64,000 bases of DNA from Selenobaculum gibii (lineage in GTDB: Bacteria > Bacillota > Negativicutes > ICN-92133): contig NZ_CP120678.1 in NCBI RefSeq assembly GCF_030273445.1, positions 1,093,501 to 1,157,500 on the forward strand. The letters run 5' to 3'. A program made the position numbers and the translations under genes. Under the pieces are notes generated by a model. It did not search any database, was not told the origin of the DNA, and was given only the letters and a program-made list of their open reading frames with translations. Every line of letters begins with the position of its first letter. Position 1 is the first letter of the stretch. Of the stretch, positions 1-64,000 are shown one piece after another.

Positions 1-1377
1 TTGGTCACCATAAAGTGTTGAGTACCCAACGGTAGTCTCACTTTTATTTGCATTGCAGGTAAAACCGCCGCCAAAGCTTGCCGCAATACCTGCAAGTACA
101 CGTGCAGAACGATCACGGGCTTGAATATTCTCCGTTACGAAAGAGGAAACGTCTAAATAAAAGGTAGTATTGTTACTTAAGTTTTGAATTGGTGTTGTTT
201 TTATTTGATTGACTGTTGTATCAACGGAATCTTGAATCGGCATAATCGTATAAAGACATTTTAGATTTTTGGCTAAGTCTTGCGCTAAATCTTTGGTTGT
301 ATTGGAATTATAGATGCTTGGCATATTAACGAGTAAAACATTTTCAGGCGGAAGTATGGAAGCGTAAAGTGCTGCTGCAACGGCTGAGTCTATACCGCCA
401 GAGATGCCGATAACGACCTTTTCCATGTGGATGTCCTGCAAAAAATTTTTAATGCCATAACGTAGAGCGGTATAGATATTTGCAATATCAGTATCTTCAT
501 TTACTTTTATCGCTGGGAGTGAAGGTTCACCTTCTAAGGGGATTCCTACGATGTTCAGTTGATTTGTGTAGGGCTCGTTCATGGCGATGATTTTTCCGTT
601 CGCATCATAAACGGTGCTAGAACCATCAAAAGTATAAATTGTTTTTCCGTTATTTTGAATGCCGATATTGTTTACATAAATAAAGGGAGCGTTGTTTGAT
701 TTAGCATGTGAGGAAAAAACTCGATTGCGTTTATTATTTTTTCCGAGCGTATAAGGGGAATTTGAGATATTGATAAATAAATCTACGTCGTGGTTTTTAT
801 TAATCAATGCAAGTGGTGTGAAGGTATAGTCGTCGCTCCAAGCATCTTCACAAAGCAGGCAGCCAATTCTAAGCGTTTGCTCATTTAAGCATAGATCGAT
901 CGGGCTAGTTAAATCAGCGATATCCGTTTTTAGTTCATCAGCTAGTTTTGGCAAACTAAAAAAATGACGTTCTTCATCGAAAGCACGATAATTTGGTTGG
1001 AGAGTTTTTATGATAAATGGGTAAGGGGAAGCTGGAGATTGTATTAAATTCTTTTTATATGCAGTGAAGAATGCATTATATTTTCTTACTCTGCCATCAG
1101 TATTTTTTTTTGTCCAATCCACGGCGATATTACCGAACATAATTGCAATCGTATCAGATGCTGCAATTATCTTTTTACCGTAATATTCACAATCGCGTAA
1201 AAAAGCATTTTGTTCCCAAGTATCACCAATAAGATAGCCTGGAATTGCCATTTCAGGAAAAACGATTAAATCTGCTTTAGACTCCTTGGCTGATTGAATC
1301 ATTTCAAGCATTCGGTTTGTGTTTAAATCGGGATGTCCGGGCTTAATTTCGAATTGTCCTAATGCGATTTTTATCAA
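1..1377 (-). CDS. nadE: Glutamine-dependent NAD+ synthetase, 3' end cut by window edge
   Basis: Makes NAD+ from deamido-NAD+, ATP and ammonia released from glutamine. The first 459 codons are present. The N-terminal nitrilase-type amidase domain has the catalytic Glu in VFPEMAIPGY near residue 43 and the Cys nucleophile in GCLLCEDAW. The C-terminal synthetase domain has the PP-loop ISGGIDSA near residues 321-328. The start is TTG at 1375-1377: GAGGTG lies about 7 bases upstream and MIKIALGQF is a normal family N-terminus. The gene runs off the left edge, so its end is not seen. It is preceded by the aminotransferase gene and a terminator-like hairpin, so it probably has its own promoter in 1378-1468. 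Confidence 0.93.
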   Translation of the reverse strand, partial: MIKIALGQFEIKPGHPDLNTNRMLEMIQSAKESKADLIVFPEMAIPGYLIGDTWEQNAFLRDCEYYGKKIIAASDTIAIMFGNIAVDWTKKNTDGRVRKYNAFFTAYKKNLIQSPASPYPFIIKTLQPNYRAFDEERHFFSLPKLADELKTDIADLTSPIDLCLNEQTLRIGCLLCEDAWSDDYTFTPLALINKNHDVDLFINISNSPYTLGKNNKRNRVFSSHAKSNNAPFIYVNNIGIQNNGKTIYTFDGSSTVYDANGKIIAMNEPYTNQLNIVGIPLEGEPSLPAIKVNEDTDIANIYTALRYGIKNFLQDIHMEKVVIGISGGIDSAVAAALYASILPPENVLLVNMPSIYNSNTTKDLAQDLAKNLKCLYTIMPIQDSVDTTVNQIKTTPIQNLSNNTTFYLDVSSFVTENIQARDRSARVLAGIAASFGGGFTCNANKSETTVGYSTLYGDQ

Positions 1378-1468
1378 AGAAGACACCTCTATTCAATTTA
1401 TAAAATGTTTAATTATTATATCCTAGTTATAAAAGTTATTATGTTGTTTTACAATTAAATAAAGATAG

Positions 1469-1492
1469 CCCCATATTATTTTAAATATGGGG
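1469..1492 (-). terminator. Rho-independent terminator of the 5665-1506 gene set
   Basis: An 8-bp inverted repeat (CCCCATAT / ATATGGGG) with an 8-base AT loop lies just after the aminotransferase stop codon. On the minus strand it is followed by a T-rich stretch, CTATCTTTATTTAATT. It separates the aminotransferase transcript from nadE. Confidence 0.65.
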
Positions 1493-1505
1493 ACTAGCTT
1501 TGTTT

Positions 1506-2798
1506 TTATTTTTTTAGCGTGTTTAATACATCATCTAATTGATTTAGCATATTGTTAATGTTTTCTTCAGTAATAATTAAAGGTGGTTGGAAGGCGAGTA
1601 CATTACGGTCAACACCATTTTTACCAATAATGAAGCCTCTATCTTTCATTGTTTCTAAAATGATATCAACCGCTTGGCTGTTCGGTGATTTGTCCGAATG
1701 GATGAATTCCGCACCTACCATTAAACCGATACCGCGGATATCTCCAATCATAGCGTGCTTCTCTTGTAATTTCTTTAATCCATTCTTTAATTGTTTACCA
1801 CGTAGTTTAGCTTTTGTTAATAAATCATGCTTTTGAATATACTCTAAAGTTGCTAATGCTGCTGTAGAAGATACAGGATTACCACCTAAAGTAGAAGCGC
1901 CAGGACGTGTATAAGTATTAGCGATTTTAGCCGAAGCGATAAAAGCACTAATCGGTGTTCCGTTTCCAAGTGCTTTAGCAACGGTCATAATATCTGGAAC
2001 CACATCGAAATTTTCAATGGCAAACATTTTACCTGTACGAGCAAAACCTGTTTGTACTTCGTCGATAATCATTAAGATGTTATATTGATCTAAGATTTCT
2101 TTTACGCGTTTAAAGTATCCTTGAGGTGGTGTAATAATTCCGGCATTGCCTTGAATTGGTTCTGCGATAAATGCGGCAACATTGCCAGAGGTATTCGTTC
2201 TGATTACGTCTTCAATTGCGTTTGCACAAGCAAAATCGCAGTCAGGATATTTTTTTCCTAATGGACAGCGGTAGCAATATGGGTTAGGTGCAAAATGAAT
2301 TCCACCAACTGGATTTGGATCGGTACGCCACATGCTAATTCCCGTCATGCTCATCGTTAATTTTGTCCGTCCGTGTAATCCATTGCGTAAACTGATAAAT
2401 TCACTATTTTTTGTATAAATAGAAGCAAGCAGGGCAGCGCCCTCATTTGCTTCTGTGCCGGTGGAACAGAAAAAAGCTTTTTGTAAATCACCTGGTGTAA
2501 TTTTTGCTAACGCTTCGGCGAGATTTGCAAAATTTTCAGTAAGATAGATATTACAAACATGCTGTAGTGTTTTTACTTGTTCACAAATTTTATCGGTAAT
2601 TTCGCTATTGCAATGGCCGCAGTTAATCACGGAAACGCCGGCAAAACAGTCGAGATATTGTTTTCCGGTACTGTCATAGAGATATTGCATAGATCCACGT
2701 ACAATTTGCATTGGCTTTTCGTAAAAATGATTTAAACAAGGCATAATATAAGCTTGTTTTTTTTCAATAATAGCTTCAGGGCCAATATATTTTGTCAA
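1506..2798 (-). CDS. Class III PLP-dependent aminotransferase (AGXT2/GabT-like)
   Basis: A 430-residue cytoplasmic enzyme that moves an amino group between an omega-amino acid or similar donor and a 2-oxo acid. Family marks are STGTEANEGA (PLP phosphate site, near residue 113), the helix IIDEVQTGFARTGKM with its PLP-contacting Asp, and AKALGNG with the Schiff-base Lys near residue 275. The insert PNPYCYRCPLGKKYPDC is typical of the alanine-glyoxylate/beta-alanine-like branch rather than of acetylornithine aminotransferases. The start is TTG with AGGAGG upstream. It lies 17 bases after the U32 gene, in one operon. The exact substrate cannot be told from the sequence; no linked catabolic gene gives a hint. 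Confidence 0.85.
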   Translation of the reverse strand: MTKYIGPEAIIEKKQAYIMPCLNHFYEKPMQIVRGSMQYLYDSTGKQYLDCFAGVSVINCGHCNSEITDKICEQVKTLQHVCNIYLTENFANLAEALAKITPGDLQKAFFCSTGTEANEGAALLASIYTKNSEFISLRNGLHGRTKLTMSMTGISMWRTDPNPVGGIHFAPNPYCYRCPLGKKYPDCDFACANAIEDVIRTNTSGNVAAFIAEPIQGNAGIITPPQGYFKRVKEILDQYNILMIIDEVQTGFARTGKMFAIENFDVVPDIMTVAKALGNGTPISAFIASAKIANTYTRPGASTLGGNPVSSTAALATLEYIQKHDLLTKAKLRGKQLKNGLKKLQEKHAMIGDIRGIGLMVGAEFIHSDKSPNSQAVDIILETMKDRGFIIGKNGVDRNVLAFQPPLIITEENINNMLNQLDDVLNTLKK

Positions 2799-2815
2799 AA
2801 GATAGCCTCCTTTTA

Positions 2816-4765
2816 TTAACGTGATACGCGATAGCGGAAAGCACCGATACCGAGTTCGCGCGGACTGATTGTAGAAAGTTGAGTTAATAAATTAGGATCG
2901 AATTCATATTGCATAGGACTATTTAACATTTTATCTAATTCTTGACGATAAATTTTAGTTAGTTGACCTACCAATTTAGCATCATAATGTTGTCCTTCAA
3001 TACGATAAGAAGCTGCACCTAATAATTTTGCTAAGAATTTAATTAAGCATAAATCTTTGGCAAATAAAACATGATTGCGTTCGTGTTGATCAATGCGGAT
3101 AGGATGTACTTCGTTAGCACTATCCAGCAGAGCATAATGTTTATTAAATAGCTCTGGTCGTGTATTCATGTCATAGCCGAGAATCATATGCGGTAAATTA
3201 TGGTCGAGAATCATTGCTTCTGTAGGGCCGTGAACAATCAATTCTAACGGTAATTTGCTAGAGAAGAGTAGTTCTTTAATTTGTGCATACGTTGCTTCCA
3301 ATGAGATCGTTCCCATCGTGGAACCGTTATCTTTCAATAATTTTGCACTTAAATGATTAAATGTATTAAACGAAAAATCTGTTTGTACAGGTAAAGTCGT
3401 AAGCTGTGTCGCCATGTTGAGAGTGCCCATGTTGCTTACCATAATTCCATCTGGACGAATTTCATTTAATTGTGTGAAGAGCTGTTCTAATTCACCGCAT
3501 TCGCGTTCCATTGTAGCTCTTGGTGTAGTAACAATAATTTTTACCTTGTACTTTCCTCCGATATCCATTGCTGCTTTAATATCTTTAAGGCTCCACGGTT
3601 TATGGGGAAGAAAGGCTTCTCCACCGATATAAATTCGATTTGCTCCATTTTCCGCGGCTTCCTGTACAGATGCTAAATCTGCCACACGGACGGATAATTC
3701 TGGAGCATAGTTTTGCGGTAATTTTATTTCAAAATCCGTCGGCTTTATTGTAACCGGTGAATGAATGTCGGCTTCTTTTACTGCTTGGCTAAAGAAGCGC
3801 GGTTCACGTTTGCCACTAAATCCAATGGCTGAAGCATCCGGTTTACCAAGGGCAAAACAGGTGGAAAAATCACGAGACCGATTTTCGTATAAATCATTCC
3901 AATCGTTTTCGTCGATAGCATATCCAGCGGGATCTGCTAAATAGCGATCGATTGCTTTACGATATGTTTTCACAATTCTTTCGACAAAAGCTGCTGTTCT
4001 CATTCGACCTTCGATTTTAAAGGAATGCACTCCAGCTTGAATTAATTCTGGAAGGTGACGGTACATACACATATCTTTTAAAGCTAGTTTATATGCGCCC
4101 GGTCCATTTTCATCAAGAATTTCACCGGTTTCTTCATCAATTAATTTATAGCCCCAACGGCATGGTTTTAAGCAACGGCCGCGATTCGAACTTTGTCCAA
4201 ATAAAATTCCAGAGTGAAAGCATTGACCACTTTGTGAAATGCACATGTCGCCGTGCATAAAATATTCTACTTCAATTCCGGTGCGTTCCTTAAATAGGCT
4301 TAATTGTGAAAGGGTCATTTCTCGACCAACTACGATACGAGTGATTCCATATTCTTTTAATTTGTTTATTGCATGTTCGTTGTGCGTATTCATCATAACT
4401 GAAGTATGGAGTGGAATGGTGATTTTTAATTCTCTGACAAGTTCCATAACTGCTAAATCTTGTACAAGCAATGCGTCAGGTTGAATTGTTTGTAAAAATT
4501 TCAAATAGTCACGCATTGGCTCGATTTCACGATCGCTGATTAAATTATTCACTGTAATATATAAACGAACATTATGCGCATGTGCGTATTCAATCGCTTT
4601 TTTTAACATTTCATCATCAAAATTAGTGTCTGTGCGGTGCATGCGCATATTGAATCGTTTACCGCCTAAATATACAGCATCTGCACCAGCTGCGATTGCA
4701 GCTTCTAATACTTCCCAAGTACCAGCAGGTGCTAGTAATTCAACGGACTTCTTTGATAGTAACAT
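2816..4765 (-). CDS. U32-family protein with two U32 repeats (RlhA-like)
   Basis: A 649-residue protein of the U32 'peptidase' family, several members of which are now known as RNA hydroxylation factors (TrhP for tRNA, RlhA for 23S rRNA). Residues 1-310 form a full U32 domain with the family signature HGDMCISQSGQC and further Cys in GRCLKPCRWGY, which probably bind an Fe-S cluster. From about residue 345 a second U32-like barrel begins (SVRVADLASVQEAAENGA); at the position of the Cys motif it reads HGPTEAMILDHN, so the second repeat has lost the cluster ligands. Length and double-domain design are close to E. coli RlhA (about 650 residues). The ATG start has AAGGAGAG upstream. Function by homology only. 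Confidence 0.82.
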   Translation of the reverse strand: MLLSKKSVELLAPAGTWEVLEAAIAAGADAVYLGGKRFNMRMHRTDTNFDDEMLKKAIEYAHAHNVRLYITVNNLISDREIEPMRDYLKFLQTIQPDALLVQDLAVMELVRELKITIPLHTSVMMNTHNEHAINKLKEYGITRIVVGREMTLSQLSLFKERTGIEVEYFMHGDMCISQSGQCFHSGILFGQSSNRGRCLKPCRWGYKLIDEETGEILDENGPGAYKLALKDMCMYRHLPELIQAGVHSFKIEGRMRTAAFVERIVKTYRKAIDRYLADPAGYAIDENDWNDLYENRSRDFSTCFALGKPDASAIGFSGKREPRFFSQAVKEADIHSPVTIKPTDFEIKLPQNYAPELSVRVADLASVQEAAENGANRIYIGGEAFLPHKPWSLKDIKAAMDIGGKYKVKIIVTTPRATMERECGELEQLFTQLNEIRPDGIMVSNMGTLNMATQLTTLPVQTDFSFNTFNHLSAKLLKDNGSTMGTISLEATYAQIKELLFSSKLPLELIVHGPTEAMILDHNLPHMILGYDMNTRPELFNKHYALLDSANEVHPIRIDQHERNHVLFAKDLCLIKFLAKLLGAASYRIEGQHYDAKLVGQLTKIYRQELDKMLNSPMQYEFDPNLLTQLSTISPRELGIGAFRYRVSR

Positions 4766-4792
4766 AGATTTCTCTCCTTGAATGTGTAAAAG

Positions 4793-5665
4793 TTATTGGA
4801 AAATTTCTTTTGCTTTTTCTGTTAATGTAGAGGGTAGTGAAATCTCTAAATTATCTGCAACAAAAGCATTGAGTAAAATTTCTGGTGCTGTTGTTATGCC
4901 AACAGGAATTTCTGCTGGTGATTTTTTTTCAATAAGAATCTTGTAGGCCTGCTTTGCACAGTCTTCACCTAATGAAGCATGATTTGCAACTAATGCACCC
5001 AAAGCACCAGCAGATACATTTGGTGCATGAGAGGCAATGATCGGAATGTTTCTACTGTCCGTATAATAAACAATGCTGGCAAAGTTTTCTTCAACAATCT
5101 TTCCAATGGGTAAAAATAGCGCATCAATATCATGCGGCAAATTTTCTTCGAGTAAGGATAAATCTTCTTGACATTGAATGATGATATTGCTAAGCTTTAT
5201 TTTATTTTCGACAGCTTTTCTAAAGTTGGATGCTTCGATACAGGAGTTTTCGTCTTTTTCGTGATATAGCATAGCTATATGTTGTATATTGGGTAAGAGT
5301 AATTGAATAAAGTCTACCTTGGCTACTGCATTTACCATCCCAGACATACCTGTAACTTTACCCCCAGGTTTTTCTATGTTGGAAACTAACTTTACGCTCA
5401 TTGGATCAAAAACGGGTGTAAAAATAACAGGAATATTTTCAGAGAGTTCTTTTGCTGCTTTCGCTGCAGGAGTAGAACAAGCAAAAATTAAATCTACTTT
5501 TAAATCTGCTAAAGCACGGGCTAATTTGGATAATTCTTCGACATTTCCATCGGCATTCATATAATGAAATGCAGCTTCGATTTTTGCATTATGCAAGCCT
5601 TGCTTAAATCCCTTGACGGCATCATCGAGATTTTGGGTTAATTGTAAAATACCTATATGAAACAA
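4793..5665 (-). CDS. ABC-type substrate-binding-like protein (PF04392 family) without signal peptide
   Basis: A 290-residue periplasmic-binding-protein fold of the TrpX-like group. Typical pieces are DLIFACSTPAAKAA, IPVIFTPVFDPMSVKLV, GGKVTGMSG and AGALGALVANHASLG. Normal members are lipoproteins or secreted, but this one starts directly with MFHIGILQLTQN. The TTG start at 5663-5665 has GAGGTG 7 bases upstream, and an in-frame stop lies only nine codons further up, so no signal peptide is missing. No permease or ATPase gene is next to it. It is first in a three-gene operon with the U32 and aminotransferase genes. It may work as a cytoplasmic ligand sensor; that is inference. Confidence 0.8.
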   Translation of the reverse strand: MFHIGILQLTQNLDDAVKGFKQGLHNAKIEAAFHYMNADGNVEELSKLARALADLKVDLIFACSTPAAKAAKELSENIPVIFTPVFDPMSVKLVSNIEKPGGKVTGMSGMVNAVAKVDFIQLLLPNIQHIAMLYHEKDENSCIEASNFRKAVENKIKLSNIIIQCQEDLSLLEENLPHDIDALFLPIGKIVEENFASIVYYTDSRNIPIIASHAPNVSAGALGALVANHASLGEDCAKQAYKILIEKKSPAEIPVGITTAPEILLNAFVADNLEISLPSTLTEKAKEIFQ

Positions 5666-5855
5666 ATATAAACACCTCTTCAGATAAATCTAACCTTCTA
5701 ACCTTCAACATAAAGTGAGAAAAAACCTGCAATTTTGCTGAAAAATTTAATTAAATATAAAATTTTGTAAGCTGTTTATATAATTAGAAGAGGGAAACAG
5801 GGTTAATTGTCGAATTTTTATACTTATTATCAATTTTTTGAAAGGCTTTTAAGTT

Positions 5856-8800
5856 ATGAATCAGGAAAATAATCAATTTGTTCATTTGCACGTACATACG
5901 GAGTATAGTCTGCTAGATGGTGCAAGTCGTATTCACCAATTGATTGATCGAGCAAAAGAATTAAATATGCCGGCAATTGCAATTACAGATCATGGTTCAA
6001 TGTACGGAGTTATTGATTTTTATAAAGCTGCTAAGGCCAAAGGTGTAAAACCGATTATCGGGTGTGAAGTTTATGTTGCGCCTAAGTCGCGATTTGATAA
6101 AATGGCAGTTGATGGCGAAAGCTATTATCATTTGATTTTATTGGCGGAAAACCAACAAGGTTATAAAAATTTAATTGAGTTAGTATCGTTGGCGTACAGT
6201 GAAGGGTTTTACTATAAACCTCGTGTTGATAAAGAGTTACTAAGAAAATATCATGAAGGAATTATTTGTTTAAGTGCTTGTATTGCTGGTGAAATTCCGG
6301 CAGCAATTATTCGTGATAATCCGGAGCGTGCGGATGTTTTAGTTCAGGAATACATTGATATTTTTGGTAAAGATAATTTTTTTATTGAAATTCAAAATCA
6401 TGGAATGCCGGAAGAAAAGAAAGCTAATGTAGAGTTAGTAAAGTTAGCAGAAAAATATGATTTGGGATTAGTGGCAACGAATGACTCGCATTATACAAAT
6501 CGCAATGATAGTGAATTTCATGATGTTTTGTTATGCATCCAAATGGGAAAAACGGTAGATGAGGAAAACCGCATGCGGTTTCCTAATGATAATTTCTATC
6601 TTAAATCCCCAGAAGAAATGGAAAAACTATTTGGTGCATATCGCGGGGCAATTGAAAACACGGTGAAAATTGCTGAGCGTTGTCAAGTTGATTTTGTTTT
6701 TGGGCAATTACATTTGCCGGTATTTCCTGTGCCCGATGGAATGACTGATGAATCATATTTAAGAAAACTATGTAAAGAGCGATTAAACGATCGTTATGTA
6801 ACAGTGACGAAACTTGAAACTGAAAGATTAGATTATGAATTATCTGTGATTCAAAAAATGGGATACGATAGCTATTTTCTTATTGTATGGGATTTTATTA
6901 ATTATGCGAAAAATCATGATATAGCAGTTGGTCCAGGTCGAGGTTCGGCAGCAGGCAGTATTGTTGCTTATTTATTAGGTATTACAAATATTGATCCACT
7001 TAAATATGATTTGCTTTTTGAAAGATTTTTAAATCCGGATCGTGTTACTATGCCGGATATTGATATTGATTTTTGTTATGTAAAAAGGGAAAAAGTTATA
7101 GAATATGTTGTTGAGCGTTATGGTTCTGAGCGTGTTGCGCAGATTATTACTTTTGGTACAATGGCTGCAAAAGGAGCAATTCGTGATGTAGGCAGGGCGC
7201 TTAACATGACTTATAGTGAAGTAGATCGGATTGCAAAAATGATTCCTGCGGAATTGAATATGACGATTGACAAAGCTTTAAAAAGCAATCCTGAGTTGCA
7301 AAATGCTTATCAGGAGGAAATAGCAGTAACGAAATTAGTAGATTTTGCTCGTGATGTAGAGGGATTGCCAAGACATGCATCTACGCATGCTGCAGGTGTT
7401 GTAATTGCAAGAGATCCATTGACGGATTATGTTCCTATTCAAGTTTCTGCTGATGGGTTTGCTGTTACGCAATACGATAAGGACAGAGTTGAAGAACTAG
7501 GCTTGCTTAAAATGGACTTTCTGGGGCTTAGGACTTTAACCGTGATTAGTGATGCTCTCGTATTAATTAAGGAAAATCGAGGCATTAAAGTTGACATAGA
7601 TGCAATTGATTTAGAAGATGAAAAAACTGCACAAATGTTATCAAATGGAGATACTGTTGGTGTGTTTCAAATGGAATCATCAGGGATGACTACCTTAGTT
7701 AAAGAATTGAAACCAAATGGTTTTGCCGATATCATTCCGTTAGTTGCATTATATCGTCCGGGGCCATTAGGAAGTGGGATGGTTACGGATTTTATCAACG
7801 GGCGGCATGGACGAAAAGAAGTGAAATATTTACATCCATTACTAGAACCGATATTAAAAGAAACTTTCGGTGTGATTTTATATCAGGAACAAGTTATGCA
7901 GATTGTGCAAGTATTAGCAGGTTTTACACTAGGGCAGGCAGATTTGTTGAGACGTGCAATGGGAAAGAAGAAACATTCAATTTTGGCGGCTCAACGCGAG
8001 AATTTTTTAAATGGTGCGCGCAGCAACGGAATTGACGAAGCTTTAGCAATTGAGATTTTTGATTTAATGGCACATTTTGCGGATTATGGATTTAATAAGT
8101 CTCATAGTGCTGCATATGCGATGGTTGCTTATCAGACAGCATATCTGAAAGCGCATTATCCTAATGAATTTATGGCAGCAATGTTATCGAGTGTCATGGG
8201 GACGAGTGATAAAGTTGGATATTATATTGAATATTGTCGTCATCAAGGAATTCAGGTTTTACCGCCGGATATTAACGCTAGCAAAGCTTCTTTTAGCGTT
8301 GATAGAGAAGCGATTCGATTTGGGATGGCAGCTGTAAAAAATGTTGGGGAAAATGCAATCGAAAGTATAATTAAAGCGCGAGAAAAAGAGGATAGATTTA
8401 CGTCGCTGGTTGATTTTTGTACGCGTGTAGATATGCGAGTTGTAAATAAACGAGTAATTGAAAGTTTAATCAAATGTGGTGCGTTTGATTCGCAAGGAGC
8501 AAAGAGGTCGCAATTACTTGCGGTTCTTGATAAAGCGGTAGAAGCAGCTGGAAGCAGGCAACGGGATGCAGCGAGCGGGCAAATTGGGTTATTTGGTGAA
8601 GAAGAAATGAGTGAAGTCGAAGATGTTGCTTTACCGAATATTGAAGAAATGCCAAAAGAGCAAATTTTAGCGTTGGAAAAAGAAATTACAGGTTTCTATA
8701 TTACAGGGCATCCGCTTGATAAATATAGGGAGAGAATGCAACAATTCATGACTATAGAATCTTTGACTGAAACGGAGAAAATGGATGGGAGAATAGTTAA

Positions 8801-9266
8801 GATTGCAGGCTTAATTGTAAATTCAAAACGTATTAGTACTAAAAAGGGAGAGACGATGTGCTTCATTGAAGTTGAAGACTTCACAAATAAAATAGAAGTG
8901 GTTGTCTTTCCAAAAGTCTTTTATCAATCAATGAATGTTTTAATTCCAGATACGCCGGTTATTGTTAGTGGACGTTTAAATGTAAATGAAGAATCTGCAA
9001 AAATTTTGGCAGATTCTATTATGAATTTTGATGAATATGAACCAGTAATAAGAATCCGAATTCGAAAATCGCAAGAGACGGAAGATATCTTTTCAAAATT
9101 AAAAGAAATTTTTGAATCTTATGGCGGTAAAAATATGGTCTATCTACATTTGGTCGATAGTCGAAAGGTAATAAAGGCGGAAGAAAAATTTTGGTTTGCA
9201 CCTACTGAAGAAGCGATTAACAAAATTGAAATGATTCTAGGCAAAGGGGCTGTACAAATTAAATAG
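5856..9266 (+). CDS. dnaE: DNA polymerase III alpha subunit
   Basis: The 1136-residue replicative or lesion-filling polymerase subunit. It opens with a PHP domain (HLHVHTEYSLLDGAS, residues 10-25) and then has the C-family polymerase core with GPGRGSAAGS and the acidic catalytic motif PDIDIDF near residue 405. Helix-hairpin-helix segments follow, and an OB-fold near residues 970-1050 (KIAGLIVNSKRISTKKGE). There is no 3'-5' exonuclease insert, so this is DnaE, not PolC. It is divergent from the minus-strand operon across 190 bases (5666-5855), which must hold promoters for both; I could not fix them. A small hairpin with GCATTC repeats lies downstream at 9406-9429. Confidence 0.96.
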   Translation: MNQENNQFVHLHVHTEYSLLDGASRIHQLIDRAKELNMPAIAITDHGSMYGVIDFYKAAKAKGVKPIIGCEVYVAPKSRFDKMAVDGESYYHLILLAENQQGYKNLIELVSLAYSEGFYYKPRVDKELLRKYHEGIICLSACIAGEIPAAIIRDNPERADVLVQEYIDIFGKDNFFIEIQNHGMPEEKKANVELVKLAEKYDLGLVATNDSHYTNRNDSEFHDVLLCIQMGKTVDEENRMRFPNDNFYLKSPEEMEKLFGAYRGAIENTVKIAERCQVDFVFGQLHLPVFPVPDGMTDESYLRKLCKERLNDRYVTVTKLETERLDYELSVIQKMGYDSYFLIVWDFINYAKNHDIAVGPGRGSAAGSIVAYLLGITNIDPLKYDLLFERFLNPDRVTMPDIDIDFCYVKREKVIEYVVERYGSERVAQIITFGTMAAKGAIRDVGRALNMTYSEVDRIAKMIPAELNMTIDKALKSNPELQNAYQEEIAVTKLVDFARDVEGLPRHASTHAAGVVIARDPLTDYVPIQVSADGFAVTQYDKDRVEELGLLKMDFLGLRTLTVISDALVLIKENRGIKVDIDAIDLEDEKTAQMLSNGDTVGVFQMESSGMTTLVKELKPNGFADIIPLVALYRPGPLGSGMVTDFINGRHGRKEVKYLHPLLEPILKETFGVILYQEQVMQIVQVLAGFTLGQADLLRRAMGKKKHSILAAQRENFLNGARSNGIDEALAIEIFDLMAHFADYGFNKSHSAAYAMVAYQTAYLKAHYPNEFMAAMLSSVMGTSDKVGYYIEYCRHQGIQVLPPDINASKASFSVDREAIRFGMAAVKNVGENAIESIIKAREKEDRFTSLVDFCTRVDMRVVNKRVIESLIKCGAFDSQGAKRSQLLAVLDKAVEAAGSRQRDAASGQIGLFGEEEMSEVEDVALPNIEEMPKEQILALEKEITGFYITGHPLDKYRERMQQFMTIESLTETEKMDGRIVKIAGLIVNSKRISTKKGETMCFIEVEDFTNKIEVVVFPKVFYQSMNVLIPDTPVIVSGRLNVNEESAKILADSIMNFDEYEPVIRIRIRKSQETEDIFSKLKEIFESYGGKNMVYLHLVDSRKVIKAEEKFWFAPTEEAINKIEMILGKGAVQIK

Positions 9267-9483
9267 TTCATTTATAATAAGTGATGCAATATAGATATTT
9301 ACAATAGGTTTTTGTATTTTTATGAGAGAAAACCAATATCTTTGTATGGTAAAAAAATTATTGCTTTTTCTATGAAAGGATTAGCAGGAATAGGCATTCA
9401 TATGGAGAATGCAATAAGTATCGCATTCTGCTATTTTCATTATTTTATTAATTATACTAATTTTCTTGTAGGGGGATACTGTT

Positions 9484-9681
9484 ATGTGGACATCCATATA
9501 TATTGCGCGAAATAAGAAACAAGCTGATGCGCTAAAGGCTTTATTGGGTGGAGAAGGCATTTTAGTTAATGCTAAATCTACAAGCGCTTCGTCAGATGGT
9601 GATGGAATGTATGAAATTCAGGTACTGGAATCAGAAGTCGATGAAGCTCAAATGATTCTTTGCCAGCAAGCTATTAAGTAA
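9484..9681 (+). CDS. Small DUF2007-like protein
   Basis: A 65-residue cytoplasmic protein, MWTSIYIARNKKQADALK, that matches the layout of the DUF2007 family: a ferredoxin-like fold with a central Gly-rich turn and a C-terminal helix. Family members are often called putative signal transducers, but their role is not known. The ATG at 9484 has GTAGGGGGA about 7 bases upstream. It sits between dnaE and pyk. Confidence 0.7.
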   Translation: MWTSIYIARNKKQADALKALLGGEGILVNAKSTSASSDGDGMYEIQVLESEVDEAQMILCQQAIK

Positions 9682-9746
9682 AGTTTAAAATTGATGTTGT
9701 TCATATGGATTTAATGAAAATAACAGTATGAAGAGGTTTGTTCATT

Positions 9747-9936
9747 AATTTCAACTTTATAAACAAGGCTGATTTAGATAAAGCTTTAGGCAGATGAGTA
9801 ATCCAGGGGCTTATGGGAACTTTATTCCCATCTGAAAGGATAGGGGGATTATAAGCGGAGAACCAAAATCTTCGATTTTGTGTGAATCGCTTATTTCGTT
9901 GGATGACCTCGTTAGCCAGCGGATAAAGTTGAAATT
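9747..9936 (+). repeat. Intergenic structured element, copy A (upstream of pyk)
   Basis: A 190-base element closed by a perfect 14-bp inverted repeat (9747-9760 with 9923-9936). Inside I can fold a helix GAGTAA/TTTATTC, a hairpin CCCATC/GATAGGG, a helix ATAAGCG/CGCTTAT that holds the inner hairpin CAAAATC/GATTTTG, and a last helix CGTTGG/CCAGCG. The 77 bases at 9851-9927 match 58444-58520 at about 70 positions. The right arm ends 27 bases before the pyk start, so it is very likely in the pyk 5' leader. There is no ORF in it and no T-run after it. It could be a structured RNA, a regulatory leader or a small mobile repeat. Confidence 0.7.
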
Positions 9937-9963
9937 GAATAAATATTAAAGGGGGTTGTTTTA

Positions 9964-11379
9964 ATGATGAAAAAAACGAAAATTGTTTGTACTATGGGGC
10001 CAGGAACTGATGGTGATAGCATTTTAGAACAGTTATTAAATGCTGGAATGAATGTTGGTCGTTGTAATTTCTCACATGGAGATCATGAGGAACAGCTATG
10101 TCGTATTACTAAATTAAGAGCAGCTTCCCAAAAAGTAGGCAAACCAGTTGCATTATTGCTGGATACAAAAGGACCAGAAATGAGACTTGGCAAGTTCAAA
10201 GGTGGTAAAACTTTTTTAACAAAAAATAGTACATTTATCATTACAGCGGATGAAGTTGAAGGTACGAATGAGAGAGCTTCTGTGAATCATAAATTCTTAC
10301 CTCAAGAAGTTCAAACTGGAAATATGATTCTTTTATCTGATGGATTAATTAGTCTTCGTGTAGAGGCAATAAAAGGTAATGACATTATTACTACAGTTAT
10401 GAATAGTGGTGCAATTAGCTCAGGAAAAAGAGTGGCTGTTCCAGGGGTATCTGTAAATTTACCGTTTTTATCTGAAAAAGATAAGGCTGATATTTTATTT
10501 GGTATTAAGAATGAAATGGATTTTATTGCAGCGTCCTTTGTGCAGCGTGCGGAAGATGTCCTTGCGATTCGTAATTTATTAATTGAGAATAATTATGAAA
10601 TGGGGATTATCGCTAAAATTGAAAATGCTGAAGGCGTAAAGAATATGGATGAGATATTAAAAGTATCTGATGGTATTATGGTTGCAAGAGGCGATTTAGG
10701 GGTAGAAATACCCGCAGAGGATGTACCTTTAGTACAAAAGACGATTATAAAAAAATGTAATGCGGCTGGCAAGATTGCGATTACTGCTACGCAAATGTTA
10801 GAGTCTATGGTGGAAAATCCACGTCCAACAAGGGCTGAAACAAGTGATGTTGCCAATGCCATTATGGATGGTACAGATGCGATTATGCTAAGTGGGGAAA
10901 CTGCATCTGGAAAATATCCAGTTGAGGCAGTTAAGATGATGGCTAGAATAGCCGAGAAGACAGAAAAGTCTTTAAAATATAATCAGCTTTTTTTACAAAA
11001 GGGATTGGTTGAGCACAGTAATCTTACAAATGCGATGGGACATGCAAGCGTTCGATTAGCACAAAGCTTAGGTGCGAAAGCTATTGTAACTGCTAGTAAT
11101 AGTGGATCTACAGGCAGATTGATTTCTAAATATCGTCCAAGTATGCCAATTATTTTAGTTACTCCATCAGAAAAAACGCTTCGTAAAATGCAGCTTTATT
11201 GGGGTGTTCATCCAATTCTTAGAGAGTCTTACAATGACAGTGATACCCTGATTAATAATGTAATTGATAAAGCAATGAAATATGGGGATTTTATAAGTGG
11301 TGATGTTTTGGTGGTGGCGTCAGGCTTAAATGATACAATTGGTTCAACAAATATGCTAAAAGTGCATGTGATTAAATAA
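9964..11379 (+). CDS. pyk: Pyruvate kinase
   Basis: A 471-residue glycolytic enzyme that turns phosphoenolpyruvate and ADP into pyruvate and ATP. It has the N-terminal KIVCTMGPGTD, the metal-binding region MVARGDLGVEIP, the active-site segment ITATQMLESMVENPRPTRAE and the nucleotide-site LSGETASGKYP. A C-terminal allosteric domain is present, but the extra PEP-utiliser domain found in Bacillus enzymes (about 585 residues) is absent. The start is supported by GGGGGTTG upstream. The leader holds the repeated structured element at 9747-9936, which may affect expression. The next gene starts 14 bases downstream and is probably cotranscribed. Confidence 0.96.
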   Translation: MMKKTKIVCTMGPGTDGDSILEQLLNAGMNVGRCNFSHGDHEEQLCRITKLRAASQKVGKPVALLLDTKGPEMRLGKFKGGKTFLTKNSTFIITADEVEGTNERASVNHKFLPQEVQTGNMILLSDGLISLRVEAIKGNDIITTVMNSGAISSGKRVAVPGVSVNLPFLSEKDKADILFGIKNEMDFIAASFVQRAEDVLAIRNLLIENNYEMGIIAKIENAEGVKNMDEILKVSDGIMVARGDLGVEIPAEDVPLVQKTIIKKCNAAGKIAITATQMLESMVENPRPTRAETSDVANAIMDGTDAIMLSGETASGKYPVEAVKMMARIAEKTEKSLKYNQLFLQKGLVEHSNLTNAMGHASVRLAQSLGAKAIVTASNSGSTGRLISKYRPSMPIILVTPSEKTLRKMQLYWGVHPILRESYNDSDTLINNVIDKAMKYGDFISGDVLVVASGLNDTIGSTNMLKVHVIK

Positions 11380-11393
11380 TAGGGGGATTATAG

Positions 11394-12755
11394 ATGCTCT
11401 GGAGAATGTTGGTGAAGAGATTATTATCTATAGCGCTTTTTCAGCGATGTTTTTCAGTGCGTTTTTTTAATTTATATTATAATATATTATGTTTTGAAGT
11501 AAGCAGATTAAGTTCTAAAAAACGCATAAATGAGAAAGTTATCGATGGGTTGATGAGAAAAGAATATTTTCTCATCAACCTTGCTATTCTTACTGGAAAT
11601 CAAGTGTTTGCTTATAAGGTATCAGAGTTAATGAAACTATCTTTTGGTGAAAAATTAATGCGAAATAGTGAACCTAAAAAGCTTATGGCATTAATTATTA
11701 AGGCGGTAAAGCTTGAGCAATATGATGTTGCGGAATATCTTCTTGCAGCGTATAAAACATTGTTAATGCATATTAATGAGAAAAATGCAAATCAATGCTT
11801 GCGTCAATTATTAATTTTGGTCGTTATCATGCAAAAAAGAAATTTAACGTATTTGATGTCTAAAGTTATGGAATGTATTTTCTATAGTATATCAAAATTT
11901 AATTTACATGAGCAGCGGACGAGGATAATATCAATTTTGGCGTTAAAAAGAATTGGGATTATTGCAATAAGAAAACGAGATGATGCATTATTTATAGAAT
12001 GCAAAAAGTATTGTTTAGATATTGAAACAACTTTTGAGCACTATAATATTAGCAAACAAATAGAAGAATTATTAATTGATTGGTTTTACTATATATTAAA
12101 AACGAATAATGAGTGTTTATTAAATGTATATCAAGAATTTTATGAGGATTTATATAGAAAAGGATTAATTACAAGTTTAATAAGTTCTAGAATGACTCAG
12201 GAAATACCTAATATCGCTGGGATGGCGATTATGAATTTATCATCAAAATGTGGTGATAGGGTGTTATGTTTTTTGCTAAAATTATCCGAGTATGATAGTT
12301 GTGATATGAAGTCAGCAGTAAAATCATATTTATGTTTATTGAAAATGGCAGTAGGAAATTATGGTTTAGATAAATCATTTTCATTATTTATACCGCTTTT
12401 GGAATCTGGTAGACAGATCTATATGCATGAACAAAGGTTTACCCATTCCAGTGATGTTATGCGAAAAAAAAATTTGAAACTTGTTTTAAATGAGTTAATA
12501 TTCTTTTTTGAAGTGGAAGCTCGGCAAAGTGGAAGTACAGTGGAAAATATTATTTTAAATATACGGCAATATTGGATTGTGTTTTCAAAATTGAAAAAGA
12601 GTGTTCCGAGGATAGAAGCTTTTTGTGATTTGTTATTGGCGCATTGGGGAGCGAAAAAAAATATTAAAAAAAATCAATTAGGGATAAATCATGGAATTTC
12701 TAACATATCCTTAATGACATCGGAAGATAAAGAACGACTTGATCTTGTTTTATAA
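11394..12755 (+). CDS. Uncharacterised helical protein, 453 residues
   Basis: I do not recognise this protein. It has an AGGGGG site 5 bases before ATG and ends in a terminator, so it looks real and likely cotranscribed with pyk. The product is Leu/Ile/Lys-rich and predicted almost wholly alpha-helical, in paired helices reminiscent of TPR or HEAT-type solenoids (for example at residues 95-180 and 250-340), but no repeat consensus is clear. No signal peptide and no clear transmembrane segment is seen; the first 30 residues are basic and hydrophobic and might touch the membrane. Codons 52-62 contain a perfect 14-bp hairpin (11548-11580). Codon use is more AT-rich than pyk. Confidence 0.65.
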   Translation: MLWRMLVKRLLSIALFQRCFSVRFFNLYYNILCFEVSRLSSKKRINEKVIDGLMRKEYFLINLAILTGNQVFAYKVSELMKLSFGEKLMRNSEPKKLMALIIKAVKLEQYDVAEYLLAAYKTLLMHINEKNANQCLRQLLILVVIMQKRNLTYLMSKVMECIFYSISKFNLHEQRTRIISILALKRIGIIAIRKRDDALFIECKKYCLDIETTFEHYNISKQIEELLIDWFYYILKTNNECLLNVYQEFYEDLYRKGLITSLISSRMTQEIPNIAGMAIMNLSSKCGDRVLCFLLKLSEYDSCDMKSAVKSYLCLLKMAVGNYGLDKSFSLFIPLLESGRQIYMHEQRFTHSSDVMRKKNLKLVLNELIFFFEVEARQSGSTVENIILNIRQYWIVFSKLKKSVPRIEAFCDLLLAHWGAKKNIKKNQLGINHGISNISLMTSEDKERLDLVL

Positions 12756-12775
12756 AGGTCAAGTCGTTTTTATGT
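12733..12775 (+). terminator. Terminator after the 453-residue gene
   Basis: A perfect 10-bp stem, AACGACTTGA (12733-12742) with TCAAGTCGTT (12759-12768), is followed by TTTTATG. The left arm lies inside the last codons of the gene. Confidence 0.8.
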
Positions 12776-12795
12776 ATGTTTTTTTACTAACGATG

Positions 12796-12820
12796 AATAC
12801 TAAGTATTGAGATTAAATCT
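12796..12820. promoter_or_regulatory. Two adjacent short palindromes before reverse rubrerythrin
   Basis: AATACT-A-AGTATT (12796-12808) and AGATT-A-AATCT (12810-12820) lie 23-47 bases upstream of the rubrerythrin start. Both are perfect odd-length palindromes of the kind bound by dimeric repressors. Which regulator, if any, binds is unknown; chance palindromes are common in AT-rich DNA. Confidence 0.3.
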
Positions 12821-12842
12821 TTAATTTTATAAGGAGGAAATA

Positions 12843-13385
12843 ATGAAAAAATATGTTTGTACGATATGCGGATATGTTCATGAAGGTGATTCAGCGCCAG
12901 CAGAATGTCCGCTTTGCAAAGCGGGAAGAGATAAGTTTATTGAAAAAACTGGAGGAATGAGTTGGGCGGATGAACATCGGATTGGTATTGCTAGAGATGC
13001 AGAGCCAGAAATTGTAGAAGGGCTACGCTCTAATTTTTTAGCAGAGTGTACGGAAGTTGGGATGTATTTGGCAATGTCAAGACAAGCTGATAGAGAAGGC
13101 TACCCTGAAGCTGGAGAAGCTTACAAACGTATTGCCTGGGAAGAGGCAGAACATGCAGCGAAATTTGCAGAACTTTTAGGTGAGGTTGTTTCAGCTAGCA
13201 CAAAACGAAATTTAGCTATGCGAGTTGAAGCTGAGTATGGTGCAGCCGAAGGGAAAAAGCAATTGGCTACGTTAGCGAAACAGCATAATCTTGATGCAAT
13301 TCATGATACTGTTCATGAAATGTGTAAAGATGAAGCGCGCCATGGCTGTGCATTTAAGGGTTTATTAGATAGATATTTTAAATAA
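12843..13385 (+). CDS. Reverse rubrerythrin (NADH-linked peroxide/oxygen detoxification)
   Basis: A 180-residue oxidative-stress protein of anaerobes that passes electrons to H2O2 or O2. The rubredoxin-like iron site comes first (Cys6, Cys9, Cys22, Cys25), then the four-helix di-iron domain with [22 protein letters not shown] and CKDEARHG. Classical rubrerythrins have the rubredoxin domain last, so this is the reversed type known from clostridia. Length agrees with that group (about 180). AAGGAGG lies just upstream of the ATG. It is followed after 14 bases by the Cys-rich DUF1540 gene, probably in the same transcript. Confidence 0.9.
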
Positions 13386-13399
13386 GGAGCGATATTAAT

Positions 13400-13720
13400 A
13401 TGGGAAAAATAGCATGTTCAGTAGATAAGTGTTCACATAATAAATGTGGATCTTGTTATGCTAATTTTGTTGAAATAGACGGAAGTAAAGCTCAAACTGA
13501 TGCAGATACTTGTTGTACATCATATTTAAATCAAGATACCTACTCATCTTTGACAAACAGTTGTGGCAATGATTCTTCGGAATGTACTTGTTTAAATTGT
13601 CGAGTTGAAAGTTGTGAGTACAATGAGAATTGTTGTTGTCATCGAGATGGAATAACGGTTGGTGGAAAAAATGCAATAACACATAGTGAAACCAATTGCT
13701 TAAGTTTTGAAGCAAAATAA
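13400..13720 (+). CDS. Cys-rich protein with two DUF1540 domains
   Basis: A 106-residue protein with two copies of the DUF1540 pattern: CSVDKCSHNKCGSCYA at the N-terminus closed by DTCCTSY, and CRVESCEYNENCCCH closed by TNCLSF. The many paired Cys suggest binding of zinc or iron. Function is unknown; family members are often next to redox genes, which fits the upstream rubrerythrin. It has its own AAGGAGCG site. The stop codon is inside the left arm of the long downstream hairpin. Confidence 0.82.
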   Translation: MGKIACSVDKCSHNKCGSCYANFVEIDGSKAQTDADTCCTSYLNQDTYSSLTNSCGNDSSECTCLNCRVESCEYNENCCCHRDGITVGGKNAITHSETNCLSFEAK

Positions 13721-13786
13721 AAAGTAATAAAAAACGATACGTTTAAATTTTAAGCGTATCGTTTTTTATTACTTTTTATTCTTTTT
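13716..13786. terminator. Very long perfect hairpin terminator
   Basis: A perfect 26-bp inverted repeat (13716-13741 with 13755-13780); with loop-side pairs and one wobble it extends to about 31 bp around a 3-base loop. The right arm holds TTTTTT and it is followed by CTTTTTT, and the left arm mirrors this, so it can stop transcription from either side. It separates the rubrerythrin genes from the secretion operon. The rest of 13787-13959 is very AT-rich with TATAAT at about 13937, probably the promoter of the secretion operon. Confidence 0.85.
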
Positions 13787-13959
13787 TCATATATTGTGAT
13801 AAAACACAATAAAATATAATTTTTTTTTATAAAAATACAAAAAAGAGCATTTTCAGGAAGGATTTTCTTACAAAGGAACGAATTTAAAAAATAAAAATGT
13901 AAGAGAAAATTGTAATAAAAGATAAAGATAAAAAGTATAATTTTATTGAGGTATTATAA

Positions 13960-16104
13960 ATGAATGGACTTTTGTTGAAATCTAACCATGAGGAAGAAAG
14001 ACAAGAAAATAGTTTAATTCAATGCTTTTTGACAGTATTGCAAATTGAAGGTGTTAAATATGAAAAGAAAATATTTGATGAAATAAAAGAAAATGATAAA
14101 GGAAAAATAGATATTTACTCGCTGAAAAATAAATTGAAAAGGTCAAAATTGAAAATAAAAATAATTAAACCGACAATAGACGAAATTGCAGAATTGGATA
14201 TTCCCTTAATAGCGAAGATGAAAAACTCTTCTTATTTGATAATTGGTAAAAGTAATACTCGGGTGATGTTGATTTATAAACCGGAGGAAGAGAAGACTAA
14301 AACTTGCAAAATAGAAGATTTCATAGAGGAATGGACAGGCGAATGTATTTTAATTAAAAAAACTTTTAGTCTAAAAGAAGCAAGTAAAAAATTTAATTTG
14401 CTTTGGTTTATTCCTGTAATCGTTAAATATAAAAAATACTTTATTGAAGTGCTAATAGCGTCTTTTTTCTTACAGTTATTTGGGTTGGTTACTCCTTTAT
14501 TTACACAAGTGATTATTGATAAAGTAATTCTGCACAAAGGAATTGCAACTTTAGATGTTTTAGCTTTAGCTCTTGTATTTTCTGCAATATTTCAATGCAT
14601 GATGACAATCGCGAGAAAATACATTGAAACGCATACTTCAAATAAAGTGGATATGATTTTAGGCGCGCGCTTATTCCGGCATTTAACATCATTGCCGTTA
14701 AGATATTTTGAAGTGCGGCGAGTAGGGGATACACTTACGAGAGTATCCGCGTTAAACAGCATTCGCAACTTTTTGACTAATTCGTCAATGACTGTGTTTT
14801 TAGATGCTTTCTTTTCAGTTGTGTTTATTGGAGTGATGTTTTATTATAGCGTTACTTTAACAGTTATTGCTTTAATTCCGCTACCTTTATATATTATTCA
14901 AAATATAATCGCAACACCTATTTATAAAGAACGCTTAAATACTATGTGGGAAAGTGGCGCAAGAAGTAATGCTTTTTTAGTAGAATCAATTACAGGTGTG
15001 CAGACGATGAAGGCATTGGCTGTAGAACCACAGTTCAACTATCAGTGGGAAAAAATATTGGCTAAATACATTAAAAGTACTTTTGATAGTGCGAAATTCA
15101 ATATTTGTTTAAGTGCATCAAGCGGAACCATTCAAAGTATCATGACCTTCGGGATTCTTTTGGTTGGAGGACATAAAGTTATGAATGGAGAGATGACGAT
15201 TGGGCAGCTGATTGCATTTCAGATGTTAGCCAGACAGGCAAGTGATCCGATGCATCGCTTAACAGGAATGTGGCAGAGTTGTCAACAAACAATGCTAGCG
15301 GTAGAGCGTTTAGGAGATATTTTAAATACTGCGCCCGAAATTAATGGGCTTCATAGTCATGAGCCGATAAACGTAACAGGAGCTATTCGATTTGAAAATG
15401 TTTCATTTACTTATGATGCTGAGAGTGAGGCGGTTCTAAAAGAGATGAATTTCGAAATTATGCCAGGGATGCGTGTTGGGATTGTAGGAAGATCAGGTTC
15501 GGGAAAAAGTACGATTACTAAACTTGTACAGAAACTATATATACCAGGGAATGGAAAGGTATATATAGATGGAGTTGATGTAATGGAGATAGATCCTGTT
15601 TGGTTGAGAAGGCAAATTGGAGTTGTTTTGCAGGAAAATTTCTTATTTAATGGCAGTGTTAGAGATAATATTGCTTTTGCAAATCCTGGGGCTTCAATAG
15701 ATGAGGTTATTTTTGCGGCAAAGCTAGCTGGTGCCCATGAATTTATTCTTGAACTTTCAGAAGGATATGATACGAAAGTTGGGGAAAGAGGGGCGGATTT
15801 ATCCGGAGGGCAACAGCAAAGAATTGCAATTGCCAGAGCGCTTATCATGGATCCTAAAATTTTAATTTTCGATGAAGCCACAAGTGCATTAGATTATGAA
15901 TCAGAAAATATTATCATGAGAAATATTGATCATATTGCGTCTGGAAGAACGATGCTGATGATTGCCCACCGACTCTCTACCGTGCGTAATTGCGATATGA
16001 TTCTCGTAGTAGATAAGGGTAGTATTGTTGAATATGGAACACATGATGAATTAATGACAAAAATGAGTTTGTACTATAACTTGTACATGCAGCAAGAGGT
16101 TTAA
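13960..16104 (+). CDS. Type I secretion ABC transporter with inactive C39-like domain (first copy)
   Basis: A 714-residue inner-membrane exporter of the HlyB/LapB type. Residues 1-135 form a C39-like domain: a Cys is present in NSLIQCFLTVLQ, but the catalytic His and the Asp-Pro are missing (SSYLIIGKSNTRVMLIYK), so it should bind substrate without cutting it. Membrane helices span about 155-430. The ATPase domain has Walker A GRSGSGKST, signature LSGGQQQR and Walker B ILIFDEATSALD. It is first in an operon with HlyD-like and second ABC genes. The N-terminal region is Lys-rich and notably AT-rich. The cargo is most likely the two RTX lipases downstream. No TolC-type outer membrane gene is nearby. 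Confidence 0.9.
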   Translation: MNGLLLKSNHEEERQENSLIQCFLTVLQIEGVKYEKKIFDEIKENDKGKIDIYSLKNKLKRSKLKIKIIKPTIDEIAELDIPLIAKMKNSSYLIIGKSNTRVMLIYKPEEEKTKTCKIEDFIEEWTGECILIKKTFSLKEASKKFNLLWFIPVIVKYKKYFIEVLIASFFLQLFGLVTPLFTQVIIDKVILHKGIATLDVLALALVFSAIFQCMMTIARKYIETHTSNKVDMILGARLFRHLTSLPLRYFEVRRVGDTLTRVSALNSIRNFLTNSSMTVFLDAFFSVVFIGVMFYYSVTLTVIALIPLPLYIIQNIIATPIYKERLNTMWESGARSNAFLVESITGVQTMKALAVEPQFNYQWEKILAKYIKSTFDSAKFNICLSASSGTIQSIMTFGILLVGGHKVMNGEMTIGQLIAFQMLARQASDPMHRLTGMWQSCQQTMLAVERLGDILNTAPEINGLHSHEPINVTGAIRFENVSFTYDAESEAVLKEMNFEIMPGMRVGIVGRSGSGKSTITKLVQKLYIPGNGKVYIDGVDVMEIDPVWLRRQIGVVLQENFLFNGSVRDNIAFANPGASIDEVIFAAKLAGAHEFILELSEGYDTKVGERGADLSGGQQQRIAIARALIMDPKILIFDEATSALDYESENIIMRNIDHIASGRTMLMIAHRLSTVRNCDMILVVDKGSIVEYGTHDELMTKMSLYYNLYMQQEV

Positions 16105-16105
16105 T

Positions 16106-17473
16106 ATGTTGAATAAAATAAAAGAATTTATAAAAGAATTTTATAGTAAAGATGAAAAAGAGTTAAAAGAAGAAGAAATTGAATTTTTACCTGCCGCATT
16201 AGAAGTAATAGAAATGCCGCCATCACCAGTGGGGAGAACAGTTTTGTGGACTTTGTTTGCATTAATTATTGTAACGTTTGTTTGGGTTATGGTTGGATCA
16301 GTAGACGAGGTAGCTGTTGCGAATGGAAAAATTATTCCTAATGGACAGGTGAAAACGATTCAGGCTGAAGATAAAGGAGTCGTAAAAGAAATTCATGTTG
16401 TTGAAGGGCAAGTTGTGAAAAAAGGTGATTTGCTTATTGAACTCGATACGACAATTACAGAAGCAGATGTAAATAATTTGCGGCATCAAGTTGCTTACTA
16501 TAGCTTGGATATTGAAAGGCTGTTAGCAGAACAAGCAAATGCTCCGTTTATAGTGAAAGAGCATCTAGGGCTAGAGCCGAGAGATATTTTGTTCCAACAA
16601 AATTTATATAATAGTCGTTTAGCGGAGTATAACGCCAAGATGGCAGTGGCACAAAGTAATATGAGGCAAGCAGAAGCAAGTCTGGCTTCCGCTCGGTCAG
16701 GATATGTAAAGTTAATTGACATGTATAATATTGCAAAGGAAAAAGAAGACCGTGTGGAAAAATTAGCAACGGAAAACGCAATATCTACATTTATTTTACT
16801 TGATCATCAATCGAAGCGTGTTGAATTAGGTGAAGATATCAATGCACAACAATCAGAAATTGCAAAATTAGAATGGGGGCTTGTTCAGGCTCAACAACAG
16901 CTGGACAGTATCAATGCAGAACGTAATCGCGATATAACTTCAGCGTTGGTTGAAGACAAAAAGCAGTTAGCGTCTTATCAGGAAGAATTAAAAAAAGCAG
17001 AAGAAAAAGATCGATTATCTCGTATTGTGGCTCCAATAGACGGAAGGGTCAGTCAATTATCTGTACATACGATTGGTGGTGTTGTTACAGCGGCGCAAGG
17101 ACTAATGGAGATTGTTCCAGAGGATGCGGTTTTACAAGTTGAAGCTTGGGTACAAAACAAAGATATTGGCTTTGTTCAAGTAGGTCAGCCCGCGGAGGTA
17201 AAAGTAGAAACGTTTAGTTTCCAAAAATTTGGTACAATTGATGCGAAAATTACAGAGATTAGTCCAAATGCGGTAGAAGATAAAGAAAAAGGTAGGGTAT
17301 ATAGAGTTATGCTTGAGCTTGACAAAAATAGTTTTGTTGTTAATGGACAGGAAGTTCCTTTAGGTTCGGGGATGACTTCTACTGCGGAAATTAAAATTAG
17401 ACAAAAACGTATCATAGAATTTTTCCTTGATCCGTTTAGACAATATAAAAGTGAAGCGTTAAGGGAGAGATAG
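16106..17473 (+). CDS. HlyD-family membrane fusion protein of type I secretion
   Basis: A 455-residue periplasmic adaptor that links the ABC transporter to an outer-membrane channel. A short acidic cytoplasmic tail (1-42) is followed by one membrane helix (VLWTLFALIIVTFVWVMV, about 47-66), a biotinyl-lipoyl half motif (GVVKEIHVVEGQVVKKGD), a long coiled coil (about 110-305), the second lipoyl half (RIVAPIDGRVSQLSVHT) and a beta-barrel. This is the full HlyD layout. Its start is one base after the stop of the first ABC gene, and the next ABC gene begins 3 bases after its end. The presence of this protein implies an outer membrane. Confidence 0.92.
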   Translation: MLNKIKEFIKEFYSKDEKELKEEEIEFLPAALEVIEMPPSPVGRTVLWTLFALIIVTFVWVMVGSVDEVAVANGKIIPNGQVKTIQAEDKGVVKEIHVVEGQVVKKGDLLIELDTTITEADVNNLRHQVAYYSLDIERLLAEQANAPFIVKEHLGLEPRDILFQQNLYNSRLAEYNAKMAVAQSNMRQAEASLASARSGYVKLIDMYNIAKEKEDRVEKLATENAISTFILLDHQSKRVELGEDINAQQSEIAKLEWGLVQAQQQLDSINAERNRDITSALVEDKKQLASYQEELKKAEEKDRLSRIVAPIDGRVSQLSVHTIGGVVTAAQGLMEIVPEDAVLQVEAWVQNKDIGFVQVGQPAEVKVETFSFQKFGTIDAKITEISPNAVEDKEKGRVYRVMLELDKNSFVVNGQEVPLGSGMTSTAEIKIRQKRIIEFFLDPFRQYKSEALRER

Positions 17474-17476
17474 CGC

Positions 17477-19636
17477 GTGGAAGCTAGACGAGAACAGAAT
17501 TCAGATCTATATATACATAAAATCGATACAGCACTTCGATGTCTAGTGATTATAGCTAAAATGTACGGCATTTCAGCTCAAGAAGAGCAATTGCAGCGTG
17601 CATATGTAGTGGATAGATCCGGGATGGACACGTTAACTTTGCTTAGAGCTAGCAAAGAGATTGGGCTTAAAGCAAGAAAAATAAATGTTGACAAATCTAG
17701 ACTGGAATTAATGCCGCTACCTTTAATCGCTACATTAATCAATAATAATCGGGTAATTGTTGTTCGGCATGAACAAGGGAAAGTCGCATTAATTGATCCC
17801 TATCAAACTCATCCAGTTGTAATATCTTTAGAAAAGTTTTTAGAGATCTGGAATGGTGAGACCGTTTTATTTACTAAAAGGTATGAGAAAAAAGAGAAGG
17901 ACAAAAGTTTTAATTTGTCTTGGTTTATTCCGGTTATTTTAAAATATAAAAAATTTCTTTGGCAAGTTTTAGGGATGTCATTTTTATTACAGCTTTTTGG
18001 ACTTATAAGCCCGATGTTTACACAAGTGATTATTGATAAAGTGCTTGTTCATCGAAGTTTATCTACTTTGGATATATTAATTATTGGGATGATTCTTGTA
18101 TCTTTATTTCAAACATGGATTACGAGTTTAAGAGGGTACCTATTTACCCATACGACAAATAAAGTTGATGTTATATTGAGTACAAAGTTATTTAAACATA
18201 TAACATCACTGCCGATAAAATATTTTTCCTCTTGGCAAGTCGGGGATGTTGTTACTAGGGTTCGCGAGCTTGAAACTGTTCGGCAGTTTATTACTGGGTC
18301 AGCGCTGACGATCGTTTTAGATTCTATTTTTACGATTGTCTATGTGGTAGCAATGTTTATGTATAGTAAAGTTTTAAGTATCATCGTACTTTTGATATTG
18401 CCGATATATATTATTTTAAATTTAGCTGTCACACCAGTTTATCGTAAAAGGATAAATGCAAATTTTGAAGCGAATGCAGAAAATCAGGCTTTTCTTATTG
18501 AATCGGTAACAGGAATACAAGCTGTAAAATCTCTTGCGGTAGAACAGCAATTAAGTCAAAAGTGGGAACAAATGTTGTCGAAGTTTATTAAAACTTCTTT
18601 TGCTACAACGAATTTAGCGAACTTTGCCGGGAATATTGGTGCGTTTATTCAACAAATTTTCACGATAATAATCCTTTGGTATGGTGCATATTTGGTTATG
18701 GATGATCACATTTCAATTGGAGAATTAATTGCATTCCAAATGATGTCTGGGCAAGTAATTGCGCCAGTTTTGAGAATTGTTAATATGTGGCAAAGTTTTC
18801 AACAGACAAAAGTTTCAGTTGATAAATTGGGTGATATTTTGAATGCGGAGATAGAGCCTGCTTTTAATCCAACACGTACAACTTTACCGCAAATAAAAGG
18901 AGATGTTTTATTTGACCGTGTGAGTTTTCGGTATCGCGTGGATATGGCAGAAGTTTTGTATCAATTATCTTTTAAGATAAAGGCAGGTACTAGTGTTGGG
19001 ATCGTTGGAAGGTCAGGTTCAGGAAAAAGTACGGTAACTAAATTAATTCAAAGACTTTATGTTCCTGAATCTGGAAGAGTTCTAATTGATGGCATTGATA
19101 TGGCACAAATAGAACCAGCTTGGCTAAGGCGACAAATTGGTGTTGTATTACAAGATAATTTTTTGTTTAATGGTACGATTGCTGAAAACATCGCTATAGC
19201 AGCTCCAAATGCCAGTATGGAGGATATTATAAGAGTCGCTGAAATAAGTGGCGCAAATGAGTTTATTGAAGATTTTCCCAAACAATATCAGACTATGGTT
19301 GGGGAAAGAGGCGGGGCATTATCAGGAGGGCAACGACAGAGAGTTGCAATTGCCCGGGCGTTAATTACAGATCCTCGTATATTGATTTTTGATGAAGCAA
19401 CCAGTGCTTTAGATTTTGAGTCTGAAAATATTATTATGAGAAATCTTTCAAAAATTTCAGACGGAAGAACGATGATTATGATCGCGCATAGGCTTTCTAC
19501 AGTTCGACATTGTGATCAAATTATCGTTTTAGACCATGGAAGAATTGCTGAAGTAGGATCGCACGAACAATTGTTTGCAGGCAGGGGGATTTATCATTCT
19601 TTATTAATGCAGCAACAAGGTAAAGCTATATCATAA
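17477..19636 (+). CDS. Type I secretion ABC transporter with inactive C39-like domain (second copy)
   Basis: A 719-residue paralogue of the first transporter, closely alike in the membrane and ATPase parts (GRSGSGKST, LSGGQRQR, ILIFDEATSALD). Its C39-like domain (1-135) keeps Cys in DTALRCLVIIAKMYG and Asp-Pro in VALIDPYQ, but the His is replaced (NNRVIVVRH), so it should also be proteolytically dead. The start is GTG with GGGAGAG 7 bases upstream. Two transporters flanking a single HlyD suggest either a heterodimer or two substrate choices sharing one adaptor. Confidence 0.9.
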   Translation: MEARREQNSDLYIHKIDTALRCLVIIAKMYGISAQEEQLQRAYVVDRSGMDTLTLLRASKEIGLKARKINVDKSRLELMPLPLIATLINNNRVIVVRHEQGKVALIDPYQTHPVVISLEKFLEIWNGETVLFTKRYEKKEKDKSFNLSWFIPVILKYKKFLWQVLGMSFLLQLFGLISPMFTQVIIDKVLVHRSLSTLDILIIGMILVSLFQTWITSLRGYLFTHTTNKVDVILSTKLFKHITSLPIKYFSSWQVGDVVTRVRELETVRQFITGSALTIVLDSIFTIVYVVAMFMYSKVLSIIVLLILPIYIILNLAVTPVYRKRINANFEANAENQAFLIESVTGIQAVKSLAVEQQLSQKWEQMLSKFIKTSFATTNLANFAGNIGAFIQQIFTIIILWYGAYLVMDDHISIGELIAFQMMSGQVIAPVLRIVNMWQSFQQTKVSVDKLGDILNAEIEPAFNPTRTTLPQIKGDVLFDRVSFRYRVDMAEVLYQLSFKIKAGTSVGIVGRSGSGKSTVTKLIQRLYVPESGRVLIDGIDMAQIEPAWLRRQIGVVLQDNFLFNGTIAENIAIAAPNASMEDIIRVAEISGANEFIEDFPKQYQTMVGERGGALSGGQRQRVAIARALITDPRILIFDEATSALDFESENIIMRNLSKISDGRTMIMIAHRLSTVRHCDQIIVLDHGRIAEVGSHEQLFAGRGIYHSLLMQQQGKAIS

Positions 19637-19791
19637 TACTGTTTAGTATCATGGTATGTTTACATATATAAAGTTTTGATTATCACCTTTTGGGATTGTT
19701 TAAATACAATTCTGAAAAATAAAAATGGGGGTAAGGGAAATGTCAAAGCTTTGTCAAAGTAAAAAAAATATAAAGGGGGAAAATTTTTAAA

Positions 19792-22272
19792 ATGTCTCTA
19801 ATTGGAAAAATTACAAAAACGTTGATTAGTGAGATTAAAGAGGATACTAGTACAACAGCAAGCAAAAAAAGTTTGGCAGCAAGCAATATTGCAGTTGCCA
19901 CGGAGCAGGTATTAAACACAGTTAGTGCAGTTGCTAATAGAGTTATTACTGATCCGAAAGCCGCTATAGAAGATGTCGTAGAAGACACTAAGGTTGCTAT
20001 CTTTGGGCATGATGGTCCACATGTACTTCGTGATGCAGTTAGTTTTGTTAAAGGGGTTGCAACGATAAGTGCAGATGTTGCAACAAATATCTTCAACGCA
20101 TTGCCATCAACTACGCAAGCTCCAACTTATGAACGTAAGGAAGGTGCTGTTAGTGCCGGAGCTGGTGTAGTTGTAGAAAGTAAATTTACAACAGGTGCAT
20201 CCTTAGGTGATTTATCTTGGCTTATCTATAAAGGCAGAATGGTTTCAAATTCAGAAATCACAGATAAATGGAGACTTTATAAAGAAGTTGAAACATCGCA
20301 TGGTTTCAACAGCAGAGTATACGTTGACGAAGCAAATAAACAAGTAGCAATTACCCTCGAGGGAACACAGGCAAATAGTGATTTAAGCCCATTATGGCTT
20401 AGTAAAGACGGCTTAGCCGATCTTGAAATTGGGCTTGGAGTTATTCCGCCACAAATGAGAGAAGGCTATGAACAATTTAAAAGCATAGTTGCCGATGTCG
20501 TTAATAAATATGGCGCTGACTATGGAATTAATGTTGCTGGTCACTCTTTAGGTGGTGGTTTGGCACAAATGATGGCGGGTATGTATTTTATCGATACTGG
20601 AGTAGCATTACCTACATTGGCAGAAGCTGGTCCTGGTATGTTGAAGCAGCTTAAAGTTTATGCTGAACAACAATTGTTAGCTGGAAATGATATTCATCTT
20701 CCAAATGGAAATGTAGTAAGATTGAAATCGGGTACGGCATTAGAACGTGCAAACGAAGCTAAAGCTATTGTAAATACTTTTAAAGCACAAGATTTTAGTT
20801 TTGTTACAAATCTGATTACTGTATTAGACCCGGTTGGGGCAGTTAACTATGACATTGATCCAAATAAAGATGGTCATGTTGGTGTTAACTTAATCGTTCC
20901 ATATTTATTAACAACTCGTGAAGATATGCAAAACCTTGAGTCCGTCGCTATGGATCCAGTCAATCATCTAAATCTAGTTACTCCTGAATTAACAGATAAG
21001 TTAGGACTTGGTAATATTGCCGCAACTAGATTTGATCGTCATGAACCGGATCAATCTATTGCATTATGGTCAGGTACTGCAGTTGGATTTAAAGATCCAA
21101 GCCGTGTTGGTGTAGGTAGTGCTGTATATCGTGACTATCTTGATCCACGTGAAGTATGGTCAGGTTCTCGATTAGGGTTATCGGAAGTAACCATGTTTGG
21201 TTCGGATGGCAATGACATTATTACAACGACAAATAAAGCTACGCTTGTACTTGCAGGTGATGGTGATGATGTTATTCGCGGAGGTAATGGCGGTAACATG
21301 TTATCTGGTGGTAATGGGAATGACTTCATTTATGGCGGAGATGGTGATGACTATTTAGCTGGCGATGCTGGCGATGACTATTTATTTGGTGGTAAAGGTA
21401 ACGATATTCTTTACGGCGGCGAAGGCAATGATTATCTAGATGGCGGCGAGGGTGATGATTTATTATTCGGCGGTGCTGGTGATGATACTTTGGTTTGGTC
21501 AGCTGGCAATGACATTTTATGTGGTAATGAAGGCAACGATACTTTGATTGTGAAAAATGGTGTTGTTGGCCAAGGCCAAATAAAATGGGAACGTAACTTT
21601 ACTAACTTTGGTCACGATACAGTGGTATTTGAAGGTGCTATGGCAAAAGACAGCAGCATTTTATTAAATTTTGCTGATGAAATTCGTTTCCAAGATATGA
21701 AATGGGCTGTAAAAGGTAATGACATTATTATGACCGACAATCTAGGAAATGAATCTGCTACAGTAACATTTAAAGATGCATTTGAATCATTTGGTCAAAA
21801 TAGCGGAAAAGTTGATTTTCAGTTTACAAATGGTAAGCTATATGTAGACGATGTACGCTATGCTGTTAGTGCCGGTAAGGGCGAAATTAAAGCAAGTACA
21901 GATTCACAATACTCAGGAACACTTTTAGTTGGTTCTGCTGGAAATGACACATTATACTCCGGAAAAGGCAATGATTTAATGTTCGGTGGTGCTGGCAAAA
22001 ATACATTTGTATTTGATAATTCATTTGGAAATGATCGTATTGTTGGCAGCAATAAGGAAGACGTTATTAAATTTAATAATGTTTTCAATGCGCAAGAATA
22101 TACGATTGGCCAGGAAGGAAAAGATTTAGTTATTTCTTATCAACAGAGTGGTCTAAATACTACAAATACGGTAGTTGTTTCCGACTGGTATGCAACAGGG
22201 GATCGCGTGAATACATTTGAGTTTAATAATGCTTCCTACAAAATTGAAGGAACATCTTTTGTGAAAAAATAA
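19792..22272 (+). CDS. Secreted RTX lipase, 826 residues
   Basis: A probable type I secreted lipase/esterase. There is no N-terminal signal peptide. Residues 1-135 are Ala/Ser/Thr/Val-rich; the alpha/beta-hydrolase (Lipase_3-like) domain covers about 140-430 with the nucleophile in GHSLGGG (Ser252). About ten Gly-Asp nonapeptides (GGDGDDYL, GGEGNDYL, GGAGDDTL) at about 470-585 bind Ca2+, and a shorter second block lies near 710-745. The uncleaved C-terminus should carry the secretion signal. It follows the two ABC transporters and HlyD by 155 bases and is their likely cargo. No HlyC-type acyltransferase is present. Confidence 0.88.
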   Translation: MSLIGKITKTLISEIKEDTSTTASKKSLAASNIAVATEQVLNTVSAVANRVITDPKAAIEDVVEDTKVAIFGHDGPHVLRDAVSFVKGVATISADVATNIFNALPSTTQAPTYERKEGAVSAGAGVVVESKFTTGASLGDLSWLIYKGRMVSNSEITDKWRLYKEVETSHGFNSRVYVDEANKQVAITLEGTQANSDLSPLWLSKDGLADLEIGLGVIPPQMREGYEQFKSIVADVVNKYGADYGINVAGHSLGGGLAQMMAGMYFIDTGVALPTLAEAGPGMLKQLKVYAEQQLLAGNDIHLPNGNVVRLKSGTALERANEAKAIVNTFKAQDFSFVTNLITVLDPVGAVNYDIDPNKDGHVGVNLIVPYLLTTREDMQNLESVAMDPVNHLNLVTPELTDKLGLGNIAATRFDRHEPDQSIALWSGTAVGFKDPSRVGVGSAVYRDYLDPREVWSGSRLGLSEVTMFGSDGNDIITTTNKATLVLAGDGDDVIRGGNGGNMLSGGNGNDFIYGGDGDDYLAGDAGDDYLFGGKGNDILYGGEGNDYLDGGEGDDLLFGGAGDDTLVWSAGNDILCGNEGNDTLIVKNGVVGQGQIKWERNFTNFGHDTVVFEGAMAKDSSILLNFADEIRFQDMKWAVKGNDIIMTDNLGNESATVTFKDAFESFGQNSGKVDFQFTNGKLYVDDVRYAVSAGKGEIKASTDSQYSGTLLVGSAGNDTLYSGKGNDLMFGGAGKNTFVFDNSFGNDRIVGSNKEDVIKFNNVFNAQEYTIGQEGKDLVISYQQSGLNTTNTVVVSDWYATGDRVNTFEFNNASYKIEGTSFVKK

Positions 22273-22290
22273 TTTGATTTAGTTTCGTAC

Positions 22291-22331
22291 AAGAAGGCAG
22301 GAAGATTTTTCAAAATTTTCCTGCCTTCTTT
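22291..22331 (+). terminator. Hairpin between the two RTX lipase genes
   Basis: A perfect 13-bp stem, AAGAAGGCAGGAA (22291-22303) with TTCCTGCCTTCTT (22318-22330). The T-run after it is weak (TTTACAAC), so it may be a leaky terminator or an mRNA stabiliser that sets a ratio between the two lipases. Confidence 0.6.
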
Positions 22332-22355
22332 ACAACAAAATATAGGAGGACGGAA

Positions 22356-24134
22356 ATGGGAATTATAGAAATAGAGAAAAATTTGATTTCCGATATCGTA
22401 GAAGGAAGAAGTTTTTTATCTAAGTCAAAGCAGAGTAATGGTATTTTATCTAAATTAGGAAACTTAATCCCAGGTATAACTTCTAAAGCTGAAGAAAAGA
22501 ACACACCAATAAGTTCAAGTCAAAAATCGTCATCAACCTACACAACATCTTCATCCTCATTATCTGATCTAATGAAAATGAGTTATAAAGAAATCTATGC
22601 ATTTTATAAAGTGGCTGGTAAAGGTGAGAGTGCTTTAAGCGATTGGCATGTAGAAAAACGTATTGATGAGCTGAAAACAGGGTTAAGTGCTAGAATGTTT
22701 GTCAATGATAAAACTCATGAGATTAATATTTCTTTTGAAGGTTCACATGGTTTTACGAAATTGTTGGCTGAAAATGCTTTGGATGCTCGATTGCTAAAGG
22801 ACTTGTATACTTACTCGGATGGTTTTACAAGGTTTCTCACGCCGAATGAATATGATATGCTTTATAAAAAATGGTTCTTAGTTTTAGGTAATGATGGAGT
22901 TGCGGATTTGCAAATGATGGCGAATAAAGTTCCCGACCAATTTTATACAGCATACAAATGGTTCAATGATACAATGGATGTGATAAAAAAATCTGCTGAT
23001 TTATCCTCTTATCATATTGTTATTACAGGCCATTCCTTGGGTGGTTCAATAGCACAATTGGTTTCAGCTAAATATTATTTGGATACAAATACAGCAATAC
23101 CGACAATGGCAATTGAGGGTACTGGAGTATTAACATTGCTAGAACAAATTCAAGGTTATTCTTTAAATACAAAAGATTTTTCACATATCATAAATTTTTG
23201 TACGGAAGGAGACCCTGTAGGTGAGTTTGCATCAGAGGGTCATTTAGGATTTACGGTGCCAATGCCATATGATTTGGCTAGGGGTGATAGGTCTGGTGAA
23301 TTGCCAAATTATCGTATTTTTTTAGAGGCATTTCAAAAAGCGACAGGAATTGAAAATATTCGATTAGACCGACATGAGATGGGGCAACAAATTGATTTAT
23401 TTGATGGAACCAGCTTTTCCTATCCAGAGAATAGAGTCATGCTAGGCGCTGCGGAGACGGTTTTTCGTTCAACATCAACTACAAACGAAATAATTATGGG
23501 CAACAATTTAGGCAATGAAATTTATGGAAGTAATTATGGTGCCTATATTGTAGGTGGATCAGGAAATGATTTGCTTGTAGGTGGATTAGGTGATGATTTT
23601 ATCTCTGGTGGAGCAGGTAATGATAAAATTTTTGGCGGCGCAGGAAACAATATCCTCTATGGTGGTGATGGAGATGATTATCTTGAAGGTGGCCGTGGCA
23701 ATGATGAATTGTATGGTGGAAAAGGAAATGATACTTTAGTCTGGACTGGTGGGAATGATTCGCTTTACGGGCAAGGTGGAAATAACCAATACATTCTTGG
23801 AAAAACAACGGATAATCAACTATCATCAGGAACGGTAACGTTGAAATTTGATCGTGAAAATGCAGAAAACGCCAATGTCTTGGTTAATACATCGGCAATA
23901 GATTTAAAGAATAGTGCAATTGTATTTTTAATGTCAGATCAAATTTTACCATCGCATACGTTGGTGTCGCAAAAGGATAATAGCTTATATATTAAATATG
24001 ATCAATATTCTTCAATAACAATTGAGAATTGGTCAGACGTGCAAAACGCTATAGGGTCTAATATAACGTTCCAATTTTTAGGCAGTGATAAAATGCAATA
24101 TTCCATACAAAACAATCAACTTGTGAGACGGTAA
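22356..24134 (+). CDS. Second RTX lipase-like protein, 592 residues
   Basis: A shorter relative of the upstream RTX lipase. It has no signal peptide. The N-terminus MGIIEIEKNLISDIVEG recalls the LIGKITKTLISEI of the first lipase; a Ser/Thr linker follows (about 45-70). The hydrolase domain has GHSLGGS with Ser227. Five to six RTX nonapeptides (GGLGDDFI, GGAGNDKI, GGDGDDYL, GGRGNDEL) lie at about 385-470. The C-terminal 110 residues lack repeats and probably include the secretion signal. AGGAGG precedes the ATG. A strong terminator follows it, so the secretion block ends here. Confidence 0.86.
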   Translation: MGIIEIEKNLISDIVEGRSFLSKSKQSNGILSKLGNLIPGITSKAEEKNTPISSSQKSSSTYTTSSSSLSDLMKMSYKEIYAFYKVAGKGESALSDWHVEKRIDELKTGLSARMFVNDKTHEINISFEGSHGFTKLLAENALDARLLKDLYTYSDGFTRFLTPNEYDMLYKKWFLVLGNDGVADLQMMANKVPDQFYTAYKWFNDTMDVIKKSADLSSYHIVITGHSLGGSIAQLVSAKYYLDTNTAIPTMAIEGTGVLTLLEQIQGYSLNTKDFSHIINFCTEGDPVGEFASEGHLGFTVPMPYDLARGDRSGELPNYRIFLEAFQKATGIENIRLDRHEMGQQIDLFDGTSFSYPENRVMLGAAETVFRSTSTTNEIIMGNNLGNEIYGSNYGAYIVGGSGNDLLVGGLGDDFISGGAGNDKIFGGAGNNILYGGDGDDYLEGGRGNDELYGGKGNDTLVWTGGNDSLYGQGGNNQYILGKTTDNQLSSGTVTLKFDRENAENANVLVNTSAIDLKNSAIVFLMSDQILPSHTLVSQKDNSLYIKYDQYSSITIENWSDVQNAIGSNITFQFLGSDKMQYSIQNNQLVRR

Positions 24135-24141
24135 ATGAATT

Positions 24142-24177
24142 AAAGGGAAAAACATAATTTGTTTTTCCCTTTTTTGT
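24142..24177 (+). terminator. Terminator of the RTX lipase genes
   Basis: A 12-bp stem, AAAGGGAAAAAC (24142-24153) with GTTTTTCCCTTT (24161-24172), is followed by TTTTG. Confidence 0.85.
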
Positions 24178-24318
24178 GTCGAATTTAGTTTTATGAGTAG
24201 AATAATTAAGCTTTCTTTAATAAAATGGGTCTTTTGTAATAGGAAAATCGAAAAGGATTTTTTATTATATATCTAGAATTTATTCTAATATTATCAAAGA
24301 ATGAAAGCGGTGAATTGG

Positions 24319-25374
24319 ATGCGGAATATAAAAATAGATGACGTGAAGCCAGGAATGATTTTAGCAAGAACAATCATTAATGATAATATGATGGTTGTTT
24401 TATCTAAAGGAAAGCTTTTGACAGAGGCACATATTACTAGAATGCACTTTTTGGGAATTAAGAATATTTATGTTCAAGATGAATTTGAACAAAGACAGCA
24501 AGCAGTGCAAAAATTCCTAAGTCGTAGTCATGCTTTTGTTGCTGAATATCAAGAGGTTCTCACAGAAGTTGAAGATGTATTTGAACAAATTGCTGAAAGC
24601 AAAGAAGTTCCAGTAGATAAGGTGAAAGGAATTATTGATCATACAGTGACCAATATGGCAATGAGAAGCGGAGTTATTGATTATCTTTATGAAGTGAAAT
24701 CTATGGATAATTTTACATATAATCATTCTTTCCGTGTATCTATTTTAGCAGGAGTTTTAGCAAAATGGATGAGATATAATAAACAGCAAATAAAAGATGT
24801 AATCTTGGCAGGTTTTTTACATGATATTGGCAAGACTCAAATTGACAAAAACATTGTAATGAAAAACAGCGATCGTCTAAGTGGTGAGGAACGTAAAATA
24901 TATGAACGTCATACAACAGAAGGTTATAAGCTTATTGCAGAAAAAGAAGATATTCCTGAAGGGGTTAAATACGCAGTTTTGCAACATCATGAATGCAATG
25001 ATGGAACGGGGTTTCCGTTGCAGAAAAAGGGCAATGAGATTCATGAATATGCAAAGATTATTGCTGTTGCTGATTTTTATGATTTATATACAAGCGAGCG
25101 GGAATCTTATAAAAAACAAACACCTTTTTCTACATTGAAAATCATAGGGGCAAATATGTATACAACAATGGATCCTAAAGTTTGCATTCCATTTTTACTT
25201 AATGTACGTCAAGCTTTTATTGGTTCGGAAGTTTTACTGTCAAATGGGAAAAAAGGGCTTATTGTGCAATTTGCTGATGCTTATGATAGTTTGCCGCTGA
25301 TTAAGATATCTGATGAGGAAATGATTGATTTAAATAGGGAACATACTATTAGTATTGTTGAGTATAATCCTTAA
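24319..25374 (+). CDS. HD-GYP-domain phosphodiesterase-like protein
   Basis: A 351-residue cytoplasmic protein. The N-terminal part (1-60) is the small domain often found before HD-GYP (KPGMILARTIINDN..., LTEAHITRMHFLGIKNIYV). The HD-GYP domain has HNHSFRVSI-like and LHDIGKTQI motifs (His168-Asp169), QHHECNDGTGFP in place of the usual GYP, and VADFYDLYTSE. Such enzymes hydrolyse c-di-GMP; with GFP instead of GYP activity is likely but not certain. An in-frame ATG at 24301 would add six residues, but GGTGA upstream of 24319 favours the shorter form. It stands alone between the RTX genes and the pyr leader. Confidence 0.83.
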   Translation: MRNIKIDDVKPGMILARTIINDNMMVVLSKGKLLTEAHITRMHFLGIKNIYVQDEFEQRQQAVQKFLSRSHAFVAEYQEVLTEVEDVFEQIAESKEVPVDKVKGIIDHTVTNMAMRSGVIDYLYEVKSMDNFTYNHSFRVSILAGVLAKWMRYNKQQIKDVILAGFLHDIGKTQIDKNIVMKNSDRLSGEERKIYERHTTEGYKLIAEKEDIPEGVKYAVLQHHECNDGTGFPLQKKGNEIHEYAKIIAVADFYDLYTSERESYKKQTPFSTLKIIGANMYTTMDPKVCIPFLLNVRQAFIGSEVLLSNGKKGLIVQFADAYDSLPLIKISDEEMIDLNREHTISIVEYNP

Positions 25375-25377
25375 ATA

Positions 25378-25406
25378 TTGACAAAGTGTACTTAAAATGA
25401 TATTCT
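25378..25406 (+). promoter_or_regulatory. Promoter of the pyr operon
   Basis: TTGACA (25378-25383), a 17-base spacer and TATTCT (25401-25406). It lies just before the first PyrR-type attenuator. Confidence 0.7.
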
Positions 25407-25424
25407 ATGAAAAACGATATAGCA

Positions 25425-25519
25425 CCTTTAATTTTAGTCCTGTGAGGCTAGGAAGGAAGCTGGTTTATTTGTCTGGAATAGTTAGCTTTCTTATGCCTGC
25501 GCATAGGAAAGCTTTTTTT
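25425..25519 (+). promoter_or_regulatory. PyrR-type attenuator 1
   Basis: The PyrR-binding hairpin consensus is present at 25425-25456 (core AGTCCTGTGAGGCTAGGAA). It is followed by a terminator with a 13-bp stem, AGCTTTC...GAAAGCT (25484-25513), and a run of T. When UMP is high, PyrR should hold the binding loop and let the terminator form. The element has the normal order binding loop, antiterminator, terminator. Confidence 0.82.
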
Positions 25520-25657
25520 GTTGCAATTTTGTTATAAATTCTAAATACTTGTTGACTTGATTAGTAATATGTCAATAAATCATGTATAATTATAAACAAG
25601 ATATTAATACAAATATTGAAGCACGGGTGTTATTGCTTTATATTTTGCAAATACTAT

Positions 25658-25760
25658 CCTTTAAATGTGATCCAGAGAGGTCGGCAAGGAAGGTGATTTT
25701 GGTGGTTTATTCTGCCAGCAAAGCCTATGTAACTCCTTGCCGTTGGCAGGGAGTTTATTA
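25658..25760 (+). promoter_or_regulatory. PyrR-type attenuator 2
   Basis: A second PyrR-binding consensus at 25658-25693 (core GATCCAGAGAGGTCGGCAA) is followed by a terminator with an 11-bp stem, AACTCCTTGCC (25731-25741) with GGCAGGGAGTT (25745-25755). A TATAAT-like box sits near 25590 between the two attenuators, so a second promoter is possible. No ORF of useful size lies between them; the whole 25375-25778 gap is regulatory. Confidence 0.8.
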
Positions 25761-25778
25761 TTAGGAGGAGTGATTAGT

Positions 25779-26738
25779 TTGGGAAAAAACAATATTTCTT
25801 TACGAGGCAAAAGTATTCTAGGTCTAGAATATTTATCTGAGGATGAAATGAATCTGGTTTTAGACACTGCAAAAGAAATGAAAAATATTATTAACCGAGA
25901 TATAAAAAAGGTGCCAGCTCTACGAGGCAAATCTATTATAAATTTATTTTATGAACCAAGCACAAGAACGCGTACCTCCTTTGAATTAGCAGGAAAATAT
26001 CTTGGTGCTGATGTTGTAAATATTACAGCGAGTACAAGTAGTATCGTAAAGGGTGAAAGTTTACGTGATACACTCCTTACTGTAGAGGCAATGGGGGTAG
26101 ATGCAATTGTTATGCGTCATAAAGCCGAAGGAGCAGCCGAATATGCTGATAAAGTAGTAAGCCCAGCAATTATTAATGCTGGTGATGGCGCACATGCACA
26201 TCCATCACAAGGGTTGTTAAATATGTTTACAATTAAAGAACATAAAAATAAAATAAAAGGATTAAAGGTGGCTATACTCGGAGATATTTTACATAGTCGA
26301 GTAGCACGTTCTGATATTTGGGGATTAAGGAAAATGGGTGCAGAAGTTCATATTGCTGGTCCGAAAACTTTGTTGCCTAGATTTATTGAGAATGAAAAAG
26401 GAATATTTGTTCATGACAGGATTGAAGATGCAGTAGAAAATGCTGATGTAATCAATGTGTTAAGAATTCAATTAGAACGGCAGAAAACAGGTTTATTCCC
26501 ATCACCGCGCGAATATGCACGGATTTTCGGACTAAATAAAGAAAGATTATCAAGAGCTAAGGACGATGTACTTGTTTTACATCCGGGGCCAATGAATCGT
26601 GGTCTTGAAATTTCACCTGATGTCGCTTACTGTAATCATTCGGCAATTCAAGAACAAGTGCAAAATGGTGTAGCAATCCGTATGGCTTTATTAACTTTAG
26701 TACTGATGGGAGGGAAAAGCCTTGAAATTAATGATTAG
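25779..26738 (+). CDS. pyrB: Aspartate carbamoyltransferase catalytic subunit
   Basis: Joins carbamoyl phosphate and aspartate, the first committed step to UMP. The 319-residue protein shows the carbamoyl-phosphate site FYEPSTRTRTSFELA, HPSQGLLNMFTIKEH and the aspartate-binding LHPGPMNRG. No pyrI regulatory subunit is present, as usual in Firmicutes. I start it at the TTG 25779-25781, with AGGAGG 10 bases upstream; an open frame extends to 25737, but that would read through the terminator hairpin. It overlaps pyrC by 17 bases. Confidence 0.94.
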   Translation: MGKNNISLRGKSILGLEYLSEDEMNLVLDTAKEMKNIINRDIKKVPALRGKSIINLFYEPSTRTRTSFELAGKYLGADVVNITASTSSIVKGESLRDTLLTVEAMGVDAIVMRHKAEGAAEYADKVVSPAIINAGDGAHAHPSQGLLNMFTIKEHKNKIKGLKVAILGDILHSRVARSDIWGLRKMGAEVHIAGPKTLLPRFIENEKGIFVHDRIEDAVENADVINVLRIQLERQKTGLFPSPREYARIFGLNKERLSRAKDDVLVLHPGPMNRGLEISPDVAYCNHSAIQEQVQNGVAIRMALLTLVLMGGKSLEIND

Positions 26739-28011
26739 AAATGGACGGGTAATTGATCCTGTACAACAAATAGATAAAATTACTGATGTGTTGATTGAAG
26801 ACGGGAAAATTGCGAAAATAGGAAGTCGTATTGCAGCGAAAGATGCGGAGGTTTTTGATGCTACGGGGCTCGTAATTGCACCGGGATTAATAGATATGCA
26901 TATTCATTTACGTGAACCAGGGCAAGAGGCAAAAGAGGACGTAGGTTCAGGTACAAGGGCAGCGGCAGCAGGCGGCTTTACAACGGTTGCTTGCATGCCG
27001 AATACGAGACCGGTTGTTGATGCTGCAATTTTAGTAAATGGATTAAAAGAGCGGGTAAGACAAGAAGGTGTTGTAAAAGTTGAAGTGATTGGGGCATTAA
27101 GCAAAGGGCAAGAAGGTAAAGAGTTAGCTGAAATTGGTGATATGGCTGAATGTGGTGCAGTGGCATTTTCTGATGATGGACATTATGTTGCGAATGCAAA
27201 ACTGTTGTTAAATGGGTTAGATTACTTACGAACCTTTGACAAAATTATCATTTCTCATGCGGAGGAGGATTCCTTGGTAGAGGATGGAATCATGAATGAG
27301 AGCCTTCACTCGGCAATGTTGGGAATGAAAGGTCGTCCAACCGTGGCAGAAGATATCGCAGTAGCAAGGGATATTTTATTGGCAGAGTATGCAGATGCAA
27401 AGATTCATATTGCACATATCAGCACAAAAGGGGCAGTTGAATTAGTACGTCAAGCAAAAAAACGTGGGGTGAAAGTTACGGCAGAGGTTACACCACATCA
27501 TCTAACATTAACTGATGATGTAGTAAATAACTTTGATACTTCGACAAAAGTAAATCCTCCATTACGGACGGCTGAACATGTCCAAGCGATGGTGGAAGGA
27601 TTAAAGGATGGAACAATTGATGCGATTGTAACAGATCATTCTCCACATGCTTTTGAAGAAAAAGACCGTGAATATCGCTTTGCACCAAGCGGGTTCCCTG
27701 GTCTAGAGACGGCTTTAGGCGTAATCCTCACATCGCTCTATCATAGCGGAAAATTCTCTCTTCCAGAAATCATCGAAAAAATGTCAAGTAATCCCGCAAA
27801 AGTCTTTAACTTAAACCGAGGCAGTCTCGAAGTTGGCAAAGTGGCAGATGTTGTTATCTTTGATCCAGAACTAGAATGGGCTGTTGATGATAAAAAATTC
27901 TATACACGGGGAACGCACTGTCCATTCGTTGGTAAGACGTTAAAAGGAAAAGCGGTAGCAACAATCGTAAATGGTAAAATTGTGATGAAAAATGGACAAA
28001 TTACTTGTTAA
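26722..28011 (+). CDS. pyrC: Dihydroorotase
   Basis: Closes carbamoyl aspartate to dihydroorotate. The 429-residue class I enzyme has the zinc site GLIDMHIHLREPGQE (near residue 55), further His in ISHAEE, IHIAHIST and TPHHL, and the catalytic Asp in VTDHSPHA. The TTG start at 26722 lies after GGGAGGG inside the end of pyrB, which suggests translational coupling; an in-frame ATG three codons later is possible. carA follows with an SD that begins just after the stop. Confidence 0.94.
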   Translation: MKLMIRNGRVIDPVQQIDKITDVLIEDGKIAKIGSRIAAKDAEVFDATGLVIAPGLIDMHIHLREPGQEAKEDVGSGTRAAAAGGFTTVACMPNTRPVVDAAILVNGLKERVRQEGVVKVEVIGALSKGQEGKELAEIGDMAECGAVAFSDDGHYVANAKLLLNGLDYLRTFDKIIISHAEEDSLVEDGIMNESLHSAMLGMKGRPTVAEDIAVARDILLAEYADAKIHIAHISTKGAVELVRQAKKRGVKVTAEVTPHHLTLTDDVVNNFDTSTKVNPPLRTAEHVQAMVEGLKDGTIDAIVTDHSPHAFEEKDREYRFAPSGFPGLETALGVILTSLYHSGKFSLPEIIEKMSSNPAKVFNLNRGSLEVGKVADVVIFDPELEWAVDDKKFYTRGTHCPFVGKTLKGKAVATIVNGKIVMKNGQITC

Positions 28012-28031
28012 TATATCACGGAGGTGTTAGT

Positions 28032-29096
28032 TTGAAAGGGAAATTAATCTTAGAAGATGGTTCAGTATTTCCAGGAACATTATTAAATGATGTGCAATCG
28101 ACTGGTGAAGTTGTTTTTAATACAGGAATGAGTGGGTATCAAGAGATTCTTACAGATCCATCTTATTGTAGTCAGATTGTTACGTTAACTTATCCGATGA
28201 TTGGAAACTATGGAGTTGCCGATGTTTTTAATCAAGCGCGTAAACCGTTTGTCAATGGATTTGTTATTGGCGAACTTTGTATAAATCCAAGCAACTGGCA
28301 AATCCAAAGTCAATTAAGCGACTTTTTAACAGAAAATAAAATTCCTTGTATTTACGGTGTAGATACAAGAGCAATTACACGAAAAATTCGTTCTGCTGGT
28401 ACGATGAAAGGTGTTATCGTGAAGGAAACTGCAACGCAGCCAGAAATCGATACCTTGTTTAAGGTACCAATTAAACGTGATGTCGTAGCTGAAGTTACGA
28501 CGCCCAATGTATATAAAATGGAGAATAATGGGCCGGATGTTGTGGTGATGGACTTTGGGATAAAACAAAATATCCTTAAAGGGCTTCATAAAATTGGTTG
28601 CAATTTGACGATTGTACCAGCCGATACGACCGCTGAAGAGATTTTAACAATGAATCCAGACGGGATTTTCCTTTCTAATGGTCCCGGAGATCCAAAGGAC
28701 TTGAAAGAAATTATTGGCGAAGTGAAAAAACTGCTTGGCAGAAAGCCTATGTTTGGAATCTGTTTAGGACATCAATTGCTTGCATTAGCACTTGGGGCAG
28801 ATACTTATAAATTGAAATTTGGTCATCGTGGATCAAATCAACCAGTAAAAAATCTTCTCACAGGGCGTGTGCATATTTCCTCACAAAACCATGGGTATGC
28901 AGTTGATGAAAAATCTTTGGCAAATTTACCTGTGCAAGTGACGCACCGTGCTGTAAATGATGGAACGGTCGAGGGGATTCGTCATAATGACTTACCTATT
29001 TTCTCGGTACAATATCACCCAGAAGCATCACCTGGGCCAGATGATAATACCTACTTATTTGATGAATTTTGGACGATGCTAACAAAGGGGGAATAA
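28032..29096 (+). CDS. carA: Carbamoyl-phosphate synthase small (glutaminase) subunit
   Basis: Frees ammonia from glutamine and passes it to CarB. The 354-residue protein has the N-terminal CarA domain (LILEDGSVFPGTLL) and a class I glutaminase domain with Cys in GICLGHQLLALALG and His-Glu in FSVQYHPEASPGP. I chose the TTG at 28032-28034: GGAGGTG is 6-7 bases upstream. Another in-frame start at 28005 would overlap pyrC. carB follows after 3 bases. Confidence 0.94.
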   Translation: MKGKLILEDGSVFPGTLLNDVQSTGEVVFNTGMSGYQEILTDPSYCSQIVTLTYPMIGNYGVADVFNQARKPFVNGFVIGELCINPSNWQIQSQLSDFLTENKIPCIYGVDTRAITRKIRSAGTMKGVIVKETATQPEIDTLFKVPIKRDVVAEVTTPNVYKMENNGPDVVVMDFGIKQNILKGLHKIGCNLTIVPADTTAEEILTMNPDGIFLSNGPGDPKDLKEIIGEVKKLLGRKPMFGICLGHQLLALALGADTYKLKFGHRGSNQPVKNLLTGRVHISSQNHGYAVDEKSLANLPVQVTHRAVNDGTVEGIRHNDLPIFSVQYHPEASPGPDDNTYLFDEFWTMLTKGE

Positions 29097-29099
29097 TCC

Positions 29100-32000
29100 G
29101 TGCCAAAAAAAGAATATTTGCGTAAAGTACTTGTTATCGGTTCAGGGCCTATTATTATTGGGCAGGCAGCAGAATTTGACTATGCGGGAACACAAGCTTG
29201 TCGTGCATTAAAAGAAGAAGGTTTAGAAGTTGTATTGGTAAACAGTAATCCGGCAACGATTATGACAGATGCCAATATTGCAGATAGAGTTTATATAGAA
29301 CCGCTTACACCGGAATTTTTAGAGGAAGTAATCAGCAAAGAAAGACCGGATGGCTTATTGGCTACGTTAGGTGGTCAAGCGGGGTTAAACCTTGCGGTAA
29401 CATTAGCAGAACAAGGTGTGCTGGAAAAATATGAAGTAGAATTATTGGGTACTTCACTTGAGGCAATCAAGAAAGCAGAAGATCGCGAATTATTTAAAGA
29501 AACGATGGAAAAATTGGGTGAGCCAATTCCTGAAAGTACAATTGTTGAGGATGTAGCTTCGGCGGTTGCCTTTGCGAAAAAAATTGGCTATCCGATTATC
29601 GTGCGTCCTGCTTATACAATGGGCGGTACTGGCGGCGGCATTGCCGATAATGAAGAAGATTTAATTGCCATTGTTATTCGTGGATTAAAATATAGTATGA
29701 TTGGGCAAGTATTGATTGAACGCAGTGTTGCAGGCTGGAAAGAAATTGAATACGAGGTAATGCGTGATTCAAATGACAACTGTATCACTGTATGTAATAT
29801 GGAAAACTTTGACCCTGTTGGTGTGCATACTGGTGATAGTATCGTTGTTGCGCCAACCCAGACATTAAGTGATCACGAATTCCAAATGCTTAGAAGCGCT
29901 TCACTTAGAATCATTCGTGAATTAGGAATTGAAGGTGGTTGTAATGCACAATATGCCTTAGACCCAAATAGTGATCGGTACTATGTAATCGAAGTAAATC
30001 CACGTGTAAGTCGTTCTAGTGCACTGGCGTCTAAAGCTACTGGTTACCCAATTGCGAAAGTCGCAAGTAAAATTGCGATCGGGTATCATTTGGATGAAAT
30101 CGTAAATGCAGTTACACAAAAAACGATGGCGTGCTTTGAACCGTCGCTTGATTATTGTGTAGTGAAATTTCCACGTTGGCCATTTGACAAGTTTGTATTT
30201 GCTGACAGAGAACTAGGTACGCAAATGAAAGCAACAGGCGAAGTTATGTCGATTGACCGTTCCTTTGAAGGCGCGATTCTAAAAGCTGTCCGCTCATTGG
30301 AAATCGGTGTGAATCGTTTGCATATGGATGATATGGACAGTTGGTCTGATGCGAAAATCATGGATGCTTTGAAAAATAAAGATGATGAACGTATTTTTGT
30401 TATTGCTGAAGCACTTCGTCGTGAGATTGCAACAGTAGATGAAATTCATACGATTACAAAAATTGATATATGGTTCTTATGGAAAATCTATAATATTGTA
30501 ACGGTAGAAAATCGTATTGCCAAAGAAGAGTTAACGGAAGAATTGATGCTTGCGGCAAAGAAAATTGGTTTAGCTGATCGTTCTATTGCAGAAATCTGCG
30601 GTAAAGATATGATGGAAATCAGAAAGATTCGTAAATCTTTTGACATTCATCCTTGTTATAAAATGGTAGATACGTGCGCGGCTGAATTTGAAGCAGCAAC
30701 GCCATATTATTATTCTACGTATGCACAAGAAGACGAAGTGATTACATCAGATAAGCGAAAAGTGATGGTACTTGGATCAGGGCCAATTCGAATTGGACAA
30801 GGGGTTGAGTTTGATTATTGTTCTGTTCACTCGGTATGGGCGTTGCGTGAAATGGGAATAGAATCTATCATCGTAAATAACAATCCAGAAACGGTAAGTA
30901 CAGATTTTGATACTTCTGATAGACTTTATTTCGAGCCATTAACAGCAGAAGATGTATTAAATATTATTGATAAAGAAAAACCAGAAGGGGTAATCGTTCA
31001 GTTTGGTGGACAGACAGCGATTAACTTAGCGGGTGCTTTAGCAAAAGCTGGTGTAAAAGTATTTGGTACCTCAGTAGATGATATCGATAGGGCGGAAGAT
31101 CGTGAACGTTTTGATGAACTATTAGAAAACAGCGGTATTCCACGGCCGAAAGGTGTAAGTGTAACTACTCCGGATGATGCGATTGTTGCAGCGAATGAGA
31201 TTGGATATCCAGTAGTAGTACGTCCATCTTATGTACTTGGTGGAAGAGCAATGGAGATTGTTTATAACGAAGAAGAATTGCGGGATTATATGGGACGTGC
31301 AGTAAAAGTAACACCCGAGCATCCTGTATTAGTTGACCGTTATATGCAAGGTACGGAAGTTGAGGTCGATGCGATCTCCGATGGAACTGATGTAATGATT
31401 CCAGGCATTATGGAACATATTGAACGTGCTGGTGTACATTCTGGTGATAGTATTGCGGTATATCCACCACAAACATTATCGGCAAAAATAATTTTCACTA
31501 TTATTGACTACACAAAACGCTTAGCTACGGGGTTGAATGTAAAAGGATTACTTAACATTCAATATGTAGTAATGGATGACAAAGTGTATGTAATCGAAGT
31601 AAATCCCCGTTCTAGCCGTACGATTCCATTCCTAAGTAAAGTCACTGATGTAAAAATGGTGAATGTAGCAACGCGTGTTGCTATGGGGCAAACATTAAAA
31701 TCTATGGGGTACAAAACGGGTTTATTGCCAGAGAAACCACATATTGCAGTAAAAGCCCCTGTATTCTCTTTTGCTAAAATGCAAGATGTAGATATTTCAC
31801 TTGGACCTGAAATGAAGTCTACTGGGGAAGTTATGGGGATTGATTACCATTATGCGAGAGCCTTATATAAAGCGATTACTGGCGCTGGTATGAACATCCC
31901 AACACAAGGTACGATTTTGTTCACGGTTGCTAATAAGGACAAAGAGGAAGTAAAACAATTAGCAAAAGCGTTTGCTGACTTAGGTTTCCAACTTGTTGCA

Positions 32001-32324
32001 ACGGCAGGTACTGCGAAAACAATTAATGAATTAGGCATTAATGTAGAAGTTGTAAATAAAGTACATGAAAATAAACCGGATATTATCAAAATGATTAAAA
32101 CTGGTAAAATTAATATGGTTATCAATACCTTAACGCAAGGTCGTGGCTCTGAACGTGATGGATTTAAAATTCGTCGTGCAACGGTAGAACATGCGATTCC
32201 ATGCTTAACCTCTATGGATACAGCTTGGGAAGTATTAAGAGTTTTAGACTTTATGCGTGAACGTCGCCTTGTATATACACTAGCATTACAAGATTATGTT
32301 GGTGGAGGGGATTCTCTTGCCTAA
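29100..32324 (+). CDS. carB: Carbamoyl-phosphate synthase large subunit
   Basis: A 1074-residue ligase that makes carbamoyl phosphate from bicarbonate, ammonia and two ATP. Two homologous ATP-grasp halves are seen, opening with [19 protein letters not shown] and [19 protein letters not shown]. An MGS-like allosteric domain at about 935-1074 ([19 protein letters not shown]) is the usual target of UMP or ornithine. The GTG start has AAGGGGG upstream. The end overlaps pyrK by 8 bases. Since it is inside the pyr operon it should follow pyrimidine control, although carbamoyl phosphate also feeds arginine. Confidence 0.96.
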
Positions 32325-33078
32325 ATATGCAATTGATGGTGAGATTTTAACTAATGCATTTATTTCTGATGGTGTAAAAGAAGTTGTGATTTCTGTCCCT
32401 GAGATTGCACGGCAGTCGAAAGCTGGACAATTTGTTCATCTTAAAATTGCCCAGACGGAATTACTGCGCCGACCAATTAGTATTTCAGATGTAGATGATA
32501 AAGCTGGTACTTTGCATTTGATTTATCGAATTGTTGGCAAAGGGACAAAGATGCTGTCAACTTTGCGAAAAGGTGATATTGTTAATTGCCTTGGACCTTT
32601 AGGTAATGGCTTTGATTTGAATTGTCAGCGCCCACTTTTAGTGGGCGGTGGCATGGGAATCGCGCCTCTTATTTATTTGGCAAAACAATTTAATCCTCAA
32701 AGTACATCTATTTTACTTGGTGGGAAAAATACGGTAGAAATGTTTTGGAAAGATTGCTTTAAGAAGTTAGCTCAGCAAATTTATGTTACGACGGATGATG
32801 GCTCTATTGGTTTTAAAGGGTTTACGGTAGATTTACTTCCGGAATTGCTTAGGGAAAATGAATATGATCGTATTTATGTTTGTGGTCCGCATATCATGAT
32901 GGAAGGCGTAGCAAAAATTGCAAAACAGAGTAATATTCCTTGTCAGGTTTCTTTAGAAAAATATATGGCATGTGGAATTGGCGCATGTCTTTCATGTACG
33001 TGTGAAAGTAAAAATGGTGGAAAGCGTAAAAAGGTATGTACAGATGGACCTGTATTTTGGGCTGAGGAGGTATTGTGA
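32317..33078 (+). CDS. pyrK: Dihydroorotate dehydrogenase B, electron-transfer subunit
   Basis: The FAD and 2Fe-2S subunit that moves electrons from PyrD to NAD+. The 253-residue protein has the FAD-binding RRPISISD, the NAD site [15 protein letters not shown] and a C-terminal Cys cluster in [16 protein letters not shown] with a further Cys in KKVCTDGP. The TTG start at 32317 has GGAGGGG 6 bases upstream; the ATG at 32296 lies too far into carB and lacks a site. It overlaps carB at its start and pyrD at its end (TGATG). Confidence 0.93.
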
Positions 33079-34001
33079 TGAAGCAGAAAGATATGCTCAC
33101 AGTTGAAATTGCAGGAATAAAGATGAAAACGCCTGTGATGACAGGTTCAGGAACCTTTGGTTTTGGTGAAGAATATGCGGATTTTCTTGACTTAAATGAA
33201 ATCGGGGCAATTGTAGTAAAAGGAACGACTTTGTTGCCACGAAGTGGAAATCCAGGTGTACGCATTGCGGAAACACCTAGTGGAATGCTAAATTGCATCG
33301 GTTTAGAAAACCCGGGTGTAGACTATTTTTTAAGTGATATTTTACCTCGAATAAAACAATATCGTGCGCCAATTATTGTGAATATGTCTGGAAGTAGCGT
33401 TGAAGAATATGGTGTACTTGCGAAACGTCTTGATGTAGATGGTGTAGCTGCTGTTGAGCTTAATATATCTTGTCCTAATGTAAGAGAAGGCGGAATCGCT
33501 TTTGGAACAAATAGGGATAGTGCGACTGCGGTCGTTCGTGAAGTAAAAGCAAATACCAAAAAGCCTGTAATCGTGAAATTATCGCCGAATGTTACTGATA
33601 TTGTTGATATGGCGTTAGCCGTTGAAGCGGCTGGTGCAGATGCAATTTCCATGATTAATACGTTGATTGGAATGGCGATTGATATTAAAATGCAAAGACC
33701 TATTTTAGGCAATGTAATTGGTGGTTTATCTGGACCAGCTGTTAAACCTGTAGCTTTGCGGATGGTATGGCAAGTTTCACAAGCAGTAAAAATACCGATT
33801 ATCGGTATGGGCGGGATTGCAAGTAGTGAAGATGCAATTGAGTTTTTGTTAGCTGGTGCAAGTGCAGTGGCGGTAGGAACTGCAAATTTTGTGAATCCAG
33901 CGATTGCAAAAGAAGTTGCAGATGGTATTCAAGAATACTTAAAAGATCATCAATTGTCCAATGTAAAGGAACTTGTTGGACAGTTAAAGGTAAATAAATA
34001 A
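33078..34001 (+). CDS. pyrD: Dihydroorotate dehydrogenase B, catalytic subunit
   Basis: Oxidises dihydroorotate to orotate with FMN, coupled through PyrK to NAD+. The 307-residue class 1B enzyme shows [25 protein letters not shown] with the catalytic Cys, [11 protein letters not shown], and the FMN phosphate site [11 protein letters not shown]. The ATG at 33078 has AGGAGG 8 bases upstream; a GTG one codon earlier is also possible. This NAD-linked type suits an anaerobe. Confidence 0.94.
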
Positions 34002-34017
34002 AATATGGAGGTTTGCG

Positions 34018-34734
34018 ATGGCAGATCATAGATTAATTGTAGCCTTAGACTTTCATAATATGGATAAAGTTAAAGCGCTTGTCACGGAACTAGGGGACAG
34101 TGTGATCTATTATAAGGTTGGTATGGAGCTGTTTTATAGTGTGGGAACGGAAGTGATTGCGTATTTACGCGAGCAAAAAAAAGAAATTTTTCTTGATTTA
34201 AAGCTACATGATATTCCCAATACGACGGCTCAAGGCTTGGCTTCATTGATGAAACTTGGCGTTACTATGCTGAATGTACATGCAACAGGCGGGTATACAA
34301 TGATGAAAACCGCTGTAGAAAATTTAGAAAAACAAGCGTCTACCTTAAATACACCAAGACCAAAGCTGATCGCTGTAACTATTTTAACGAGTATGAATGA
34401 AACTGATTGGCAAGGTTTAGGTCAGACAATGAAAATTCAGGAACAAGTGGTGCGATTGGCTAAGCTTACCAAAGAGGCTGGGTTAGATGGTGTAGTGGCA
34501 TCGCCCCGTGAAGCTGCATTGATTCGTCAGGCTTGTGGAGATGATTTTCTTATTGTTACTCCAGGTGTTCGTCCTGTTGGTGCAGCGGTCAATGATCAAA
34601 GTCGTATTGCTACGCCAGCAAGTGCATTAGAAAATGGTGCGAGTCATCTCGTTGTGGGGCGCCCAATTACAGCGGCTGATGATCCGAAAGCAGCGGCGCA
34701 AAAAATAATTGCAGAAATGGAGACGATACAATGA
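34018..34734 (+). CDS. pyrF: Orotidine 5'-phosphate decarboxylase
   Basis: The last step to UMP. The 238-residue TIM-barrel enzyme shows LIVALDFHNMD, YYKVGMELF and the catalytic DLKLHDIPNTT with its Asp-Lys-Asp set, followed by VTPGVRPVGAA and VVGRPITAADDP. GGAGG precedes the ATG. Its end overlaps pyrE by 4 bases (ATGA). Confidence 0.95.
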   Translation: MADHRLIVALDFHNMDKVKALVTELGDSVIYYKVGMELFYSVGTEVIAYLREQKKEIFLDLKLHDIPNTTAQGLASLMKLGVTMLNVHATGGYTMMKTAVENLEKQASTLNTPRPKLIAVTILTSMNETDWQGLGQTMKIQEQVVRLAKLTKEAGLDGVVASPREAALIRQACGDDFLIVTPGVRPVGAAVNDQSRIATPASALENGASHLVVGRPITAADDPKAAAQKIIAEMETIQ

Positions 34735-35312
34735 CGGAAGCAGAAGTAAAAGAACTTTTTATCCAAACTGGGGCGATTATGGAAGGCCATTTTCTTTTAA
34801 CGTCAGGATTACATAGTCCGATGTACGTTGAAAAGTTTCAAGTATTACAACATCCAAAGCATACGGAAAGTTTATGTAAGGCGTTAGCTGATAAATTTGC
34901 CGATCAAAACATAGAGGTAGTAGTTGGGCCTGTAACAGGAGGTATTTTACTTGCACATGAGGTAGGAAAAGCTTTAGGAACAAGAGCGATTTTTACTGAA
35001 CGTGAAGATGGGAAAATGACGTTTCGCCGTGGATTTAAATTGGCAAAGGGTGAAAGAGTCTTAATTGTTGAAGATATCGTAACAACAGGTGGTTCGGTAA
35101 AAGAGGTTGTTGATGCGGTAAAAGCGCAAGGTGGTATTCCTGTCGGAATCGGTATGCTTGTAAATCGCAGTGGTGGTAAAGTTGATTTTGGTGGGGTGCC
35201 ATACCAAGCGCTATTAAACTTAACAGTAACTACTTACAAACCAGAAGCATGTCCATTATGCCAGGCTGGAGAGCCAATGACAAAACGTGGTAGCCGTAAT
35301 TTAAATAAATAA
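34731..35312 (+). CDS. pyrE: Orotate phosphoribosyltransferase
   Basis: Attaches orotate to PRPP to give OMP. The 193-residue protein has the PRPP loop RVLIVEDIVTTGGSVKE, VVGPVTGGILLAHEVG and the flexible-loop region FTEREDGKMTFRRGF. It is closer to the class with a C-terminal Cys pair (EACPLCQAGEP), perhaps a metal site. It is the last gene of the pyr operon; a terminator follows at once. Confidence 0.95.
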   Translation: MTEAEVKELFIQTGAIMEGHFLLTSGLHSPMYVEKFQVLQHPKHTESLCKALADKFADQNIEVVVGPVTGGILLAHEVGKALGTRAIFTEREDGKMTFRRGFKLAKGERVLIVEDIVTTGGSVKEVVDAVKAQGGIPVGIGMLVNRSGGKVDFGGVPYQALLNLTVTTYKPEACPLCQAGEPMTKRGSRNLNK

Positions 35313-35318
35313 TTTATT

Positions 35319-35361
35319 TTTGTGCATAGGAATATTATGATTGTTTCTATGCACAAATTTA
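35319..35361 (+). terminator. Terminator of the pyr operon
   Basis: An 11-bp perfect stem, TTTGTGCATAG (35319-35329) with CTATGCACAAA (35347-35357), is followed by TTTATTTAA. It begins just after the pyrE stop. Confidence 0.82.
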
Positions 35362-35514
35362 TTTAATATATAATTTTAGTATTTATAATAGAGCAGGTAG
35401 AGTAAATTCTCGTTTGTGTATTTTTCTTTAGGTAAATTTGTTTTATATAAAAGTAATTGACAATTAGATATATTTAGTTTAAAATATTTAATTGTCAGGC
35501 TGATTATATAGTGT

Positions 35515-35591
35515 GGCCCGGTAGTTTAGTTGGTTAGAATGCCGCCCTGTCACGGCGGAGGTCAGGGGTTCAAGTCCCCTTCGGGTCGCCA
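35515..35591 (+). tRNA. tRNA-Asp (GTC)
   Basis: A full 77-base cloverleaf with encoded CCA. The anticodon stem CCGCC/GGCGG frames GTC at 35549-35551. The acceptor GGCCCGG pairs with TCGGGTC (two G-T pairs), and the T-arm has GGTTCAAGTCC. Confidence 0.96.
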
Positions 35592-35596
35592 TTTAT

Positions 35597-35671
35597 GCGG
35601 AAATAGCTCAGTGGTAGAGCATCGCCTTGCCAAGGCGAGGGTCGCGAGTTCGAATCTCGTTTTCCGCTCCA
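35597..35671 (+). tRNA. tRNA-Gly (GCC)
   Basis: A 75-base cloverleaf with encoded CCA. Acceptor GCGGAAA pairs with TTTCCGC, the anticodon stem TCGCC/GGCGA frames GCC, and the T-loop is GTTCGAATC. It lies 5 bases after tRNA-Asp. Confidence 0.96.
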
Positions 35672-35682
35672 AAAGTACATAT

Positions 35683-35758
35683 AGGGGTATAGCTCAATTG
35701 GTAGAGTAGTGGTCTCCAAAACCATTGGTTGAGGGTTCAAGTCCTTCTGCCCCTGCCA
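35683..35758 (+). tRNA. tRNA-Trp (CCA)
   Basis: A 76-base cloverleaf with encoded 3' CCA. Acceptor AGGGGTA pairs with TGCCCCT, and the anticodon CCA is at 35716-35718 in the stem TGGTC/AACCA. It is the last of the three-tRNA cluster. Confidence 0.95.
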
Positions 35759-35769
35759 GACTAAATCTT

Positions 35770-35797
35770 AAGAATTCCGTAAGGAATTCTTTTTTTA
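35770..35797 (+). terminator. Terminator of the tRNA cluster
   Basis: A perfect 9-bp stem, AAGAATTCC (35770-35778) with GGAATTCTT (35783-35791), then TTTTTT. Confidence 0.88.
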
Positions 35798-35921
35798 TAT
35801 TCAAATGAAAGATTTCGATGAATAAAATCTCTTTACAAGATAAAAAATATTTGATATATTAATACTCATAAAACCGATTGTTTTAGTCGGAAATAAAAAG
35901 TGATAACAGGAGAGATGGTTT

Positions 35922-36344
35922 GTGAAGTTATCAACGAAAGGGCGCTATGGTGTAGCTGCAATGTATGAGCTTGCTCTGCATTATGGTGAAGGTCCAATTT
36001 CATTGAAAAGTATTGCGCAAAAACAAGGAATTTCTGAGCATTATTTAGAACAATTGATTTGTACTTTGCGCAACTCTGGTTATGTAACGAGTATTCGTGG
36101 TGCTCAGGGTGGATATATTTTAGCAAAAGATCCTAAAGGTATTACCGTTGGTGATATTATCACTGCAATGGAGGGTCCGATTGCTCTTGTTGATTGTTTG
36201 CTTACAGATGCAGAAGATAATCGTTATTGTAAAAAGGCTGGAGCTTGTGTTACACGTGGTGTATGGGCAAAGGTTTGCGATAGCATTAATGAAGTTTTGA
36301 ATTCCATCACATTAGCGGATTTATGCCGTGAAGAAAAGAAATAA
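35922..36344 (+). CDS. Rrf2-family transcription regulator (IscR/CymR-like)
   Basis: A 140-residue winged-helix DNA-binding protein that probably controls the Fe-S/cysteine genes after it. The wHTH spans about 1-65 (KLSTKGRYGVAAMYELA, IAQKQGISEHYLEQL, IRGAQGGYILA). Cys92, Cys103 and Cys109 can bind an Fe-S cluster as in IscR, though the spacing differs from E. coli IscR; Bacillus CymR lacks these Cys. The GTG start has GGAGAG upstream. nifS follows after 13 bases, and the gene order Rrf2-desulfurase-mnmA is common in Firmicutes. Confidence 0.88.
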   Translation: MKLSTKGRYGVAAMYELALHYGEGPISLKSIAQKQGISEHYLEQLICTLRNSGYVTSIRGAQGGYILAKDPKGITVGDIITAMEGPIALVDCLLTDAEDNRYCKKAGACVTRGVWAKVCDSINEVLNSITLADLCREEKK

Positions 36345-36357
36345 GGAGATGGCTCTA

Positions 36358-37545
36358 ATGAGAAAAATTTATTTTGACCATGCAGCAACGACTCCAACGG
36401 ATGAAAGTGTTGCTAAGGCAATGATTGAATATATGACAACGAAGTTTGGAAACCCTTCTAGTGTTCATGCCTTTGGGCGTGAAGTACGCAAAGAGGTAAC
36501 TGAAGCGCGTGAAGCAGTTGCTGATTTAATTGGTGCAGCAAATAGTAATGAAATATTTTTTACAAGTGGTGGAAGTGAAAGTGATAACTTTGCTTTAAAA
36601 GGAATTGCATTTGCAAACCAAAGACGCGGGAATCATATTATTACTTCGCAAATTGAACATCATGCGGTTTTGCATACTTGCCAATGGCTGGAAAAACATG
36701 GATTTGAAGTTACCTATTTACCAGTGGATGAATACGGCATGGTTCGTTTAGAAGATGTAAAAGCAGCAATTACCGAAAAGACGATTTTAATTAGCATAAT
36801 GTTTGCCAATAATGAGGTTGGTACGATTGAACCAATCAAAGAAATTGGTGCGATTGCAAAAGAAAAAGGGATTTATTTTCATACGGATGCGGTACAAGCT
36901 GTGGCAAATGTACCAATTCATGTACAGGAGATGAATATTGATTTATTATCTTTGTCTGGACATAAATTTTATGGGCCGAAAGGAATCGGTGCACTTTATA
37001 TTAGACGTGGCGTGAAAATCGAAGCGGTTCAAATGGGTGGGGCGCAAGAGCGAAACTTACGTGCCGGAACAGAAAATGTGCCAGCGATTGTTGGCTTAGG
37101 AATTGCGGCGCGTAATGCAAAACGCGATTTAGAAGAAAAAGCGGCGCGGTTAGCAAGCTTGCGTGATAAATTGATTCAGGGAATTCAAGAAAAAATTACA
37201 AATGTAAAATTAAATGGACATCCAACAAAACGCTTACCGGGTAACGTGAACTTAAGTTTTCGTTTTATCGAGGGTGAAGCATTGCTATTGAATTTGGATA
37301 TGAAAGGGATAGCAGCTTCAAGTGGGTCTGCTTGCACATCGGGGTCGTTAGATCCATCCCATGTTTTATTAGCACTAGGGCTGACTCATGAAACAGCGCA
37401 TGGCTCACTTCGTATAACTTTAGGGAAAATGAATACGGAAGAAGATATTGATTACACTTTGGAGGTTTTACCTGAAATTGTGAATAGACTTCGTAGTATG
37501 TCGATGCTTTGTGAAGAAAACTCTGAAGGTTTAATGAAAAAATAA
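36358..37545 (+). CDS. Cysteine desulfurase (NifS/IscS type)
   Basis: Takes sulfur from cysteine, leaving alanine, for IscU and MnmA. The 395-residue PLP enzyme has FDHAATTPTDESV, TSGGSESDNFALKG, the PLP-binding Lys in SLSGHKFYGPKG (near residue 203) and the active Cys in GSACTSGSLDPSHV (near 325), which is the long-loop group I pattern. I start it at the ATG 36358, the first with proper spacing from AAGGAG (36342-36347); in-frame starts upstream fall inside the regulator gene. Confidence 0.94.
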   Translation: MRKIYFDHAATTPTDESVAKAMIEYMTTKFGNPSSVHAFGREVRKEVTEAREAVADLIGAANSNEIFFTSGGSESDNFALKGIAFANQRRGNHIITSQIEHHAVLHTCQWLEKHGFEVTYLPVDEYGMVRLEDVKAAITEKTILISIMFANNEVGTIEPIKEIGAIAKEKGIYFHTDAVQAVANVPIHVQEMNIDLLSLSGHKFYGPKGIGALYIRRGVKIEAVQMGGAQERNLRAGTENVPAIVGLGIAARNAKRDLEEKAARLASLRDKLIQGIQEKITNVKLNGHPTKRLPGNVNLSFRFIEGEALLLNLDMKGIAASSGSACTSGSLDPSHVLLALGLTHETAHGSLRITLGKMNTEEDIDYTLEVLPEIVNRLRSMSMLCEENSEGLMKK

Positions 37546-37570
37546 AAAAAGATTAGAAGAGGTGTTAGTT

Positions 37571-37960
37571 ATGGCAGAAGGTGTATACACAGAAAAAGTG
37601 ATGGATCATTTTGCAAATCCTCGTAATGTAGGGGAAATTAAAGATGCTGATGGTGTAGGCGAGGTTGGCAATGCAAAATGTGGCGATATTATGCGTATTT
37701 ATTTAAAGGTAGAAGATAATATTATTAAGGATGTTAAATTTAAAACTTTTGGATGTGGAGCAGCGATTGCAACAAGTAGTATGGTTACTGAGATGGTAAT
37801 GGGGAAAACTTTAGAAGATGCTTTAACCGTGACAAATCAAGCAGTAGCAGAAGCTTTGGGAGGACTTCCTCCAGTAAAAATGCATTGTTCAAACTTAGCT
37901 GCAGATGCAATGCATAAAGCGATACAGGATTATATGAAGAAACACGCGAAAGCGGAGTAA
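37571..37960 (+). CDS. iscU: Fe-S cluster scaffold (NifU N-domain/IscU type)
   Basis: A 129-residue scaffold on which Fe-S clusters are built. The three ligand Cys are Cys37 (GNAKCGD, with the conserved Asp39), Cys62 (FGCGAA) and Cys106 (MHCSNLA). It has only the NifU N-terminal domain. The ATG at 37571 has GAGGTG about 6 bases upstream; a GTG at 37562 is less likely. It is in an operon with the desulfurase and mnmA. Confidence 0.94.
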   Translation: MAEGVYTEKVMDHFANPRNVGEIKDADGVGEVGNAKCGDIMRIYLKVEDNIIKDVKFKTFGCGAAIATSSMVTEMVMGKTLEDALTVTNQAVAEALGGLPPVKMHCSNLAADAMHKAIQDYMKKHAKAE

Positions 37961-37978
37961 GAAAGGTGATTCATCAAT

Positions 37979-39082
37979 ATGTGTGCTAAACCCAAAGTGG
38001 TTGTAGCCATGAGCGGAGGGGTAGATAGTTCTTTAACTGCTGCCCTTCTTGCACATGAGGGCTACGAGGTAATCGGTGTTACGATGCGTCTCAGTGATGA
38101 TAGTCGTGATTTTGATATAGATGCTGATCGAGGCTGTTGTTCTTTATCAGCGGTTGATGATGCAAGAAGAGTTGCAGATACAATTGGAATTCCTCATTAT
38201 GTAATGAACTTTCGTGATATGTTTCAAGAAAAAGTGGTAGATTATTTTATTTCTGAATATGCAAAAGGAAAAACACCAAATCCATGTATTGCTTGTAACC
38301 GCTATGTTAAATTTGAAGGGCTGCTTAAGCGATCGCTTGAATTAGGGGCAGAATTTGTAGCTACTGGGCATTATGCGAGGATTGAACGAGATGAAAATAC
38401 AGGGCGATATGTGTTACGTAAAGGGATTGATGTGACGAAAGACCAATCTTACGCACTTTATCACTTAAATCAAAAAACATTGCATCATTTTATGATGCCG
38501 CTTGGTAAGTATACAAAAATAGAGACACGGAAAATGGCGGCCGAGTTTAATTTACCGGTAGCCAATAAACCTGATAGTCAAGAAATTTGTTTTGTACCGA
38601 ATGATGATTATAAAGCTTATTTGGAGGATAAAGCGCCGAAAGTATTAAAGGCTGGCGATATTGTTGATATTGAGGGCAACGTATTAGGGCGACATAAAGG
38701 TGTTCCATTATATACGATTGGGCAAAGAAAAGGATTGGGAATTGCGGCGTCTAATCCATTGTATGTCATCGGCTTAGATATGCAAAAAAATCGGGTGATT
38801 GTTGGTAGTAACACAGAGGTATTTGCTGATGAATTAATTGCAACCGATTTAAATTTGATTACGGTAGATGAGATTACAGAGCCTCTTAGCGTTGCGGCAA
38901 AAGTAAGATATGGAGCTAAGGAAGGCGCGGCTGTGATTACGCCGATAAATAAAGATATTATTCGTGTGAAGTTTGCTGAAAAACAGCGTGCGATAACTCC
39001 AGGCCAATCTGTTGTTTTTTATGATGGGGAAAATGTGGTTGGCGGTGCGACAATTATTAAATCCGTAGTGCGTAAAAGCTAG
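37979..39082 (+). CDS. mnmA: tRNA-specific 2-thiouridylase
   Basis: Puts sulfur on U34 of tRNAs for Lys, Glu and Gln, using sulfur passed on from the desulfurase. The 367-residue protein has the PP-loop AMSGGVDSSLTAAL, the catalytic Cys in NPCIACNRYVKF, the second Cys in DSQEICFVP, and a C-terminal beta-barrel domain. It lies 18 bases after iscU. Confidence 0.95.
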   Translation: MCAKPKVVVAMSGGVDSSLTAALLAHEGYEVIGVTMRLSDDSRDFDIDADRGCCSLSAVDDARRVADTIGIPHYVMNFRDMFQEKVVDYFISEYAKGKTPNPCIACNRYVKFEGLLKRSLELGAEFVATGHYARIERDENTGRYVLRKGIDVTKDQSYALYHLNQKTLHHFMMPLGKYTKIETRKMAAEFNLPVANKPDSQEICFVPNDDYKAYLEDKAPKVLKAGDIVDIEGNVLGRHKGVPLYTIGQRKGLGIAASNPLYVIGLDMQKNRVIVGSNTEVFADELIATDLNLITVDEITEPLSVAAKVRYGAKEGAAVITPINKDIIRVKFAEKQRAITPGQSVVFYDGENVVGGATIIKSVVRKS

Positions 39083-39268
39083 TTATTGGTTCTTGTAAGG
39101 ATCTTTTTAGATAGGACAGCAATGGTTTAACGCTTTATCTTTGTTTAAACGAGATAAAAAATTTTATTTACTTATCAATAAAATTCGTTTATATTGGTAA
39201 TAATATTAGTACGGTTGTATTGACAAGCGAAAATTCTTTACATATTTTTGTAAAGGCGTGAGGTGAGA

Positions 39269-39466
39269 ATGGTGCTTGTTTGTCCTGTTTGTGGCGAACG
39301 TGGCATAGGTAAGGTTGGTATTGGTCAATATTATTGTAAGGACTGTTGTATAGAGTTTGAATGTAAAAATGATACAATAAAGATATACAATGTTCAAGAT
39401 GACGGTACGTTAATTGCTATACCAGAGGATTCCACACTAAAAGATAATGTAGAGGTTGCTCAATAA
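39269..39466 (+). CDS. Small zinc-ribbon protein
   Basis: A 65-residue protein with two Cys pairs, CPVCGERGIGKVGIGQYYCKDCC, that form a zinc ribbon, followed by a short beta-rich tail. GAGGTGAG lies just upstream of the ATG; a start two codons earlier is open. A TTGACA box sits near 39221. Function unknown. Confidence 0.65.
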   Translation: MVLVCPVCGERGIGKVGIGQYYCKDCCIEFECKNDTIKIYNVQDDGTLIAIPEDSTLKDNVEVAQ

Positions 39467-39511
39467 AACATAAAGAATATATCTTTTAGATATATTCTTT
39501 ATGTTTTATTG
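39461..39511. terminator. Long perfect hairpin terminator
   Basis: A perfect 22-bp inverted repeat, 39461-39482 with 39490-39511, and a 7-base loop CTTTTAG. Its right arm is T-rich (TGTTTTATTG), so it probably ends the zinc-ribbon transcript. The stop codon of that gene lies in the left arm. Confidence 0.75.
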
Positions 39512-39584
39512 TATATTTATTGCGCTTTATAGAAAAACTACAGGAAGAAGGATTGCAAAACTCATAAGGGAGGCAATAAATATT

Positions 39585-39818
39585 ATGCAGGGGAAATTTT
39601 TGCAAGGTGTATTTTGGGGCGGTATTATGGGGGCTGTAGTTGCAATGAATTGGGATAAACTAGCGCAGAAATGTCCAATAATGAATGAATTGAAAAAATT
39701 TGTAGGAGATGAACAATCAGATTGTCATTGTTCTTCACATAATCATGAGCATAAGTCGAGAAATAAATCACGCAAGTATATTCAAGCACGTAGCCATCGA
39801 ATTTTAAAAGATTTGTAA
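39585..39818 (+). CDS. Small membrane-anchored protein with His/Cys tail
   Basis: A 77-residue protein. One hydrophobic Gly-rich segment (FLQGVFWGGIMGAVVAM, about 5-21) resembles the YtxH-type anchor. The tail is basic and holds a possible metal motif, CHCSSHNHEH. AGGGAGG precedes the ATG at 39585 by about 10 bases; the open frame continues upstream to 39501, but that part lies in the terminator. Function not known. Confidence 0.6.
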   Translation: MQGKFLQGVFWGGIMGAVVAMNWDKLAQKCPIMNELKKFVGDEQSDCHCSSHNHEHKSRNKSRKYIQARSHRILKDL

Positions 39819-39820
39819 GA

Positions 39821-39856
39821 AAAAATATCAGCTGACAAATGTTGGCTGATATTTTT
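39821..39856 (+). terminator. Terminator after the small membrane protein
   Basis: A 12-bp stem, AAAAATATCAGC (39821-39832) with GCTGATATTTTT (39845-39856), ends in a T-run. Confidence 0.82.
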
Positions 39857-39966
39857 CTTGTTATTTTATAAATATTTTAGCTTTGTGCTACCTTTTTTAT
39901 GTTTTTTTATGGTATTATATAAAAATACGGTTTATTATGTCTAGGTTATGCTAAGTAGGTTAAGCG

Positions 39967-39995
39967 TTGACTTTATTGAATAAATTTCGTATAAT
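39967..39995 (+). promoter_or_regulatory. Promoter of alaS
   Basis: TTGACT (39967-39972), a 17-base spacer and a perfect TATAAT (39990-39995), about 40 bases before the alaS start. There is no T-box in front of alaS. Confidence 0.82.
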
Positions 39996-40036
39996 ATTTT
40001 GGATAATTCCCTAAACAGTAGTGGAGGTAGATTGTT

Positions 40037-42655
40037 TTGAAATTTATGAGTGGAAGGGAACTGCGCGAGAAATATTTGCAGTTTTTTGCTAGTAAGGAAC
40101 ATTTAAGATTACCAAGTGCATCGTTAATACCAGAAAACGATCCCACTTTATTAATGATAGGTGCAGGAATGGCACCATTTAAACCTTTTTTTACTGGAAA
40201 AATGAAGCCCCCTCATACGCGAATTACGACAAGTCAAAAATGCGTAAGAACGGGTGATATAGAAAACGTTGGGCGTACAGCTAGACATCAAACTTTCTTC
40301 GAAATGTTAGGAAACTTTTCTTTTGGCGACTATTTTAAACGTGAAGCAATTCATTGGGCGTGGGAGTTTTTAACTGAGCATTTAGAAATGCCGAAAGATA
40401 AATTATGGGTAACGATTTATCCAGATGATGAAGAAGCGTATAAAATTTGGGCCGAAGAAATTGGCGTAAACCCTGAACATATTGTAAAGCTAGAAGATAA
40501 TTTTTGGGAGATTGGGCCAGGCCCATGTGGTCCATGTTCAGAAATCTATATAGATTTAGGTGAAGAACGTGGTTGCGGAAGTCCAGATTGTGCAGTAGGA
40601 TGCGATTGTGACCGTTTCTTAGAGATTTGGAATCTTGTCTTTACTCAATTTGATAGGGATGAAGAAGGAAATTACTCTCCACTTGAAAAGAAAAATATTG
40701 ATACAGGTGCGGGATTAGAGCGTCTTGCATCAGTATTACAAAATAAACGATCTAATTTTGAAACGGACTTACTTTTCCCAATTATTGAGTATGCAAGTAA
40801 TGTATCTAATGTTGCATATGGGACAAATGAAAAAAATGATATTTCACTTAAAGTTATTGCCGACCATGCAAGAAGCATGACAATTATGATTTTAGATGGT
40901 ATTTTGCCTTCTAATGAAGGTCGTGGCTATGTACTTAGAAGAATTATTCGCAGAGCGATTCGCCATGGTCGTTTATTGGGAATTGAAAGTGCATTTCTAA
41001 CTGGTGCTGTAGATGCAGTTGTTGAAATTTTTGATGAAGTTTTTCCAGAATTATTAGAAAAACAAGATTATATTAAAAAGGTAATTAGTTTAGAAGAAGA
41101 ACGTTTCCATACAACTTTAGTACAAGGTATGGAATTGTTAAATCATCATATCGATGAATTAAAACAAGCAGATAAAGTAGTACTTAGTGGGGAAGCTGCA
41201 TTTAAGTTATATGATACGTTTGGTTTTCCTTGGGAGCTAACTGCTGAAATTCTTGAAGAGAATGGTCTTTCTTTAGATAAAGAAGCTTTTGATAAAGCCA
41301 TGACGCAGCAAAGAGAACGTGCACGTGCAGCACGCCAAGAAAATCAACGTATTTCTATTCCGGATTTAAGTGGGCTTGATACAGAAAAACTTACTTTTGA
41401 TATGAGAGCTCAATCGGCACAGGTTATTTGCATTTGGAAAGATGGAGAAATGGTTGATAATGCAAATGATGGGGAAGAGGCTGGAATTATCCTTGATGTT
41501 ACACCTTTCTATGCAGAGGGTGGCGGACAGGTTGGAGACAGCGGTGTATTTGAGACGGAATTAGGCAAGGTTGAAGTTGCAGCAGCGAAAAAATTACCGA
41601 ATGGTACGATTTATCATATTGGATATGTTGTAGAGGGGACCATTAAGGTTGGTGATATAGTAACAATTGCTATTGATATGTCAGCGAAAAAAGCTACGGC
41701 GCGCAATCATACGGCAACACATTTATTGCAAGCTGCATTAAAGCGTGTGCTTGGTGCGCATGTAAATCAAGCGGGGTCATCTGTTAGTCCAGAACGTTTA
41801 CGTTTCGACTTTTCACATTTTGAGCCAGTTACAGCAGAGCAGATGCAAGAAGTTGAGAAAATTGTAAATAATGTGATTTTTTCAGCTACCGATGTTGAAA
41901 TCTTTGAAACTTCACAAGATGAAGCAAAAGCTATGGGGGCTATGGCTTTATTTGGGGAGAAATATGGAGACAGAGTTCGCGTTGTATCTGTTGGTGATTA
42001 TAGTAAAGAGTTGTGCGGTGGAACTCATGTTGATAATGTAGCAATGATTGGTACATTTAAAATTATTAGCGAAGCTGGAGTAGCATCAGGAGTGCGGCGT
42101 ATTGAAGCGATTACTGGTGCGGCAGCATTAGAATACTTTAATGGAAAATTGGCTACATTAAATACAGTTTCTGATATGTTAAGAACTCGTCCAGAAGAAA
42201 TTGTTGCGCGCTTGGATGCAGTTTTAGCTAATGTAAAAGAGCTAGAGCATAGCTTAAACGAATTGAGTGCGATGAAAGCGAAAGCAGAAGCACAAAAACT
42301 ACTGTTAGCGGTACAAGACTTTGGCGGAGTTCCAGCAATTATCGGTAAAGCTCAAGTTGCTGATATGGATGAATTAAGAAATTTAGCTGATCTTACTTGT
42401 GATAAATTAAATGGTGGTTTAGTTGTTCTTGCAGCTGTCGGCGACGAAAAAGTAAACTTTGTCGTCAAAGTTAGCAAAGAAGCAGTTAAAAAAGGAATCC
42501 ATGCAGGGAATATTGTGAAAGCGACAGCCAAAGTTGCTGGTGGTGGCGGTGGTGGTCGTCCGGATATGGCGCAAGCCGGTGGTAAAATGCCAGAAAAAAC
42601 GGGCGAAGCTTTCGATATGGCAGTTGCAACTATTAAGGAGCAACTTGGTATTTAA
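40037..42655 (+). CDS. alaS: Alanyl-tRNA synthetase
   Basis: Charges tRNA-Ala. The 872-residue enzyme has the class II core (MIGAGMAPFKPFF, TSQKCVRTGDIENVG, FEMLGNFSFGDYFK), the editing domain with the zinc-binding HNHTATHLL-like motif (ARNHTATHLLQAAL) and CGGTHVDN, and a C-terminal DHHA1 domain rich in Gly (AGGGGGGRPDMAQAGG). The TTG start at 40037 is supported by GGAGGTAG 7 bases upstream; the next ATG is three codons later and less well spaced. Confidence 0.96.
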   Translation: MKFMSGRELREKYLQFFASKEHLRLPSASLIPENDPTLLMIGAGMAPFKPFFTGKMKPPHTRITTSQKCVRTGDIENVGRTARHQTFFEMLGNFSFGDYFKREAIHWAWEFLTEHLEMPKDKLWVTIYPDDEEAYKIWAEEIGVNPEHIVKLEDNFWEIGPGPCGPCSEIYIDLGEERGCGSPDCAVGCDCDRFLEIWNLVFTQFDRDEEGNYSPLEKKNIDTGAGLERLASVLQNKRSNFETDLLFPIIEYASNVSNVAYGTNEKNDISLKVIADHARSMTIMILDGILPSNEGRGYVLRRIIRRAIRHGRLLGIESAFLTGAVDAVVEIFDEVFPELLEKQDYIKKVISLEEERFHTTLVQGMELLNHHIDELKQADKVVLSGEAAFKLYDTFGFPWELTAEILEENGLSLDKEAFDKAMTQQRERARAARQENQRISIPDLSGLDTEKLTFDMRAQSAQVICIWKDGEMVDNANDGEEAGIILDVTPFYAEGGGQVGDSGVFETELGKVEVAAAKKLPNGTIYHIGYVVEGTIKVGDIVTIAIDMSAKKATARNHTATHLLQAALKRVLGAHVNQAGSSVSPERLRFDFSHFEPVTAEQMQEVEKIVNNVIFSATDVEIFETSQDEAKAMGAMALFGEKYGDRVRVVSVGDYSKELCGGTHVDNVAMIGTFKIISEAGVASGVRRIEAITGAAALEYFNGKLATLNTVSDMLRTRPEEIVARLDAVLANVKELEHSLNELSAMKAKAEAQKLLLAVQDFGGVPAIIGKAQVADMDELRNLADLTCDKLNGGLVVLAAVGDEKVNFVVKVSKEAVKKGIHAGNIVKATAKVAGGGGGGRPDMAQAGGKMPEKTGEAFDMAVATIKEQLGI

Positions 42656-42662
42656 TGAAAAT

Positions 42663-42697
42663 AAATAGGGCAGATAAATATCTGTCCTATTTTTATA
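42663..42697 (+). terminator. Terminator of alaS
   Basis: A 14-bp stem with one G-T pair, AAATAGGGCAGATA (42663-42676) and TATCTGTCCTATTT (42679-42692), followed by TTATATTTTG. Confidence 0.82.
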
Positions 42698-42773
42698 TTT
42701 TGAAGGGAAATAGTAGGTCAAGCACGAATATATATGTAATATAAGTCGATACTATTGGAGAGGGTGATGCTAG

Positions 42774-43025
42774 ATGGCAAATATGGAAGAAACAATGATG
42801 TTTAGAGTAGGAACAGAAGATGCTCCGAAGGCGTCTGTTGTGATTGAAGAAGCATGCCAAGCTATGCGGGAAAAGGGATATAATCCAATTAATCAATTAG
42901 TTGGATATTTACTCTCTGGAGATCCTACCTACATTACGAGTTATAATAATGCCAGAAGTAAGATCAGAAAGATAGAACGTGATGAACTTTTAGAAGAGTT
43001 TATACGATCTTATATTGAGAAATAG
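42774..43025 (+). CDS. IreB-family regulatory protein (UPF0297/YrzL)
   Basis: An 83-residue protein of the UPF0297 family (ETMMFRVG...[38 protein letters not shown]). In Enterococcus the family member IreB is a target of the Ser/Thr kinase IreK and affects cephalosporin tolerance. The order alaS-yrzL-ruvX-yrzB is standard for Firmicutes and supports the call. ruvX follows after 18 bases. Confidence 0.92.
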
Positions 43026-43043
43026 GATTTGTAAGGAGAAAAA

Positions 43044-43457
43044 ATGCGAATATTAGGACTCGATGTAGGGGATAAAACGATCGGCATAGCCGTAAGTGAT
43101 GCCTTGATGATTACTGCACAAGGAGTGGAGACTATACGTCGAACTTCTTTAGAGCGAGATTTGAAAAGATTACAAGAATTAATGGCAGAATATGAAACAA
43201 ATCAATTACTTATTGGAATGCCAAAAAATATGAATGGAACAATTGGTCCGCGAGCTGAATTTGTAAAGGCATTTGCTGAATTAATTGTTGACAAAATTGA
43301 AGGAACAAAAATTATTTTTTGGGATGAAAGACTTTCGACAGTAGCAGCAACGAAGTCTTTGATTGCTGCAGATGTCAGCAGAGCAAAAAGACGCAAGGTG
43401 ATAGACAAAATGGCAGCTGTCTTTATATTACAGGGATATTTAGATAGTAGAGGCTGA
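43044..43457 (+). CDS. ruvX: Putative pre-16S rRNA nuclease / Holliday junction resolvase-like
   Basis: A 137-residue RNase H-fold protein of the YqgF/RuvX family, linked to 5' maturation of 16S rRNA. Catalytic acidic residues are seen in [19 protein letters not shown] (Asp7), WDERLSTV and near the end in [20 protein letters not shown] precedes the ATG. It is cotranscribed with the IreB-like gene. Confidence 0.93.
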
Positions 43458-43464
43458 ATCTTTC

Positions 43465-43491
43465 TTGACAGCTAAACTTTTCTAGTATACT
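43465..43491 (+). promoter_or_regulatory. Possible promoter of the DUF1292 gene
   Basis: TTGACA (43465-43470) and TATACT (43486-43491) with a short 15-base spacer, 57 bases before the DUF1292 start. Confidence 0.45.
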
Positions 43492-43547
43492 ATGAAGGGG
43501 CAAAGTTTGTTAAGAATATAAGAAAATAATTTAATGAGGTGAATTAA

Positions 43548-43868
43548 ATGGTTGATAAAGAAAAAGAAGTTATTGATGAACAAGATGAATTAGTTGTTGT
43601 CATGACAGATGAAGAGGGAAATGAATTTTACTATCGTGAAGAACTTATCATTCCTGTTGGCGATAAAAAATTTGCACTTTTAGTTGGTATTAATGAAGAT
43701 GAAGAGCATGACTGTGGATGTGATTGTGGTTGTGACGATGAAGATGTTTTCATTGCTAGAATTGATTTGGACGAAAATGGTGAAGAAGTTTATGTAGATC
43801 CTACAGATGAAGAATTTGAAGAAGTACAAAAAGCCTATGACGAATTAATGGCTGAGGAAGAAGAATAA
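43548..43868 (+). CDS. DUF1292 protein with a CGCDCGCD cluster
   Basis: A 106-residue very acidic protein of the DUF1292 (YrzB) family: LVVVMTDEEGNEFYYREELIIPVGDKKFALLV and a tail with ARIDLDENGEEVYVDPTDEEFEEVQKAY. Between the two parts it carries HDCGCDCGCDDED, a tight Cys-Asp cluster that could bind metal. AGGTGA lies before the ATG. The place after ruvX is the normal one for this family. Function unknown. Confidence 0.88.
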   Translation: MVDKEKEVIDEQDELVVVMTDEEGNEFYYREELIIPVGDKKFALLVGINEDEEHDCGCDCGCDDEDVFIARIDLDENGEEVYVDPTDEEFEEVQKAYDELMAEEEE

Positions 43869-43976
43869 CAATAACATAAGAGTGAGATGTTCTAATCAGT
43901 TAGATTCTTTTTAAGTATTGTAGTTTGAGACGATTATGATACTGAATTTAAATTAAATAAGGTTTAATTACATTTT

Positions 43977-44005
43977 AAATCGGGGATTTTTCCCCGATTT
44001 TTTTA
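43977..44005 (+). terminator. Terminator after DUF1292
   Basis: A perfect 10-bp stem, AAATCGGGGA (43977-43986) with TCCCCGATTT (43991-44000), then TTTTT. The gap 43869-44416 holds this terminator and the repeat copy at 44122-44250; I see no gene in it. Confidence 0.9.
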
Positions 44006-44121
44006 TGTGATTATCTTTAAAATAATGTTTTTTTTTGTTATAATCAATAAGATATAATGTTGGATTTTGTATCATTTTTATAATGTAAGACTTAACTCAA
44101 GGGAAGATTTAGATTGTGCGC

Positions 44122-44250
44122 ATTTATTTAAAGATTAGTTGCCCTTAACTCTAATTATAGAAAAAGCAATTTGTGAAGTAACGCAGTGAAATCTTTGATT
44201 TTGTATGAGTCGCTTACTTTTGTTAGATGAATAGTAATCATCGAATAAAT
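44122..44250 (+). repeat. Intergenic structured element, copy C (shorter and diverged)
   Basis: A 129-base relative of the elements at 9747-9936 and 58328-58523. The conserved 3' part is recognisable (GAAATCTTTGATTTTGTATG, then CGCTTAC and GATGA...CGAATAAA at 44176-44250). The outer stem ATTTATT (44122-44128) with AATAAAT (44244-44250) is kept with different bases, and AAGTAA/TTACTT replaces ATAAGC/GCTTAT. The 5' half is shorter than in the other copies, and one 3' helix differs (GATGA/TCATC). It ends 166 bases before mltG. Confidence 0.5.
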
Positions 44251-44416
44251 TAAAGATTTTCTGTAAGATAGTGAATTCATAAAATGAAAGTAGAGATGAT
44301 TTACATAGAGTCAATATCAATTATTTTATTAAGCATATAGGATTGAATATTAATGTTACTAAAGAAGATTTATAAAATGTAATTAATTTAATTGGAATTC
44401 ATTTGGGGGTGAAGGG

Positions 44417-45436
44417 ATGCTAGAGATAAGGAAAAATGAACAACAAATATCCACATGGATTATTTTAAGTGTTTTTTTAGCATTTTCTTTTTTTATGTTT
44501 ACCTACGGTGTTATGCATCAGACGCATGTAAAGCATCATGGAGATGTTTATATTACAGTAAAATCTGGGATGTCTGCAGAAGATGTAGCAAATTTACTTT
44601 ATGAACGAAATGTGATTGATAGTGTGATTGGATTTAAAATCATTGCAAAAATGAATGGTTTAGATAGTCAATTAAAAGCTGGTGAATATGCTTTTTCAAA
44701 AGATATGTCATACAGTACAATCGTTGATATACTTGTAAAAGGAGAAATCGCTGCTAATGAAATTAGAGTTACGGTTCCAGAAGGATATAATATCAACCAA
44801 ATTGGTAAGATATTAGAAGAAAAAGGGATAACAACACAAAAAGATTTTGAAAAAGCCGCAAAAGATTTTGCTCCATATGAATATATTTCTTTAGATTCTC
44901 AAGCGCAGTATCGTGTAGAAGGGTTTTTGTTCCCTGAAACCTATCAGTTTTCACGTAAACAGTCATCAAAAGAAATTCTTGGCATTATGACAAAGGAATT
45001 TAATGATAAATTGACGGAAGAGATGAGAGAGCGCGCAAATCAAATGGGACTTTCTATTCGAGAGCTTGTTATTTTGGCTTCTTTAGTCGAAAAAGAGGCG
45101 CAAGTGGATGAAGATAGACCAATTATTGCGCAAGTATTCATGAATCGTTTAAAAGAGCATATGCCTTTGCAATCATGTGCGACAATTCAGTATATTCTAG
45201 GTTTTCCTAAGCCGGAATTATCATTACAAGATACAAAAATAGAATCTCCATACAACACGTATCAAAATATGGGGTTGCCGCCGGGCCCGATTGCAAACCC
45301 AGGAGTAGAATCAATCAAGGCAGTTTTATATTCAACACCAACAGATTATTTATATTTTGTTGCTGATAAGAATGGAAAGCACCATTTTAGCAAAACATAT
45401 GAAGAACATCTTCTAGCGATAGATAGGATAGGATAA
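44417..45436 (+). CDS. mltG: Endolytic murein transglycosylase (YceG family)
   Basis: Cuts nascent glycan strands in the cell wall and thereby sets their length. The 339-residue protein has one N-terminal membrane helix (WIILSVFLAFSFFMFTYGV, about 12-30), a LysM-like part (ITVKSGMSAEDVANLLYE) and the YceG domain with the catalytic Glu in LASLVEKEAQVDEDRP, then YNTYQNMGLPPGPIANPG. GGTGAAGGG precedes the ATG. trmR starts 2 bases after the stop. Confidence 0.94.
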   Translation: MLEIRKNEQQISTWIILSVFLAFSFFMFTYGVMHQTHVKHHGDVYITVKSGMSAEDVANLLYERNVIDSVIGFKIIAKMNGLDSQLKAGEYAFSKDMSYSTIVDILVKGEIAANEIRVTVPEGYNINQIGKILEEKGITTQKDFEKAAKDFAPYEYISLDSQAQYRVEGFLFPETYQFSRKQSSKEILGIMTKEFNDKLTEEMRERANQMGLSIRELVILASLVEKEAQVDEDRPIIAQVFMNRLKEHMPLQSCATIQYILGFPKPELSLQDTKIESPYNTYQNMGLPPGPIANPGVESIKAVLYSTPTDYLYFVADKNGKHHFSKTYEEHLLAIDRIG

Positions 45437-45438
45437 AA

Positions 45439-46047
45439 ATGGATTTGTTATTAAAAAAAATGGAAGAGTATGCGAAGGAATATAGAGTTCCGATTATTAA
45501 TGAAAATGGTAAAAGAGTATTAGTCTCAGTTATTGGTGAAAAAAAACCTAAAAAAGTATTAGAAATAGGAACTGCTATTGGGTATTCTGCATTATTAATT
45601 GCGCAGCATAGTGATCCAGAGATAAAAATTCTTTCTTTAGAATTAGATGAACAACGTGCTGAAGTTGCGAGTAGCTTTCTCTCGGAGTCGTCATATGAGG
45701 ATAAAATTGAAATTCGGCAAGGGGATGCAGCGCAAATACTTAATACGTTAACTGATTTTTATGATGTTATTTTTATTGATGCAGCGAAAGGTCAGTATCC
45801 ATACTATTTTAAACAAGCTTTATCATTACTTGCTAAAGATGGCGTTATTATAGCAGATAATGTTTTATTTAGAGGCTATGTCGAAAGCAGTGAGAAGCCA
45901 CCAAGACGTTATAAAACAATTGTGAATCGATTACGAGAATATATAAAAATGGCTACAGAACATCCTGAGTTTGAGACAAAAATTCATCATGATGGAGATG
46001 GGTTAGCTGTTTCTTATCATAGGGGGAAAAATAGTGAAGAAACCTGA
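45439..46047 (+). CDS. trmR: tRNA 5-hydroxyuridine methyltransferase (TrmR/YrrM-like)
   Basis: A 202-residue SAM-dependent O-methyltransferase. The SAM site is VLEIGTAIGYSALLIA, followed by the acidic LSLELDEQRAEVA and the catalytic-metal region IFIDAAKGQYPYYF and IIADNVLFRGYV. The position between mltG and a U32 gene matches Bacillus yrrL-yrrM-yrrN, where YrrM (TrmR) methylates 5-hydroxyuridine at tRNA wobble position 34 to 5-methoxyuridine. The name rests on this synteny plus family membership. It overlaps trhP by 14 bases. Confidence 0.83.
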   Translation: MDLLLKKMEEYAKEYRVPIINENGKRVLVSVIGEKKPKKVLEIGTAIGYSALLIAQHSDPEIKILSLELDEQRAEVASSFLSESSYEDKIEIRQGDAAQILNTLTDFYDVIFIDAAKGQYPYYFKQALSLLAKDGVIIADNVLFRGYVESSEKPPRRYKTIVNRLREYIKMATEHPEFETKIHHDGDGLAVSYHRGKNSEET

Positions 46048-47287
46048 GTTATTAGCTCCGGCAGGAAATTTAGAAAAATTGAAAATGGCATTAATTTATG
46101 GTGCAGATGCGGTTTTTTTAGGCGGAAAGGCTTTTGGACTACGTGCATTTGGTGGAAACTTTACAGAAGAGGAATTAAAGGAAGGCGTGGAGTTTGCTCA
46201 TGAAATGGGCAAAAAAGTATATGTGACAGTAAATATATATGCGCATAATAGTGATTTGGGAAAATTACCAGAATACTTAAAATACCTTGAGTCTATTCGG
46301 GTAGATGCTATTTTAGTTGCAGATTTGGGAGTGTTTCAAATCGCGAAGCAAGTTGCGCCTAATCTGCATATTCATATTAGCACTCAAGCGAATAATACGA
46401 ATTGGGCTTCTGTTCAAGCTTGGAAAGATATGGGCGCTTCTCGAGTGGTATTAGCACGAGAGTTATCGATAAATGAGATTGCTGAAATTCGAGAAAAATG
46501 TAATGTTGAATTAGAAATGTTTGTACATGGTGCAATGTGTATTTCTTATTCAGGGCGTTGCCTAATGAGTAATTATTTTACAGGAAGAGATGCAAATCGT
46601 GGGAGTTGTGCGCAATCTTGCCGCTGGAAGTATAGTTTAGTGGAAGAAAAGCGCCCGGGTGAATTTATCCCTGTATTTGAGGATGAACGTGGTACGTATA
46701 TTTTTAATTCAAAAGATATGTGTTTGTTACCATATATTGATCAGGTGATAAAAAGTGGTGTTGATAGTTTAAAAATTGAAGGTCGGATGAAAAGTGTTCA
46801 TTATGCATCTAGTGTTGTGAAAGCTTATCGCCTGGCGATTGATAGTTATTTTGCAGATCCAGATGCGTTTGAGATTAAAGATGAATGGTTAGATGAATTG
46901 CAAAAGGTTTCTCACCGTGAATATACAACTGGATTTTATTTTCATAGGCCGACAGAAAAAGATCAGATTTATGGTTCGTCCTCTTATATACAGACAAGCG
47001 ATTTTATTGGACTTGTTCTTAGCTATGATGAACCTACAGGGTTTGCAATTGTTGAGCAACGTAACAACATGAAAATCGGTCAGGAGATTGAAGTTATTCA
47101 ACCTAAGGGGAAGACTTTTAAACAAAATATTGATATAATGTTAAATGATGAAGATGTGGCAATCGAAGTAGCGCCACATGCACAACAGATAATAAAAATA
47201 AAAATGAATGAACCGGTAGAGCCATATGCAATGTTAAGGCGTAAGGAGAATTATGAAAGAGCTAGTCAAAATAAAGATAGATCCTAA
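46034..47287 (+). CDS. trhP: U32-family tRNA uridine hydroxylation protein (TrhP-like)
   Basis: A 417-residue U32 protein, MKKPELLAPAGNLEKLKMAL, with signature EMFVHGAMCISYSGRC and the second Cys set in NRGSCAQSCRWKY, likely Fe-S ligands. A C-terminal beta domain follows (about 330-410). In Bacillus the neighbouring U32 genes yrrN/yrrO (TrhP) make 5-hydroxyuridine, the substrate of TrmR, so this pair probably carries out two successive steps. The GTG start lies inside trmR and has AGGGGGA upstream. It overlaps the DUF4911 gene. Confidence 0.86.
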   Translation: MKKPELLAPAGNLEKLKMALIYGADAVFLGGKAFGLRAFGGNFTEEELKEGVEFAHEMGKKVYVTVNIYAHNSDLGKLPEYLKYLESIRVDAILVADLGVFQIAKQVAPNLHIHISTQANNTNWASVQAWKDMGASRVVLARELSINEIAEIREKCNVELEMFVHGAMCISYSGRCLMSNYFTGRDANRGSCAQSCRWKYSLVEEKRPGEFIPVFEDERGTYIFNSKDMCLLPYIDQVIKSGVDSLKIEGRMKSVHYASSVVKAYRLAIDSYFADPDAFEIKDEWLDELQKVSHREYTTGFYFHRPTEKDQIYGSSSYIQTSDFIGLVLSYDEPTGFAIVEQRNNMKIGQEIEVIQPKGKTFKQNIDIMLNDEDVAIEVAPHAQQIIKIKMNEPVEPYAMLRRKENYERASQNKDRS

Positions 47288-47459
47288 AGATATTAACTTT
47301 TTCAATAGAATAATGGAAGGCTATGAATATTTAGGAACAGTTAGTACGATTAATAATAAAGAGGGAATTGTAATCGTTAGAACAACACCTGATACTTTTA
47401 AGGAAGTAGAAGAGGTAATCACGAATTTACCATTTCATTATTCTTTAATAGAAGAATAA
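47253..47459 (+). CDS. DUF4911 protein
   Basis: A 68-residue small protein (VKIDPKDINFFNRIMEGYEYLGTVST-like, then GIVIVRTTPDTFKEVEEVI) that fits the DUF4911 family, a short alpha/beta fold found beside U32 genes in Firmicutes. AAGGAG precedes the ATG. It overlaps the end of trhP by 35 bases in another frame, so translation is coupled. Function unknown. Confidence 0.78.
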   Translation: MKELVKIKIDPKDINFFNRIMEGYEYLGTVSTINNKEGIVIVRTTPDTFKEVEEVITNLPFHYSLIEE

Positions 47460-47628
47460 TGAAGGGGGAAAACCTTTTTCAATGTAGATTCCGCAATCCA
47501 ATCTCTAAGAATTCATTTCTTTTGTTTGAGAAGCAAGAAGAGACATTGTGAATTATTGTATAATTTTTATAAGAACTTTATTATAGCTTTAGTAAAATCA
47601 AGGCATACTATTTATGGAGGTGAATGGT

Positions 47629-49293
47629 ATGCCTTTTCCTTTTGCACGCATTTATCATTTATTCCTTTTGCTTTCAGCTATAGGAATTATTTTATTAGCT
47701 CGATTATTTTACTTGCAAATTTTCATTAGTGATGATTTAGCAGCTTTGGGGTTATTGGGACGGGTGCAAGAAGTAAAAATGGTATCATTACGAGGTGATA
47801 TTTTAGCTCGTAATGGAGAGAAACTAACGAATTCTATAGAGCAATATAATCTTACGATATTTCCTGGAAAATATTATCAAAAGGAAGGGCAAGTTGAAGA
47901 ACTATCTAAAATATTAAGCAGAGACAGTGAAGAATTAAAAAGAGAAATTAAATCCATTGTAAAACCAAAGGTAATTGCAGAAAACTTATCTGAAGATATA
48001 ATAAAAAAAATTAATCAATTAGGTTTAGATGGATTTATAATTAGTAAAGCTAAAGTTCGATATGGAGAAAACATTGCAAATCATATAGTTGGATATATTA
48101 ACAAAAGTGATAATAAAGGCGTAAGTGGAATTGAATATTTATATGATGACATTTTAAAAGTTGCAGATGAAGAGTACGTAGCGGCCTTAATAGATGCAAG
48201 AAGTGAACTTATCCCTGGATTAAGCTATAAAAAATTGCATTTGCCGGAGCCATATGGGAATAATGATGTCAGATTGACGATTGATTATGGGATACAAAAA
48301 AAGGTAGAAGAGATATTAGATGAAAATAAAGTGCATAAAGCCGCAGTTGTAGTTATGAATCCTAAAACAGGTGAAATTTTATCCATGGTATCTAGACCCA
48401 ATTTTATGCCTGGAAAAATTGAAGATTACTTCTCTGCGGAAGATTCCCCATTATTAAATCGTGCAGTTAGTAGTTATCAGCCGGGGTCTGTATTTAAATT
48501 AGTTGTAGCTGCAGCCGCATTGGAAAAAGATATTGTAAAACCTAAGGAAGTTTTTAATGATGATGGTTTTATTGACGTAGATGGAATTATTTTTCGTGGT
48601 TGGGATGAAAAAAGTGGAAAAAGAAAGCTTACATTTGAAGAAGCTATTGCATACTCGAGTAATCCAGTACTTATTCAAGTTGGGCTGAAGCTAGGATTTG
48701 AAAATTTAAAATTATTTGCACAGAAGTTTGGTTTCGGAAATCGGACGGATTTAAATTTCCCTAATGAGACTTTAGGAAATCTACCTACAAATGATCAATA
48801 TCATCGAGGTGAACTTGCTAATTTTTCAATAGGACAAGGAAAGTGTGAAGTCACACCGTTACAGATGGCGTGTTTTACATCAGCAATAGCAAATGATGGA
48901 AGTATACCTTCGCCTAAATTGGTGATCGAGATAAATAATCGTCATGGTGATTCTATAAAGATGATTAAAACAAAAGAAAGTAAAAAAATATTTTCGTCTA
49001 AAACTGCAAAAATATTAAAAGATATGATGCTTGGTGTTACGAGTTATGGTACTGGGCAAGCTGCATATGTTAAAGAAGGTGGATCGGCGGGAAAAACAGG
49101 ATCTGCTGAAACTGGCAAGGTAAATGAAAAAGGGCAAAGTATCAATCATGCTTGGTTCGTTGGGTTTGCACCATTTGATGAACCTGAGTATACAGTCGTT
49201 GTTTTTGTCGAAGATGGAATGTCTGGTGGAAACATAGCAGCGCCACTTTTTCGTCAAATTATAGAGTCTATAGAAAAGGCTGAGGTTACATAA
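47629..49293 (+). CDS. Class B penicillin-binding protein (peptidoglycan transpeptidase)
   Basis: A 554-residue membrane-anchored D,D-transpeptidase. One N-terminal helix (FLLLSAIGIILLARLFYLQ, about 11-29) is followed by the dimerisation domain (RGDILARNGEKL) and the transpeptidase domain with SxxK in PGSVFKL, SxN in YSSNPVL and KTG in AGKTGSAET. There is no PASTA tail. The ATG at 47629 has GGAGGTG 7 bases upstream and is preferred to the ATG at 47614. It may be the FtsI/SpoVD-type or PbpA-type enzyme; no division genes lie nearby to decide. Confidence 0.92.
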   Translation: MPFPFARIYHLFLLLSAIGIILLARLFYLQIFISDDLAALGLLGRVQEVKMVSLRGDILARNGEKLTNSIEQYNLTIFPGKYYQKEGQVEELSKILSRDSEELKREIKSIVKPKVIAENLSEDIIKKINQLGLDGFIISKAKVRYGENIANHIVGYINKSDNKGVSGIEYLYDDILKVADEEYVAALIDARSELIPGLSYKKLHLPEPYGNNDVRLTIDYGIQKKVEEILDENKVHKAAVVVMNPKTGEILSMVSRPNFMPGKIEDYFSAEDSPLLNRAVSSYQPGSVFKLVVAAAALEKDIVKPKEVFNDDGFIDVDGIIFRGWDEKSGKRKLTFEEAIAYSSNPVLIQVGLKLGFENLKLFAQKFGFGNRTDLNFPNETLGNLPTNDQYHRGELANFSIGQGKCEVTPLQMACFTSAIANDGSIPSPKLVIEINNRHGDSIKMIKTKESKKIFSSKTAKILKDMMLGVTSYGTGQAAYVKEGGSAGKTGSAETGKVNEKGQSINHAWFVGFAPFDEPEYTVVVFVEDGMSGGNIAAPLFRQIIESIEKAEVT

Positions 49294-49313
49294 AATAATG
49301 TAATCTCAGCCTT
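49276..49313. terminator. Bidirectional terminator between convergent genes
   Basis: A 16-bp stem with one G-T pair, AAGGCTGAGGTTACAT (49276-49291) and ATGTAATCTCAGCCTT (49298-49313). It lies between the PBP gene and the minus-strand gene at 49318. Confidence 0.85.
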
Positions 49314-49317
49314 TGAT

Positions 49318-49641
49318 TTATTTCCGTAATGTAGTTATAATAGATTGGAATTCTTGGTCATTTATTGGATGAAAAGCAGTTATTTCATCGACCATAATAA
49401 AGAGTTCCGGAAGGGTTAATATGTCATTTGTGTTTGTTTTAAATATTACGTCATGAGCAATTAAAATATTTGATAAACCTTGTTGATCTTGCGTTAATTT
49501 TTGTTTGCAAAGGATTATTCCTGCAGCTGTAAAAATTAGGTGTTTTTTTTCACCGGAGCTGGCGGCAGAAATTAATCCTTTGATTGCTTCTTCCTTACAA
49601 GTTAGTTTTTCAAATACATTTAATAAAGATGATTCCGCCAT
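49318..49641 (-). CDS. Uncharacterised 107-residue protein
   Basis: I do not recognise this protein. It has a strong AAGGAGG site before ATG, so it is probably real. The sequence has an N-terminal helix (LLNVFEKLTCKEEAIKGLI), a central beta segment (KKHLIFTAAGIILCKQKL) and an acidic C-terminus. No signal peptide or membrane helix is seen. It stands alone, convergent with the PBP gene. Confidence 0.6.
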   Translation of the reverse strand: MAESSLLNVFEKLTCKEEAIKGLISAASSGEKKHLIFTAAGIILCKQKLTQDQQGLSNILIAHDVIFKTNTNDILTLPELFIMVDEITAFHPINDQEFQSIITTLRK

Positions 49642-49726
49642 ACTATATTCCTCCTTAGGTTATATTTAATATTTATTGTAGTCATTTTATAATAAAAATC
49701 AAGGTTTGAAAGTGGCAGAGCATGAG

Positions 49727-49775
49727 AAATAAGCACCCTTTATACAAATAACAATGTATAAAATGGTGCTTATTT
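49727..49775. terminator. Terminator of the glycine-zipper stress protein gene
   Basis: A long stem, AAATAAGCACC plus TTTATACA (49727-49746) pairing with 49755-49775, with only a small bulge. It has T-rich sides in both directions and lies downstream of the minus-strand gene. Confidence 0.75.
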
Positions 49776-49813
49776 CTTAATAGAAAGCTTAAAGTTTTAT
49801 ACTGAATGACTGG

Positions 49814-50491
49814 TTATTTTGCATTATGAGTTTCAACATTCATAGCACCATTTTGATTCATAATCTGAATGGCTTGTTGAACTTTGTTTGCATCTGTTTT
49901 AATAACTGCTAATGTTTTGCCATAAGCAACTTCATTATTGTACTCTTCACTCTTATCACTAGGAATGCCCCAATCAATCAATCCACCTGTGATTCCGCCA
50001 CCAACAGCACCTGCGATTGTTGCAGCGATTGGACCTGCGGCTATGATTGGCCCAATGCCTGGAATTGTTAAGGCACCAGCGCTCAATAATAATCCGCCAA
50101 TACCTCCAATAGCACCGCCTGCCATAGTTCCATCAGCAATAGAGTCATCACTGCCCATATTGTTTACAACATTATCATTGGTTTTTTCCTTAGAAATGAT
50201 GTTGATTTCTTCAATGGTAAAGCCGCTTTGACGTAATTGGGCAGCGGATTCTCTAGCGGCATTTAAGCTAGAGAAAAGCCCAACAACGGCTTGAGGGATT
50301 CCGGATTGTTGATTCATCGTGTCTGTAATATTTGCTTGTTGATTATTGCTTGATGCCTGCGTAGTATTTTGTGCTTGATTTTGATTTGCGGTCGAGTTCA
50401 CCTGATTTGTGTTACTTTGTGCACTATTATATGATGTAGTAAGAGGAGAAGTTGTCCCTTGATTTTGAGAATTTGTTGAATTATTTTCCAC
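49814..50491 (-). CDS. General-stress-like protein with Asn/Gln-rich N-terminus and glycine zipper
   Basis: A 225-residue protein. Residues 1-63 are almost only Asn, Gln, Ser, Thr and Ala, with no acidic or basic residues beyond the first few. Residues 68-105 (VVGLFSSLNAARESAAQL, then GFTIEEINIIS) match the YflT/general stress protein 17M domain. Residues 120-178 form a glycine-zipper, membrane-like segment (GGAIGGIGGLLLSAGAL). The start is GTG at 50489-50491, with AAAGGAGG 6 bases upstream; a longer open frame up to 50641 has no site. The role is unknown; relatives respond to heat or salt stress. Confidence 0.75.
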   Translation of the reverse strand: MENNSTNSQNQGTTSPLTTSYNSAQSNTNQVNSTANQNQAQNTTQASSNNQQANITDTMNQQSGIPQAVVGLFSSLNAARESAAQLRQSGFTIEEINIISKEKTNDNVVNNMGSDDSIADGTMAGGAIGGIGGLLLSAGALTIPGIGPIIAAGPIAATIAGAVGGGITGGLIDWGIPSDKSEEYNNEVAYGKTLAVIKTDANKVQQAIQIMNQNGAMNVETHNAK

Positions 50492-50683
50492 TTTTTTGCC
50501 TCCTTTGATAAAAAAACATATGAAACACTTTTTATAGTTTATACAATGTTTGTCCATATATACATCAAATATATTTTGTAATGAATTGCATATACTAAGT
50601 ATAATATAAATAATAAAAAGGTTTTTTTCGGTAAGTGTCAAATAAATAATGGTTATATGATTATAAATAGGGATGGTGCTGAA

Positions 50684-51448
50684 ATGAAGAAAGCCGAAAC
50701 AATGATGGATGAAGTTATAGAATTAATTCGAAATGAAGAAAAAGTTAAAACGTTAAAAATTGAAAAAGATTATGAGGTTGAAGGTAGAACGGCATCATAT
50801 CCCATTGATTTATACTGGGAGTTTGAGGGTGGAAATGGGATTGTATATAAAGTGATTATACAAACTAGACAGATGGATAAATCCGTAGATAGAAATCGAT
50901 TATTTCATTTTGCTAATATTTTGCAAGATATTTCTGGTCAAGTTATGGGAGTCATTTTCACGCAGCCTGTTTATGAAAAAATTGTAAAAGATGTTGCTAG
51001 AGATGTAGGGATTGTTCTTTATGAGATGACAGGAGTGAATGATAAACCAACATGGCAGCCGTTGATTGGCGAAGTTAAGATTGAATTTGATAAAGAGTGG
51101 GCAAAGGCGGAAAAAGAAAAACATGGATTAGGGGATCAAATGATTTCTTATCATGGTGAACCCAAGGAATCCTTTTTATATAATGAATCCGGACTATGCG
51201 TTGACTCTATAGAAGGAATTTTTAATGATTATATAAAAAAGCAAGAGGCGAAAAATGATTTTTCCGAGGTGGCAGTCGAGCATAAATTTACAGAAAATAT
51301 ATATTTACAAACGGGACATCCGTTAATTCCAAAAGTTAAGGTCAATGCCGTTTCATTTAAACTGACTTTTGAAAATATTGCAAAAGTTGAAACTGGAGAG
51401 ATTATCCAGAATATTTTCCATGCAGCATTAAAAGCGAGATTGAATTAA
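50684..51448 (+). CDS. Uncharacterised protein, possible degenerate PD-(D/E)XK fold
   Basis: A 254-residue soluble protein that I cannot place with certainty. Residues 38-100 look like the core of a Mrr-like restriction endonuclease fold: PIDLYWEFEG (Asp42), then YKVIIQTRQMD where an active enzyme would have E/QxK (here Gln60-Thr-Arg62), then NRLFHFANILQDISGQVMGVIFT and DVGIVLYEMTG. The Lys is replaced, so nuclease activity is doubtful. The C-terminal half is beta-rich and unknown. The start is uncertain: an ATG at 50657 would add nine residues but has no binding site. Confidence 0.6.
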   Translation: MKKAETMMDEVIELIRNEEKVKTLKIEKDYEVEGRTASYPIDLYWEFEGGNGIVYKVIIQTRQMDKSVDRNRLFHFANILQDISGQVMGVIFTQPVYEKIVKDVARDVGIVLYEMTGVNDKPTWQPLIGEVKIEFDKEWAKAEKEKHGLGDQMISYHGEPKESFLYNESGLCVDSIEGIFNDYIKKQEAKNDFSEVAVEHKFTENIYLQTGHPLIPKVKVNAVSFKLTFENIAKVETGEIIQNIFHAALKARLN

Positions 51449-51451
51449 AGA

Positions 51452-51481
51452 TTGACATTATTTATCTGATTGAGCTATAAT
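51452..51481 (+). promoter_or_regulatory. Promoter of thrS
   Basis: TTGACA (51452-51457), an 18-base spacer and TATAAT (51476-51481), directly before the T-box leader. Confidence 0.82.
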
Positions 51482-51489
51482 ATTAAAAT

Positions 51490-51750
51490 AAAATTATATT
51501 GTAAAAGTAATGATGAGGACATGGTATCAATGTAATTGTTTTCAGAGAGAGATGTGAAAGCTGTGAGCATTTTATTCAATTGTTGATATTACTACCTTTG
51601 AACTGTAGGCTGAAATAGTAGTAAGCTAAGCCGGGGAATACCCCGTTATCTAAATGAAGGTGGATAGGTACTTTATTATCTATCAATCAGGGTGGAATCG
51701 CGAAGTATAATAACCTCGTCCCTTTATGGGGATGAGGTTTTTTTATTTTT
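51490..51750 (+). promoter_or_regulatory. T-box leader of thrS
   Basis: The T-box sequence AGGGTGGAATCGCG is at 51689-51702. It is followed by a terminator with stem AACCTCGTCCC/GGGATGAGGTT (about 51712-51738) and a T-run. The specifier region reads ACTACC at 51591-51596, both Thr codons. Uncharged tRNA-Thr should pair here and open the terminator. Confidence 0.92.
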
Positions 51751-51764
51751 AGGAGGTAGTTATT

Positions 51765-53669
51765 TTGATAAAATTAATGTTAAAAGATGGCGCTGTACGT
51801 GAAGTGAAAGAAGGCACAACTTTATTAGAATTTGCGCAAACTTTAAGCCGCAGTTTAGCGAAAAGCGTATTAGTGGCAAAAGTAGATGATGTCGTAGTTG
51901 GTTTAGATACAGAGTTAACGAAAGATGCAAAGGTCGAATTGTTAACTTTTGCTGATAGTGAAGGAAAACATGCGCTTAGACATAGTGCTTCACATATTTT
52001 GGCTCAAGCTGTACAACGTTTATATAAAAATGTGCAGCTTGCAATTGGTCCAGCAATTGAAAATGGATTTTATTACGATTTTGATGTTGAAAAACCATTT
52101 TCGCCAGAAGATTTAGAGAAGATTCAAAAAGAAATGGAAAAAATCATACAAGAAAATTTATCAATCGAGCGCAAGGAATTAAGTCGTAAAGATGCAATTA
52201 AAATGTTTGCAGATAAAGGTGAAACATATAAAGTAGAGCTTATTAATGATTTGCCAGAAGATGCTGTAATTTCTACGTATCAACAAGGTGAATTTGTTGA
52301 TTTATGCGCTGGCCCGCATGTGCTTTCAACAGGAAAAGTGAAAGCTTTTAAATTGCAAAGTATTGCAGGTGCTTATTGGCGTGGCGATGAAAAACGTAAA
52401 ATGTTACAACGTATTTACGGAACGGCTTTTGAAAAGAAAGCAGAGCTTGATGCATATTTGACCATGCTTGAAGAAGCTGCTAAACGTGATCATCGTAAAT
52501 TAGGGCGTGAATTAGATCTATTTAGTTTACAAGAAGAAGGACCGGGCTTTCCGTTTTTTCATCCAAATGGAATGATTATTCGCAATGAATTAGAAAATTT
52601 CTGGCGCCAATTACATCGTGAGTATGGCTATAAAGAAATTAAAACTCCAATTATTTTAAATCGTAAATTATGGGAACAGTCAGGACATTGGGATCATTAT
52701 AAAGAAAACATGTATTTTACGCAAATTGATGGTGAAGATTATGCGGTAAAACCAATGAATTGCCCAGGTGGAATCTTGGTATATCGTACACAACATCATA
52801 GTTATCGTGATTTGCCGCTTCGTACGGCAGAGCTTGGGCTCGTACATCGTCATGAATTGTCTGGGGCATTACATGGATTAATGAGAGTGCGTAATTTTAC
52901 GCAAGACGATGCACATATATTTATGTTGCCATCGCAAATTAAAGATGAAATTCAAAAAGTAATTGATTTATTTGATAAAGTATATAGTACGTTTGGATTA
53001 TCTTATCATGCGGAATTAAGTACCCGTCCAGAAAATTCAATGGGTAGTGATGAAGTATGGGAAACTGCTACAAATGCTTTACGTGATGCATTAAATGAAC
53101 GTGGTATGGAGTATATTGTTAACGAAGGTGATGGTGCATTTTATGGACCTAAAATTGACTTTCATTTAAAAGATTCCATTGGTCGTACATGGCAATGTGG
53201 GACGATTCAACTAGACATGCTATTGCCTGAAAAATTTGATTTAACTTACGTAGGTGAGGATGGACAAAAGCATCGTCCAGTTATGATTCACCGTGTTGTA
53301 TACGGCAGCATTGAACGCTTTATTGGAATTTTAATTGAGCATTATGCTGGTGTGTTCCCAGTATGGATTGCACCTGTGCAAGTAAAAATTCTAACGATTG
53401 CTGATAAACATGCAGAGTATGCAGTTGCTTTAGAAAGAGAAATGTTTGCAAAAGGAATTCGAGCTGAGGTTGATGACCGCAATGAGAAAATTGGCTATAA
53501 AATTCGTGAAGCACAAATGTCTAAAGCACCTTATATTATTGTTGTTGGTGATAAAGAAATGGAAGAGGGACAAGTTGCGGTTCGCAAACATGGGGAGAAA
53601 AATAGCATAGTTCAATCTAAAACAGAATTTATTAATGAAGTAATAGAAAAAATTCAGAAAAAAGCATAA
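51765..53669 (+). CDS. thrS: Threonyl-tRNA synthetase
   Basis: A 634-residue class II synthetase. It has a TGS domain (1-62), the editing domain with HSASHILAQAVQRLY and VDLCAGPHV, the catalytic core with RNELENFWR, MNCPGGILVYR, RVRNFTQDDAHIF and the zinc ligands, and the anticodon domain (VKILTIADKHAEYA). The TTG start at 51765 has AGGAGGT 8 bases upstream and gives the usual TGS start MIKLMLKDG. Controlled by the T-box in front of it. Confidence 0.96.
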   Translation: MIKLMLKDGAVREVKEGTTLLEFAQTLSRSLAKSVLVAKVDDVVVGLDTELTKDAKVELLTFADSEGKHALRHSASHILAQAVQRLYKNVQLAIGPAIENGFYYDFDVEKPFSPEDLEKIQKEMEKIIQENLSIERKELSRKDAIKMFADKGETYKVELINDLPEDAVISTYQQGEFVDLCAGPHVLSTGKVKAFKLQSIAGAYWRGDEKRKMLQRIYGTAFEKKAELDAYLTMLEEAAKRDHRKLGRELDLFSLQEEGPGFPFFHPNGMIIRNELENFWRQLHREYGYKEIKTPIILNRKLWEQSGHWDHYKENMYFTQIDGEDYAVKPMNCPGGILVYRTQHHSYRDLPLRTAELGLVHRHELSGALHGLMRVRNFTQDDAHIFMLPSQIKDEIQKVIDLFDKVYSTFGLSYHAELSTRPENSMGSDEVWETATNALRDALNERGMEYIVNEGDGAFYGPKIDFHLKDSIGRTWQCGTIQLDMLLPEKFDLTYVGEDGQKHRPVMIHRVVYGSIERFIGILIEHYAGVFPVWIAPVQVKILTIADKHAEYAVALEREMFAKGIRAEVDDRNEKIGYKIREAQMSKAPYIIVVGDKEMEEGQVAVRKHGEKNSIVQSKTEFINEVIEKIQKKA

Positions 53670-53675
53670 AAGGTA

Positions 53676-53704
53676 TTGACAGTATATCATTTAACTGATA
53701 ATAT
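53676..53704 (+). promoter_or_regulatory. Promoter of the infC operon
   Basis: TTGACA (53676-53681), a 17-base spacer and TAATAT (53699-53704), beginning 6 bases after the thrS stop. Confidence 0.78.
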
Positions 53705-53711
53705 AGTTAAG

Positions 53712-53838
53712 TGAGTTAAATACGTGTGAAGTAGAAGCCATCCGCTTCTCACCTTATGGCGCTTAGTCAATAAGGTAAGATGAATTATTAATATTTATTA
53801 TTGTAATTTACGGGTGGCGTGTGCTGCCCGTTTTTATT
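53712..53838 (+). promoter_or_regulatory. infC-rpmI-rplT leader (L20-type autoregulation)
   Basis: The leader has hairpins AGAAGC/GCTTCT (53733-53749) and ACCTTAT/ATAAGGT (53751-53776) followed by a terminator ACGGGTGGC/GCTGCCCGT (53810-53831) and TTTTATTTT. In low-GC Firmicutes ribosomal protein L20 binds such leaders and causes termination. The layout fits, though I cannot test the L20-binding fold. Confidence 0.78.
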
Positions 53839-53876
53839 TTGTATGTATACACAATTTTTTTAGGAGGTGAATCTCA

Positions 53877-54395
53877 ATTAGTAAAGAGAATCCAAAAATT
53901 AATGAAGAGATTCGGGCAAGAGAAGTTCGCGTAACGAGTCCGACTGGTGAACAGCTTGGTATTATGTCTCTTAGAGATGCATTAAGGATTGCAGGTGAAC
54001 AACAATTAGATTTAGTTGAAGTTGCACCTACAGCAAAACCACCAGTTTGTCGTATTATGGATTTTGGTAAATACAGATACGAACAACAAAAACGTGACAA
54101 AGAGGCGAAGAAGAAACAAAAAGTTGTTACTGTAAAAGAAGTAAAACTTCGTCCGAATATTGAACAGCATGATTTTAGCGTCAAGCTAAAAAATGCACTT
54201 CGTTTTATCGAAGATGGTGATAAAGTAAAAGTTACCATTATGTTCCGTGGTAGAGAGCTATCGCATCCGGAACTTGGCAGAGAGATATTACTTAAGATGG
54301 CTGCTGAAATGAAAGAATTAGTAACCGTTGAACGTGATCCAAAGCTTGAAGGTAAAAATATGATTATGATTTTAGCACCAAAGGCACATAACTAA
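53877..54395 (+). CDS. infC: Translation initiation factor IF-3, ATT start
   Basis: IF-3 keeps the 30S subunit free and checks the start codon. The true start is the ATT at 53877-53879, read as Met: AGGAGGTGA (53862-53870) lies 6 bases before it, and the 172-residue product begins [19 protein letters not shown], the normal IF-3 N-terminus. The first ATG is at 53964, inside the conserved N-domain. AUU starts let IF-3 control its own synthesis in other bacteria. The C-domain shows [19 protein letters not shown] and [16 protein letters not shown]. Confidence 0.94.
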
Positions 54396-54408
54396 AGGAG
54401 GAATAGCA

Positions 54409-54606
54409 ATGCCAAAAATTAAAACACGCAGAGCTGCAGCAAAACGTTTCAAAGTAACTGGTTCCGGTGAATTTAAACGTGCAAAGGCTTTTAAAAGTCA
54501 TATCTTAGAAAAGAAATCCCCGGCTCGTAAACGTAATTTACGGAAAGCAACACTTGTAAGCAAAGCTGATTACGAACGCGTAACTAAAATGCTTCCTTAC
54601 GCTTAA
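54409..54606 (+). CDS. rpmI: Ribosomal protein L35
   Basis: A 65-residue basic 50S protein, [20 protein letters not shown], of the standard length and with the family's [14 protein letters not shown] ending. AAGGAGG lies before the ATG. It is the middle gene of infC-rpmI-rplT. Confidence 0.97.
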
Positions 54607-54633
54607 AATATAGATATTTAGGAGGAACGAAAC

Positions 54634-54990
54634 ATGCCAAGAGTTAAAAAAGGCGTGACTGCACATAGACGTCATAAAAAGATTTTAAAACTAGCTAAAG
54701 GTTATAGAGGCGCAAAAAGCAAACAGTTTAAAAAAGCAAATGAAACTGTAATGAAAGCGCTTTACTATGCGCGTCGTGACCGTCGTGCGAAAAAAGGTGA
54801 ATTCCGTCAATTATGGATCGCTCGTATTAATGCGGCAGCTCGTATTAATGGAATTTCCTACAGCAAATTAATCAATGGTTTAACAAAAGCTGGTGTAGCT
54901 GTTAACCGTAAGATGCTTGCTGATTTGGCTGTAAATGACAGTGCTGCATTTACTAAATTAGTAGAAGTAGCAAAAGAACAATTACAATAA
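54634..54990 (+). CDS. rplT: Ribosomal protein L20
   Basis: A 118-residue 50S assembly protein, [20 protein letters not shown], with the basic N-terminal extension and the [15 protein letters not shown] globular part. It likely represses its own operon through the leader at 53712-53838. AGGAGG precedes the ATG. Confidence 0.97.
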
Positions 54991-54997
54991 ATAAGTT

Positions 54998-55030
54998 AAA
55001 GGTTCTGATTTTTATCAGAACCTTTTTTAA
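54998..55030 (+). terminator. Terminator of the infC operon
   Basis: A perfect 12-bp stem, AAAGGTTCTGAT (54998-55009) with ATCAGAACCTTT (55014-55025), and then TTT. Confidence 0.9.
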
Positions 55031-55054
55031 CAGCGTTGTTTATCTGTATTTTTT

Positions 55055-55110
55055 AGTTAAATAATGATAATATATTTTATAAACCTAAAATGTATTATCA
55101 TTATTTAACT
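55055..55110. promoter_or_regulatory. Large inverted repeat upstream of ktrB
   Basis: A perfect 18-bp inverted repeat (55055-55072 with 55093-55110); with loop-side pairs it reaches about 24 bp around an 8-base loop. Each arm reads TTAAATAATGATAATA or its complement. No T-run follows (ACTAGGAGTAAG), so it is not a usual terminator. It could be an operator or an RNA switch in the ktrB leader. Confidence 0.5.
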
Positions 55111-55192
55111 AGGAGTAAGTTTTTAAATTAAATAGAACATATTATTTGGTAGTAATAAACTGGTAATATTGATTGTAGACGGAGTGAAAAAA

Positions 55193-56554
55193 TTGAATGC
55201 TAAAAAGTTTGCGAATTTTTTAGATATATCTAGTTGGCAGTTAACGCCATATCAAATTCTTATTATTGGTTTTACTTTATTGATATTCATAGGAACATTT
55301 TTATTGATGTTACCAATATCGCACGCACAAGGAGGGGGGATGTCGTTTATTAATGCATTATTTACGGCTACTTCTGCTGTTTGTGTAACTGGTTTAGTTG
55401 TCGTAGATACGGGGACATTCTTTTCTTTATTTGGACAATTAGTTATTGTTGCATTAATTCAAATTGGTGCATTTGGGATTATGACGACAGCAACATTAGC
55501 GGCTGTTATTATGCGACGCAAAATACAGCTAAAAGACCGTTTGATTATGCAGGAAGCATTAAATCAATTAACTTTATCAGGAATTGTTCGCCTGACGATT
55601 TATATTTGTCAAGCATCATTATTGATTGAGCTTATTGGTGGAACAATTTTAGCTGCTAGATTTTATCAGGATTTTGGAATTGAAGGAATTTATTTTGGAT
55701 ATTGGCATGCTGCTTCTGCATTTTGTAATGCTGGATTTGATGTTTTTGGTGGCAGTGGAAGTAATATTACTCGTTATGTTGATGATGCTGTAGTTACGAT
55801 GACGCTGAGTTCTTTAATTATTGCTGGTGGGGTAGGTTTTGGAGTTTTAGCTGATATCTGGCAGAATAAGAAATTTAGATTGTTTTCATTGCAGACAAAG
55901 GTTGTTTTATATACTACTGCTTTTTTAATTGCATTTGGTACATTTTGGGTTTTGATTTTGGAATATGATAATGATGCCACTTTAGGTGGACTTACTTTTT
56001 ATGGTAAATTATTAGCTAGTTACTTCCAAGCTGTAACGGCAAGAACGGCTGGATATGCTACAATTGATACGAGTTTATTGATGGATGGAACATTATTTTC
56101 CATTATTATTTTAATGTTTATTGGTGCATCACCAGGCTCGACAGGAAGTGGAATAAAGACAACGACGTTTGCAGTGATTGTATCAGCTGTTTGGGCGCAA
56201 ATTCGTGGAAAAACGGAAGCTGAATTATTTTATCGGCGTATACCAACAATAACTGTCTATAAATCTTTTACGATTTTTATTATAGCTGCTATTTTAATTG
56301 TATTTGTTACATTGATGCTTAGTATTAGTGAATCTTTTCCATTTATTAATATTTTATTTGAAGTTGTATCTGCATTTTCAACAACGGGATTATCTACAGG
56401 GATTACATCCGAATTAACATGGCATGGTAAACTATGGATTATTTTTACAATGTTTATTGGAAGGATTGGTCCAATGACAGTAGCATTTGCGTTGGCTTTA
56501 AAATATAAGAAGAGTAAAATACAATATCCTGAAGGAAAAATTACAATTGGATAG
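55193..56554 (+). CDS. ktrB: Potassium uptake channel subunit (TrkH/KtrB family)
   Basis: A 453-residue inner-membrane protein with four channel-like repeats. Selectivity-filter segments are seen as ATSAVCVTGLVVVDTG, SAFCNAGFDVFGG, TARTAGYATIDT and SAFSTTGLSTGIT, each with the central Gly. The Gly-rich gating stretch GASPGSTGSGIKTTT lies before the fourth repeat. I start it at the TTG 55193: GGAGTG is 6 bases upstream; a start at 55169 has no site. It forms a complex with the KtrA gene product encoded 13 bases downstream. Confidence 0.93.
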   Translation: MNAKKFANFLDISSWQLTPYQILIIGFTLLIFIGTFLLMLPISHAQGGGMSFINALFTATSAVCVTGLVVVDTGTFFSLFGQLVIVALIQIGAFGIMTTATLAAVIMRRKIQLKDRLIMQEALNQLTLSGIVRLTIYICQASLLIELIGGTILAARFYQDFGIEGIYFGYWHAASAFCNAGFDVFGGSGSNITRYVDDAVVTMTLSSLIIAGGVGFGVLADIWQNKKFRLFSLQTKVVLYTTAFLIAFGTFWVLILEYDNDATLGGLTFYGKLLASYFQAVTARTAGYATIDTSLLMDGTLFSIIILMFIGASPGSTGSGIKTTTFAVIVSAVWAQIRGKTEAELFYRRIPTITVYKSFTIFIIAAILIVFVTLMLSISESFPFINILFEVVSAFSTTGLSTGITSELTWHGKLWIIFTMFIGRIGPMTVAFALALKYKKSKIQYPEGKITIG

Positions 56555-56567
56555 GAGTGAATGATAA

Positions 56568-57242
56568 ATGAAAATTAAGAATAATCGAAATAATCGACAA
56601 TTTGCTATTATTGGTTTAGGACGGTTTGGAAGTAACATGGCAAAGGCATTACATAAAATGGGATATGAGGTTTTGGCTATTGATAAGAACCCACAAAAAG
56701 TGCAAGATTTTAGTGATGAAGTAACTCATGTTATCCAAGCCGATTCTACAGATGAAGCTGCTTTAAGAGCGATTGGAATACTTAATTTTGATGTAGTTGT
56801 AGTGGCTATTGGTGAAGATGTTCAATCAAATATCATGACAACTTTGCAGCTCAAAGAAATTGGCGCATCCTATATTGTAGCTACTGCTCGTAATAGCTTA
56901 CATGGGAAATTGCTTGAAAAAATTGGAGCGGATAGGGTTGTTGCTCCCGAACGAGATATGGCACGGCGTGTAGCGTATAACTTAGCATCAACAAGTGTGA
57001 TGGATTATATTGAGCTTTCACCAAAGTTTAGTATTGTGGAGATTACAGCACCGAAAGCTTTTCAGAATCAAACATTAGCAGAGTCTAATATTCGTGCAAA
57101 GTATGGAATAAATGTTGTAGCAATTAAACGGGGTGATGATTTGATTATTTCACCTTTGCCTAATGAAGTGATTATCAATAATGATATAGTTGTTGTTGTC
57201 GGTAGCAATGAAAGCATTAACGGCTTGGAGGAACTAGAGTGA
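56568..57242 (+). CDS. ktrA: Potassium uptake regulatory subunit (RCK)
   Basis: A 224-residue cytoplasmic gating ring subunit. The N-terminal RCK Rossmann fold has IIGLGRFGSNMAKAL and the acidic LAIDKN, which binds ATP/ADP or NAD(H); the C-terminal TrkA-C domain (about 140-224) can bind c-di-AMP in relatives. AGGAGTG precedes the ATG. Its TGA overlaps the GTG start of the next gene. Confidence 0.94.
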   Translation: MKIKNNRNNRQFAIIGLGRFGSNMAKALHKMGYEVLAIDKNPQKVQDFSDEVTHVIQADSTDEAALRAIGILNFDVVVVAIGEDVQSNIMTTLQLKEIGASYIVATARNSLHGKLLEKIGADRVVAPERDMARRVAYNLASTSVMDYIELSPKFSIVEITAPKAFQNQTLAESNIRAKYGINVVAIKRGDDLIISPLPNEVIINNDIVVVVGSNESINGLEELE

Positions 57243-58054
57243 GCGAAGTAATTACCAGTTTGCAAAATGCACATATTAAATTAGCTGCTAGTTTAAAACA
57301 GAAAAAGTATAGAGACATGCATCAAGTTTTTATTGCGGAAGGGACTAGATTAGTTGAAGAGGTACTGAAATCTGATTGGGAAATTAAATTTGCCATTTAC
57401 TTAGACTCTGTGAAAAACGAGAGAATTTTGCACTTGGTAGATGAATTGAAAACGAGAAATTGTGCCCTATATCGGGTGAATCAAAGTATTTATGATAAAG
57501 TTTGTGAAACAAAAGGCTCACAGGGGATTTTATTGGTGGTAAAGAAGCACCAGTATAATTTATCAGATATATTAAAAAGAGCTGAAAACCCGGTTGTCGT
57601 AATTATGGATAGCGTGCAAGACCCTGGAAATGTTGGGACTATTATTCGTACTGCGGATGCTGCAGGATGTAGCGGAGTAATTTTAACGAAGGGGTCTGCT
57701 GATATTTTTAATGGAAAAACAGTGCGGTCGGCAATGGGGGCACTGTTTCATGTACCTATTATTGAAGATGTAGAGACAGAGGATCTATTGCAGTTTGTGA
57801 AAAAGAATTCTATTAGAACTTATGCAGCTGCACTTGATAAAACTGCTAAAACTTATTTTTCATGTGATTTTGCTAAACCAACGGCAATGATTTTTGGTAA
57901 TGAAGGAAATGGCGTAAGTGATACATTGTTAATAGGTGCAAGTGAAAAAGTATTTATCCCAATGCAAGGCGATGCTGAATCGTTAAATGTAGCAACTTCG
58001 GCTGCAATTATTATTTATGAAAGTTTAAGGCAAAGAATTTCTAGGAATTGTTGA
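57239..58054 (+). CDS. SpoU/TrmH-family rRNA 2'-O-methyltransferase (YsgA/RlmP-like)
   Basis: A 271-residue SPOUT methyltransferase. The substrate-binding N-domain has HQVFIAEGTRLVEEVLKS; the knot has VIMDSVQDPGNVGTIIRTAD (motif 1), IFGNEGNGVSD (motif 2) and IPMQGDAESLNVATSAAI (motif 3). In Bacillus the same place before pheST holds ysgA, a 23S rRNA Gm methyltransferase. The GTG start overlaps ktrA by 4 bases. The stop lies in the promoter of the pheS leader. Confidence 0.88.
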   Translation: MSEVITSLQNAHIKLAASLKQKKYRDMHQVFIAEGTRLVEEVLKSDWEIKFAIYLDSVKNERILHLVDELKTRNCALYRVNQSIYDKVCETKGSQGILLVVKKHQYNLSDILKRAENPVVVIMDSVQDPGNVGTIIRTADAAGCSGVILTKGSADIFNGKTVRSAMGALFHVPIIEDVETEDLLQFVKKNSIRTYAAALDKTAKTYFSCDFAKPTAMIFGNEGNGVSDTLLIGASEKVFIPMQGDAESLNVATSAAIIIYESLRQRISRNC

Positions 58055-58079
58055 GATTTTTTGTTGAATGTGTTATAAT
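58051..58079 (+). promoter_or_regulatory. Promoter of pheST
   Basis: TTGAGA (58051-58056), a 17-base spacer and TATAAT (58074-58079). The -35 box overlaps the stop codon of the upstream gene. Confidence 0.78.
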
Positions 58080-58085
58080 CCGAAA

Positions 58086-58327
58086 GATAATATGGTTTTA
58101 GACGATGAAGGAGAAAGTAAGCTGATTTTGATTTTTCAGGGAGATTATTGCCGTGACTGGAAGCATAATCATATCAATTCGTTGAAAGTTCGCTCTGGAG
58201 TTTTTCTGGTGAAATAAACATGTGTTGTTTAAGTAGTTGGAACGTTTGCCGCGTTAAGGTTTTGAGTATCAATTAGGGTGGTACCGCGAAAGTAAACTTT
58301 CGCCCCTTTACAGGGGTGGGAGTTTTT

Positions 58328-58334
<7 letters not shown>
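58086..58334 (+). promoter_or_regulatory. T-box leader of pheST
   Basis: The T-box sequence AGGGTGGTACCGCG is at 58275-58288. A terminator with stem AACTTTCGCCCC (58295-58306) and GGGGTGGGAGTT (58313-58324) and a T-run follows. A TTC (Phe codon) at 58189-58191 sits where the specifier is expected, on the 3' side of stem I. The gap 58055-58537 holds this T-box and then the repeat copy B. Confidence 0.88.
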
Positions 58335-59560
<1,226 letters not shown>

Positions 59561-59588
59561 TTTTTGAGGTAGAGAAAGGGGTTCGCGT

Positions 59589-62024
59589 ATGCAAGTTTCA
59601 ATAAAGTGGTTAAAAGATTATATAGATTTTAAAGAAACTCCAGAGCAAATTGCTGATAAATTGACAATGGCTGGTGTACCTGTAGAGAATATTAAAGATA
59701 TGGGTGCTGGATTAGAAAAGGTTATTACAGGTAAAATTGTACAAATTGAAAAACATCCTAATGCGGATAAGTTATCGATTTGTACTTTAGATGTTGGTCA
59801 GGCAGAAACGATTATTATTGTAACAGGAGCGACTAATGTTCGTGAAGGACAAATTGTACCAGTTGCAATGATAGGCGCTAAATTACCAAATGGATTGAAA
59901 ATTTCTAAGGGTAAACTACGTGGGGTTGCATCTTTTGGGATGCTTTGCTCGGCAGCAGAGTTAAATTTGGATTTAGATTCTTTATCTGATGACGCTAAAT
60001 CTGGAATTTATATTTTACCAAAAGATACATCGGTTGGCATTCAAGTAAAGGATGTTTTGGGATTAAATGATGTTATTTTAGAGTTTGAGCTTACAGCCAA
60101 TCGTGCAGATTGCTTTAGTGTTCTTGGAATAGTAAGAGAAATTGCAGTGTTAACTGGAAATTCTGTAAAAAAACCAATGTTGCGATTACAAGAAGATGGA
60201 GATAAAAAAGCAAATGAATTAATTTCTGTAAAAATTGAAGCAAATAATCTTTGTTCAAGATTTTCAGCGAGGGTATTACAAAATGTAAAAGTTGGGAAAT
60301 CTCCAGCTTGGATAAAAGAAAGAATTGAAGCTGCAGGAGTACGTTCGATCAATAATGTTGTTGATGTTACAAACTTTGTAATGCTTGAATTTGGGCAACC
60401 GATGCATGCATATGATTATGATATGTTAGCTGGACATGTTCTAATTGCTCGTCAGGCAAATCAAGGAGAAAAATTGACAACGTTAGATAATGTGAAACGT
60501 GAATTAAATCCATCTATGCTAGTTATTGCTGATAGTGTACAGCCAGCAGGTCTAGGCGGTGTTATGGGTGGACTTGCTTCTGAAGTAACGGAGTCAACTA
60601 AAACTGTAGTTTTAGAGGCAGCCGTATTTAATGGGGCAAATATTCGCAGAACTGCACGTGCTTGCGGACTTCATTCTGAAGCTTCCGGAAGATTTGAACG
60701 CGGTGTTGATGTAATCAATACAGTAAAGGCATTAGATAGAGCTGCTCAATTATTAGAAGAAATGGGAGCTTGTACTGTTTGTCCGGAAATTGTGGATGCA
60801 TATCCAGGTTTTGAATTACCAAGTCAAGTAAAGTTTACCTCAACGCAGGTGAATAAACATTTAGGAACAACTATCTCTAGTCAAGTGATGGTTGATATAT
60901 TAAAACGGTTAGAGTTTGAAATCAGTAGTGTAAAAGGTGAAGAAATTACGGTTACTGTTCCTTCTTGGCGCAATGATGTAAGATGTATGTCAGATATTGC
61001 AGAAGAGATTTCGCGTATTTATGGATTTAATCGTATTGCTTCTACATTGCCAGATGGATCAATGATGCAAGGTGGACAAAGTGAAGAACAAAGCTTTGTC
61101 GATAGAGTAAAGGATATTTTAGTTGCCGCTGGAATGAATGAAATTATTTCTTTTAGCTTTACTCACCCACAGACCTTTGATAAATTGAATATTCCAGTGG
61201 ATAGTCAACTTCGTCAGGCCGTAGAAATAATGAATCCAATTACTGATGAATTTCCATTGCTTAGAACTACAGCGGTAAGCAGTGTTTTGGAGACCATTGC
61301 ACGCAATCTTTCAAGGAAAAATGAAGATTTAAAAATATTTGAAATTGGCTCGGTTTTTACGCCAAAAGCTTTGCCTTTAACAGAACTACCGATAGAAAAA
61401 TTAATGCTTTGTGGTGCATTAACAGGCAAGCGTACTGATATTGCTTGGAATCAAGGCAAAGATACTGTAGATTTTTATGATGCAAAAGGTGTGATTGAAG
61501 TTTTATTCGAACGGTTAGGAATTCAAAAATACACCGTTCAAGCTGGTGAACATTATGCAATGCATCCAGGGAAGACAGCACTGTTTATGAAGGGGAAAGA
61601 AATTATTGCATATGTTGGCGAAGTTCATCCGCAAGTACAAGCACAAATGAACATTACAAAGAAAACTTATTTGTTTGAAATGGATATCGAAAAATTAATG
61701 AAATACTCTGCTTTAACATGTCGTTATCAGTCATTACCCAAATATCCAGCGATGTCGCGTGACTTAGCTTTAGTTGTTGCCGATGATATAACGGCTAGTG
61801 AAGTTGAAAAAATGATTGTTAAAAATGCTGGAAAATTATTAAATAATATTTGTTTATTTGATGTGTATATGGGTGAGCAAGTTGGTAAAGGACAAAAGAG
61901 TTTAGCCTTTTCGTTACAATTCCAATCTGCCGAGAAAACTCTAACTGATGCAGAAATTGATCCATACTTTGAGTCTATTATCAAAGCATTAGAAGAAGCT
62001 TTTAACGCTAAACTAAGAAGTTAA
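59589..62024 (+). CDS. pheT: Phenylalanyl-tRNA synthetase beta subunit
   Basis: An 811-residue subunit. Domains in order are an N-terminal part, the EMAP-like tRNA-binding domain (about 40-150, KHPNADKLSICTLDVG), B3/B4 editing domain (about 210-390, ending at ASGRFERGVD), B5 (about 405-475), a class II-like core (about 490-690) and the anticodon-binding FDX-ACB domain (about 718-810, KYPAMSRDLALVVADD). Length is typical. It starts 28 bases after pheS. Confidence 0.96.
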   Translation: MQVSIKWLKDYIDFKETPEQIADKLTMAGVPVENIKDMGAGLEKVITGKIVQIEKHPNADKLSICTLDVGQAETIIIVTGATNVREGQIVPVAMIGAKLPNGLKISKGKLRGVASFGMLCSAAELNLDLDSLSDDAKSGIYILPKDTSVGIQVKDVLGLNDVILEFELTANRADCFSVLGIVREIAVLTGNSVKKPMLRLQEDGDKKANELISVKIEANNLCSRFSARVLQNVKVGKSPAWIKERIEAAGVRSINNVVDVTNFVMLEFGQPMHAYDYDMLAGHVLIARQANQGEKLTTLDNVKRELNPSMLVIADSVQPAGLGGVMGGLASEVTESTKTVVLEAAVFNGANIRRTARACGLHSEASGRFERGVDVINTVKALDRAAQLLEEMGACTVCPEIVDAYPGFELPSQVKFTSTQVNKHLGTTISSQVMVDILKRLEFEISSVKGEEITVTVPSWRNDVRCMSDIAEEISRIYGFNRIASTLPDGSMMQGGQSEEQSFVDRVKDILVAAGMNEIISFSFTHPQTFDKLNIPVDSQLRQAVEIMNPITDEFPLLRTTAVSSVLETIARNLSRKNEDLKIFEIGSVFTPKALPLTELPIEKLMLCGALTGKRTDIAWNQGKDTVDFYDAKGVIEVLFERLGIQKYTVQAGEHYAMHPGKTALFMKGKEIIAYVGEVHPQVQAQMNITKKTYLFEMDIEKLMKYSALTCRYQSLPKYPAMSRDLALVVADDITASEVEKMIVKNAGKLLNNICLFDVYMGEQVGKGQKSLAFSLQFQSAEKTLTDAEIDPYFESIIKALEEAFNAKLRS

Positions 62025-62032
62025 GGTATAAG

Positions 62033-62083
62033 TAAGAGAATGTGGGAGAAATTTTTATTTCCGTATTGCATTCTCTTATTTTT
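62033..62083 (+). terminator. Terminator of pheST
   Basis: TAAGAGAATG (62033-62042) pairs perfectly with CATTCTCTTA (62069-62078), followed by TTTTTTG. Inside lies a smaller GGGAGAAAT/ATTTCC-type hairpin. Confidence 0.8.
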
Positions 62084-62159
62084 TGCTGGCAGGAATTAAG
62101 TTAATACAAGGAGAATTTATTACCTGAATGTAATAAGTAGCGAATTTTAGGTGAAATAG

Positions 62160-62405
62160 ATGAATGAACATAAAGTAAAGGTTAAAATTTTTGGGGAATC
62201 CTATGCATTAAAGGGTGATTTAGAGGCTAAGCGAGTACAAAAGTTAGCTGATTTTTTGGATGCGCAGATGCGTTTAATTGCGAAAGCCAATCCACTATTG
62301 GCACCAACAAAGATAGCGGTTTTGGCAGCACTCAACATTACGGATGAATATATGAAATTACAAGAAGATTATAAAGATATGCTTGAAATACTAAAAAATG
62401 AATAA
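62160..62405 (+). CDS. zapA: Cell division protein ZapA
   Basis: An 81-residue protein that bundles FtsZ filaments. It has the ZapA beta-hairpin VKVKIFGESYALKGD and the helix LADFLDAQMRLIAKANP, then the C-terminal coiled coil EYMKLQEDYKDMLEIL. The place after pheT is the usual one in Firmicutes. TAGGTGAAA precedes the ATG. Length is standard. Confidence 0.9.
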   Translation: MNEHKVKVKIFGESYALKGDLEAKRVQKLADFLDAQMRLIAKANPLLAPTKIAVLAALNITDEYMKLQEDYKDMLEILKNE

Positions 62406-62419
62406 ATGAAAGTATAAAA

Positions 62420-62452
62420 CCCCTTTATTTTTACATAATAGAAATAAAGGGG
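62420..62452 (+). promoter_or_regulatory. Hairpin that includes the start of the DUF421 gene's ribosome binding site
   Basis: A perfect 11-bp stem, CCCCTTTATTT (62420-62430) with AAATAAAGGGG (62442-62452). The right arm contains the first part of GGGGGAG, the ribosome binding site for the GTG at 62462. No T-run follows, so it could limit translation rather than transcription. Confidence 0.5.
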
Positions 62453-62461
62453 GAGATTTGT

Positions 62462-63082
62462 GTGAGCGCGTTTATGGAAATGGTCAATATCTTTTGGCTC
62501 ATTCTGCTTTTATGTTCAATTGCCTTGATTGTTATACGATTAATGGGGAATCGTACTGTAGGGCAATTGTCGCCATTCGATTTTGTTATAATGGTAGGAA
62601 TAGGTGATATCATTGTTACGACGGCGATGGATAAAAACCAAGATTTTTTTGCGGGCATTGGTGGATTGCTAGCATTGTTAGCTTTGCAACAAGCATTATC
62701 TTATTTATCATTAAGAAGTACTTTTTTTCGGCGTTTGGTCGAAGGGACTCCTGTTTTATTAATTAGGAATGGTAAGATTATTCAAGAAAACTTTAATAAG
62801 ACGCGTTTTAATTATGATGATTTACGGCAGGAACTACATAAATTAGGAATGGATATGACTGAAGTAAAAGATATTAAATTAGCACGTCTGGAAAGCTGTG
62901 GAGTTTTCACAATAATAAAAAATCATGATTTAGAACCAGTATCGAAAAGAGATGTATCCCTTTACATGAAAGATTTGGAGGATAATCCACTAAGTCCCAT
63001 GGGACAAATGTGGAGACAGTTGCATAGAATGATAGAGGAAATACATGAAATAAAAGAGTTGCTAAAAAAGAGTAAAAAATAA
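62462..63082 (+). CDS. DUF421 (YetF-like) membrane protein
   Basis: A 206-residue protein with an N-terminal membrane part of about three helices (FWLILLLCSIALIVIRLMG; IVTTAMD region; FAGIGGLLALLALQQAL) and a C-terminal cytoplasmic DUF421 domain (about 85-155: RLVEGTPVLLIRNGKI, NYDDLRQELHKLGM, IKLARLESCGVFTII). Family members in Bacillus are spore or membrane proteins with no firm function. The GTG start has GGGGGAG 6 bases upstream. Confidence 0.85.
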   Translation: MSAFMEMVNIFWLILLLCSIALIVIRLMGNRTVGQLSPFDFVIMVGIGDIIVTTAMDKNQDFFAGIGGLLALLALQQALSYLSLRSTFFRRLVEGTPVLLIRNGKIIQENFNKTRFNYDDLRQELHKLGMDMTEVKDIKLARLESCGVFTIIKNHDLEPVSKRDVSLYMKDLEDNPLSPMGQMWRQLHRMIEEIHEIKELLKKSKK

Positions 63083-63091
63083 ATGTAAGAA

Positions 63092-63125
63092 AAAGCTGCT
63101 GCATATTTGCAGGCAGCTTTAATTT
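63092..63125 (+). terminator. Terminator after the DUF421 gene
   Basis: AAAGCTGC (63092-63099) pairs with GCAGCTTT (63113-63120), extended by GCA/TGC in the loop, and is followed by AATTTTT. Confidence 0.8.
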
Positions 63126-63203
63126 TTCTGATTTAATAGATAATAATTTTATTTGATATGATATAATAATTAAATACAATGGATAAACGAGAGGGATAAA
63201 TAA

Positions 63204-64000
63204 ATGGTGGAATTGTTGGCTCCTGTTGGGAGTAAAGATGCATTAATTGCTGCTGTGGAAAGTGGTGCAAATGCAGTATATTTAGCAGGAAAAATGTTTG
63301 GTGCTAGAGCATATGCTGCTAATTTTACACAAGATGAATTGGTAGAAGCAATTCAATTCGCACATAGACGTGATGTTTTAGTAGATGTTGCAGTAAATAC
63401 AGTCGTTGATAATAGTGAATTTGAGGAATTGGCGGAGTACTTGAGATTTTTATATCATGCAGGAGCCGATGCAATTATTGTACAAGATTTAGGGGTCGCT
63501 AAGCTGGCACGTGAAATTGTTCCTGACTTACCTTTACATGCGAGCACGCAAATGACTGTACATAATATCGAGGGTGTACGCTTTTTGAAAGAATTGGGAT
63601 TTACCCGTGTTGTGTTATCGCGTGAATTATCTATCGAAGATATTCAATACATTTGCCAAAATATAGACATTGAAATAGAAGTATTTATTCATGGTGCACT
63701 GTGTATTTGTTATTCAGGACAGTGCTTAATGAGTGGAATGATTGGGGGAAGAAGTGGCAATCGTGGTCGGTGTGCACAGCCATGTCGATTGCCCTATACT
63801 TTAGTTGATGGAGATGGAAATAATGTATTGGCTGGAGGAGAAGCTGGCGAATATTTATTAAGTCCAAAAGATTTAAATACGATCGACCTTTTACCAGAGC
63901 TGATCGAGGCTGGTGTAGATTCGTTAAAAATTGAAGGCCGGATGAAGCGCCCAGAATATGTTGCAGTTGTTGTTGATACGTATCGTCGGGCGGTTGATTC
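63204..64000 (+). CDS. U32-family protein, 3' end cut by window edge
   Basis: The first 265 codons of a third U32 protein. It starts MVELLAPVGSKDALIAA after GAGAGGGA and has the family signature EVFIHGALCICYSGQCLMSG with the second Cys set NRGRCAQPCRLPY, then SPKDLNTIDLLPELIEAGV and KIEGRMKRPEYVA. It matches the TrhP type more than the two-repeat protein at 2816-4765 and may be a second tRNA hydroxylation factor. It continues past the right edge. Confidence 0.9.
   Translation, partial: MVELLAPVGSKDALIAAVESGANAVYLAGKMFGARAYAANFTQDELVEAIQFAHRRDVLVDVAVNTVVDNSEFEELAEYLRFLYHAGADAIIVQDLGVAKLAREIVPDLPLHASTQMTVHNIEGVRFLKELGFTRVVLSRELSIEDIQYICQNIDIEIEVFIHGALCICYSGQCLMSGMIGGRSGNRGRCAQPCRLPYTLVDGDGNNVLAGGEAGEYLLSPKDLNTIDLLPELIEAGVDSLKIEGRMKRPEYVAVVVDTYRRAVD

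What the first reader, a model, noticed from the sequence alone, without database searches (positions are those of the whole stretch)
9747..9936. Repeated intergenic element with conserved RNA-like folding, three copies in 64 kb
Seen directly: copies at 9747-9936, 44122-44250 and 58328-58523 lie on the same strand, upstream of pyk, mltG and pheS. The 77-base 3' blocks of the first and third copies agree at about 70 positions (hand count). Helices are kept where bases differ: CGTTGG/CCAGCG against CGATAG/CCATCG, GAGTAA/TTTATTC against AAGTAA/TTACTT, CCCATC/GATAGGG against CCGCT/AGCGG. Outer arms pair in every copy but have unrelated sequence (14, 7 and 8 bp). This is what a structured RNA would show. 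I do not recognise it as any riboswitch I know. Other options are a guide-RNA-like relic of an IS200/IS605-type element (HEARO/OMEGA RNA) or a MITE.
Basis: partly seen in the sequence, partly recalled or inferred. Interest (0 to 1): 0.78.

Follow-up and report, generated by a model that had tools for sequence, protein, structure and literature searches.

The report
Mobile hairpin repeat of anaerobic Firmicutes
The three copies belong to a large, apparently undescribed family of short non-coding jumping DNA elements (about 130 bp, up to 150 or more copies per genome in Clostridia and Negativicutes) that insert at the five-base site ATAAA; they are not a riboswitch or guide RNA, and their paired arms look like signals for moving DNA rather than for a folded RNA.

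Summary
The repeat is real, but it is a mobile DNA element rather than a regulatory RNA. The window holds three copies (9759-9927, 44080-44249, 58340-58520). A covariance model finds about 60-65 places in the 2.68 Mb chromosome, and matches in 47 of 200 sampled genomes of the class. Named genomes carry 5 to 150 or more copies (Desulfosporosinus, Haloimpatiens, Alkaliphilus, Tindallia, Pelosinus). The core is about 132 bp with two strong hairpins, bounded by ATAAA on both sides (TTTAT on the other strand). Mobility is shown by two filled/empty-site comparisons: a Na+/solute symporter gene interrupted at AATTTATGC, where joining the flanks at one TTTAT restores a full SSF protein, and metG of one Pelosinus genome filled while four relatives are empty. 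Helices are kept by complete two-sided changes. G.U pairs are hardly commoner than A.C mismatches (51:40, against 26:2 in tRNAs), which points to DNA hairpins. Rfam, OMEGA/HEARO, REP/RAYT and plasmid/phage searches are negative. The mobilising enzyme is not identified; a Y1/HUH transposase is the best guess. Closest known kind: the TTTAT-flanked bcr1-3 repeats of Bacillus cereus. A separate hairpin module inside the window copies also occurs in a 5S rRNA gene and in tRNA spacers.

The parts
9759..9927 (+). Copy 1 (subfamily A), ATAAA to ATAAA, between dnaE (plus a short gene) and pyk; hairpin 1 is partly deleted
   Evidence: R1 covariance model match, full model 1-132; sequence
9747..9758 (.). 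Left part of the palindromic insertion site of copy 1; its partner is 9928-9936. Without the element the site reads AATTTCAACTTTATAAAGTTGAAATT, a perfect 26-bp palindrome. Exceptional, not a family feature
   Evidence: sequence; flank test over 125 copies at chance level
9852..9893 (+). Extra hairpin module H in copy 1: TAAGCGGAGAACC...GTGTGAATCGCTTA
44080..44249 (+). Copy 2 (subfamily B, decayed), ATAAT...ATAAA, upstream of mltG
   Evidence: sequence; BLAST match of its H part to the L019 query at G000:C1:1137689; left end by comparison with L019
44176..44216 (+). Decayed H module of copy 2
   Evidence: sequence, match
58340..58520 (+). Copy 3 (subfamily A, best preserved), between the T-box leader terminator and the ribosome-binding site of pheS
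   Evidence: R1 match, 61.2 bits; T-box 58096-58310
58353..58382 (+). Hairpin 1 of copy 3, TTTCAGTAGGAGTTTTAACTCCCACTGAAA
   Evidence: sequence; consensus hairpin
58445..58486 (+). Extra hairpin module H of copy 3, TAAGCAAAGAACC...GTGTGAATCGCTTA; missing in sister copies such as L073

Best explanation
A non-autonomous mobile DNA repeat of the MITE kind, but without terminal inverted repeats. SHOWN: a core of about 132 bp with a 30-40 nt hairpin near the left end and a long branched hairpin up to the right end; it is found inserted at ATAAA (TTTAT on the other strand) and leaves one ATAAA at each junction; tandem copies share a single ATAAA; closely related genomes differ by clean presence or absence. 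INFERRED: the two hairpins are recognised as single-stranded DNA by a transposase supplied in trans, which cuts next to TTTAT and joins the element behind another TTTAT, as IS200/IS605-type Y1 (HUH) transposases do (about 0.45 for Y1; about 0.9 for mobile DNA in general). Window copies 1-3 are old insertions in 5' leaders or intergenic gaps; any effect on pyk, mltG or pheS would be a side effect, such as a long RNA hairpin before the start codon. Subfamilies grow by taking extra hairpin modules (H here) into their loops or arms.
For: Copy number and spread: 71 model matches in the own genome, 47 of 200 class genomes, 5 to 150 per named genome, named Clostridia and Negativicutes by pattern. Sharp ends: ATAAA exact in 112 of 126 left and 106 of 126 right ends. 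Empty sites: L186 SSF gene rejoined at one TTTAT gives a 477-aa protein matching PF00474 positions 2-406 of 406; the metG 3' end is filled in G005 and empty in G023, G055, G065 and G070. Tandem copies share one ATAAA (L144, L222, L189, L071). DNA-type constraint: one stem has nine different, perfectly complementary 7-bp versions among lineages; G.U 51 against A.C 40 in 49 non-redundant copies, tRNA control 26 against 2. TTTAT is a documented target of IS605-type IStrons (PMC4227781). Y1 transposase genes occur in 43 of 47 element-bearing and 75 of 153 element-free class genomes (Fisher 6e-8).
Against: No copy with an internal transposase gene was found, and known Y1 genes do not carry the element's ends. 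The lagging-strand orientation expected of IS200/IS605 is weak in G000 (38 of 59, p 0.04) and absent in G005 and G033, if the contigs start at the origin.
Confidence: 0.85

Rival explanations
1. A cis-regulatory or trans-acting structured RNA family (riboswitch-like leader) that happens to be repeated.
For: Stable folds; compensatory changes in 16 of 34 pairs; the window copies lie in 5' leaders on the coding strand.
Against: Rfam negative; gene context random, including a gene interior and gene 3' ends; presence/absence among close relatives; G.U not clearly preferred over A.C.
Confidence: 0.04
2. A relic guide RNA of an IS200/IS605 or IscB element (OMEGA/HEARO RNA).
For: IS605-type elements can use TTTAT (PMC4227781); the element has hairpins near its ends.
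Against: No TnpB (PF07282) in G000, G005 or G033, no RRXRR match in seven genomes (weak as the query rang nowhere); no Rfam HEARO or IS605-orfB hit; no gene between the ends of any copy examined.
Confidence: 0.03
3. A REP/REPIN family moved by the RAYT genes present in these genomes.
For: RAYT-like Y1 proteins of about 250-290 aa occur in many element-bearing genomes; G005 has one RAYT and no other Y1 match.
Against: No element in the 1.5-kb flanks of intact RAYT genes; the core is 132 bp rather than a 20-40 bp palindrome and no GTAG/CGTC tag is seen at the hairpin foot; G187 has the element in 16 or more copies with IS200-type Y1 only.
Confidence: 0.15
4. A mobile repeat moved by a non-Y1 enzyme or by a replication/recombination process acting at TTTAT.
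For: G175 has many copies and no Y1 match; no lagging-strand bias in G005 or G033; a 'site-specific recombination-like mechanism' was proposed for bcr elements (PMC6542083).
Against: No candidate enzyme; Y1 genes are enriched in element-bearing genomes.
Confidence: 0.35

Closest known systems
bcr1-bcr3 repeats of the Bacillus cereus group (MITE-like, 147-167 bp, flanked by TTTAT)
   Same: Similar size, high copy number, intergenic, conserved stem-loop structure, TTTAT at the ends, mobile-element behaviour, often within UTRs (PMC6542083; PMC3446304; PMC2267715).
   Different: bcr1 was reported as specific to the B. cereus group (cited in PMC6542083); this family spans Clostridia and Negativicutes. 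Sequence homology could not be tested because no bcr1 sequence was at hand; no match on PLSDB plasmids.
IS200/IS605-derived miniature elements and IStrons (Y1/HUH TnpA, T-rich pentanucleotide target)
   Same: Hairpins near both ends, insertion at TTTAT (IStron group A uses TTGAT, ATTAT or TTTAT: PMC4227781).
   Different: No autonomous element with the same ends found; no group I intron, no TnpB.
REP/REPIN palindromes with RAYT transposases
   Same: Palindromic, extragenic, many copies; RAYT-like genes in many of the genomes.
   Different: Larger, no GTAG/CGTC tag, not next to RAYT genes.
ERIC, NEMIS/Correia, BOX and similar short interspersed hairpin repeats (from general knowledge)
   Same: About 100-200 bp, long hairpins, modular insertions, transcribed with neighbours.
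   Different: Ends are direct ATAAA repeats, not TA-flanked inverted repeats; unrelated host groups.

Membership tests
bcr1-type B. cereus repeats | TTTAT at both ends | tested here: met
   ATAAA (reverse complement of TTTAT) at 112/126 left and 106/126 right ends
bcr1-type B. cereus repeats | sequence homology to the bcr1 consensus | not testable with these tools
   no bcr1 sequence or B. cereus chromosome available; PLSDB plasmids gave no match
bcr1-type B. cereus repeats | presence/absence among close relatives | tested here: met
   metG site filled in G005, empty in four Pelosinus-genus genomes
IS200/IS605-derived MITE | ends shared with an autonomous TnpA-encoding element | tested here: not met
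   no copy with an ORF between the ends; flanks of Y1 genes lack the ends
IS200/IS605-derived MITE | hairpins near both ends and a fixed short T-rich target | tested here: met
   target class documented in PMC4227781
IS200/IS605-derived MITE | orientation bias to the lagging-strand template | tested here: inconclusive
   38/59 in G000 (p 0.04), no bias in G005 and G033, origin position assumed
Classical TIR-type MITE | terminal inverted repeats | tested here: not met
   ends are ATAAAG... and ...CGGATAAA, direct not inverted
REP/REPIN-RAYT | GTAG or CGTC tag at the foot of a 20-40 bp palindrome and linkage to a RAYT gene | tested here: not met
   consensus; no linkage
HEARO/OMEGA RNA | covariance-model match in Rfam | tested here: not met
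HEARO/OMEGA RNA | associated TnpB nuclease in the genome | tested here: not met
   PF07282 absent from G000, G005 and G033, with working controls
HEARO/OMEGA RNA | associated IscB/IsrB nuclease in the genome | tested here: inconclusive
   PF14239 absent from seven genomes, but the query rang in no control genome
Structured regulatory RNA | helices tolerate G.U better than A.C on the transcribed strand | tested here: not met
   51 G.U against 40 A.C; tRNA control 26 against 2
Structured regulatory RNA | conserved gene context | tested here: not met
   pyk, mltG, pheS, metG 3' end, inside an SSF gene

The most novel reading that the evidence does not exclude
A mobile hairpin system with a mobiliser unlike known Y1 pairs: a TTTAT-targeted family that spreads across classes of Firmicutes without any fixed Y1 partner, evolves by swapping nested hairpin modules in and out of its loops, and shares one of those modules (H) with insertions in 5S rRNA genes and tRNA spacers, so that one hairpin family may move between rRNA, tRNA operons and mobile repeats.
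Probability: 0.15. Interest if true: 0.72.

Novelty: new member of a known kind. Interest (0 to 1): 0.42.

Why it matters
It turns a supposed riboswitch-like RNA into one of the more abundant short mobile repeats of anaerobic Firmicutes, with a defined target and ends, so that automated RNA discovery in these genomes can mask it. Because near-identical copies sit in cultured species such as Pelosinus fermentans and Syntrophomonas wolfei, the unanswered question for TTTAT repeats (which enzyme moves them) can be tested. The perfect two-sided helix changes with few G.U intermediates are also a worked example of covariation that does not prove an RNA function.

Tried and rejected
Rfam with gathering and permissive thresholds: nothing. 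The apparent link of an IS200-like gene to the element in G000 (L082): a chance neighbour, since that IS has its own unrelated hairpin ends. L212, a short element next to Y1-like coding sequence: an insertion into a decayed RAYT gene. Autonomous copies: H1-to-right-end distances of 260-4500 bp gave four cases, all unrelated genes or decay. Plasmids and phages: no match. Outer arms: chance. Orientation relative to replication: no consistent bias. Literature search for the element's sequence strings: none in the held library; papers on REP families and stem-loop repeats do not name it. A census of Clostridia as a class could not be run, so the spread there rests on named pattern hits and 12 genomes.

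Full report
OBSERVATION. With natural ends they are 9759-9927, 44080-44249 and 58340-58520, upstream of pyk, mltG and pheS, whose identities Pfam confirms. BLAST of copy 1 found 18 matches in the own genome, and a second subfamily query (L019) found 39. A covariance model (R1) built from 23 diverse copies gives 71 matches at E up to 1e-3 in the 2.68-Mb chromosome, roughly 60-65 separate places because the palindromic parts sometimes match on both strands.

ENDS AND ANATOMY. In relatives the basic form is about 132 bp: ATAAA-GAAGACTT-hairpin 1 (GATTCAGATGGAGTTTTAACTCCATCTGAATC)-TTAGTCGCAC-hairpin 2 (TTATCCAGGGACTTAGCCGCTCT...CTCCC...GGGAG...AGAGCGGTTTAGTCATCGGATAA)-A. ATAAA is exact at 112 of 126 left ends and 106 of 126 right ends; on the other strand this reads TTTAT. 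Tandem copies share one ATAAA (L144, L222, L189, L071). The ends are direct, not inverted, so it is not a classical inverted-repeat MITE.

MOBILITY. Two kinds of empty site were seen. (i) In a Tindallia genome (L186) a copy interrupts a sodium:solute symporter gene; the filled site reads CAGCGAATTTAT[element]TTTATGCAGG, and joining the flanks with one TTTAT restores a 477-aa frame that covers the Pfam SSF profile from 2 to 406 of 406. (ii) A copy of the long subfamily lies at the stop codon of metG in the Pelosinus-genus genome G005, and also in its closest relative G043 (two matching halves about 220 bp apart), while G070, G023, G055 and G065 have the uninterrupted sequence GTGAAATAAGATTACATAA. 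Several copies sit at gene ends where ATAAA overlaps a TAA stop codon.

SPREAD. 47 of 200 genomes sampled across the class have R1 matches. A pattern scan of named genomes hit Desulfosporosinus, Alkaliphilus, Haloimpatiens, Clostridium, Syntrophomonas, Tindallia, Anaerovibrio, Pelosinus fermentans JBW45 and Sporomusa ovata among others. Copies per genome (150 candidates scored at most): Haloimpatiens lingqiaonensis 150, Desulfosporosinus sp. PR 148, Alkaliphilus pronyensis 113, Tindallia sp. 86, P. fermentans JBW45 49, Syntrophomonas wolfei subsp. methylbutyratica 29, S. ovata 8, Clostridium ganghwense 5. No matches on PLSDB plasmids or phage records.

RNA OR DNA? The consensus fold has 34 pairs, 16 with two-sided changes, and one 7-bp stem exists in nine perfectly complementary versions among the lineages checked. 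If an RNA were the selected form, G.U pairs should be tolerated and A.C mismatches not. In 49 non-redundant copies the counts are 51 G.U and 40 A.C; in tRNA stems from the same loci they are 26 and 2. The copies were aligned to a model that itself favours G.U, and many copies are decaying, so drift blurs the test; but the lineage master sequences are Watson-Crick in that stem. I read this as selection on DNA hairpins during transposition. The pairing of flanks outside the element is at chance level in 125 copies.

MECHANISM. Shown: insertion at ATAAA/TTTAT with one copy of the pentamer at each junction, and two hairpins near the ends. Inferred: an enzyme in trans recognises the hairpins on single-stranded DNA and cuts beside TTTAT. 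The best candidate class is Y1/HUH transposases: IS605-type IStrons insert downstream of TTGAT, ATTAT or TTTAT (PMC4227781), and Y1 genes occur in 43 of 47 element-bearing against 75 of 153 element-free genomes. Against this: genome size and relatedness confound the association; G175 has at least 16 copies and no Y1 match; G005 has only a RAYT-type gene and G187 only IS200-type genes; no autonomous copy was found; and the lagging-strand bias expected of IS200/IS605 is weak or absent. I hold the Y1 step at about 0.45.

KNOWN FAMILIES. The closest described kind is the bcr1-3 repeats of the B. cereus group: 147-167 bp, MITE-like, TTTAT at the ends, conserved stem-loops, often in UTRs (PMC6542083; PMC3446304; PMC2267715). 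Homology could not be tested, so I do not file it as a bcr1 member. Rfam, HEARO/OMEGA and REP/RAYT membership fail on tested features (for IscB the PF14239 query is uninformative as it rang in no control genome).

MODULES. The best conserved part of the window copies is an extra hairpin, H (TAAGCRRAGAACC-stem-GTGTGAATCGCTTA), missing from sister copies in the same genome (L073, L026, L029, L030). An H-like hairpin sits at another place in L223. H also occurs between tRNA genes (L056, L062, L066) and inside a 5S rRNA gene, where Rfam aligns the 5S model across an insertion of about 60 nt (L052 1439-1606). How H moves is unknown.

VERDICT. Real, mobile, widespread and apparently unnamed in the papers that could be searched, but of a known kind.

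Noticed in passing
L052:1439-1606 (minus strand), H at 1501-1542: A 5S rRNA gene of a related genome (G039) carries hairpin module H as an internal insertion; a second, uninterrupted 5S gene lies at 1817-1933 of the same locus. Rfam scores the interrupted one at 29 bits (gathering score 38).
   Followed up: partly
L056:1501-1543, L062:1501-1543, L066:1501-1543: Hairpin module H stands alone in tRNA spacers, next to the 3' end of tRNA-Glu(TTC), in two genomes.
   Followed up: partly
L257-L267 (G005) and L067: A long subfamily (about 230 bp) carries a further structured insert in the loop of hairpin 2. Of the 28 copies tallied in G005, 23 lie on the minus strand regardless of chromosome half (p 0.0009), and none lies between about 1.2 and 2.8 Mb.
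   Followed up: partly
window 58096-58520: Copy 3 sits directly behind the terminator of the pheS T-box leader and about 10 bases before the pheS ribosome-binding site, adding about 180 nt to the leader.
   Followed up: no
G175 (class sample): A genome with at least 16 element copies and no Y1_Tnp match, which argues against an obligatory Y1 mobiliser.
   Followed up: no
L133:3107-3294 and L194:2875-3066: Tindallia copies carry another hairpin insert with H-like architecture (AAGTAGATGGCCC...GGTGGCAGATACTT) at a third position of the element.
   Followed up: no
L022:1388-1701: A subfamily B copy overlaps the edge of a c-di-AMP (ydaO) riboswitch lying on the opposite strand.
   Followed up: no
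window 25421-25519, 51501-51726, 53723-53845: Ordinary known leaders in the window: PyrR site, a T-box and an L20 leader.
   Followed up: no
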